A stretch of 37,912 nucleotides of DNA from Rhodospirillales bacterium. Lineage in GTDB: Bacteria > Pseudomonadota > Alphaproteobacteria > Acetobacterales > Acetobacteraceae. The notes under the pieces are model-generated. The model saw only the letters and a list, made by a program, of their open reading frames with translations, was not told the origin of the DNA and made no database searches. The position numbers were made by a program, and so were the translations under genes. The stretch covers positions 1 through 37,912 of the forward strand of contig JAQGHV010000165.1 of NCBI GenBank assembly GCA_028288785.1, written 5' to 3'. This document shows positions 1-37,912 of the stretch, one piece after another; within the stretch, counting starts at the first letter, position 1; the number at the start of each line of letters is the position of its first letter.

Positions 1-2
1 AC

Positions 3-125
3 CGGCGCGTCAGCAATGCCGCGACGAAAGCGGCGCTGGGCATCGAATGGATCTATCCCACCTGGCGGGAGGGCCTCGCCGGGATCCTAGCCGAGGAGCG
101 CGGCAAGGGTCTGCGTGAGGAGTGA
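3..125 (+). CDS. C-terminal end of an NAD-dependent epimerase/dehydratase-like protein (partial)
   Basis: Only the last 40 codons are present, in the third forward frame, ending in TGA. The peptide contains RRVSNAATKAALGIEWIYPTWREGLAG. This resembles the C-terminus of NAD-dependent epimerase/dehydratase (extended SDR) proteins, which often end with an R-V-S-N-x-x-L-x-x-x-L-G-W-x-P-x-Y-P-x-x-R-E-G-L block. The catalytic part lies outside the window, so the substrate is unknown. The gene converges on, and overlaps by about 39 bp, the 3' end of the minus-strand hydrolase. The assignment rests on this one short motif. Confidence 0.6.
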   Translation, partial: RRVSNAATKAALGIEWIYPTWREGLAGILAEERGKGLREE

Positions 126-827
126 CATATCCTGCGGCCGCGACAGGCGATGGTCGCCATTCTTGATCAGGGTAAGGCGTAAGTCCGGCGCGTCGAGATG
201 CTGCGCCAGCCGCACGGCATGCCCCCACGGCACATCCGGATCGGCCAAGCCTTGCAGCAGCCGCACCGGGCAGGCGAGCGCCATCGGCGCGTCCAGCACC
301 AGATTGCGTCGGCCATCCTCGATCAGCCGCCGGGTAATCGGTGTCGGCGCGCCGTAGGCGGAAGGGAGTTCGAGCACACCGTCGCGCAGGATGGTGGCGC
401 GCTGTGCTTCGGAGAAGGCGGGCCACATCAGCGCCTGAGTGAAGTCCGGTGCCGGCGCGATGCCGATCAACGCTTGTGGCGTCGCCTGCCGCGCGAGCAG
501 CAGCGCGATCCAGCCGCCCATCGATGAGCCGATGAGCACCTGCCGCCCACTGGTGAGCTGCGCGATGAGATGCGCGGCATCGTCCCTCCAATCCCCGACG
601 CAGCCGTCCTCGAACCGACCCGCGGAGGCACCATGGCCGCTGTAGTCCAGGCGCAGGAAGGGCGTGCTCCGTTCCGCGCAGAAGGCATCGAGTGCGGCGG
701 CCTTGTCGCCAGTCATGTCGCTGCGGAAGCCGCCGAGAAAGACCACGCCCGGCCCCTGCCCCACGCGCCGGCGATACGCGAGCGGGACACCCGGCACACG
801 CTCGAGGCTACCGATCTCCTCGCTCAT
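87..827 (-). CDS. Alpha/beta hydrolase (serine hydrolase)
   Basis: A 246-aa cytosolic protein with the alpha/beta-hydrolase fold. The nucleophile elbow GSSMGG places the catalytic serine near residue 102. The oxyanion region is FLGGFRSDM near residue 30, and DYSGHG near 61-66 is the strand typical of ABHD10/acyl-protein-thioesterase-like members. The acid is probably the Asp in LADPDVP and the base the His in GDHRL near residue 227. There is no signal peptide. The start codon overlaps the stop of the upstream methyltransferase (ATGA), so the two are probably co-translated. Substrate unknown; a short-chain ester or thioester is the family norm. Confidence 0.85.
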   Translation of the reverse strand: MSEEIGSLERVPGVPLAYRRRVGQGPGVVFLGGFRSDMTGDKAAALDAFCAERSTPFLRLDYSGHGASAGRFEDGCVGDWRDDAAHLIAQLTSGRQVLIGSSMGGWIALLLARQATPQALIGIAPAPDFTQALMWPAFSEAQRATILRDGVLELPSAYGAPTPITRRLIEDGRRNLVLDAPMALACPVRLLQGLADPDVPWGHAVRLAQHLDAPDLRLTLIKNGDHRLSRPQDMSLLTQTLAALLG

Positions 828-1462
828 TCCGGGCGGCGTAGCGCGAGGTCGTAGAGGCCGGCGGCCTCATAGGCCATGTGGGTCAGTGGCCAGCGATGCG
901 CGACGGCGAACTCTACCGCCGCACGATGCACGCCATAGGCGCCGAGGAAGGGATCGGCATGCGCGAAATCGTTGAACACCAGGCTGCCGCCGGGCCGGAG
1001 TTTTGGCGCCGCCGCGGCCGCATCGCGCGCGACACCGGCGTAGCTATGATCGGCGTCGATGTAGATCCAGTCGAAATGGGCATCGGGGAATCCCGCGATG
1101 CGATCGTGCGACAGGCCCTGGTGCAGCGTCACGCGCGGGTCGGTCGCGACATCGGGTGCAACGCGGGACAGGTCGATGTCGATAATGTGCAGGGCTTCTG
1201 GCGCAGCGATGGCCAGGATGTCGCGGGCAAAAGCGCCGGTATCGGTGCCGACCTCCAGAACCCGCCCTGCCCGCGGCAGCCGCGCGATGAGGTCCTGGCG
1301 CGATGCCACAACGCGGCAATCGAGCAGGAGCTCGGGCGGGATCGCCGGCGACACCTGGCCACGCCGCCGCAGATGGGCACCGAGGCGGAGCGTGTGACGC
1401 AGGCTGGCCGGGATACGTTTCCGCGCCTGGAACAGAAGGCGGCTGATGAGGGGTGAAGACAT
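824..1462 (-). CDS. Class I SAM-dependent methyltransferase
   Basis: A 212-aa protein if started at the ATG beginning MSSPLISRLL; the ORF could extend to 1546, but only from a TTG. Motif I is VLEVGTDTGAF, followed by the acidic end of strand 2 (HIIDIDLS). WIYIDADHSYAGV and LRPGGSLVFNDF are typical of the Methyltransf_24 group, which often acts on sugars, small molecules or natural products. The N-terminus is basic and hydrophilic with no export signal. It overlaps the hydrolase by 4 bp (ATGA), suggesting a two-gene operon. No strong Shine-Dalgarno precedes the chosen start, so the start is uncertain. Substrate unknown. Confidence 0.8.
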   Translation of the reverse strand: MSSPLISRLLFQARKRIPASLRHTLRLGAHLRRRGQVSPAIPPELLLDCRVVASRQDLIARLPRAGRVLEVGTDTGAFARDILAIAAPEALHIIDIDLSRVAPDVATDPRVTLHQGLSHDRIAGFPDAHFDWIYIDADHSYAGVARDAAAAAPKLRPGGSLVFNDFAHADPFLGAYGVHRAAVEFAVAHRWPLTHMAYEAAGLYDLALRRPE

Positions 1463-1644
1463 GCGCGCACACTGGATGTGGCGTGACAGCGAAGCAATCG
1501 GCAGAATCAGCGAGTGGCGAGAATAGCGCGGCGAGCCGCGGAACAATTTAACCTAACCTTTCACGATCGGGTGCGCTTCGTCGCATTGGCGGATCGCTGG
1601 GGCCGGCGCCGGTCCATTCGAGTTCCTGCGATTCGTGGACCCTG

Positions 1645-2357
1645 TCAGGCGATCCCTTGAAGGATGGCTCGGCCAAGTGCCGCCAGCGCTGCGTCCCGCT
1701 GCTCCGCGCTTGCGGCCGACGTGGTGATGAAGGCTGCGACCAGCACCGGCTGGCGCCCAGGCGGTTACAGAATGGCGATGTCGTTGCTGGTGCCATAGCT
1801 GCCGCCGCTGCCGGTCTTGTCACCGCAGCGTCAATCGACGGGCAGCCCGGCACGAATCTTCTGATCACCCGTCCGGCAGCCGAGCAGCCAACCGATCAGC
1901 CGGTCGCGCGACCGGGCGACAGCTCATCTTCGATCAGCAATCGGTTCAGCGTGCCGAGCATCGCGAGCGGCGTGGTGGTATCGCGGGGGATTACCCGGCA
2001 CTGCCTCGCTCAGCGCGGCCTCGGTCCGACCGAGGCGGAATTGCGAGTCGCCCAGGCTACGGCAGAAGTGGGTGAGCCCGGCGGGACCGCCGATTGCCGG
2101 CAGCAGCAGGTTGGCGGCGAGGTTGTCGCTCCAGACCATGTTGGCCTCGCAGAGCGCCTCGACGCTCATCGTGTCGCCGACGCGGTGGCTTCGAGGGCAT
2201 GCTGGAATGCTGCGCCGCCGAATGGGGCGAGGGTCCGCGCGGCCGCAGGGGCGGCGAGGATGGTGGCACCGGCGAGCGCCAGAAGCTCGCGGCGTCCGGA
2301 GTGCGGGGCGCCAGTTTGGGAGATCGGCCCGTTCATCGATTCGCCGGAGCCGGCCAT
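1645..2357 (-). pseudogene. Class A beta-lactamase pseudogene (deleted and multiply frameshifted)
   Basis: Read on the minus strand through changing frames, this is a class A beta-lactamase relic. A Tat-like N-terminus (GRRELLALAGATILAAPAAA) runs to about ALEA. It then jumps frame into GDTMSVEALCEANMVWSDNLAANLLL and GGPAGLTHFCRSLGDSQFRLGRTE, carrying the SDN motif at 2122-2130. Another frame continues with RDTTTPLAMLGTLNRLLIEDEL, and another with DRLIGWLLGCRTGDQKIRAGLPVD. A TGA follows where Trp is usual, then GDKTGSGGSYGTSNDIAIL (KTG motif near 1802-1819), then TAA, then PVLVAAFITT. The segment that should carry the SxxK nucleophile (roughly 80 residues) is absent. Several frameshifts, two or more nonsense codons and an internal deletion make activity impossible. 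It starts 5 bp after the LysR stop on the same strand. Confidence 0.88.
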
Positions 2358-2362
2358 TCGGC

Positions 2363-3256
2363 TCAGCGCGCCGCCTCGGCAAGCTCCGCAATCAGGAAGT
2401 CGCGGAACACGCTCACGCGCTTGGAATTCCGCATCTCCTCCGGATAGACGAAGTAGCTCTCGATGCGGGGCGCCTTAAGGTCGGTCAGCACTTCGATCAG
2501 GTCGCCCAGCTCCGGCCCCATGTAGTCCGGCAATGCCGCCAGCCCCAACCCACTCCGTACCGCTTGCAACATGCCCGGCAGAGAGTTCACCTCTATCGAC
2601 GCACGGCGCGGCGTCCCGGGGCGACGCCCGGCCTCGGCGAGCCAGTTCACGCTCTCGATCGGCGGGTGATAGTCGCCGTAGATGATCAGGCGGTGCTGGT
2701 CGAGATCCTCGACCCGCTGCGGAATCCCCGCCTGCTTGAGGTAGTCGGCGCTGCCGCAAACCTTCCAGCCGAAGGTCGCGATGTGGCGCTGGATCAGGTC
2801 GGGCTGGCGCGGCGGATGCATCCGGATGGCAACATCGGCCTCGCGCATCGCAAGGTCCAGGTCGGCATCGTCCAGCAGCAGCGTCACCGTCACGTCGGGA
2901 TGCAGGTTGAGGAACTTGCGTAAGCGGGGCGCCAGCCAGGTAGCGCCGAAGCCGGTCGTGGTCGTGACCTTGAGGCGCCCGGCCGGCCGGTCCCGGCTTT
3001 CGGTGAGCAGCGCCTCCGTCATCGCGAGCTTGGCGAAAACCTCCCGCACGGTCCGGTTCAGCGTCTCGCCCTGCTCGGTGAGGATCAGGCCACGCGCATG
3101 GCGATGGAACAGCGGAACGTTGAGGGATTCCTCCAGCGCCTGAATCTGGCGGCTGACCGCGGACTGGCTGAGGTTCAGCGACTCGCCGGCATGGGTGAAG
3201 CTGCCGGCCTCAGCGACCGCGTGGAAGACGCGCAGCTTGTCCCAATCCAGGGGCAT
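2363..3256 (-). CDS. LysR-family transcriptional regulator (GcvA-like)
   Basis: A 297-aa regulator of standard LysR length. The N-terminal winged HTH covers about residues 1-62 (WDKLRVFHAVAEAGSFTHAGESLNLSQSAVSRQI), followed by a linker helix and a periplasmic-binding-like effector domain from about residue 93 (GRLKVTTTTGFGATWLAPRL). It lies 15 bp downstream of trxB on the same strand, so it may share its transcript. It is not divergent from the beta-lactamase relic, as a classical AmpR would be, though it sits directly upstream of it. Inducer and targets unknown; trxB or redox genes are possible by position only. Confidence 0.88.
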   Translation of the reverse strand: MPLDWDKLRVFHAVAEAGSFTHAGESLNLSQSAVSRQIQALEESLNVPLFHRHARGLILTEQGETLNRTVREVFAKLAMTEALLTESRDRPAGRLKVTTTTGFGATWLAPRLRKFLNLHPDVTVTLLLDDADLDLAMREADVAIRMHPPRQPDLIQRHIATFGWKVCGSADYLKQAGIPQRVEDLDQHRLIIYGDYHPPIESVNWLAEAGRRPGTPRRASIEVNSLPGMLQAVRSGLGLAALPDYMGPELGDLIEVLTDLKAPRIESYFVYPEEMRNSKRVSVFRDFLIAELAEAAR

Positions 3257-3271
3257 TTCGTTAAATCCTTG

Positions 3272-4249
3272 TCAGGCAGCGGCCACAACCTGCACGGGGG
3301 CTGGCAGATGCGCCAAGTATTTCTCGGCATCGAGTGCGGCCATGCAGCCGGTGCCGGCCGCCGTCACCGCCTGGCGGTAGATCTTGTCCGCGACATCGCC
3401 CGCGGCGAACACGCCTGCGGTGCTGGTGCGCGTGGTGCCGGGCGTGGTGATGAGGTAGCCCTCCGCATCCATCGCGAGCTGGCCGTGGAACAGCGCGGTC
3501 GCGGGGTCATGACCGATGGCGACAAAAGCGCCGTCGATCGGCAAGTGCGAAATCGCTCCAGTCGTCGTGGACTTCAGCGTGAGTGCGGCGAGTGTGGCGA
3601 TGCGCCCGCCCTGGGTGGGCAGCATCGCCTCGACGACGGTGTCCCACAGGATCGTGACGTTGCTGCGCGCCATTAGGCGTTGCTGCATCACGCGTTCCGC
3701 ACGGAAGCTGTCGCGCCGATGGATGACGGTGACGTGGGCCGCGAGGTTCGAGAGGTACAGCGCTTCCTCGACCGCGGTATTGCCGCCGCCGATCACTGCC
3801 ACGCGCTTTCCGCGATAGAAGAAGCCGTCGCAGGTCGCACAGGCGGAGACGCCAAAGCCCGACAGCTGCTTCTCGCCCGGCACGTGAAGCCAGCGCGCCT
3901 GGGCACCGGTCGCGATGATGAGCGACTCCGCCTCGTAGACCTGGCCGCTATCGCCGATGGCGCGGAAGGGCGGGCTTCCGAGATCGACGCTGGTGATAAC
4001 ATCCTGGATGATCTCGGTGCCGCAATGCAGCGCCTGCGCCGCCATCTGGTCCATCAGCCAGGGCCCCTGAATGGGGTCGGCAAAGCCCGGGTAGTTCTCG
4101 ACGTCGGTCGTGATGGTGAGCTGGCCACCGGGGACCAGGCCAGCCACGAGGCGCGGGTTCAGTCCCGCGCGTGCGGCATAGATCGCCGCCGTATAGCCGG
4201 CAGGGCCGGCACCCAGGATCAACAGGCGCGTGCGGATGGGATCAGACAC
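3272..4249 (-). CDS. trxB: Thioredoxin-disulfide reductase
   Basis: A 325-aa low-molecular-weight thioredoxin reductase that moves electrons from NADPH through FAD and an active-site disulfide to thioredoxin in the cytosol. Visible motifs are the FAD-binding GAGPAG near residues 13-18, redox CATC (Cys137/Cys140 by my count), the NADPH-binding GGGNTA, and the C-terminal FAAGDVAD FAD signature. I chose the GTG start beginning VSDPIRTRLL, because the upstream extension to 4312 is Arg-rich and unlike the family. Downstream lies a LysR gene, and an Lrp gene is divergent across a 181-bp spacer. Confidence 0.95.
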   Translation of the reverse strand: MSDPIRTRLLILGAGPAGYTAAIYAARAGLNPRLVAGLVPGGQLTITTDVENYPGFADPIQGPWLMDQMAAQALHCGTEIIQDVITSVDLGSPPFRAIGDSGQVYEAESLIIATGAQARWLHVPGEKQLSGFGVSACATCDGFFYRGKRVAVIGGGNTAVEEALYLSNLAAHVTVIHRRDSFRAERVMQQRLMARSNVTILWDTVVEAMLPTQGGRIATLAALTLKSTTTGAISHLPIDGAFVAIGHDPATALFHGQLAMDAEGYLITTPGTTRTSTAGVFAAGDVADKIYRQAVTAAGTGCMAALDAEKYLAHLPAPVQVVAAA

Positions 4250-4371
4250 GGTGGGACTCGCTCGCTCGGAACATGACAGGATGGATATCGGACCTGCGGC
4301 GCGGCGGCGCAACGGCTAGCAACGCCGGGCGACGCATAGGCGCCTTGATCCCGACAGCGTCCGCAAGGATA

Positions 4372-4381
4372 TTGCGCGCAA
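4372..4381. promoter_or_regulatory. Small palindrome in the trxB/Lrp divergent spacer
   Basis: TTGCGCGCAA is a perfect 10-bp palindrome lying 50 bp before the Lrp start, in the only shared upstream region of the two divergent genes. A regulator site there is plausible, but a 10-bp GC palindrome in GC-rich DNA can be chance. No good sigma-70 boxes were recognised around it. Confidence 0.25.
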
Positions 4382-4430
4382 GCGGGCGGAGACGACACAC
4401 TGCGCCGCAAAAGAGCAAAGCACCGGCGCA

Positions 4431-4910
4431 ATGAAGTCTCCCGAACCCGCACCCACACTCGATGCGGTGGACCGCCAGATTCTGGCGGAACTGCAAGGCG
4501 ATGGCCGCATGACGAATGTGGAGCTGGCCCGCCGCGTGGCGTTGTCCGCACCGCCATGCCTGCGTCGCGTGCGCCGGCTGGAGGAGGCCGGGGTGCTGCG
4601 CGGCTATCATGCGGATATCGACCCCGTGGCGCTCGGCTGGGAGGTCACTTTTTTCGTGCTGGTTGGACTGGAGACCCAGAAGCAGGCGGTGCTCGATGCC
4701 TTCGAGGCCGATGTCACCACCTGGCCTGAGGTGCGCGAGTGCCACATGATCCGCGGCGGCGGCGACTTCCTGCTGCGCGTGGTGGCGCGCGACACGGCCC
4801 ATGAGAATTTGCTGACCGGGCGGCTGACGGGCGCCTCGCAGGTGCAGAAGGTGATGACGTTGCAGACCATCCGAACGGCGAAGGATGCACCCGGCGTACC
4901 AGTGGATTGA
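4431..4910 (+). CDS. Lrp/AsnC-family transcriptional regulator
   Basis: A 159-aa protein, typical in length for the feast/famine family. The HTH lies at about residues 10-60 (LDAVDRQILAELQGDGRMTNVELARRVALSAPPCLRRVRRLEEAGVL). An alpha/beta RAM/AsnC effector domain follows (VTFFVLVGLE... VRECHMIRGGGDFLLRVVARD). Such proteins usually sense amino acids. The gene is divergent from trxB and convergent with threonine ammonia-lyase; both partners are candidate targets by position only. The ribosome-binding site is weak, but no better in-frame start is visible. Confidence 0.9.
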   Translation: MKSPEPAPTLDAVDRQILAELQGDGRMTNVELARRVALSAPPCLRRVRRLEEAGVLRGYHADIDPVALGWEVTFFVLVGLETQKQAVLDAFEADVTTWPEVRECHMIRGGGDFLLRVVARDTAHENLLTGRLTGASQVQKVMTLQTIRTAKDAPGVPVD

Positions 4911-4936
4911 CCAAGCCCAACGATGAGGAGCGCCTT

Positions 4937-5012
4937 CGGACCGCAACGCGGTCCGCAAGCCCGAACGGGCGCCGCCGATAGTTTGGCGAAGCTAAGCGCA
5001 CGGAGCGTGCGC
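4937..5012. terminator. Cluster of three perfect hairpins between convergent genes
   Basis: Three consecutive inverted repeats fill the gap between the Lrp and threonine ammonia-lyase stops. They are an 8-bp stem with a 3-nt loop (CGGACCGC-AAC-GCGGTCCG, 4937-4955), a 5-bp stem with a 2-nt loop (GCCCG-AA-CGGGC, 4959-4970), and a 7-bp stem with a 3-nt loop (GCGCACG-GAG-CGTGCGC, 4996-5012). There is no U-tract. A bidirectional termination/mRNA-protection zone is likely; the block could instead be a copy of a repeated intergenic palindromic element. Confidence 0.55.
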
Positions 5013-5032
5013 CCGACGTTTGAAGGCAAAAA

Positions 5033-6235
5033 TCAGCCCTTCCGCACGACGTAGTCCCCGGCTTCGAGCAAGGTGGTGATCGCGTTCGCCTGGTGGGCGT
5101 CGCGCACCTCCACCATCAGCTCCAGCTCCGCGCTTTGGACTGACGGCGCCGCGAACAACCGCTGGTGGCTCACCTCGATGACGTTGCCGCCCCCCTGAGC
5201 GACGCGAGTCGCGATATCAGCCAGGACGCCGGGACGATCAGGGATGCTCAGGTGCAAGCGCAGCAGCCGGCCATCGCGCAGCAGGTTCCGCAGCAGCACG
5301 TTCGACAGGATGCGGGCATCGATGTTGCCGCCGCAGACGGGAATGCCGACGCAGCGCCCGGCGAAGCGCTCCGGGAAGGCCAGCACGGCCGCGAGGGCCG
5401 CCGCCCCTGCCCCTTCGGCCACGACTTTCGCGCCCTCGGCCAGCAGCGCGATCGCCTGTTCCACCGCGCGTTCGGGCACCACCAGCACCTCGATGCCCAT
5501 GGCCTGGAGCATGGCGAAGGGCATCTCGCCGACGTCGCGCACCGCGATGCCCTCCGCTATGGTGGGGCCGCCCACCTTGACCTGCTGCCCCGCCAGGCGC
5601 TGCGCCATGGCCGGGTAGAACTCGCCTTCGACGCCAAGCATGGTGATGCCGGGTTTTAACGCACGCGCTGCCGTCGCGCAGCCCGCGAGCAGCCCGCCGC
5701 CGCCGACCGGGATGACCATCACCTCGATATCAGGCGCGTCTTCCAGCATCTCCAGCGCCATGGTCGCCTGTCCCGCGATGACGCCGAGATCATCATAGGG
5801 ATGGATGAAGACGAGCCCTTCGCGTGCCGCCATCGCATGCGCATGCGCGGCCGACTCCGCGAGTGTCTCGCCGACCAGTTCTACCCGCGCGCCCCAGCCT
5901 TCGGTGCGCACGACCTTGGTGGCGGGTGTGAAGTGCGGCATGACAATGGTGGCGCGGATACCGAGCAGCGACGCGTGCCGGGCAACCGCCTGGGCGTGGT
6001 TCCCGGCCGACATGGCGATAACGCCGGCAGCCCGCTCTGCGGCACTCAGCAACCCCAGGCGGTTGGCGGCGCCGCGTTCCTTGAAGGCACCGGTCGGCTG
6101 CAGGTTGTCGAGCTTGAGCAGGATCCGCGCACCGGTCGCGCGCGAGACCGCGCCGCTTTCGATGGTGGGCGTACGGATGATCCGGCCAGCGATGCGGCTG
6201 GCCGCGGATCGGATGTCGGCGAGGGTCAAGGTCAT
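5033..6235 (-). CDS. ilvA: Threonine ammonia-lyase (threonine dehydratase) with C-terminal ACT domain
   Basis: A 400-aa PLP enzyme that deaminates threonine to 2-oxobutyrate and ammonia, the first step towards isoleucine or a catabolic route. The PLP lysine is in PTGAFKERGA (Lys52), with the phosphate-binding glycine loop VGGGGLLAG further on. An ACT-like domain occupies about the last 75 residues (LHLSIPDRPGVLADIATRVAQGGGNVIEVSHQRLF), so it is probably allosteric. The single short ACT domain fits the TdcB/YbaW-like ~400-aa class rather than the long 500-aa IlvA. The symbol is therefore a class label. ATG 6235 was preferred over an upstream TTG. It lies 47 bp downstream of greA. Confidence 0.9.
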   Translation of the reverse strand: MTLTLADIRSAASRIAGRIIRTPTIESGAVSRATGARILLKLDNLQPTGAFKERGAANRLGLLSAAERAAGVIAMSAGNHAQAVARHASLLGIRATIVMPHFTPATKVVRTEGWGARVELVGETLAESAAHAHAMAAREGLVFIHPYDDLGVIAGQATMALEMLEDAPDIEVMVIPVGGGGLLAGCATAARALKPGITMLGVEGEFYPAMAQRLAGQQVKVGGPTIAEGIAVRDVGEMPFAMLQAMGIEVLVVPERAVEQAIALLAEGAKVVAEGAGAAALAAVLAFPERFAGRCVGIPVCGGNIDARILSNVLLRNLLRDGRLLRLHLSIPDRPGVLADIATRVAQGGGNVIEVSHQRLFAAPSVQSAELELMVEVRDAHQANAITTLLEAGDYVVRKG

Positions 6236-6282
6236 GCCGCTGGTTGTGCGGTCACGCCCCAAAAGTCAAAACGAAACGGTGA

Positions 6283-6756
6283 TCAGGCGTATTTCACCGC
6301 CGTGATCTCGACCGAACGCGCGCCACCAGGCGCCGGCACTTCAACCGTATCTCCGGTTTTCTTCCCGATCAGCGCCTTCGCAAGTGGCGAAGTGATCGAA
6401 ATCGAGGCGTTCTTCATGTCCGCCTCGTACTGGCCGACGATGCGGTAGGTCTTCGCGTCATCGCTCTCCTCATCCACGATCGTGACGTGGGCGCCGAAGC
6501 GCACCTGGTTGCCGGCGATCTTGGTGACGTCGATGACCTCGACCGAAGGAATGATCGATTCAAGTTCCGCGATGCGGCCCTCAATGAAGGACTGCTTCTC
6601 GCGGGCAGCGTGATACTCGGCGTTCTCGGAAAGGTCGCCATGCGCGCGGGCTTCAGCAATCGCGCGGATCACGGCGTGTCGCTCGTCGCCCTTGAGCGAA
6701 CGGAGCTCCTCTTCCAGACGAACCAGACCTTCGGCGGTCATGGGGAACTTCTGCAC
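6283..6756 (-). CDS. greA: Transcription elongation factor GreA
   Basis: A 157-aa protein that enters the RNA polymerase secondary channel and stimulates cleavage of backtracked transcripts. The N-terminal coiled coil (about 1-75) carries the tip acids of GDLSENAEYHAA at Asp41 and Glu44, as in characterised GreA. The C-terminal FKBP-like domain (VRFGAHVTIVDEE... SPLAKALIGKKTGDTVEVPAP) is complete. I place the start at the GTG giving VQKFPMTAEG, which matches the usual M-x-K-x-P-M-T beginning and has AGGGA upstream. ATG 6741 would remove five conserved residues. It is 67 bp downstream of carB, probably in the same transcript. Confidence 0.95.
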   Translation of the reverse strand: MQKFPMTAEGLVRLEEELRSLKGDERHAVIRAIAEARAHGDLSENAEYHAAREKQSFIEGRIAELESIIPSVEVIDVTKIAGNQVRFGAHVTIVDEESDDAKTYRIVGQYEADMKNASISITSPLAKALIGKKTGDTVEVPAPGGARSVEITAVKYA

Positions 6757-6823
6757 GGTGCGCGTATCCCTGGGTGGTGGGGGCAAACAGCAATAACACG
6801 AGGGCCTGCCGGCCGCCCGCGCT

Positions 6824-9800
6824 TCAGAACGACTGCTGAAAGTAGGACTGCAGAGGCGCAACATCAAGGGTTCCGGCCTTGAGCGCCGCGATGGCATGCA
6901 CCGCTGCCCGGGCGCCCGCCGCCGTGGTGTAGTGAGGAACGCCGTGCGTCAGCGCGCTGCGCCGGATGTCGAAACTGTCCGATACGCTCTGGCCGCCGCC
7001 GGTCGTGTTGATCACGAGCTGGATATCGCCGGACTTGATGGCGTCCACGCAGTGCGGCCGGCCCTCCAGCACCTTGTTCACCACGGTGACCTCGATGCCG
7101 GCCTCGCGCAGGCGAGCTGCGGTGCCACGCGTGGCCAGCAAGGCGAAGCCCATTTCCGTCAGCCGCCGCGCCAGGGAAACGGCCGCACCCTTGTCGTTGT
7201 CCTTGACCGAGATGAAAGCCCGTCCGGTCACCGGCAGGTTCACCCCCGCGCCCATCTGCGCCTTGAGGAAGGCGCGCTCGAAGGAGCGGTCGAGGCCCAT
7301 GACCTCGCCGGTGGACTTCATCTCCGGGCCCAAAATCACGTCCACATTGGGAAAGCGGTTGAACGGGAAGACGGCTTCCTTCACGGCGACATGGCGGTAG
7401 ATCGCGTCATCGTCGAGCTTGAAACTTTTGAGCAGCGCGCCGGCCATGACCTGGGCGCCGATCTTCGCGACCGCAATGCCGGTCGCCTTGGCGACGAAGG
7501 GCACCGTTCGGGACGCACGTGGGTTCACTTCGAGCACGAAGATCTCCCCATCCTTGACGGCATACTGCACGTTCATCAGTCCGCACACCTTCAGCGCGCG
7601 CGCCATCGCCTCGGTCTCGGCCTTTAGCTCGGTGACGATGGCGGGGGGCAACGAGTAGGGCGGCAGCGAGCAGGCGCTGTCGCCCGAATGGATGCCGGCT
7701 TCCTCGATGTGTTCCATGACGCCCGCGACGTAGACGGCACCCTCGCTATCCGCGATGCAGTCCACATCCACCTCGATGGCGTCGGCCAGGTACTGGTCGA
7801 TGAGGATGGGGTTCTCGCCGGAGACGCGCACGGCTTCCTTGCCGAAACGGAGCAGCTGTTCGCGGTTGTACGCGATCTCCATCGCGCGGCCGCCCAACAC
7901 GTAGGACGGGCGGACCACCACGGGGTAGCCGATGCGATCCGCCTGCACGAGGGCCTCGTCGAGCGTGCGCGCGATGCCGTTCTTCGGCTGCTTCAGACCG
8001 AGGGTCTTCAGCAGCCCCTGAAACAGCTCGCGGTCCTCGGCCATGTCGATGGCCTCCGCGCTGGTGCCGAGGATCGGGATGCCCGCTTTGTGCAGCGCCT
8101 GGGACAGCTTGAGCGGCGTCTGCCCGCCATACTGCACGATACAGCCGAGCAGGGTTCCGTTCTGCTGTTCCGTCCGAATTAGCGCGAGCACGTCCTCCTC
8201 GGTCAGGGGCTCAAAATAGAGCCGGTCGGAGGTGTCGTAGTCGGTGCTCACCGTCTCCGGATTGCAGTTGACCATGATGGTCTCGAAGCCGGCATCGCGT
8301 AGCGCATAGGCGGCGTGGACGCAGCAATAGTCGAACTCGATCCCCTGCCCGATCCGGTTCGGGCCGCCACCGAGGATGATGATCTTCTGCCGGTCGGTGG
8401 GCCGCGATTCGCAAACCGGCTCGCCAAAACCGCCCTCATAGGTCGAGTACATGTAGGGCGTGTCGGACACGAACTCCGCGGCGCAGGTGTCGATGCGCTT
8501 GTACACCGGGTGCACGTTGAGCGCCTCGCGGTGCGCGGTGACGGCGGTCGCGCTGCTTTTGGTGAGCGTCGCCAAGCGGGTGTCGGAAAAGCCCATCGCC
8601 TTGAGCGCGCGCAGCGTCTGCGTAGTCTTGGGCAGGCCGTTGGCTTCCACGTCGCGCTCGGCGGCGATGATCGTGGCGAGCTGGTCTAGGATCCAGGGAT
8701 CGAACTTGGACGCGTCATGGATGTCGGTGAGCGGCACGCCGGCGCGGATGGCGTCGGCTGCGACCAGCAGACGGTCCGGCTTGGCGATTGTCAGCGCCGC
8801 GCGGTACGCCTCGGGCGAACCGTCGCCCGGCACCTCGACGGGATCGAGGCCCGTCAGCCCCGTCTCCAACCCGCGGAGGCCCTTCTGCAGCGCCTCCGCG
8901 AAGGAGCGCCCAATCGCCATCGTCTCGCCGACCGACTTCATCGAGGTCGTGAGCGTCACCGGCGTGCCGGGGAACTTCTCGAAGGTGAAGCGCGGGATCT
9001 TCACCACCACGTAGTCGATGGTGGGCTCGAAGCTCGCCGGCGTCACGCGCGTGATGTCGTTGGCGAGCTCGTCCAGCGTGTAGCCAACCGCGAGCTTGGC
9101 CGCGACCTTGGCGATGGGAAAACCGGTTGCCTTGGAAGCCAGCGCCGATGAGCGCGACACGCGCGGGTTCATCTCGATCACGACCATGCGGCCATCGACC
9201 GGGTTGATGCCGAATTGCACGTTGGAGCCACCGGTATCGACGCCGATCTCGCGCAAGCAGGCAACCGAGGCGTCGCGCATCCGCTGATACTCGCGGTCGG
9301 TAAGCGTGAGGGCGGGAGCGATCGTGATGCTGTCGCCGGTATGCACGCCCATCGGGTCCAGATTTTCGATGGAGCAGATGATGATGCAATTGTCGTTGCG
9401 GTCGCGCACGACCTCCATCTCGTATTCCTTCCAGCCGAGGACGCTTTCCTCGACCAGGATCTCGGTCGTCATCGAGGCGGCCAGGCCACCGCCGGCGATC
9501 TGCTCGAATTCCTCGCGGTTGTAGGCGATGCCGCCGCCGGTGCCGCCGAGCGTGAAGGAGGGCCGGATGACGCAGGGCAGCTTGATGAGGTCGAGCGCGG
9601 CGCGCGCCTCCTCCATCGTGTGGGCGATGGCGGAGCGGGGCGATTCAATGCCGATCTTGGTCATCGCGTCGCGGAACTTCAGCCGATCCTCGGCCTTGTC
9701 GATCACCTCGGCCTTGGCGCCGATAAGCTCGCACTTGTACTTCTCGAGGATGCCGGCCTCCGCGAGCTTCAGCGCGGTGTTGAGCGCGGTCTGCCCACCC

Positions 9801-10069
9801 ATCGTCGGCAGCAGCGCGTCTGGGCGTTCCTTGGCGATGATCTTTTCGACCATCTCGACGGTGATCGGCTCAATGTAGGTCGCGTCCGCCAGGCCCGGAT
9901 CGGTCATGATCGTGGCCGGGTTGGAGTTCACCAGGATGACGCGGTAGCCCTCCGCACGAAGCGCCTTGCACGCTTGGGCGCCGGAATAGTCGAACTCGCA
10001 GCCCTGGCCGATGACGATGGGGCCGGCGCCGATGATGAGGATGGACTTGATGTCGGTGCGTTTCGGCAT
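6824..10069 (-). CDS. carB: Carbamoyl-phosphate synthase large subunit
   Basis: A full-length 1081-aa CarB that makes carbamoyl phosphate from bicarbonate, ATP and ammonia channelled from CarA, feeding arginine and pyrimidine synthesis. Two homologous synthetase halves are visible. Each opens with its own dinucleotide-like block ([23 protein letters not shown] and [22 protein letters not shown]) and carries an ATP-grasp domain ([11 protein letters not shown] and [10 protein letters not shown]). A C-terminal MGS-like allosteric domain follows ([29 protein letters not shown]). The partner carA lies about 2.7 kb upstream on the same strand, separated by six genes. The start codon is 30 bp after the 102-aa membrane gene. 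Confidence 0.98.
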
Positions 10070-10099
10070 GGGAACTCCAGTGACGTCAGGCGGGGTGCG

Positions 10100-10408
10100 T
10101 CAGGCGCGCCGGCGGGTGGCGAGCACCCACAGCAGCAGCCCGGCGATGATGGGCAGGATGAGGCCAAGCACGAAGGGTGGCAGCAGCATCATCAGATGCA
10201 GCCCGCCGCCATCGGGCGGCAGTTTGATCAGGCCGACGCCGGCGAAGACGCATCCCGCGAGCATGCCGAGCAGCGGTGCCAACGCGGCGGCAACGGCGCG
10301 CGGCACGATCCGGCTCAGCAGGGCGTAGATCGCTATGGAGAGCCCGAGCAGGGCACCGCCGACCAGTGCGACATGGCCAGCCATCGGCAGGGAGTCGAGG
10401 AGGTTCAT
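10100..10408 (-). CDS. Small three-helix membrane protein (third of three)
   Basis: A 102-aa protein of unknown function with three strongly hydrophobic segments (LVGGALLGLSIAIYALL, ALAPLLGMLAGCVFAGVGLI, MMLLPPFVLGLILPIIAGLLLWVL) and a basic RRR tail. The start MNLLDSLPMAGH was chosen because it falls 1 nt after the preceding gene's stop; the longer ORF runs into that gene. It is the last of three consecutive, tightly packed tiny membrane genes before carB. No domain was recognised. Tight coupling suggests the three form one complex. Confidence 0.75.
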   Translation of the reverse strand: MNLLDSLPMAGHVALVGGALLGLSIAIYALLSRIVPRAVAAALAPLLGMLAGCVFAGVGLIKLPPDGGGLHLMMLLPPFVLGLILPIIAGLLLWVLATRRRA

Positions 10409-10409
10409 C

Positions 10410-10667
10410 TCAGGCGCCCGTGTGGATGCCACGCGCCACGAAGGGCAATGCGGCGAGATGGGTGGCCGACCAGAAGGCGAACAGCGCAAGCGTCGGCCCA
10501 ACGCCGAGCAGGCTCGACACCATCAGATGCGCGAGGGCCGAGAGCGCCATGATCGGCGGCACGGCGTCGGGTGTGCGGGTGTGCAGCAGCCCAGTCGCGA
10601 GACGCCCCGCCGCATAGGCATACAGCGCGCCCACCGGCAGCAAGACGATGAAGAGCCAAGGCGACAT
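10410..10667 (-). CDS. Small three-helix membrane protein (second of three)
   Basis: An 85-aa hydrophobic protein with about three predicted membrane spans (LFIVLLPVGALYAYAAG, PPIMALSALAHLMVSSLLGV, TLALFAFWSATHLAALPFV). Its ATG overlaps the upstream gene's stop by one base (TGATG), a sign of translational coupling. No recognisable family. The repeated pattern of roughly 90-aa, three-span proteins in this block hints at paralogous or co-assembled subunits, though the sequences are not obviously alike by eye. Confidence 0.75.
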   Translation of the reverse strand: MSPWLFIVLLPVGALYAYAAGRLATGLLHTRTPDAVPPIMALSALAHLMVSSLLGVGPTLALFAFWSATHLAALPFVARGIHTGA

Positions 10668-10963
10668 CAGAGAGCCGGCCGCGCCCGGCGCGGCAGCAGC
10701 GCCAGGATGGGCATCGCAATGAGCTGCAGGATGGATGAGAACAGCAGCGCGAATAGCGCGGTCTCGCCGTAGGGATACCGCATCGTGAAAGGCAGCGCGA
10801 CAAGGCCGATGATGCCGAGGCAGGCGAAGCTGGCGAGCAGCACGCGCCCAGCGCGCGGCATCGCCACGGCAAGGCGCCAGAACAACGGTGTCCCGACCAC
10901 CAGCACCGCCACGGCGATGGCCGCGGCGATATAGACGACGCTGAGGTCAAGGGAGATGAACAT
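10667..10963 (-). CDS. Small three-helix membrane protein (first of three)
   Basis: A 98-aa integral membrane protein with segments YIAAAIAVAVLVVGTPLFW, VLLASFACLGIIGLVALPF and ALFALLFSSILQLIAMPILALL and a positively charged C-terminus (RRARP). It starts 2 bp after the LysE-family stop and overlaps the next small membrane gene by 1 bp. No function recognised. Position in the car operon suggests constitutive, housekeeping-level expression. Confidence 0.75.
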   Translation of the reverse strand: MFISLDLSVVYIAAAIAVAVLVVGTPLFWRLAVAMPRAGRVLLASFACLGIIGLVALPFTMRYPYGETALFALLFSSILQLIAMPILALLPRRARPAL

Positions 10964-10965
10964 GC

Positions 10966-11598
10966 TCAGCTTCGGCTTTCGGTCGCGAGCTTCACCGCGA
11001 GCAGCCCAAGCGCCCCGCCCAGAACCCAGCGCTGCGCCGCCATCCAGCCCGGCCGCGTGCCTAGGAAGCGGGAGACGCCGGCCGCACCCCAGACCAGCAC
11101 CGCATCGAACACCGTGCAGACCGCGATCTGGATGCCGCCGAGGATGATGCCTTGGGTCAGCACATCACCGCGCGTCGCGTCGATGAAGGGCGGCAGCACG
11201 GCCACGTAGAACAGCGCCACCTTCGGGTTCAGCGCCGCCGTGGCGATGCCCACCGTGAACAGCCGCAACGCCGGCTCGCGCGGCATCGGCCTGACCGCGA
11301 AGATCGGCGCGCCACCGGGACGCAGGCACTGCCAGGCGAGGTAGAGCAGGTAGGCCGCACCACCGAGGCGCAGCGCATCCCAGGCGAGCGGCACCGCGAA
11401 CAGCGCCGCGGTGATCCCTGCCGCCGCACAAAGCATGATGAGCAGCGAGCCGAACTGGCAGCCCATGAGGCTGATCATCCCCGCGCCGGTGCCCTGCGCG
11501 AGCGAGCGGGAGACGAGGTAGAGCATGTTCGGCCCCGGCGTCGCCGCGAGGCCCAACGAGAGCACCATCATCACCAGCAGGGTTTCGACGGAGGGCAT
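10966..11598 (-). CDS. LysE/RhtB-family amino acid exporter
   Basis: A 210-aa inner-membrane exporter with the LysE-family signature near the N-terminus (GLAATPGPNMLYLVSRSLAQGTGAGMISLMGCQFG), about six hydrophobic spans and the expected length. Family members export amino acids such as lysine, arginine, threonine or homoserine. Its start overlaps the stop of the upstream secreted-protein gene (TGATG). Residence in an operon with carbamoyl-phosphate synthase (arginine supply) and threonine ammonia-lyase makes amino-acid overflow a reasonable guess. The actual substrate is not readable. Confidence 0.88.
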   Translation of the reverse strand: MPSVETLLVMMVLSLGLAATPGPNMLYLVSRSLAQGTGAGMISLMGCQFGSLLIMLCAAAGITAALFAVPLAWDALRLGGAAYLLYLAWQCLRPGGAPIFAVRPMPREPALRLFTVGIATAALNPKVALFYVAVLPPFIDATRGDVLTQGIILGGIQIAVCTVFDAVLVWGAAGVSRFLGTRPGWMAAQRWVLGGALGLLAVKLATESRS

Positions 11599-12005
11599 CA
11601 GCGGAACTCCTCGTCCCGCGGCACCGCGCGCAACCAGGCGCGCAGCCGCCAGAACCCGTCATCCAGCATCGAGGTGCTGCGCGCGTAGCCGATGCGCGCG
11701 ACGAGCGGCAGGTCGACCGCGGCCTCTTCCCAGCGCGGCGGGTGGTCCACCATGTTGATGGCCTCGATCGCGACGACGCCCTCGATGCGGCCACTTGCGT
11801 CGCGCAGCAGGGCATGGCCCGGCGCGTCAGCGCCCTTGCCCGGCATCGCCATCAGCCGCTGGCCGCGGCAGATCGCCAGGCTGTGCCGCGCATCCGGGCT
11901 CACGCTGCGCATGACGGGATCCTGACAATCGACCGGGGTGGCGGTTGCGGCTGCGATGACGATCAGGCCGGCGAAGGCGGCGAGGCTCGCGGGGAGGAGT
12001 TTCAT
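11598..12005 (-). CDS. Secreted hypothetical protein
   Basis: A 135-aa protein with a clear Sec signal peptide (MKLLPASLAAFAGLIVIAAATATP, cleavage probably near residue 23). It has a short mature domain containing two cysteines (DCQDP... AICRG). The mature part is mixed charged/hydrophobic with no motif I recognise (RIEGVVAIEAINMVDHPPRW, GFWRLRAWLRAVPRDEEFR). The start is 3 bp after the SDR stop and the end overlaps the LysE gene by 1 bp, so it belongs to the operon. The two cysteines could pair in the periplasm. Confidence 0.75.
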   Translation of the reverse strand: MKLLPASLAAFAGLIVIAAATATPVDCQDPVMRSVSPDARHSLAICRGQRLMAMPGKGADAPGHALLRDASGRIEGVVAIEAINMVDHPPRWEEAAVDLPLVARIGYARSTSMLDDGFWRLRAWLRAVPRDEEFR

Positions 12006-12008
12006 GCG

Positions 12009-12759
12009 TCAGCCCTGCACGGAATAGCCGCCATCGACGGGGATCGCGGTCCCGGTGATGAAGGCGGCGGCGTCGGAAGCGAGGAAGGCGGCGATGCCTT
12101 CGAAATCCTGTGGCGAGCCCCAGCGCTTGGCCGGCGTGCGCGCGAGGACATTGTCGTTCAGCAGCGGCATGTCACCGCGCGCCTTGCGGGTGAGGTCTGT
12201 GTCGATCCAGCCCGGCAGGATGGCGTTGACGGTGATGCCATCCGCCGCCCAGGCCGTGGCGAGCGCCTTGGTGAACTGCACGATGCCACCCTTGGACGCG
12301 GCATAGGCGATGTGCAGCGGCATCCCGAAGATGGACAGCATCGAGCCGTTGTTGATGACCCGCCCATGCCCGCTCGCCTTAAGATGCGGATGGGCCGCCT
12401 TCGCGGTGAGGTAGGCGGAGGTCAGGTTGGTGTCGACGACCGTGTGCCAGTCGGCTTCATCATAAGCCTCGGGGCGGTTGCGGATATTTGTCCCGGCGTT
12501 GTTCACCAGGATGTCGAGCCGGCCAAAGCGGGCGATGGTGGCCGCGATGGCGGCGGTGATCGAAGCCGGATCGGTGATATCGGTGTGCGTCGCTTCCGCC
12601 TCGGCGCCGAGGGCGCGCAGCTCGGCGACCGCAGCGGCGTTCTTGGCCGGGTTGCGCGCGGCGACCATGATCTTTGCGCCGGCCTTGGCGAGACCGCTGG
12701 CGAGGCCCAGCCCGATGCCGCCATTGCCGCCGGTGACGAAGGCGACGCGGCCGCTGAGG

Positions 12760-12767
<8 letters not shown>
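12009..12767 (-). CDS. Short-chain dehydrogenase/reductase (SDR)
   Basis: A 252-aa classical SDR. The NAD(P) motif VTGGNGGIGLG is at the N-terminus, NNAG in the middle, catalytic Ser in NNGSMLS and Tyr/Lys in YAASK, with the late PGWIDTDLT and GTAIPVDGG blocks. This is the FabG/gluconate-dehydrogenase-like group; substrate unknown. The GTG at 12773 adds two residues (MAMF) and is an alternative start. Either start overlaps the end of carA (8 or 14 bp), implying coupled translation. Why an SDR is wedged between carA and carB is unclear. Confidence 0.9.
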
Positions 12768-14143
<1,376 letters not shown>

Positions 14144-14145
<2 letters not shown>

Positions 14146-14156
14146 AAGGTCCTTAT
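14144..14156. promoter_or_regulatory. Perfect palindrome over the carA start codon and ribosome-binding site
   Basis: ATAAGG-T-CCTTAT is a perfect 13-bp palindrome that includes the carA Shine-Dalgarno (AAGGA on the minus strand) and part of the ATG. With a 1-nt centre it suits a dimeric DNA-binding protein better than an RNA hairpin. It lies 1 bp from the next palindrome. Function is inferred. Confidence 0.5.
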
Positions 14157-14157
14157 C

Positions 14158-14174
14158 TGGGAAAAAATTTCCCA
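14158..14174. promoter_or_regulatory. 17-bp perfect inverted repeat upstream of carA
   Basis: TGGGAAA-AAA-TTTCCCA is a perfect inverted repeat (7-bp arms, 3-bp spacer) that is unusually AT-rich for this genome. It is centred about 20 bp upstream of the HTH-carA start and lies between carA and divergent yqeY. It could be an operator, possibly for the HTH of CarA itself, or a 5'-UTR hairpin controlling the operon. A -10-like TATTAT lies about 25 bp further upstream on the minus strand, but no convincing -35 was found. Confidence 0.55.
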
Positions 14175-14295
14175 CGTCCAGCTCGATGCGCACGGGCGAT
14201 AATATTTCTCCCATGCGCCATATTCGGCTATCTGACCTTCCCCCATCTTCCGCTGGCGCGGCCATGTTGCGCCAGAAGCATCAGGAGTACGCGCG

Positions 14296-14751
14296 ATGGA
14301 TTTGCGCAGCCGTTTCACTGCCGCCCTGAAAACCTCGATGATCGCCAAGGACGGGCCGCAGACCTCCACCATCCGCATGATCATGGCGAAGCTCAAGGAT
14401 TCGGACATCGCCGCGCGCCCGAGCGGTGTGGATCAGATCCCGGAGGAGCAGATCATCTCGATGCTGCGTGGCATGGCGAAGTCCCGGCGCGAGAGCATTG
14501 AGATGTACACCCAGGGCAACCGCCCCGAGCTCGCCGCCAAGGAAGCCGCGGAGATCGCCGTGATCGAGGGATTCCTGCCGGTCCAGATGGATGCGAGCGC
14601 CGTCGAGGCCGCGGTGGATGCAGCGATCGCCAAGGCGGGCGCGACTTCGGTCAAGGAGATGGGCAAGGTCATGGCCGTGCTGCGCGCGAAGTATGCGGCG
14701 ACACTCGACATGGCGAAGGCCGGCGCGCTGGTGAAGGCGAAGCTCGGCTAA
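14296..14751 (+). CDS. yqeY: GatB/YqeY domain-containing protein
   Basis: A 151-aa cytosolic protein of the YqeY family, homologous to the tRNA-binding tail domain of GatB. Recognisable features are the start MDLRSRFTAALKTSMIAKD, the repeated Lys/Glu-rich helices (ELAAKEAAEIAVIEGFLPVQM) and the end KEMGKVMAVLRAKYAATLDMAKAGALVKAKLG. Exact role unknown; amidotransferase-like tRNA interaction is the usual suggestion. It is divergent from carA across 150 bp and its stop overlaps the kinase stop (convergent, TAA/TAG sharing bases). Confidence 0.92.
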   Translation: MDLRSRFTAALKTSMIAKDGPQTSTIRMIMAKLKDSDIAARPSGVDQIPEEQIISMLRGMAKSRRESIEMYTQGNRPELAAKEAAEIAVIEGFLPVQMDASAVEAAVDAAIAKAGATSVKEMGKVMAVLRAKYAATLDMAKAGALVKAKLG

Positions 14752-16094
14752 CCCAGGCGCCCGGCCAGGTATCGGGCGCGCTCCGCCGGGTCCTCGATGT
14801 GTTCGGCGGTCCGCGTCCACAGCACCGGGAGTGGCGCGCCATCGGCCGCGGCCCGCCGGACCATCAGCGCCGCGATCGGCCCTACGAAGGGCAGCAGCGC
14901 CTTTCGCAGCATTTCGAGCTCGGCAGGTGTCGCCCCTGCGGCCACCGCCTGCCCTGCAGGCGCAGGCTGCATGGGCTTTGCGCCCGCCGTCGACTGAGTG
15001 GCGACGCCACTAAGGCTCCGCGTCGCCTCCTGCCGAAAACGCCGCCGCGCTTCGGGATCAGGGATGCTCTCGGCAAGCTTTTCGCACAGGGCCGTGGTCG
15101 TGCTTGCCTCACGCAGCGCGCTGCGCAGCAGGACGGCGGCGATAGGGCCGACATGGGCGGCAAGGTTGCGCTCGAGCGCGGTGAGCGCCGCGCCGTCGAG
15201 TTGTATCCCGGCGGGGGCGGTGCGGGGCGGCGTTGAGACCACCAAGGTGGCATCCGCAGCACCGCCACCAAGCGTCGCCGCGCGCATTGCAGCGGCCATG
15301 CCAGCGGCATCGGGAAAGCGATCAGCCGCGCGCTTCGCCATCGCGCGTGCGAGTACGCCAGGCAGGCCCGGGAAGGCCGTGACGATGTGCGGAGGCAGGG
15401 GCACCGGCTTGGCATGGATGACCCGGTAGACGACCTCCATCATGTTGCCGATGCCGAAGGCACGTTCGCCGGCGAGCAGTTCGAGCAGGACGGATCCCGC
15501 CGAGAACAGGTCCGACCGCGCATCCACAGGCTCGCCGAGGCATTGCTCTGGCGACATGTAGCTGGGCGAGCCGATCATGTCGCCGACACGGGTGAGATCG
15601 GAATCGCCCAGCCGCGCAATCCCGAAATCCGCGACCTTGCAGCGCATATCTGGCAGCAACAACAGGTTCGCCGGCTTGATGTCGCGATGCACGATACCCG
15701 CCGCATGCGCGGTGCCGAGCGCATCCAGCACCTGGCCAAGGATTGCCGTAGCCTCGGCCACGGTCAGCCGTCGCCCGGCCGCCAAGGCTGCCTGCAGGCT
15801 GACGCCTTCGACGAATTCCATGGCCAGGTAGGGTTGCCCCTCATGGATGCCGAAATCATGCACGGCGACGATATTGGGGTGTGGGCAGCGGCTGGACGCG
15901 CGGGCTTCGCGCCGGAACCGGCTCATGTATTCGTCGCCGTCCGCGCCTTCGAGCAGAGAGCGGGCGATCAGCTTGATGGCGAGGGTACGTTCGAGGTCGG
16001 GATCATGCGCGCGCAGGATTACGCCCATCGCGCCGCGGCCAATCACTCCCTGAATCTCGTAGCGGCCGATCTGCCGCGGTACCACCTCCGTCAT
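14748..16094 (-). CDS. Serine/threonine protein kinase with duplicated C-terminal helical domain
   Basis: A 448-aa Hanks-type kinase. The glycine loop is GRGAMG (19-24), the ATP lysine Lys41, the catalytic loop HRDIKPAN (Asp138), then DFG 156-158 and the SPSYMSPEQ activation segment. All catalytic residues are present. There is no transmembrane helix, unlike PknB. After about residue 300 come two related repeats of roughly 55 aa (about 303-357 and 391-445). They share VGPIAA-x-L/M-x-x-R-x-A and I-x-DP-x-x-R-x-R, resembling DUF8082-like tails seen on some bacterial kinases. The start MTEVVPRQIGRYEI is preceded by GGGGA. The gene is 34 bp downstream of the heme sensor, probably as its output or partner. 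Confidence 0.92.
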   Translation of the reverse strand: MTEVVPRQIGRYEIQGVIGRGAMGVILRAHDPDLERTLAIKLIARSLLEGADGDEYMSRFRREARASSRCPHPNIVAVHDFGIHEGQPYLAMEFVEGVSLQAALAAGRRLTVAEATAILGQVLDALGTAHAAGIVHRDIKPANLLLLPDMRCKVADFGIARLGDSDLTRVGDMIGSPSYMSPEQCLGEPVDARSDLFSAGSVLLELLAGERAFGIGNMMEVVYRVIHAKPVPLPPHIVTAFPGLPGVLARAMAKRAADRFPDAAGMAAAMRAATLGGGAADATLVVSTPPRTAPAGIQLDGAALTALERNLAAHVGPIAAVLLRSALREASTTTALCEKLAESIPDPEARRRFRQEATRSLSGVATQSTAGAKPMQPAPAGQAVAAGATPAELEMLRKALLPFVGPIAALMVRRAAADGAPLPVLWTRTAEHIEDPAERARYLAGRLG

Positions 16095-16104
16095 CGGATC
16101 CCCA

Positions 16105-16132
16105 GCTTCGATTGTCAGGCTTCGATTGTCAG
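16105..16132. repeat. 14-bp tandem duplication at the sensor stop codon
   Basis: GCTTCGATTGTCAG occurs twice head-to-tail, followed by a partial third unit (GCTTC). The second copy contains the stop codon of the HAMP sensor; the first lies in the spacer to the kinase. This looks like a recent slippage duplication that leaves the stop intact but lengthens the sensor-kinase spacer. Confidence 0.85.
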
Positions 16133-17001
16133 GCTTCCAGCATGCGCATGGCGTTGGCCAAGCTCCGGCGCATGAGGTTGAAGGAGCGGCCGAGCGAAGC
16201 GATCTCATCCTTGCCCTTGGGCACGAACTCCGGCGCATCCAGCTCACCCGCGGCGACACGTCCGGCGGCTTCGGTCATCCGCTTCACGGGCCGGACAATG
16301 ACGTAGTGGAGCAGCAGGTTCAACAGCACCAGCATGGCCAGGAACACGCCGCCCAAGCTGATCAGCAAGGCATTGAGCTGCCGCGCTGCGCGGGCGAGCG
16401 GAACGCTCAGCGGCACCGAGACGATCTGTGCTCCGATCACGTCACCGAGGCGCCAGCCGAAGCCGTTGGCCGCGCCGTAGAGGTCGATCATCGTGGCGGG
16501 GGCCGCTGCCGGGGTGGAATGGCAGGTGAGGCAGGCACCGTCCGTGAGGCGAAAGGGCCGGGCCAGCGTCAGCACGTTGCCGGAGGGCGTCTGCCGTTCG
16601 CTGACATGCTCCGTGAGCGTCGTGGTGCGTCGGAAAATGTCGATCAGGCCAGCCTCCCAATCCGTCGCGCGGTCGGCGGGATTCGTCGGATTGATCGCTG
16701 CTTCCTTGTAGGCGTAGTCGGGGTAGTCAGCGGCCATCGTGCGCAGGACGGTCTGCGCCGCCCAGGATGGCACCGTGTGTGGCAGGAAGCGCGTGGTGCC
16801 CGCATCTGCCAGAAGGGGTGCGATTTCGCCGCTGGTATAGCGGCGCACCGCCGTCGCCTGTTGCATGAGGAGCCCCGCCTCGTGCAGCACCTGGCGGCGC
16901 GCATCCTCCTCGGCGATGGTCTTGGCGAAGAAGGCAGCCGCCGCCATCCCCACCACGAAGGCGCCGATCATGACGAGGTTGAACTTGATGCTCAGGTTCA
17001 T
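16129..17001 (-). CDS. Membrane c-type heme sensor (DUF3365/Tll0287-like) with HAMP domain
   Basis: A 290-aa protein with one N-terminal membrane helix (about 8-26) and a periplasmic domain of about 180 residues. That domain contains a covalent heme site CLTCH (157-161) within a DUF3365/Tll0287-like context (PTNPADRATDWEAGLIDIFRR... LTLARPFRLTDGACLTCHS). A second helix (about 209-234) and a HAMP domain (about 233-286, VRPVKRMTEAAGRVAAGELD... DEIASLGRSFNLMRRSL) follow. The protein ends immediately after HAMP, so it has no kinase, cyclase or methyl-accepting output of its own. Neighbours in the operon are the pseudo-caspase upstream (45-bp gap) and the kinase downstream (34 bp). A redox- or ligand-sensing input is inferred. 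Confidence 0.88.
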   Translation of the reverse strand: MNLSIKFNLVMIGAFVVGMAAAAFFAKTIAEEDARRQVLHEAGLLMQQATAVRRYTSGEIAPLLADAGTTRFLPHTVPSWAAQTVLRTMAADYPDYAYKEAAINPTNPADRATDWEAGLIDIFRRTTTLTEHVSERQTPSGNVLTLARPFRLTDGACLTCHSTPAAAPATMIDLYGAANGFGWRLGDVIGAQIVSVPLSVPLARAARQLNALLISLGGVFLAMLVLLNLLLHYVIVRPVKRMTEAAGRVAAGELDAPEFVPKGKDEIASLGRSFNLMRRSLANAMRMLEA

Positions 17002-17046
17002 CGGCAGTCCCCTAGCGGTTTTCGCGAAGCGAGTTCGGACGCATGG

Positions 17047-18186
17047 TCACCGTGCGGCGACAAGGCGGGACGCCTGGGCTGCAGTGAGGGTGCCGGTCAG
17101 GGTGGCGCCAATCTCGAATTGGAAGCGGCGGATGGCGGCGCGGGTGTTGGGGCCGAACTGCCCATCGGGTGCGCCAATGTAGTAGCCCATGGCGGCCAGC
17201 GCCTGCTGTACACGGCGGCGGTCTGCATCGGTCATGGCCCCTTCGTCCGGCAAGGTGAGCGCCGCCGGCTGCGGGGCGGGCGCGGCAGGGGCCGGGGTGG
17301 GTACCGGTACGGCTGCGATGACGGGCGGCGGTGCCGGCTCCGGAAGAGTCGCGGGTGCAGTAGGTGCAGGGCTTGGCACGGTAATGACAGGCGCCGGCGC
17401 CGCGACGACCGCCGCCGGTTCCCCGGCGAGGTAGGCCGGGTTTGCCGGCGTCGCGAGGATGACGAGCCCTTCCGGTACGCCCTGGAGTAGCCCTGCGAGC
17501 ACATGGGCCAGCAGAACACGCGGCCCGGCAAGCGATGCCTCCAATGCAGCGGCCAGCCGAGTCCCATTGCTGGCTGCATCGTTCGCGGCGGCGACCATGC
17601 CGACACCAGCTGGCCCGGCCGGTTCTGCCAATGCCGCAAGGCTGGCCATCACCGCGTCGGCGCCGGATGGCGCGATGCCGTCAAAGACCACGAGACCCGC
17701 ACGAACCTCGCCGCGCAGCAGGGCCTCGACCACGCCGCGCGCGAGAAGGCCTTGGGTCAGCACATCCGTCTCGCGCGTCAGGCTCGCCGAGACCGGCAGC
17801 AGGAAGGGCCGGCTGTTGAACGTGACGACATGGCCACAGACATAGGCGACGCCGACACTGCCCGGTGAGGCGCGCAGGCGACGGGCGAAGGCGGCCGCGG
17901 CCGCATCGGCTTCGCCCCGGCCGGTATCGAGGCGTTGCACCACCTCGAAGCCAAGCGTGCGGAGCGCGGCGGCGACCTGGCGGGCAGACGAAAGACAACC
18001 CGGCAGCGGCGGCAAGGCAGGACCCGCAGAGTAGGCGGCATTGCCGATGACCAGGGCGAACTGCGCCGGCTGCGCAAGCGCCGGCGTGGCGGCGAAAAGC
18101 CCCAGCAGTACCCCAACGCCGGCAATCCAGCCCCCGGAGGCATTTCGGCGAGCCTGGGGCTGCGAATGAGGTAGATTTTTCAGCAT
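17047..18186 (-). CDS. Secreted caspase-like protein with peptidoglycan-binding domain; catalytic Cys appears missing
   Basis: A 379-aa exported protein with signal peptide GWIAGVGVLLGLFAATPALAQ (about 19-39). The caspase-like (peptidase C14) domain begins at FALVIGNAAY, with SARQVAAALRTLGFEVV and the His region VGVAYVCGHVV (His119; usual form YYAGHG). Where the family has L-V-x-L-D-A-C/D-x-C, this protein reads GLVVFDGIAPSG (169-174), so the nucleophilic cysteine is absent. A long Pro/Ala linker (about 258-310) leads to a C-terminal PG_binding_1 domain (DADRRRVQQALAAMGYYIGAPDGQFGPNTRAAIRRFQ). It is probably a cell-wall-bound pseudoprotease. A start at 18234 is also possible. Confidence 0.85.
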   Translation of the reverse strand: MLKNLPHSQPQARRNASGGWIAGVGVLLGLFAATPALAQPAQFALVIGNAAYSAGPALPPLPGCLSSARQVAAALRTLGFEVVQRLDTGRGEADAAAAAFARRLRASPGSVGVAYVCGHVVTFNSRPFLLPVSASLTRETDVLTQGLLARGVVEALLRGEVRAGLVVFDGIAPSGADAVMASLAALAEPAGPAGVGMVAAANDAASNGTRLAAALEASLAGPRVLLAHVLAGLLQGVPEGLVILATPANPAYLAGEPAAVVAAPAPVITVPSPAPTAPATLPEPAPPPVIAAVPVPTPAPAAPAPQPAALTLPDEGAMTDADRRRVQQALAAMGYYIGAPDGQFGPNTRAAIRRFQFEIGATLTGTLTAAQASRLVAAR

Positions 18187-18415
18187 ACAGGCTTTCACTC
18201 GGACGGGGCAGGGTCGGCGCGAAAGTTTTAGCATCAGAAAAGGCGATGCAGGAACAACCAGATACCGCGAGGTACAGCGTTCGTCTCGATAGCGACGTAA
18301 AAAACGTTCCGAACACGCGGAAGTGCTTTGGCAGCAGCCGGTCTGCCGGGGATCCGGACAGCGCTTGCGGCGATGCGGCTTCCCGCGCCACACTGGGCTG
18401 TACCAAGGATCGGGC

Positions 18416-19405
18416 ATGCACAACATCGGGAGCAAAATCACACGGCGCAGCGCCTTGGCCGGCTCGGCTGCCCTCGGCGCCGCCGCATCCGGTGCGGCAT
18501 TGGCGCAACCGGCCTGGCCGTCGCGCCCGGTCCGCATCGTCATCCCGTTCGCACCGAGCGGCGGCGCCGACACCTTCACGCGCCTGATGACGGAACCGCT
18601 CGCCGCGGCCTTCGGCCAACCCTTCTTCGTGGAGAATCGCCCCGGCGGCGGCGGTGTCATCGGCACCGACGCCGCGGCGAAGGCGACACCGGATGGCCAC
18701 ACGCTGCTGATGCTGACGGTGACACTCACGGCCAACGAAACCCTGATGCCGAACCGGCCCTACGTGCTGCTGCGCGACCTCACGCCGGTGGCCAGCCTGA
18801 ACCGCACCCTGCAGGTGCTGGTCGCCCACCCTGCCCTTCCCGTCACCAACGTGGCCGAGCTCATCGAATGGGCGAAAGCTCGCCCAGGCCAGCTCGACTA
18901 CTCGACGGCCGGGCCGGGCACACCCTACCACATCGCTTTCGAGGTGTTCCGCCACATGGCCGGCATCCAGGTGCAGCACATCCCTTTCCGGCTCAGCGGC
19001 GATGCGCGCAACGCGGTAGTGGGCGGCCAGGTGCCGGCGATGTTCGACGGCATCGCGACCATGCTGCCGCTCATCCGCGCCGGCCGGGTGCGCGCGCTGG
19101 CGACCACCGGCACCGAACGCTCCACCCTGATGCCCGAGACACCGACCGTCGCCGAGACCTTGCCTGGCTATGAGCAGGTCGGCTTCAACGGGCTGCTGGC
19201 ACCGGCCGCGACGCCGCGCCCGATCGTCGAGAGGCTGAATGCCGAGATCAACCGCATCCTCGATACCGATGCCCTGAAGGACGCCTTCGGACGGCTCGGC
19301 GCCGAGATCGCGCCGATGTCGCCGGAGGCCTTCGGCGACGTGCTTCGCGCTGATATCGAGCGGCGCCGGGTTTGGATCAACCTCGCGGGCATCCAGCCGC
19401 AATGA
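18416..19405 (+). CDS. TctC/Bug-family tripartite tricarboxylate transporter substrate-binding protein (1)
   Basis: A 329-aa periplasmic binding protein. The signal ITRRSALAGSAALGAAASGAALAQ is Tat-like with a twin Arg, and mature WPSRPVRIVIPFAPSGGADTFTRLM is the family hallmark. VENRPGGGGVIGTDAAAKATPDGHTLL and the later RVRALATTG...TVAETLPGYE complete the fold. No TctA/TctB membrane partners are in the window, which is usual for the expanded Bug family. The stop is followed directly by the [2Fe-2S] subunit gene, whose ribosome-binding site (GAGGAG) overlaps this stop. This protein therefore likely captures the substrate of the molybdenum hydroxylase. Ligand unknown. Confidence 0.93.
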   Translation: MHNIGSKITRRSALAGSAALGAAASGAALAQPAWPSRPVRIVIPFAPSGGADTFTRLMTEPLAAAFGQPFFVENRPGGGGVIGTDAAAKATPDGHTLLMLTVTLTANETLMPNRPYVLLRDLTPVASLNRTLQVLVAHPALPVTNVAELIEWAKARPGQLDYSTAGPGTPYHIAFEVFRHMAGIQVQHIPFRLSGDARNAVVGGQVPAMFDGIATMLPLIRAGRVRALATTGTERSTLMPETPTVAETLPGYEQVGFNGLLAPAATPRPIVERLNAEINRILDTDALKDAFGRLGAEIAPMSPEAFGDVLRADIERRRVWINLAGIQPQ

Positions 19406-19418
19406 GGAGCGCCGCCGC

Positions 19419-19883
19419 TTGTTCGCCTTCACCCTGAACGGTGCGGCCGCTGCGCTGGACCTGCCCGATGACGTGCCCTTGCTGGCCGCGTTGCGCGAGG
19501 CAGCCGGCCTTTCCGGCCCCCGCTTTGGCTGCGGCGTAGAGGCTTGTGGCGCCTGCCACGTACTCATCGATGGGCAGTCGGTGCCGACCTGCGTTCTGCC
19601 GCTCGGCGCCGTCGCCGGGCGCGTCGTCACCACGGTCGAGGGGCTGGGCACGGAAGCAAGCCCGCATCCCCTGCAGACCGCCTTCCTGGCCGAGCAGGCC
19701 GGGCAGTGCGGCTACTGCCTCTCGGGCATCCTGGTCAGTGCCGCGGCGCTGCTCGCGGCCAATCCTGACCCTGACGAGGCGGCGGTACGCCTGGCGTTGG
19801 AACCCCATCTCTGCCGCTGCGGCAGCCACAACCGCATCATCCGCGCCGTGCTGCGCGCCGCCCGCCAGGGACAGCCGGCATGA
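19419..19883 (+). CDS. Molybdenum hydroxylase [2Fe-2S] subunit
   Basis: A 154-aa electron-transfer subunit of the xanthine dehydrogenase family. The plant-ferredoxin-type cluster uses Cys38, Cys43, Cys46 and Cys58 (CGVEACGACHVLIDG... TC). The C-terminal four-helix cluster uses Cys97, Cys100, Cys132 and Cys134 (QCGYC, LCRCGSH). The start is a TTG, supported by GAGGAG nine bases upstream and by the expected N-terminus (FTLNG); no ATG is available. It overlaps the large subunit by 4 bp. No FAD subunit or cytochrome c is encoded nearby, so the electron acceptor is unknown. Confidence 0.93.
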   Translation: MFAFTLNGAAAALDLPDDVPLLAALREAAGLSGPRFGCGVEACGACHVLIDGQSVPTCVLPLGAVAGRVVTTVEGLGTEASPHPLQTAFLAEQAGQCGYCLSGILVSAAALLAANPDPDEAAVRLALEPHLCRCGSHNRIIRAVLRAARQGQPA

Positions 19884-21985
19884 GTGCGACACTCCCCAGC
19901 AGCCTTGCGACCAACCCGCGCCTGTCGCAATGGCTGGGCTTCTCGGCGGATGGCACCGTGGTGATCCGGCCAGGCAAGGTCGAGATCGGCCAGGGCATCC
20001 TGACCGCGCTCACCCAGATCGCGGCCGATGAACTCGACGTCGCGCTGCCCCGCATCCGCGTCGAGACGGTCACCACGCCGACCAGCCCGGATGAGGGCGT
20101 CACCTCCGGCAGCCTCTCCGTGCAGAACAGCGGCGTGGCGCTGCGCCATGTCTGTGCCGAGGCGCGGTCCATCTTCCTCGGTGTCGCTGCACAAGGCAGC
20201 GGCGTGCCGGTTGAGGCGTTGCGCGTCGAGGATGGCGATTTCGTGGGGCCGCAGGGCGCCATCGCCTCCTACTGGTCGCTCGCCGAGCGCGGGTTGCTGG
20301 ACGGCGATGCGACACCGGGCAGCCGCGCCAAGCCACCCTCGGCGCGCGTCACGGTGGGGACCTCGACCGCGCGCATCGACCTGCCGGACAAGGTGTTCGG
20401 CCGCCCGCGTTTCCTGCACGACATGCGCCCCGTGGGGCTGCTGCATGCCCGCGTTCTCAGGCCGCCCTCGCGCGGCGCCACGCTGCGCGCGATCGCACCT
20501 GGCGCCCTGCCCGAAGGTGCGACGCTGGTGCGCGACGGCAGCTTTCTTGCGGTGGTGGCGAAGGCCGAGCATGTCGCGGACAGGGCGCTGGTGCGCCTCG
20601 CGCGGCTCGCCGAATGGGACGAGCGGGACACGCTCCCGCACGAGGGCGCGATGCCGGCGTGGCTGCGCCAGGCCGTGGGCGAGAGCAGCGTCGTGGCCGA
20701 GCGCGATGCCGGCGGCGCGACCGCCACACGCCGCATCCGGCGCGACTTCTTCCGCCCGCTGGTGGCGCATGCCTCGATCGGACCGTCTTGCGCGATGGCG
20801 CTGTGGACCGGCGACACCGTGGAGGTCTGGTCACACACCCAGGGGCCGTACAATCTGCGCCTCGATCTCGCAAAATCGCTGCGCATTTCAAACGAGTCGG
20901 TGGTCGTGCGTCATGTCGAGGGTGCCGGCTGCTATGGACACAATGGCGCGGATGACGTGGCGCTGGACGCGGCGCTGGCGGCGCGCGCTATGCCCGGTCG
21001 CACGGTGCGCGTGCTCTGGAGCCGGGCGGATGAGCTGGGCTGGTCGCCATTCTCCTCGGCCATGCTGGTCGAGGTCGAGGCGGGGCTGGACGATGCCGGC
21101 AACATCGCCGAGTTCCGCCTGGATGTGACCAGCAACGGCCATTCCTCCCGCCCCGGGCGTGGCGCGCTGCCAACGCTGCTGGCGGCATCGACCCTCGACC
21201 CGCCCTTTGCGGTGCCGGTCGCGATCAACATGCCCGTGAAGGGTGGGGGCGGCGCACAGCGCAATGCGGTGCCGATCTACCGCATTCCGACCTTGCGCGT
21301 GGGAATGCGCACGATCACCGACATGCCGATCCGCACCTCGGCGATGCGCGGCCTGGGCGCGCCGATCAACGTCTGGGCGATCGAGGCTGTCGTGGATGAA
21401 TTGGCTGCCCTGGCGGGCCAGGACCCTCTCGCCTTCCGGCTGCGCCACCTCGATGACGCTCGTGCGGCGGCGGTGTTGCAGCGCGCCGCCGACATGGCGG
21501 GTTGGTCGCAGCGCGAGGCGGGGGAAGGCAGCGGGACGGGCCTGGCCGTCGCGCGCTACAAGAACCTCGGCGCCTGGTGTGCGGTGGCGGCGGAAGTCGC
21601 TGTCGAAGCCGAGGTGCGCGTGACACGCATCTGGATCGCGGCTGATCTTGGCGAGGTGGTGAACCCCGATGGTGCCGCGAACCAGCTGGAGGGCAGCGCG
21701 ATCCACGCCACCAGCCAAGCGCTGAAGGAGGCGGTACGCTTCGACCGTCGCCGCGTCACCTCCGACAGTTGGGAGAGCTACCCGATCCTGCGCTTCTCGG
21801 AAGTGCCGAAGGTGGAGGTGGCGCTGATGGACCGTCCCGAAATGCCGCCGCTCGGCGCGGGCGAGCCAGCCTTCGCGCCGACCGTCGCGGCGATCGCAAA
21901 CGCGATCCACGCGGCACTCGGCGTGCGGCCGCGTGCGATGCCGTTTACGGCCGCCAACCTTGCGGCCGCGATGGACCAGGGCTGA
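19880..21985 (+). CDS. Molybdopterin-dependent hydroxylase large subunit (xanthine dehydrogenase family)
   Basis: A 701-aa catalytic subunit resembling the isoquinoline-1-oxidoreductase/nicotinate dehydrogenase type. It has the small N-terminal domain, Gly-rich Mo-cofactor stretches (VEIGQGILTALTQIAADEL; VEGAGCYGHNGADDVALDAA; MRGLGAPINVWAIEAVVDEL) and the catalytic glutamate in PLGAGEP (Glu662). It hydroxylates a carbon next to nitrogen in an aromatic ring or an aldehyde, with water as oxygen source. There is no Tat signal, so it is probably cytosolic. It is coupled to the 2Fe-2S subunit by ATGA. Substrate not readable; an N-heterocycle fits the hydantoinase genes downstream. Confidence 0.92.
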   Translation: MSATLPSSLATNPRLSQWLGFSADGTVVIRPGKVEIGQGILTALTQIAADELDVALPRIRVETVTTPTSPDEGVTSGSLSVQNSGVALRHVCAEARSIFLGVAAQGSGVPVEALRVEDGDFVGPQGAIASYWSLAERGLLDGDATPGSRAKPPSARVTVGTSTARIDLPDKVFGRPRFLHDMRPVGLLHARVLRPPSRGATLRAIAPGALPEGATLVRDGSFLAVVAKAEHVADRALVRLARLAEWDERDTLPHEGAMPAWLRQAVGESSVVAERDAGGATATRRIRRDFFRPLVAHASIGPSCAMALWTGDTVEVWSHTQGPYNLRLDLAKSLRISNESVVVRHVEGAGCYGHNGADDVALDAALAARAMPGRTVRVLWSRADELGWSPFSSAMLVEVEAGLDDAGNIAEFRLDVTSNGHSSRPGRGALPTLLAASTLDPPFAVPVAINMPVKGGGGAQRNAVPIYRIPTLRVGMRTITDMPIRTSAMRGLGAPINVWAIEAVVDELAALAGQDPLAFRLRHLDDARAAAVLQRAADMAGWSQREAGEGSGTGLAVARYKNLGAWCAVAAEVAVEAEVRVTRIWIAADLGEVVNPDGAANQLEGSAIHATSQALKEAVRFDRRRVTSDSWESYPILRFSEVPKVEVALMDRPEMPPLGAGEPAFAPTVAAIANAIHAALGVRPRAMPFTAANLAAAMDQG

Positions 21986-21987
21986 GG

Positions 21988-22002
21988 CGGCGTATCACGC
22001 CG
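21988..22002 (+). terminator. Possible hairpin after the molybdenum hydroxylase operon
   Basis: CGGCGT-ATC-ACGCCG is a perfect 6-bp stem with a 3-nt loop, 3 bp after the large-subunit stop. It lacks a T-run, so it may be a weak terminator or mRNA 3' end. The remaining spacer to 22209 shows no convincing gene. Confidence 0.35.
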
Positions 22003-22209
22003 ACTTGCTGGCACGCCGATAACTTGCGCCCGGCGGCTCGTGCGACGCGCTGCCCGCCGGAAAAGATACGCACCGTCTCTCCCGGCCGACACCGTGACCG
22101 CGCGGCTTACAAGCGGCTTACAAGATGCCTTTCGAACAGCAGCCTGGATGTCGATGACGCGGCACCCCGCATCGTCACCAAGGGGGGCGCGCTCTACTCT
22201 CAACCGTGA

Positions 22210-22722
22210 CTACGCGGCGGCATCCACCGCGACATACGGCTGGCGCTTCACGCGGTCCATGTTCATGCCCTCGATCCGCAGCAGCCGGGTCGGTCCATCC
22301 CGACGCGGCGAGTGCAGCGCGCCCGCCTCATAGAGGTGGGCATCCCCCGGCCGCAGCGCGTAGTCGCGGGCGCGCTTCACCTTGCCGGGCGACGTGTCCG
22401 TCGGGCGCGCGACGCATTCCCAATCGGTCATCAGCGTCTCGCCGGCGGCTTGGCCGTAGATGGCCCAAGACGGCCCGTGGTCGTGCGGCGGGCTCTGCTT
22501 CGGACCGGTATAGGCATGCGCGAGGATGGTGAAGCCGAGGTCGGGATCCTCGTACAGGACATGGCGTTCCGACGTGCCCTCGGGGATCAGGGCGGCGACG
22601 AAGGCGCCATCCTTCAACGCGTCCCGCACGAGGTCGCGGACTTTCTCACGCCCACCCGGGCCGGGATCGGCGGTGATGGATGCGCGGCACTGCGCGGCGA
22701 ATTCCTCAAGCGTCATGGGCAT
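22210..22722 (-). CDS. Cupin-fold protein, possibly cysteine-dioxygenase-like
   Basis: A 170-aa protein with a cupin metal site: PPHDHGPSWAIYGQAAGET gives His80 and His82, and a second motif YALRPGDAHLYEAGALHSPRR gives His129 and His137. The layout PHDHG-x-W-x-x-x-x-x-x-G resembles cysteine dioxygenase/mercaptopropionate dioxygenase-type cupins. Substrate and metal are not proven. The start with AAGGGAG about nine bases upstream was chosen; an internal ATG two codons later is possible. It runs opposite to the hydroxylase operon, convergent with it, so it may be separately regulated. Confidence 0.8.
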   Translation of the reverse strand: MPMTLEEFAAQCRASITADPGPGGREKVRDLVRDALKDGAFVAALIPEGTSERHVLYEDPDLGFTILAHAYTGPKQSPPHDHGPSWAIYGQAAGETLMTDWECVARPTDTSPGKVKRARDYALRPGDAHLYEAGALHSPRRDGPTRLLRIEGMNMDRVKRQPYVAVDAAA

Positions 22723-22899
22723 CGTTCATGCTCCCTTGCGAATGATCGGCGCGCAGAATGCGCGCGTGGCGGCCGCGAGGGAAGCCGCCGCGTGAACCTG
22801 TCTCGGCGAGGGCTCCCCACGGCCGCCGCGGAGGTCTAGAAATGCGCCGCGGACAGGCGAGCCACCCGGCTCCATCCGCCCTGATACGAGGAGAGCACC

Positions 22900-23100
22900 A
22901 TGGCCGAACCGACCGATCTGCAACGCGTGGTGGAACAGCTGCGCCGCGGCGCACCCACCCGCCGCAGCCTCGACCAGCTCCGGCGCGGCCAGCAGCCGGG
23001 CGCGACCGCCTCGGCCGAGGATTGCCTGAAGGCTGGACGTGACCCCGCCCGCGTGTTCGAGCCCATGCGCCGCCAGCAGGGCAACCCCGGCGGCGCCTGA
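22900..23100 (+). CDS. Small basic hypothetical protein
   Basis: A 66-aa, Arg/Gln-rich soluble protein (MAEPTDLQRVVEQLRRGAPTRRSLDQLRRGQQPG...). The upstream sequence GAGGAGAGCACC before the ATG is a convincing ribosome-binding site. It contains two similar LRRG segments (VEQLRRGAPTR and LDQLRRGQQPG). No known domain. It is divergent from the cupin (177-bp spacer) and convergent with the hydantoinase, so it is probably expressed from its own promoter. Confidence 0.65.
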   Translation: MAEPTDLQRVVEQLRRGAPTRRSLDQLRRGQQPGATASAEDCLKAGRDPARVFEPMRRQQGNPGGA

Positions 23101-23108
23101 GCCAGCGA

Positions 23109-24533
23109 CTAGACGGCGGGGCGGCTGCGCACGTCGTAGGGCACCTTGCGCGGCAGGAATTCACCCTGCCTGAGGTCGCCCGAGAAGGCGCCATCCTCCA
23201 CCACGACCTTGCCGCGCATGACCGTGACACGCGGCCAGGCGGTCACCTGGTGCCCCTCCCAGGGCGTGTAGTCCGTCTCGTGCATGTCCGCGGCGCGGAT
23301 GGTCTTGTCGATGCCGGTTTCCAGCACGACGACATCTGCGTCCGAGCCCACCGCGAGCGCGCCCTTGCGCGGATACAGCCCCATGATCTTCGCCGCATTG
23401 GACGAGACCATGTCCACGAAGTGCTCGGGCGTGTAGCCGCGCTTGGTCACCATCTGCGTGTACATCAGGCCGACCCGTGGCTCGACGCCGGAATTGCCCC
23501 CCGTGGTGTCGTCGATGCGGCTGCCCTGCAGCTTGATGCGCAGCGGACAGCAGAGCTCGTCGGTGGCGATGACCTGTAGTGCGCCACGGTTGGTCGCTTC
23601 CCACAGCTTCTTCTGGTCCTCGGGATACTTCAGCGAGGGATAGGTGTGGTACATCTGCGCGTTGGGCTTCTTGTAGTCATCGGCCGTGTACATCAGGTAC
23701 TGGTGCAGGGTTTCGCCATACATTGGGAAGCCCCGCGCGCGGGAGCCCGCGAGTGCGGCGACGCCGGTCGCCGCCGAGACGTGCACCATGTACAGCGCGC
23801 AGCCCTCGACATTCTCGGCGAGGCGGATGACGCGGTTGAAGGCGAGTTCCTCAGACAGCGTGTTGTGCACCTCGGCCATGAATTCGAAGCCGACGCGGTT
23901 CTCGCGGATCAGCTTCTCGTACATGAACATGACGATGTCGTTGTCCTCGGCATGGATGGCTGCGATGCCACCCTCCGCGGCGACGACCTTCAGCGCCTCC
24001 CAGATGTGGCCGTGCCTGACCATGCGGCCGGTCTGCCCGATGCGGATGTCGGTGGTGAACATCTTGACGCTGGCGTGCCCCGCCTGGATCGCTTCGGCGA
24101 GTTCGCCGAACTGCACGGGCGGCACGTCGCCCATCAGCGTCAGGTGCCAGCCATAGTCGCAATAGCAGGAACCCTTCCATATCGCGTCGGTCTGCTCGAT
24201 CGCCTGCTGGATGGAGCGCTCATGCGTGCACTGCACGAAGTCGATCAGCGTCGTTGTCCCGCCATGCAGCGCGGCGCGGCTCACCTGCTCCGGCGGATCG
24301 GTGAACTTGGGCGGATCATTGGCGCTCATCTTGATAGCGGAGGAGCAGTGGATGTGCGGGTCGATGCCGCCTGGAATGACCAGGCCGCCCTTGGCGTCGA
24401 GGATGCGCGACGCGGCCGCGAGGCTGCCAGGTGCACCGATCGCCACGATGCGCTCGCCGGAGATGCCGATATCGACGGCGGCAAGCCCGCTCGGCAGCAC
24501 GCATTGACCGTTGGTGATCACGAGATCCAGCAT
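23109..24533 (-). CDS. Dihydropyrimidinase / D-hydantoinase family amidohydrolase
   Basis: A 474-aa cyclic amidase. The zinc ligands of GGIDPHIH (His60, His62), the carbamylated lysine in ASVKMFTTDIR, further histidines in IHAED and MVHVSAATG, and the catalytic Asp in IATDELCCP are all visible. Family members open the ring of dihydropyrimidines, hydantoins or related cyclic imides. The start MLDLVITNGQ is chosen because it overlaps the CobW stop by one base (TGATG) and begins the amidohydrolase beta-sandwich; the upstream extension lies inside that gene. It ends 9 bp from the convergent 66-aa gene. Substrate uncertain. Confidence 0.92.
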   Translation of the reverse strand: MLDLVITNGQCVLPSGLAAVDIGISGERIVAIGAPGSLAAASRILDAKGGLVIPGGIDPHIHCSSAIKMSANDPPKFTDPPEQVSRAALHGGTTTLIDFVQCTHERSIQQAIEQTDAIWKGSCYCDYGWHLTLMGDVPPVQFGELAEAIQAGHASVKMFTTDIRIGQTGRMVRHGHIWEALKVVAAEGGIAAIHAEDNDIVMFMYEKLIRENRVGFEFMAEVHNTLSEELAFNRVIRLAENVEGCALYMVHVSAATGVAALAGSRARGFPMYGETLHQYLMYTADDYKKPNAQMYHTYPSLKYPEDQKKLWEATNRGALQVIATDELCCPLRIKLQGSRIDDTTGGNSGVEPRVGLMYTQMVTKRGYTPEHFVDMVSSNAAKIMGLYPRKGALAVGSDADVVVLETGIDKTIRAADMHETDYTPWEGHQVTAWPRVTVMRGKVVVEDGAFSGDLRQGEFLPRKVPYDVRSRPAV

Positions 24534-25537
24534 CAAACCATCCCTTCCTTCATCAATTCCCCGATCGCGGGGTCGCCCTCGGCGAAGCGCTCGAGCAGCA
24601 CCTCCGGCGCAATGCCACGCACGATGAAAACCATGCGGCTCGTGCGGTCCGCATCGGGCCAATCCGGTAGCCAGCGCGGCGCGTACATCGTGTGCTGCAC
24701 GGCGTGGATCGCGGCGGGGCCCCCTGCCCGGTCCGCGAATTCAACGATGCCCTTCACGCGGAGCAGATCCTCGCCATGGGTCTGCGCGAGGCGGCCAAGC
24801 GCCATCGCGAAAGCGAGCCTGGTCATCGGCCGGCGCAGCGTGAGTGTCCAGGCGGCGATGCCGTGCGCGTGCACCGCGGTCGCTGCCATGCGCGAGCGCG
24901 GGATGCGGAACACGCCGCCGTCGAACAGTAGCGTCGCGGGATCGACCTTGCGCGCATCCACCAGCGTCGCGATCGGGTTGAGTGCGGCCAGTTGCGCGCG
25001 CAACTCGTCCGATGCCGGTGCCAAATCCGTTTTGGTCAGCAGCAGGCGGTCGGCGCTCGCGGCCTGGGCGACGGCTTCGGGGAAGCGCGCGAGGGTGGCG
25101 AGGCCGAGCACCGCATCGACAGCGGTCACCACGGTATCCACGCGCAGGGATGCTTCCAGGAAGGCGTCGGCTGACAGGGTGTAGAGAATCGGCGCTGGCT
25201 CCGCGAGGCCGCTCGTCTCCAGCACGATGCGGCGGAACGGGCGCTCGCCAGGACGCGCGAGGCGGCGGAGCAGCATGTACAGCGTGTCCGCCAGGTCCTG
25301 CCGCACCGCGCAGCAGACGCAGCCATTTGGCAGCTCGACGACATCCTGGTCGATGGCGTCGAGGAGCAGATGATCGAGGCCCACTGCGCCGAATTCATTG
25401 ATGATGACGGCGGTGTCGGTGAAGCTGGGGTTCGCTAGCACGCGCGAGAGGAAGCTGGTCTTCCCGCTGCCGAGGAATCCCGTCAGCACCGAGAATGGCA
25501 AGGGCGCATCCGGCACCGGTGGGCGCGGCCCAATCAT
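24533..25537 (-). CDS. CobW/COG0523-family GTPase (putative metallochaperone)
   Basis: A 334-aa G3E GTPase. Walker A is GFLGSGKT (20-27), followed by INEFGAVGLDHLL and the metal-binding GCVCC motif (72-76), then ETSGLAEPAPI, LTKTDLA and a C-terminal CobW_C region (TRLAFAMALGRLAQTHGEDLLRVKGIVEFAD... HTMYAPRWLPDWPDADRTSRMVFIVRG). COG0523 proteins deliver Zn, Co or Fe to client enzymes. It is first in a two-gene unit with the hydantoinase (1-bp stop/start overlap), so that metalloenzyme is the obvious client. No Zur-type site was recognised upstream. Confidence 0.92.
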   Translation of the reverse strand: MIGPRPPVPDAPLPFSVLTGFLGSGKTSFLSRVLANPSFTDTAVIINEFGAVGLDHLLLDAIDQDVVELPNGCVCCAVRQDLADTLYMLLRRLARPGERPFRRIVLETSGLAEPAPILYTLSADAFLEASLRVDTVVTAVDAVLGLATLARFPEAVAQAASADRLLLTKTDLAPASDELRAQLAALNPIATLVDARKVDPATLLFDGGVFRIPRSRMAATAVHAHGIAAWTLTLRRPMTRLAFAMALGRLAQTHGEDLLRVKGIVEFADRAGGPAAIHAVQHTMYAPRWLPDWPDADRTSRMVFIVRGIAPEVLLERFAEGDPAIGELMKEGMV

Positions 25538-25623
25538 CGCGGGGCGGGTTTACACGTCATGCCGATCCCGTTCGCGCTTTCCATCTTCCGCCCGTCATCC
25601 AGTCGCGGGGAACGTTGCACGCC

Positions 25624-25824
25624 ATGGGCCGGCACGTAAACCTCGCCCCTGAGCATCCGGCATTCCGCGCCTTCCCTGATGCCGAAATGGCGCGCCACGC
25701 CGCCGTGGTGGCAGCCGCGGGAGTTCAGCCCGAACGAGCACCATGGACGGCACCGCGACCTTCGTGCAGCCTGCCAATGCGCGCCTGGGGGGGACGCAGT
25801 CCGAGACATCTGGAGGTCCGATAA
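25624..25824 (+). CDS. Possible small upstream ORF coupled to TctC (2)
   Basis: A 66-codon frame (MGRHVNLAPEHPAFRAFPDAEMARHAAV...) whose stop overlaps the ATG of the downstream TctC gene as TAATG. The first half looks protein-like, but the second half is Pro/Arg-rich and unrecognised, and its ribosome-binding site is weak. It could be a leader ORF or a chance frame in the 286-bp divergent spacer. Confidence 0.3.
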   Translation: MGRHVNLAPEHPAFRAFPDAEMARHAAVVAAAGVQPERAPWTAPRPSCSLPMRAWGGRSPRHLEVR

Positions 25825-26810
25825 TGCGCACCATGCGCCTGCCCCGCCGCACCGCCATGGCGGCTGCTTTCCTGCTCGCCGCTTCACCGCGCAACGCGCG
25901 CGCCGAGTGGCTTCCGAACCAGCCGATCCGCATCCTGAACGGCTACCCGCCGGGCGGCTCGGTGGACATCGTCTTCCGCATCGTCGCGGAGGGTGTGCTG
26001 CGCATCGCCGGAAAGACCATCGTGCAGGAGGTGCGCAGCGGCGCCTACGGCTTCATCGCCGCCCAGGCCGCCTCCCGCGCGGCACCAGATGGCTACACGC
26101 TGGCCAGCGCCATCATGGGGATGATGTGCGTGGCACCCGTGGTTCCCGGCAGCGTGATCCCGATCGATGTGGACCGCGACCTCACCCCGGTTGCGGCGCT
26201 CGCCGGCACGCCGATGGCGCTGATCGCGCGGCTCGATGCACCCTTCTCGGACCTCGATGGACTGGCCCGCTACGCCCGGTCGCGCAATGGTGGCGGCACC
26301 TTCGCGTCGTCCGGCAATGGCTCGATCAACCAGCTTGCCGCGGCGCACCTGCTCCATGAGCTCGGCGTCGAGATGACCCATGTTGCCTATCGCGGCGGCG
26401 CGCCGGCAGTGATGGACGTCGCGGCGCGCCGTGTTGATATCTTCATGGCCAATATAGCCGAGGTCGCGCAGCTGATCCGCGCCGGCGAGGTGAAGGCGCT
26501 CGGCATCACCTCGGCGACGCCGGTATCGCTGTTGCCGGACCTGCTGCCGTTCGCCGTGCAATATCCTTCCCTCGAGATCAACAACTGGTTCGGCGTCGCC
26601 GGGCCAGCCAACCTGCCCGACGACATCCGCGCCGGCCTTGCCGCGCTGTTCGCCCAGGCACTCGCCGACCCACAGACGGCCCGCACCCTGCGTGAGCGCG
26701 GTCTTGAACCCATGGGCGAAAGTGGGGAAGCCTTCGTGGCCCGTATCCGGCGCGACCGCGAGCGCTGGCGCGCGGTCGCCATCGCCGGCAACATCCGCTC
26801 CGACGGATAA
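25824..26810 (+). CDS. TctC/Bug-family substrate-binding protein (2)
   Basis: A 328-aa periplasmic binding protein with a signal peptide (MRLPRRTAMAAAFLLAASPRNARA). The mature Bug signature reads PNQPIRILNGYPPGGSVDIVFRIVAEGV, with later FASSGNGSINQLAAAHLLHELGVEMTHVAYRGGAPAVMDV. The start is supported by GGAGG eight bases upstream. It is first gene of a run with hyuA, hyuB and a TPP enzyme (12-bp gap to hyuA), so it probably binds the substrate those enzymes process. Membrane partners are absent. Confidence 0.92.
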   Translation: MRTMRLPRRTAMAAAFLLAASPRNARAEWLPNQPIRILNGYPPGGSVDIVFRIVAEGVLRIAGKTIVQEVRSGAYGFIAAQAASRAAPDGYTLASAIMGMMCVAPVVPGSVIPIDVDRDLTPVAALAGTPMALIARLDAPFSDLDGLARYARSRNGGGTFASSGNGSINQLAAAHLLHELGVEMTHVAYRGGAPAVMDVAARRVDIFMANIAEVAQLIRAGEVKALGITSATPVSLLPDLLPFAVQYPSLEINNWFGVAGPANLPDDIRAGLAALFAQALADPQTARTLRERGLEPMGESGEAFVARIRRDRERWRAVAIAGNIRSDG

Positions 26811-26822
26811 CCAGGATTTCTC

Positions 26823-28892
26823 ATGGCGCGTTACTCGCTTGGCATCGATATCGGCGGCACCTTCACGGATCTGGTGCTGCTGGACCCTGAGACCGGTCGC
26901 ACCGCGATCTGGAAGGAGAGCACCACCCCGGACGACCCCTCGCGCGGAGCCATGCACGGCCTCGCGCGGCTGCTTGATACGAGCAGGATCGCGGCCGCGG
27001 AAATCGTCCGCGTGGTGCACGCGACCACGCTGTTCACCAACGCGCTCATCGAGCGCAAGGGGGCGGCGACCGGGCTACTTACGACGGCCGGCTTCCGCGA
27101 TATCCTGGAGATCGGGCGCGAGCGGAAATACGAGCTGTACGATTTGTTCCTCGAGATGCCGAAGCCGCTAGTCCCGCGCCCCTGGCGACGCGACGTGCCC
27201 GAGCGCCTGAACGCCGATGGCAGCATCGAGACGCCGCTCGATATCGAGGCGGTGCTGGCCGAAGTGGGCGAGCTCGCGGCGGCGGGCGTCACCAGCCTCG
27301 CCATCTGCTTCCTCCACGCCTACGCGAACCCGGTCCATGAGCATGCGGCGGCGGCGGCCATCACCGCGCGCTTCCCGGCGTTGAGCTTGTCGCTGTCCTG
27401 CGATGTTGCGCCTGAGATCCGTGAATATCCGCGGATGACGACCACGGTCGCCAACGCCTATGTGCGCCCGATCGCTGAGATCTACCTGGACCGGTTGGAG
27501 GCGGCGCTGAAGGCCTCCGGCGTGCCTGGCGCGCTGTTCCTGATGCTCTCCAATGGCGGCCTCACCCATGGCGGCGAGGCCAAGCGCGCCCCGGTGCAGT
27601 TGCTCGAGAGTGGGCCTGCGGCGGGGGCTCTCGCGGGTGCCTGGTTCGGCCGCAAGGCGGGGCTCGACCGCGTGCTCGCCTTCGACATGGGCGGCACCAC
27701 GGCGAAGCTTGCCCTCGTCGATGACGGGGAGCCACTGGTCGCCTGGGGGTTCGAGGCCGCGCGCACCAAGCGCTTCCTGCGCGGCAGCGGCTTGCCGGTG
27801 CAGATCGCGACGGTGGAGCTCATCGAGATCGGCGCCGGTGGCGGGTCCATCGCGCGCGCCAGCGGCCTCGGCACCCTCCAGGTCGGGCCGGACAGCGCGG
27901 GCGCGGAGCCCGGGCCGGTCTGCTACGGCCGCGGCGGCACGGAACCGACCGTGACCGACAGCGACCTGGCCCTGGGCTACCTCAACGCGGATTTCTTCCT
28001 CGGAGGTGCCATGCGGATCGAGACGGCGCCGGCCCAGGCCGCCCTCGGGGCGCTGGCGGACCGGCTCGGCATTGCGGCGTCGCGCAGCGCCTTCGGCATC
28101 CATGACGTGGTGAACGAGACGATGGCGGGCGCTGCCCGCGTCGCCATCGCGGAGCGCGGGCGAGTCCCGCGCGACTATGCCTTGCTCGCGACCGGCGGCG
28201 CCGCGCCGGTGCATGCCTGGAACGTGGCCGAGAAGCTCGGCATCGATCGGGTGCTGTGCCCGCCGGGCGCCGGCGTCGGCAGCACAATCGGGATGCTGAT
28301 GGCGGCGGCACGGGTCGACCGCGTGGCCTCCTACACGACGGCGCTTGCGGCCGCCGACTGGAAGCATATCGCCGCGATCTTCGCGACGCTGGAGGCCGAC
28401 GCGCATGCGGTCGTGCGCGACACCGGCGCCGACCTCACGCAGCAGAGCGTGCGGCGGCTCGCGGATATGCGCTATGTTGGCCAGGGTTCGGAAATCACCA
28501 TCGCATTGCCCAGGAACATCGACCCCACGGGCGTGCTTGAAGCCTTCGAGACCGCCTACAAGCGCCTGTTCGGCCGCACACCGCCCGGCGCGCAGGCGCA
28601 GTTCGTCGCACTGCGCCTGGCGCTCAGCGCGCCGATGCCTGGCGCTGGTGGCACATTGCTCATCACCGGCATGGCCGGCGCGGCACCACTGAAGGGTAGC
28701 CGCTTCGTCCATTTCGAAGCCGCCGGCGGTGCCGTCGAGACACCCGTCTATGACCGCTACGCCCTGCCGCCCGGCAGCGTGCTGCGCGGCCCCGCCATCT
28801 TCGAGGAAAACGAGAGCACCTTCGTCGTGGGACCGGGCGCGCGCGTCACGATCCTGCCTGATGGGGCCATGCTCGCGGAGCGCCTGCCATGA
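26823..28892 (+). CDS. hyuA: Hydantoinase/oxoprolinase family protein, subunit A
   Basis: A 689-aa ATP-dependent cyclic amidase subunit. The actin-like ATPase signatures are GIDIGGTFTDLVLLD at the N-terminus and FDMGGTTAKLALVDDGEP in the middle, with an acetophenone-carboxylase/oxoprolinase-like C-terminal part. With subunit B it would hydrolyse (or carboxylate) a substrate such as N-methylhydantoin or 5-oxoproline. AGGA precedes the ATG. It overlaps the B subunit by ATGA at 28889-28892. Length and motifs are normal for the family; the substrate cannot be read. Confidence 0.93.
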   Translation: MARYSLGIDIGGTFTDLVLLDPETGRTAIWKESTTPDDPSRGAMHGLARLLDTSRIAAAEIVRVVHATTLFTNALIERKGAATGLLTTAGFRDILEIGRERKYELYDLFLEMPKPLVPRPWRRDVPERLNADGSIETPLDIEAVLAEVGELAAAGVTSLAICFLHAYANPVHEHAAAAAITARFPALSLSLSCDVAPEIREYPRMTTTVANAYVRPIAEIYLDRLEAALKASGVPGALFLMLSNGGLTHGGEAKRAPVQLLESGPAAGALAGAWFGRKAGLDRVLAFDMGGTTAKLALVDDGEPLVAWGFEAARTKRFLRGSGLPVQIATVELIEIGAGGGSIARASGLGTLQVGPDSAGAEPGPVCYGRGGTEPTVTDSDLALGYLNADFFLGGAMRIETAPAQAALGALADRLGIAASRSAFGIHDVVNETMAGAARVAIAERGRVPRDYALLATGGAAPVHAWNVAEKLGIDRVLCPPGAGVGSTIGMLMAAARVDRVASYTTALAAADWKHIAAIFATLEADAHAVVRDTGADLTQQSVRRLADMRYVGQGSEITIALPRNIDPTGVLEAFETAYKRLFGRTPPGAQAQFVALRLALSAPMPGAGGTLLITGMAGAAPLKGSRFVHFEAAGGAVETPVYDRYALPPGSVLRGPAIFEENESTFVVGPGARVTILPDGAMLAERLP

Positions 28893-30514
28893 CCGATCCT
28901 ACCCCCCGCACTTTCGACGCCGTCGAGATCGAACTGCTCTGGCGCCGCCTGATCTCGCTGGTGGACGAGGCCGCCGCCGCGCTGGTTCGCACCAGCTTCT
29001 CGACCCTGGTGCGCGAGAGCTACGACTTCTCCTGCATTGTCACCGACGCATCGGGGCAGTCGCTGGTGCAGGCCACCGAGAGCATCCCGAGCTTCATCGG
29101 CACCCTGCCCGAGACGGTGAAGCACTTCCTCCGCGCCTTCCCGGAGGAGACGCTGTCGCCCGGCGACGTGCTCATCACCAACGACATCTGGCTCGGCACC
29201 GGGCACCTGCCCGACATCACCGTGGCCAAGCCGATCTTCCTCGACGGCAAGCTGGTGGCGTTCAGCGCATCGACCGCGCATGCCCCGGATATCGGCGGCA
29301 AGATCCGCAGCCCCGAGCCGCGCGAGGTGTTCGAGGAAGGGCTGCAGATCCCTCCGCTCCGGTTGATGCATGCCGGACGCGTCGACGACACGCTGGTTGC
29401 GATGATCCGGAAGAACGTGCGCACGCCCGAGCAGACGCTCGGCGACCTCTGGGCGCAGGTCGTCGCACTGGACCTCATGGAGGAGCGGCTGCTGATCCTG
29501 ATGGCGCAGGCGAAGCTCGATCACCTGCGCGACCTCGCCGCCGACATCCATGGCCGCTGCGAGGTTGCCATGCGGGACGCGATCCGCGCCCTGCCCGATG
29601 GCACGTACCATTCGGAGCTGCAGACCGACGGCGTCCTGGACCGGCCGGTGACACTCAAGATGGCCCTCACCATTGCGGGCGACGCCATCACGGTGGACTA
29701 CGCGGGCACCGACGGGCAGGTGGATCGCGCGATCAACTGCGCGCTTTGCTACACCTATGCGATGACGATGTACGGCATCAAGGTGTGCACCAGCGCCACC
29801 CTGCCGAACAACGAGGGTGCCTGGCGGCCGATCACCGTGCTCGCCCCGCCAGGCTGCATCGTGAACCCGCAATTCCCGGCCTCCGGCGGCTCGCGCATGC
29901 TGATCGGGCACTACCTGCCGATGTTGGTCTTCGGCTGCCTCGGCCAGGTGGTGCCGGAGCGGGTGATGGCGGCCTGCGGGTCGCCTATGTGGGGGATGAA
30001 CCAATCGGGCGTGCGCGACGCGGATGACGGCGCCGGAAAGCCCTACGCGAACATGTTCTTCTTCAATGGCGGGATGGGCGGCAACACGCGCGGCGACGGC
30101 CTTTCGTGCCTGTCGTGGCCGTCCAACGTGTCCTCCACCGCGGTCGAGATCAGCGAGCAGATCGCTCCCGTCCGCATCCGCCACAAGCGCCTGCGGGTGG
30201 GCAGCGGCGGCGATGGCCGGCATCGCGGCGGGCTGGGGCAGGAGATCCTGTTCGAGAACCTCTCCGCCACGCCCGTTGCCGTCTCCTTCCTGGCCGAGCG
30301 CACCATCTTCGCGGCCTTCGGCATCGAGGGCGGAGGCGCCGGCGCGCCAGGCGTGCTGGAGATCAATGGCGAGCGCGTCGATCCCAAGCGGCAATACGTG
30401 CTGCATGAGGGCGATACGGTCTCCATGGCAACACCAGGTGGTGGTGGCCATGGCCCGCCTGGCGAGCGTGACCCGGCGGCGCGGCGGGCCGATCACGAGG
30501 CCGGCTACCTCTAG
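28889..30514 (+). CDS. hyuB: Hydantoinase B/oxoprolinase family protein, subunit B
   Basis: A 541-aa HyuB-type subunit. It has the N-terminal VEIELLWRRLISLVDEAAAALVRTSFSTLVRESYDFSC, the metal/substrate-region block GDVLITNDIWLGTGHLPDITV, and SASTAHAPDIGG, as in the family. The C-terminal GDTVSMATPGGGGHGPPGERDPAARRADHEAGYL is the usual Gly-rich end. It acts with HyuA. It is 63 bp upstream of the TPP enzyme, which has its own strong GGGAGGAAG site, so all four genes are likely one transcript. Confidence 0.93.
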   Translation: MTDPTPRTFDAVEIELLWRRLISLVDEAAAALVRTSFSTLVRESYDFSCIVTDASGQSLVQATESIPSFIGTLPETVKHFLRAFPEETLSPGDVLITNDIWLGTGHLPDITVAKPIFLDGKLVAFSASTAHAPDIGGKIRSPEPREVFEEGLQIPPLRLMHAGRVDDTLVAMIRKNVRTPEQTLGDLWAQVVALDLMEERLLILMAQAKLDHLRDLAADIHGRCEVAMRDAIRALPDGTYHSELQTDGVLDRPVTLKMALTIAGDAITVDYAGTDGQVDRAINCALCYTYAMTMYGIKVCTSATLPNNEGAWRPITVLAPPGCIVNPQFPASGGSRMLIGHYLPMLVFGCLGQVVPERVMAACGSPMWGMNQSGVRDADDGAGKPYANMFFFNGGMGGNTRGDGLSCLSWPSNVSSTAVEISEQIAPVRIRHKRLRVGSGGDGRHRGGLGQEILFENLSATPVAVSFLAERTIFAAFGIEGGGAGAPGVLEINGERVDPKRQYVLHEGDTVSMATPGGGGHGPPGERDPAARRADHEAGYL

Positions 30515-30577
30515 CCGCCCCCTGGCCTGAGCTTGCCGGCGCGCGCATAGTCGCCGGCAAAACAGGGAGGAAGCGGG

Positions 30578-32206
30578 ATGAAACTCGGCGCAGCGATTGC
30601 GGAAATCATGAAACGTGAGGGCATCGAAATCCTCACGGGATATCCGGTCAACCACCTCATTGAATTCGCCGCCGAGCGGGATATCCGCCCGGTGATGGTG
30701 CGCCAGGAGCGCATCGGCCTGCACATGGCCGACGCCATCTCCCGCGTCACCTCCGGCCGCAAGATAGGCGCCTTTTGCATGCAGCACGGGCCGGGTGCCG
30801 AGAACGCCTATGGCGGCGTGGCGCAGGCCTATGGCGAGAGCGTGCCGATCCTGGTGGTGCCGATGGGCTATGCCCGCCGCATCGCGCATATCGACCCGAA
30901 CTTCAACTCCTCCATCTCGATGAAGGGCATCTCGAAATCGGCCGAGCCGGTGTTCATCGCCGCCGAGATCGGCAACATCATGCGCCGCGCCTTCACCCGC
31001 CTGCGCAATGGCCGCGGTGGCCCCGTGATCGTGGAAGTGCCGACGGATATGTGGAACGAGGAGGTGGCCGAGCCGCTCGACTACATCCCCGTGATGGCGA
31101 CGCGCTACGGCCCCGACCCGGCCGAGATCCGCAAGGCGGCCAAGCTGCTGGCCAATGCGAAGAACCCGGTCATCTATGCTGGCAGCGGCGTGCATTGGGC
31201 CGAGGCGTGGCAGCAGCTGCGCGTGCTGGCGGAGCTGCTGGGCGCGCCGGTAACCACGAGCCTTGGCGGCAAGTCGAGCTTCCCGGAGGATCATCCCCTG
31301 TCGCTGGGCTCCGGTGGGCTCGCGATGCCGCGGCCGGTGCGGACCTTCCTCGATCGCGCGGATGTGGTGTTCGGCATCGGGTGCAGCTTTACGGAGACGA
31401 ATTTCGGCATCCGCATGCCGAAGGGTCCGCGCTACATCCACGCGACGCTCGACCCCATGCACCTGAACAAGGACCTCCGCGCCGAGGTCGGGCTGATCGG
31501 CGATGCCGCCCTAACGCTCGATGCGCTGCTGGCGGAGCTTTCGGGCATGGTGAGCGGGCGCGACTATACCGCCGTCGCCGCCGAGATCGCCGCCGGGCAG
31601 GAAGCCTGGCTTGGCGAGTGGATGGGCAAGCTCACGCACGACAATGGGCCGCTCAATCCCTATCGCGTGCTGTGGGACCTGCAGCACACGGTGGATATGA
31701 AGAACACCATCATCACGCATGACGCCGGCAGCCCGCGCGACCAGCTCAGCCCGTTCTGGAAGGCCACGGAGCCGCTGAGCTATCTCGGCTGGGGCAAGAC
31801 GACGCAGCTGGGCTACGGGTTGGGTCTCGCGATGGGTGCGAAGCTCGCGAAGCCGGAGAAGCTGTGCATGAACGTCTGGGGCGATGCCGCGATCGGCTTT
31901 ACGGGGATGGACTTCGAGACCTGCGTGCGCGAGCGCATTCCGATCCTGTCGGTGCTGCTGAACAACTTCTCCATGGCGATCGAGCTCAAAGTCATGCCGA
32001 TCAGCACGGAGAAGTACCGCAGCACGGACATCTCCGGCGACTACGCGGCGATGGCGCGCGCCTTCGGCGGCCATGGCGAACGGGTGACGGAGCACTCGGA
32101 GATCGTGCCAGCCATCCGCCGCGCGATCGCGCAGACGGAGGCTGGCGTTCCGGCGTTACTGGAGTTCATCACGAGCAAGGAGACGGAAGTCTCGCGCCAC
32201 AACTGA
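30578..32206 (+). CDS. Thiamine pyrophosphate-dependent enzyme (acetolactate-synthase-like)
   Basis: A 542-aa enzyme with the three-domain TPP fold. The N-terminal Pyr domain carries the catalytic Glu44 in MVRQERIGLHMADA, a central domain follows (LLANAKNPVIYAGSGVHWAEA), and the C-terminal PP domain has the Mg-TPP motif WGDAAIGFTGMDFETCVRERIPILSVLLNN. The FAD-binding details of true acetolactate synthase are not obvious. The family acts on 2-oxo acids (decarboxylation or carboligation). Position at the end of the hyuAB run suggests it handles the ring-opened or keto-acid product. Exact reaction unknown. Confidence 0.9.
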   Translation: MKLGAAIAEIMKREGIEILTGYPVNHLIEFAAERDIRPVMVRQERIGLHMADAISRVTSGRKIGAFCMQHGPGAENAYGGVAQAYGESVPILVVPMGYARRIAHIDPNFNSSISMKGISKSAEPVFIAAEIGNIMRRAFTRLRNGRGGPVIVEVPTDMWNEEVAEPLDYIPVMATRYGPDPAEIRKAAKLLANAKNPVIYAGSGVHWAEAWQQLRVLAELLGAPVTTSLGGKSSFPEDHPLSLGSGGLAMPRPVRTFLDRADVVFGIGCSFTETNFGIRMPKGPRYIHATLDPMHLNKDLRAEVGLIGDAALTLDALLAELSGMVSGRDYTAVAAEIAAGQEAWLGEWMGKLTHDNGPLNPYRVLWDLQHTVDMKNTIITHDAGSPRDQLSPFWKATEPLSYLGWGKTTQLGYGLGLAMGAKLAKPEKLCMNVWGDAAIGFTGMDFETCVRERIPILSVLLNNFSMAIELKVMPISTEKYRSTDISGDYAAMARAFGGHGERVTEHSEIVPAIRRAIAQTEAGVPALLEFITSKETEVSRHN

Positions 32207-32222
32207 AGTGTCTAGAGAAGCG

Positions 32223-32251
32223 GCCGGCCGGGCGACGCAATCCTGGCCGGC
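32223..32251 (+). terminator. Hairpin downstream of the TPP enzyme gene
   Basis: GCCGGCC and GGCCGGC form a perfect 7-bp stem around a 15-nt loop, 16 bp after the TPP-enzyme stop. There is no U-run, so it is only a candidate 3'-end structure for the hyu operon. Confidence 0.35.
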
Positions 32252-32328
32252 ACGTGCCTCTGACGTGACCTTTCTCCGACACCTCAGGCGCAAGCGCCAG
32301 AACAGCCGGCAGCAGGCAGGTGCGCTAA

Positions 32329-32469
32329 CTACCGGCGGGTCTTCGCCAGGATGACGTCGCGACCGGCAAAGTCGAGCGACACGGGCTCATAGACACGCCA
32401 GCTACCCTTCTTTCCGGCGAGCTGAGAGGTGATGTGGGCTGGCGACCCAGCGTCGTAGGGGAGTCTCAT
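32329..32469 (-). CDS. Possible 46-aa small protein
   Basis: Minus-strand frame MRLPYDAGSPAHITSQLAGKKGSWRVYEPVSLDFAGRDVILAKTRR, ending in TAG. Its composition is balanced and protein-like, unlike the Arg-rich shadow frames around it, and Trp, Tyr, Phe and Lys are all present. It may be a real miniprotein or the tail of a decayed gene. No good Shine-Dalgarno is visible; its ATG sits within a perfect CATTGT-TTC-ACAATG palindrome. No family recognised. Confidence 0.35.
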   Translation of the reverse strand: MRLPYDAGSPAHITSQLAGKKGSWRVYEPVSLDFAGRDVILAKTRR

Positions 32470-32481
32470 TGTTTCACAATG
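32467..32481. promoter_or_regulatory. 15-bp perfect inverted repeat CATTGT-TTC-ACAATG
   Basis: Perfect 6-bp arms with a 3-bp spacer, AT-rich compared with its surroundings, overlapping the start of the 46-aa frame. It may be an operator or a small hairpin. Function not known. Confidence 0.4.
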
Positions 32482-32825
32482 AACGGATCCTCAGCGCCCC
32501 TGGGGAGCATGCTCCGCTACTGGAGCGCGCTCGCCAGCGCGTTTGCCACCCCTGGGCCGGCCTCCGTCGTGCCCTGCCCCACGCCATCGGCCGTCGGCGT
32601 GTGTACGGTCTTCCGTGGGGGTCTGCGCCGGACTGGCGGGGCACCCAAATTCTAAGGTGGCGGCGGCGCTTATGCCGCTGCGTCGCGCGAGCAGTGGACC
32701 GATGCCGGGAAACGCCGACGCTCGCGTTCCTCCATCCCGGGCCGGAATTCGCCAGAGGGTGAAACTATCGTCCCCGACCTCGCCTTTCCTAATGGCCCCA
32801 GTTCATCACATGGAGATGAAAGCTG

Positions 32826-33014
32826 ATGAAAATATCCCTTCGCATGTTGGCACCTATTGCGCTTGCCAGCCTGAGTCTTGTTGCCGGCTGCGCGAGTTCA
32901 CAAAGCAACCCGGCCTTCGTGCCAGCCCCCGGGCGCAATCCGGCGCCACAGAACGAGTCCCGCAGCGGCAACTCAACGGTGCAGCCTGGTCAGTTGGTGG
33001 CCCCAAACCGCTAA
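32826..33014 (+). CDS. Small predicted lipoprotein
   Basis: A 62-aa protein with a classical lipoprotein signal: basic MKISLR, hydrophobic MLAPIALASLSLVA, and lipobox LVAG-C at about residues 18-22. The 40-residue mature part is low in complexity, rich in Ser, Asn, Pro and Gln (SSQSNPAFVPAPGRNPAPQNESRSGNSTVQPG). GGAGATGAAAGCTG precedes the ATG, giving a good ribosome-binding site. Function unknown; its isolation from other genes suggests an independently expressed envelope protein. Confidence 0.78.
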   Translation: MKISLRMLAPIALASLSLVAGCASSQSNPAFVPAPGRNPAPQNESRSGNSTVQPGQLVAPNR

Positions 33015-33661
33015 GTTGAGCTGCCCTCGGCCTCTAAATCCGCAACGACGTACCAGCCGGTTTGATGGCGCGGGCGCAAGCAGACGGGGCGGGTTGATGT
33101 CCAAGCCGGTCGCCGGTTGGCGGCGATCGGCATCGGCGCAGTTCATGCCTGGTACCGCACCTCAACGGCACTCTCACTTGACGCGGAGGGGGCCACCGTG
33201 TCGTCCGGCCGCAGATGGTCAGCTCCTCTCGGCGACACGAGGCTGATTTCCCACCGGTGAACAAACGGCAGCAGCAACGTTAGCCAGAGCAAGGTGCCTA
33301 AGCCACGCTCCAGCTTCTCGTCCTCCCCCACCTCGCGATCCACGTGTACTGGGCCTCGTCCACCACCCGACTGAGCAGTTGGTGGTTCTTACGCTCCACC
33401 AGGGTAGCCCCGACTGACGCCATGACCGTTACCAGGCCCGCCTCAAGGCCGCCGAATCCTGCAGCCTGCGCCCGGGATAACCGCGCAAAGGTGAATTGCG
33501 CATTCCTTATTGCATCACGCGTCGCACTCCGGGCCCGACTGAAGCGCCTGCCCGCAACTGCCCGTCCAAGCTGGCGTTGCCGAGCCGCTCGCGACGGCTC
33601 GCTCGCTAGGCTCTTCCTCGAGTGGTGGCGGATCAAATCATCTGCCCCGGCGCGAAAGCGC
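33015..33661. other. Gene-poor stretch, possibly a decayed minus-strand gene
   Basis: About 650 bp without a confident gene. On the minus strand one frame reads EAGLVTVMASVGATLVERKNHQLL and SRVVDEAQYTWIA. A neighbouring frame continues as DREVGEDEKLERGLGTLLWLTLLLPFVHRW, which contains a membrane-helix-like segment. The fit of the two frames near 33340 suggests a frameshifted relic, but I do not recognise the family. The long forward ORF starting at 33344 is mostly the shadow of the oxidase gene. Confidence 0.4.
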
Positions 33662-33865
33662 CTAACCGGAGAGCAAGCGGCCAAGAAAGAGCACCGCGCC
33701 CCACACAAGGATTGCCAGGATCACGAACGCGGTGATCGGGACACTCGCCGCTCCGGGCGGGGTTCGCCACGGGCGTACTGGCTTTCGTTGGCGGCCCTCG
33801 TCGGCCTGTGCAGCCATGGAGCGAGCCGAGCGTCCCACCCGGCTCCAGGAAGGAGGATGGGGCAT
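33662..33865 (-). CDS. Small single-membrane-span protein next to cytochrome oxidase subunit I
   Basis: A 67-aa protein with a basic N-terminal half and one clear C-terminal membrane helix (VPITAFVILAILVWGAVLFLGRLLSG). It begins 9 bp after the oxidase stop on the same strand, with AAGG overlapping that stop region. An internal ATG at 33817 (MAAQADEGRQRK) could also be the start. Small one-helix subunits or assembly factors are common beside heme-copper oxidase genes, so that role is suggested by position and topology, not by sequence identity. Confidence 0.6.
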   Translation of the reverse strand: MPHPPSWSRVGRSARSMAAQADEGRQRKPVRPWRTPPGAASVPITAFVILAILVWGAVLFLGRLLSG

Positions 33866-33874
33866 TGTTCGACC

Positions 33875-35467
33875 TTATTGGATGCGGGGGAGTTCCTCGA
33901 AGGTATGGAAAGGCGGCGGGCTGCTGAGCTGCCATTCGAGGGTCGTGGCGCCTGCGCCCCAAGGGTTGGGCGCCGCGACCTGCCCGCTCCGCAAGGTCCG
34001 GAACATGATCCAGCAGAAGATGAAGAAGGAGATCCACGATATCGCCCCGCCTACCGAGGCGACGAAGTGCCAGCTCCAGAACGGCTCAGGATAGTCCGGG
34101 TAGCGGCGAGGCATCCCCTGGTGGCCAAGGAAGTGCATCGGAAAGAACAGGATGTTTGTGCCGACAAAGAAAGTCCAGAAATGCACCCGGCCCCAGGCTT
34201 CCGGATATTGGCGGCCGCTTATCTTGCCGATCCAGTAGTAAATGCCGGCGAAGATGGCGTAGGCAGCGGCCATCGCCATTACGTAGTGGAAATGGGCCAC
34301 GACGTAGTAGGTGTTGTGCACGATGACGTCGATCCCGGGATTGGCCAGCACGACCCCGGTGACGCCACCGATGGTGAAGGTGAGGATGAAGCCGGCGGCG
34401 AACAGCATCGGCGTGTCCATCTTCAGCGACCCGCCCCACATGGTGGCGGTCCAGGAGAACACTTTGATGCCCGTCGGCACCGCGATGACCATCGTCGCCG
34501 CGGCAAAGTAGGCCCTGGTGTCGACGCTGATGCCTGAGGTGAACATGTGGTGCGCCCAGACCACGAAGCCCACGACGCCGATCGCCACCATGGCATAGGC
34601 CATGCCGAGGTAGCCGAAGACCGGCTTGTTGCTGAAGGTGCTGACCACGTGGCTGATGATGCCAAAGGCCGGCAGGATGACGATGTAGACCTCGGGATGG
34701 CCGAAGAACCAGAACAGGTGCTGGAACAGCACCGGGTCACCACCGCCGGCGGGCTTGAAGAAGGCCGTGCCGAAGTTGCGGTCCGTGATCAGCATGGTCA
34801 CGGCGCCGCCCAGCACCGGCGCCGCCAGTAGCAACAGAAACGACGTAACAAGCAACGACCAGACGAAGAGCGGCATCTTGTGCAGCGTCATACCTGGCGC
34901 ACGCATGTTGAAGATGGTCGTGATGAAGTTGGCGGAACTGAGGATCGAGCTCGCTCCGGCGAGGTGCAGCGAGAACAGCATGCAATCCATCGCCGGTCCC
35001 GAATGGTAGGTATCGTCCGACAGCGGCGGGTAAAGCGTCCAGCCGGCTCCCGCGCCCGACCCAATAAAGGGTGACGCCGTGAGCAAGGCGTAGGCTGGCA
35101 CCAGCAGCCAAAAGGACACGTTGTTCAGGCGGGGAAAGGCCATGTCCGGCGCGCCAATCATGATCGGGACAAACCAGTTGCCGAAGCCGCCAATGAGCGC
35201 CGGCATCACCACGAAGAAAATCATGGTGAGGCCGTGCGTGCTCACCCAGGCATTCCAGGCTTGCCCATCGGCGAAGTACTGCAGCCCCGGCTCAGCCAGC
35301 TCCAGACGCATGAGCATGGACATCGCCACCCCCACGAAGCCCGTGATCCCGGCGAAGATCAGGTAAAGCGTGCCGATGTCCTTGTGGTTCGTGCTGAACA
35401 GCCACCGCGCAGCGAAGCTGAGCTTGTGGTCGTGATGCGCATCGGGGGCGTGGTGAAGAGCGTCCAT
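33875..35467 (-). CDS. ctaD: Cytochrome c oxidase subunit I (aa3-type heme-copper oxidase)
   Basis: A 530-aa, 12-span membrane protein that reduces oxygen at the heme-CuB centre. Visible ligands and channels are the heme a His in [13 protein letters not shown]-channel [24 protein letters not shown], CuB/Glu region [14 protein letters not shown] (His-Tyr crosslink and the channel Glu), CuB pair WAHHMFTSG, and the heme a3/a pair VVAHFHYVM. All are intact. I chose ATG 35467 ([14 protein letters not shown]); the ORF extends to 35590 but with atypical sequence. No subunit II, III, heme-O synthase or CtaG gene is adjacent, so this is an orphan copy needing partners from elsewhere. Confidence 0.93.
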
Positions 35468-35687
35468 AAACTGGCTCCGCGGGGCGATTTTCCATGCAAC
35501 GGAGTAGGAAAAACCCCGTTTCATCCGCCCTCGATTTTCTCGTGCACAATCCCGATAGCCCGCGACCCCTTTTTGAATGCCACGATGCACTTGGCGCCGA
35601 GCGACCAGCCCGTTCAGGCGGCTTGTGCGGGCGAACCACTATCAGGCGGATTCGCGCCGTGGCGGCCGGCGCGGAAAGCGCTCTCCG

Positions 35688-36659
35688 TCAGTCGATGGCG
35701 ATGCGCGCCTCCCGCGCAATGGCCTGCCAGCGGGACGCGCTGGCCGCGACCCAACCATCGTTCGCCTCCCTCGGCACCGCCAATGGCTCCACGTAGGCTG
35801 TGCGCAGACGCTCCGCCGTCTGGGCATTGCGGCTGCGTTCCAAAGCCTCTGTCAGCCGCTCGAGGATAGGCGCGGGGGTGCGCTTGGGGACCGCCAAATT
35901 AAACCAGATGCCGAGCTCATAGCCGTTCAATCCAGCCTCCTGCATCGTTGGAACCTCTGGTAAGGCGCTGGCGCGCCCGCCGGTGGTCACCGCGAGCGGC
36001 AGCAGCGATCCGGCACGGATATGCGCCGTCGAGGTGGCCGTGGTGTCGAAGGCGAAATCCACGTCTTTCGCGAGCATGGCGGCGACCAGCGGCGAAGAGC
36101 CACGATAAGGCACGTGCGTCGCCTCGATCCCCGCCATTCGCAGGAACACGGTGGCCGAGAGATGCGAGGAAGACCCATTGCCAACCGAGCCATAGATCAG
36201 CGGGCGTCGCTTGGCCTCGTCGATCAGGGTCCGCACCGTCGTCGCCTGCACGCGGCTCGGGATGACAGAGAGGACGTTGGCGACTTCGCCGATGGTACCG
36301 AGGCTCGTGAAGTCGCGCACTGCATCCACACCGGAGCTCGCATACAGGATCGGGTTCACGCCAAACAAGGCAGTGGTGCCGAACAGGATCGTGTGGCCGT
36401 CTGCCTCGGCCTGTGCAGCGGCTTGCGTGCCGATGTTGCCGCCGGCTCCGGCGCGGTTTTCGATCACGACGGGCTGCCCGAGCTCGCGCCCGAGTGGATC
36501 GGCAATGATGCGGGCGACGATGTCGTTCACTCCGCCAGGCGGATAAGTGACGATGATGCGGATCGGCCGGCTCGCCTGCCAGCCCTGGGCGTGGATGGCA
36601 GGCGCAGAGAGAAGCAGCCCAAAGCTCGCCAGGGCGGCGCGGCGTGTCGCTGTGATCAT
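35688..36659 (-). CDS. TctC/Bug-family substrate-binding protein (3)
   Basis: A 323-aa periplasmic binding protein with a signal peptide (MITATRRAALASFGLLLSAPAIHA). The Bug signature reads ASRPIRIIVTYPPGGVNDIVARIIADPLGRELGQPVVIENRAGAGGNIGTQAAAQAEADGHTILFG, with THVPYRGSSPLVAAMLAKDVDFAFD and RASALPEVPTMQEAG following. The start is supported by AGGAAAT about ten bases upstream; the upstream extension to 36734 is not signal-like. It stands alone between the oxidase and the DUF707 gene, so its ligand has no contextual clue. Confidence 0.93.
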   Translation of the reverse strand: MITATRRAALASFGLLLSAPAIHAQGWQASRPIRIIVTYPPGGVNDIVARIIADPLGRELGQPVVIENRAGAGGNIGTQAAAQAEADGHTILFGTTALFGVNPILYASSGVDAVRDFTSLGTIGEVANVLSVIPSRVQATTVRTLIDEAKRRPLIYGSVGNGSSSHLSATVFLRMAGIEATHVPYRGSSPLVAAMLAKDVDFAFDTTATSTAHIRAGSLLPLAVTTGGRASALPEVPTMQEAGLNGYELGIWFNLAVPKRTPAPILERLTEALERSRNAQTAERLRTAYVEPLAVPREANDGWVAASASRWQAIAREARIAID

Positions 36660-36941
36660 GGTCGTCTGATTTCCTGCTCGGTTGATCCGCGCTTGTTGAG
36701 CCGTCATCGGCGGGTGAGGTCTGCAAGACAGCATGATCGGCCGATTCGCTGGCGTGACGTCAAGCCGAACTAACCCGTAGCCGAAATGCGGCGGTCAGGG
36801 CAGCTTCAGCGAACTGAGCGTCGCCGTCGGCGGTCACGCGGCGCTGGGTCGGGAATCTTGCACGAGGTAAGTGGCGCCGGCGTCAACCAAAGCGCGCATC
36901 AACACCCGCCGGGCGGAACTACCGTCGCTCCGGCCGCCCGC

Positions 36942-37820
36942 TCATGAGCCGGCCTTCGCCCGAGATCCGGGGCCCGACGGCAACCCGGAGACCGGGTAGG
37001 GCGAATCCGAGAACAGGCATTGCTGCTGATCGAACAACCAGCGCAGGGCGCTGGGATTTTCGTCGAAGAGGTACTGCCATCCGCGCACGAGCTTCACGAG
37101 GAGCTCCTCCGGGGTCATTGAGGCTTCTCGGAGGTCGGACCCAATCCCCGCGAAGGTCACCAGGCGTTGGCCGCACTCAAACTTGGCGAGGATGTCGTCC
37201 GACTCCTGCATCACGCGGCGGGTCAGATCCGAGTCCTTGAACCCACCAACGGGACGCGTGTGCACCACCGACACCCCGTCGATGATGCCGATCCGCTCGT
37301 AGCCGAGGATCTTCGGCCAAGCGGAATCGAGGCCGAAGCCCCATCCCGTGGCCGAGAGCGCGAAGGTGGGAAGGAGCTCCTCGAGAGTCGCCCGGCGGAA
37401 GCAGGGGATCATGATCTCTATGAAACCAACCCGCCTTGCGAAGAAGCTCGGGTTTCGCATCGCGATGAAGTGCGCATAATGCGAGGTTTCGTGGAGGGCC
37501 GGCGCGAAGAGATGAAAATCAAGCGCGCGCCCGACCTCGAACATCTTCGAAATAGCATCCTGTCCGGCGAGGATGTCGTCATCGGGAAGCCAGACCTGGT
37601 CGTAGTCACGCCAGCCGGGCCATGTGTTCAGCAGCTCCGTCAGGCCGGTCCATTTCGGGCCAGGGATGACGTCACCAATCTGGCAATCCAGGTCCTCCTG
37701 CGGCCCGATCTCTTCGAATGGACAAAGGTATAGGTCCCAGTCTCGCGCCTTGCCTGCATCGATCCAGCAGCGGTGAAGCGATTTCCGGCCAACCCGGGCG
37801 ATGACGAGAGAGCGGCTCAT
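36942..37820 (-). CDS. DUF707-family protein, possible glycosyltransferase-like
   Basis: A 292-aa soluble protein. The start SRSLVIARVGRKSLHRCWI, the YDQVWLPDDDIL block and WGFGLDSAWPKILG are typical of DUF707, a family found near polysaccharide and glycan genes. The DDD motif recalls the metal/nucleotide-sugar site of GT-A folds, but activity is unproven. Other blocks include HETSHYAHFIAMRNP and IDGVSVVHTRPVGG. GGAGG four bases upstream supports the start. Its ATG may overlap the stop of a gene entering from the right edge (ATGA). Confidence 0.85.
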   Translation of the reverse strand: MSRSLVIARVGRKSLHRCWIDAGKARDWDLYLCPFEEIGPQEDLDCQIGDVIPGPKWTGLTELLNTWPGWRDYDQVWLPDDDILAGQDAISKMFEVGRALDFHLFAPALHETSHYAHFIAMRNPSFFARRVGFIEIMIPCFRRATLEELLPTFALSATGWGFGLDSAWPKILGYERIGIIDGVSVVHTRPVGGFKDSDLTRRVMQESDDILAKFECGQRLVTFAGIGSDLREASMTPEELLVKLVRGWQYLFDENPSALRWLFDQQQCLFSDSPYPVSGLPSGPGSRAKAGS

Positions 37821-37912
37821 GAAGCCTCCGAAAACTGGTCGAACCCGCCGGCTGCATGCCCCGCAGCTTGCCTATCTGCGCGAACACTGCATCCACCCCG
37901 GCTTCCGCCGAC
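37817..37912 (-). CDS. Possible C-terminal end of an upstream gene (partial)
   Basis: On the minus strand a frame enters from the right edge and ends in TGA overlapping the DUF707 ATG as ATGA, the arrangement used by several operons in this window. The visible 31 residues (ending AGGFDQFSEAS) are Gly/Ala-rich and identify no family. The other frames here are also open, so the call is weak. Confidence 0.3.
   Translation of the reverse strand, partial: VGGSRGGCSVRADRQAAGHAAGGFDQFSEAS

Follow-up and report, generated by a model that had tools for sequence, protein, structure and literature searches.

A COG0523 GTPase gene overlapping that of a hydantoinase-like amidohydrolase: a candidate metallochaperone and its client

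Introduction

Maturation of metalloenzymes by dedicated GTPases is well illustrated by UreG, which acts with UreE, UreF and UreD: a G3E GTPase and accessory proteins mature an enzyme of the amidohydrolase superfamily that has a carboxylated lysine. Within COG0523, another part of the G3E family, Nha3 is the maturase of the Fe-type nitrile hydratase, and the clients of most other members are unknown (PMC9164220). Haas et al. (2009) described 15 COG0523 subfamilies with diverse gene neighbourhoods, in a main text where the words hydantoin, amidohydrolase and allantoin are absent (PMC2770081). Our literature search found no paper linking COG0523 or CobW to the hydrolase described here, and an earlier listing, e.g. 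in the survey of Edmonds et al. (2021), is possible.

Here, we analyse a stretch of 37,912 nucleotides (hereafter, the window) from an assembly of a Rhodospirillales bacterium (GCA_028288785.1, contig JAQGHV010000165.1), for which the original prediction was that a CobW-type GTPase serves as the dedicated metallochaperone of a single amidohydrolase encoded next to it.

Results

The two genes are on the minus strand of the window, with the following features:

24533..25537, minus strand: COG0523 (G3E) GTPase gene, 334 aa, with GFLGSGKT, GCVCC, ETSGLA and TKTD
23109..24533, minus strand: hydantoinase-like amidohydrolase gene, 474 aa, with TDELCC at residues 324-329
24531..24535, minus strand: TGATG stop/start overlap with a single common base, A24533
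24541..24549 (approximate), minus strand: Shine-Dalgarno-like purine stretch AAGGAAGGG, 5' of the hydrolase ATG and within the GTPase gene, identified by eye
22210..22722, minus strand: cupin-like protein gene, 387 bp downstream of the hydrolase gene

The junction reads ...AAGGAAGGGATGGTTTGATGCTGGATCTC, where the TGA of the GTPase occupies 24535-24533 and the ATG of the hydrolase 24533-24531, which confirms the predicted one-base overlap at 24533. The TGATG junction is also found in a genome of the same genus (G001) and in L025, which encodes a 75% identical hydrolase. Compared with G001, the window's hydrolase gene has a dN/dS of 0.07 and its GTPase gene one of 0.13, i.e. both are under purifying selection and are thus maintained proteins. 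These observations, together with the widely recurrent adjacency described below, argue that the overlap is not a product of chance. The cupin-like gene is present in G001 and absent across the wider clade, its match to Cupin_2 is sub-threshold (E 0.079), and its membership of the unit is doubtful.

The upstream gene encodes, as predicted, a COG0523 protein of the G3E family, with the nucleotide-binding domain (PF02492, 2.2e-40), the CobW_C domain (PF07683, 3.5e-20), a Walker A motif (GFLGSGKT) and the GCxCC motif (GCVCC). YjiA is both its best curated model (157 bits, under the equivalog cut-off of 361) and its only solved relative found; scores against the models of CobW (TIGR02475, 112.9 bits, cut-off 332.1) and ZigA (NF038288, 95.9 bits, cut-off 600) also fall below threshold. 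It is probably a metal-delivering GTPase. An alternative is that it gates, protects or remodels the hydrolase without carrying metal itself. This would leave identical genetic evidence, and it has a precedent in MeaB-type G3E GTPases, presented in the text of Haas et al. as gates and protectors of their client (PMC2770081). Yet every cassette GTPase (one encoded with the hydrolase) that is readable at this point retains GCxCC, which has been implicated in metal binding (PMC9164220), and we regard a gating role as unlikely.

The hydrolase matches Amidohydro_1 (1.7e-21), and its nearest models are those of dihydropyrimidinases and D-hydantoinases, every one of them scoring under its cut-off: TIGR02033 gives 318.7 bits for an equivalog cut-off of 393.25. 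The allantoinase model TIGR03178 also stays below threshold, with 209.4 bits for 357.85. Its AlphaFold model (pLDDT 94.8) superimposes on D-hydantoinases with a TM of ~0.91 at ~30% identity. The binuclear metal centre expected of the client is supported by six predicted ligands (H60, H62, K157, H194, H251 and D325), which the alignment shows to be kept both in the clade of the window's enzyme and in the canonical controls. The tree separates this clade from canonical dihydropyrimidinases with 100/100 support, and its members show TDxxCC and KxFTTDI where canonical enzymes show TDHCxF and KxFMAY. The prediction of a hydantoinase thus stands for the fold and the six ligands, but the separate clade, the altered active-site motifs and the score below the TIGR02033 cut-off indicate a hydantoinase-like enzyme and not a canonical hydantoinase. 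TDxxCC is found in 77/77 hydrolase loci of the window's family. We rejected the idea that this motif strictly marks the presence of the GTPase, because it also occurs in L032, L035, L038 and L060, whose genomes lack a GTPase of the cassette clade; the link between motif and GTPase is therefore a loose one.

To assess recurrence, we scanned contigs of GTDB genomes with an alignment of relatives, which provided 36 clade members and 44 canonical dihydropyrimidinases. We also searched 300 genomes sampled evenly from the window's family and a sample of 399 genomes of the phylum. A COG0523 gene adjoins the hydrolase in 20/36 clade members and in 0/44 canonical dihydropyrimidinases; with relatives from whole genomes added, the clade count becomes 25/45 loci (against the same 0/44), uncorrected for shared ancestry. 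Since canonical enzymes have the same six ligands and no GTPase neighbour, the ligands do not explain the need for a chaperone. The hydrolase is present in 76/300 genomes of the family and, in the phylum sample, was found in the window alone. Among 77 family loci (window excluded), the GTPase lies within 5.5 kb of the hydrolase in 49, all 49 on the same strand, and within 1.2 kb in 45, counts that are uncorrected for relatedness. Hydrolase and GTPase distances are correlated (r = 0.80, permutation maximum 0.32, uncorrected for species relationships), and identical sister pairs occur in the two trees. Recurrent adjacency, the absence of which had been set beforehand as the refuting outcome, is therefore widespread, always same-strand and specific to the clade. 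No fusion of GTPase and hydrolase was seen in the loci read.

Could this adjacency reflect mere descent in a few lineages, with no functional meaning? Most cases do fall within one family, and the phylum-wide sample gave only the window. Against this stand 1) three gene orders (hydrolase-small gene-GTPase, small gene-GTPase-hydrolase and GTPase-hydrolase), each with the genes together, so that the proximity survived rearrangement; 2) the strict strand agreement; 3) clade members in both Alphaproteobacteria and Betaproteobacteria; and 4) the empty canonical control. We consider neutral descent very improbable.

On the plus strand, divergent from the pair, positions 18323-32206 hold what is probably a catabolic cluster. 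It encodes HyuA/HyuB, a molybdenum-hydroxylase-like pair, a ThDP enzyme and two TctC receptors, a content that suggests degradation of an N-heterocycle or a lactam. The GTPase might then serve another metalloenzyme of the cluster, such as the molybdenum-hydroxylase-like pair or HyuA/HyuB, with the hydrolase as a mere fellow gene. Across compared loci, however, the commonest neighbour of the hydrolase is the GTPase (26/46), followed by the TctC transport receptor (14/46), other enzymes being variable, and the small gene described below tracks the hydrolase genome-wide. Another client in the cluster seems to us a little less probable even than gating.

In a tree with paralogues, every cassette GTPase falls in one clade (support 96/94), which includes unlinked GTPases from seven genomes with the hydrolase (G016, G093, G097, G099, G100, G101 and G102). 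When COG0523 proteins from hydrolase-free genomes are added as further outgroups, support becomes 85/80 and two extra proteins enter near the base: one from G013 (L228), with a His-rich stretch, whose gene follows that of another hydrolase of the dihydropyrimidinase-like type (31% identical), and one from G032 (L223), encoded directly 3' of an M24 metallopeptidase gene. COG0523 genes related to the cassette ones are thus also found beside other metallohydrolases. A point against a dedicated chaperone is that the assemblies of some clade members lack a cassette-type GTPase, namely those of the group L032/L035/L038/L060, of G098 and G103 and of the outgroups L056, L057 and L059, although many are incomplete metagenome-assembled genomes. 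We also rejected the claim that a cassette-type GTPase is present wherever the hydrolase is unlinked, as neighbourhoods and trees placed several matches among regulator-linked or other COG0523 lineages.

These trees bear on the idea of a zinc-sparing role, in which the GTPase would be a chaperone of a Zur regulon and the hydrolase would simply be co-expressed under zinc limitation. In the account of Haas et al., Zur regulons include COG0523 genes together with paralogous copies of zinc enzymes, dihydroorotase among them (PMC2770081). The COG0523 genes adjoining a Fur-family regulator nevertheless form a separate clade, together with the second copy of the window's genome (G000, L002), and no regulator gene was seen adjoining the window pair. 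A zinc-sparing role is accordingly improbable.

Most relatives have an additional ORF of ~95-115 codons between hydrolase and GTPase, whose product shares the pattern LLxxxLxLWxVxGxV ... RW ... LLxxLRxAL. Neither of the two members scanned matches Pfam, and the 19 aligned gave no credible NCBIfam match. The gene has a dN/dS of 0.16-0.28 and in many loci shares 4 nt with one neighbour or with both. In 61/77 loci it is on the same strand as the hydrolase and no more than 400 bp downstream of it, and in 63/77 it is within 0.9 kb. Of the 300 family genomes, 69 have it. The hydrolase passes the threshold used in 67 of these, and broken contigs account for the remaining two: in G204 the final 104 residues of a hydrolase sit at the contig edge directly before the small gene, and in G294 the contig starts 85 bases upstream of it. 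Its linkage can be split: it accompanies the GTPase with the hydrolase apart in G123, G202 and G251, and it lies beside the hydrolase with the cassette-type GTPase elsewhere in G016, among others. This would be the behaviour expected of an intermediary between the two proteins. In the predicted structure (pLDDT 89.6), a helix is followed by four or five strands, and another helix closes the fold. The top three hits of a fold search were frataxins, below significance (E 0.3-0.4, TM <0.5), and comparison of the profile with alphaproteobacterial CyaY was negative (probability 1.5%). We do not claim homology to frataxin, because the profile comparison is negative despite the suggestive fold matches.

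The window belongs to the minority without this gene. GTPase and hydrolase occur with no adjacent small gene in the window, G001, G029, G216, G291, G324, L025, L026, L033 and L053, and in one copy each in G127, G170 and G097; G127 and G170 have two hydrolases, one per type. The seven entries of this small-gene-free type in the hydrolase tree form one clade (100/100), and so do their GTPases (100/100). Genome-wide searches for the small gene gave nothing above noise in G000, G001, G029, G108, G109 and G111, and a single marginal match in G110. Candidates in the window and its genome were discarded as noise-level matches inside a LysR-type gene.

Several other loci deserve mention. In three genomes with the hydrolase elsewhere (L197, L198 and L199), a COG0523 gene overlaps the 3' end of a gene of the fatty-acid-hydroxylase family, which are metal-dependent enzymes. 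At L207:4258-6688, L208:7840-10260 and L209:8923-11377, the COG0523 gene is of a different lineage and comes after genes for an enzyme of the polysaccharide-deacetylase family and for a Cys-containing protein of ~107 aa (MCALCG...) that has no match in Pfam, possibly another unit of enzyme, small protein and GTPase. In two Betaproteobacteria, a second hydrolase gene lies 4-5 kb beyond the cassette on its downstream side (L027:8520-9875 and L028:14589-15974); its product shares ~30% identity with the hydrolase of the window. The record L031, titled Bordetella parapertussis, is a contig of a metagenome-assembled genome whose cassette genes group with Betaproteobacteria, and it may be misnamed. 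The window also contains, at 12760-14265 on the minus strand, an ORF for the small subunit of carbamoyl-phosphate synthase with an apparent N-terminal extension (start as predicted) resembling a helix-turn-helix.

Discussion

Many related bacteria keep the GTPase and hydrolase genes together, usually with a small third one, which makes the first two a strong candidate for a metal chaperone paired with its own client. We think it probable that the GTPase is the dedicated metallochaperone, or insertase, of the adjoining hydrolase; the gating, other-client, zinc-sparing and neutral readings are all weaker. We infer a process in which 1) the GTPase would bind a divalent metal ion via GCVCC; 2) once loaded, it would dock on the nascent apo-hydrolase, aided by coupled translation; 3) GTP hydrolysis would release the metal into the H60/H62/K157/H194/H251/D325 site, with K157 carboxylated; and 4) the mature hydrolase would open a cyclic amide, imide or ureide within the catabolic cluster. 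In most relatives, the third protein of ~100 aa could act as an adaptor or accessory subunit, with which the window's sub-clade dispenses. The original prediction of a dedicated metallochaperone for one amidohydrolase is thus partly supported. The data show the gene overlap, the recurrent and clade-specific pairing on one strand, the co-occurrence, the conserved ligands and the purifying selection; GTP-dependent transfer of metal, the identity of metal and substrate and the role of the third protein are inferred. Its picture of one GTPase with one client needs amending: the pairing recurs, but the third gene of most relatives makes the simple two-gene pair the exception. A bolder and more doubtful version is a three-part metallocentre assembly, made of the hydrolase, a small adaptor of possibly frataxin-like topology and the COG0523 GTPase, which would load a non-standard metal centre involving C328-C329 beside the ligand D325, the window's lineage having a two-part form.

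The conserved overlapping gene pair names a candidate client for a COG0523 protein, and the canonical enzymes, with the same fold and no partner, offer a clean contrast, so that co-expression can decide the identity of the client. The small third family may represent a new kind of chaperone adaptor or enzyme subunit, for which lineages with and without the gene provide a natural comparison.

The window system would work like that of UreG, with a GTPase from a different G3E subfamily and no related accessory proteins. Its GTPase shares the two-domain architecture and motifs of YjiA, CobW and ZigA, and differs in scoring under the equivalog cut-off of each. The hydrolase has the fold (TM ~0.91) and the six metal ligands of D-hydantoinases and dihydropyrimidinases, from which it is set apart by ~30% identity, a fully supported separate clade, TDxxCC and KxFTTDI, and a sub-cut-off score. 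Finally, Nha3 is likewise a COG0523 GTPase with GCxCC, encoded beside the one metalloenzyme that it serves (PMC9164220), whereas the putative client here is a dihydropyrimidinase-like amidohydrolase and many relatives add a small gene; the two systems may be likened by role and gene context.
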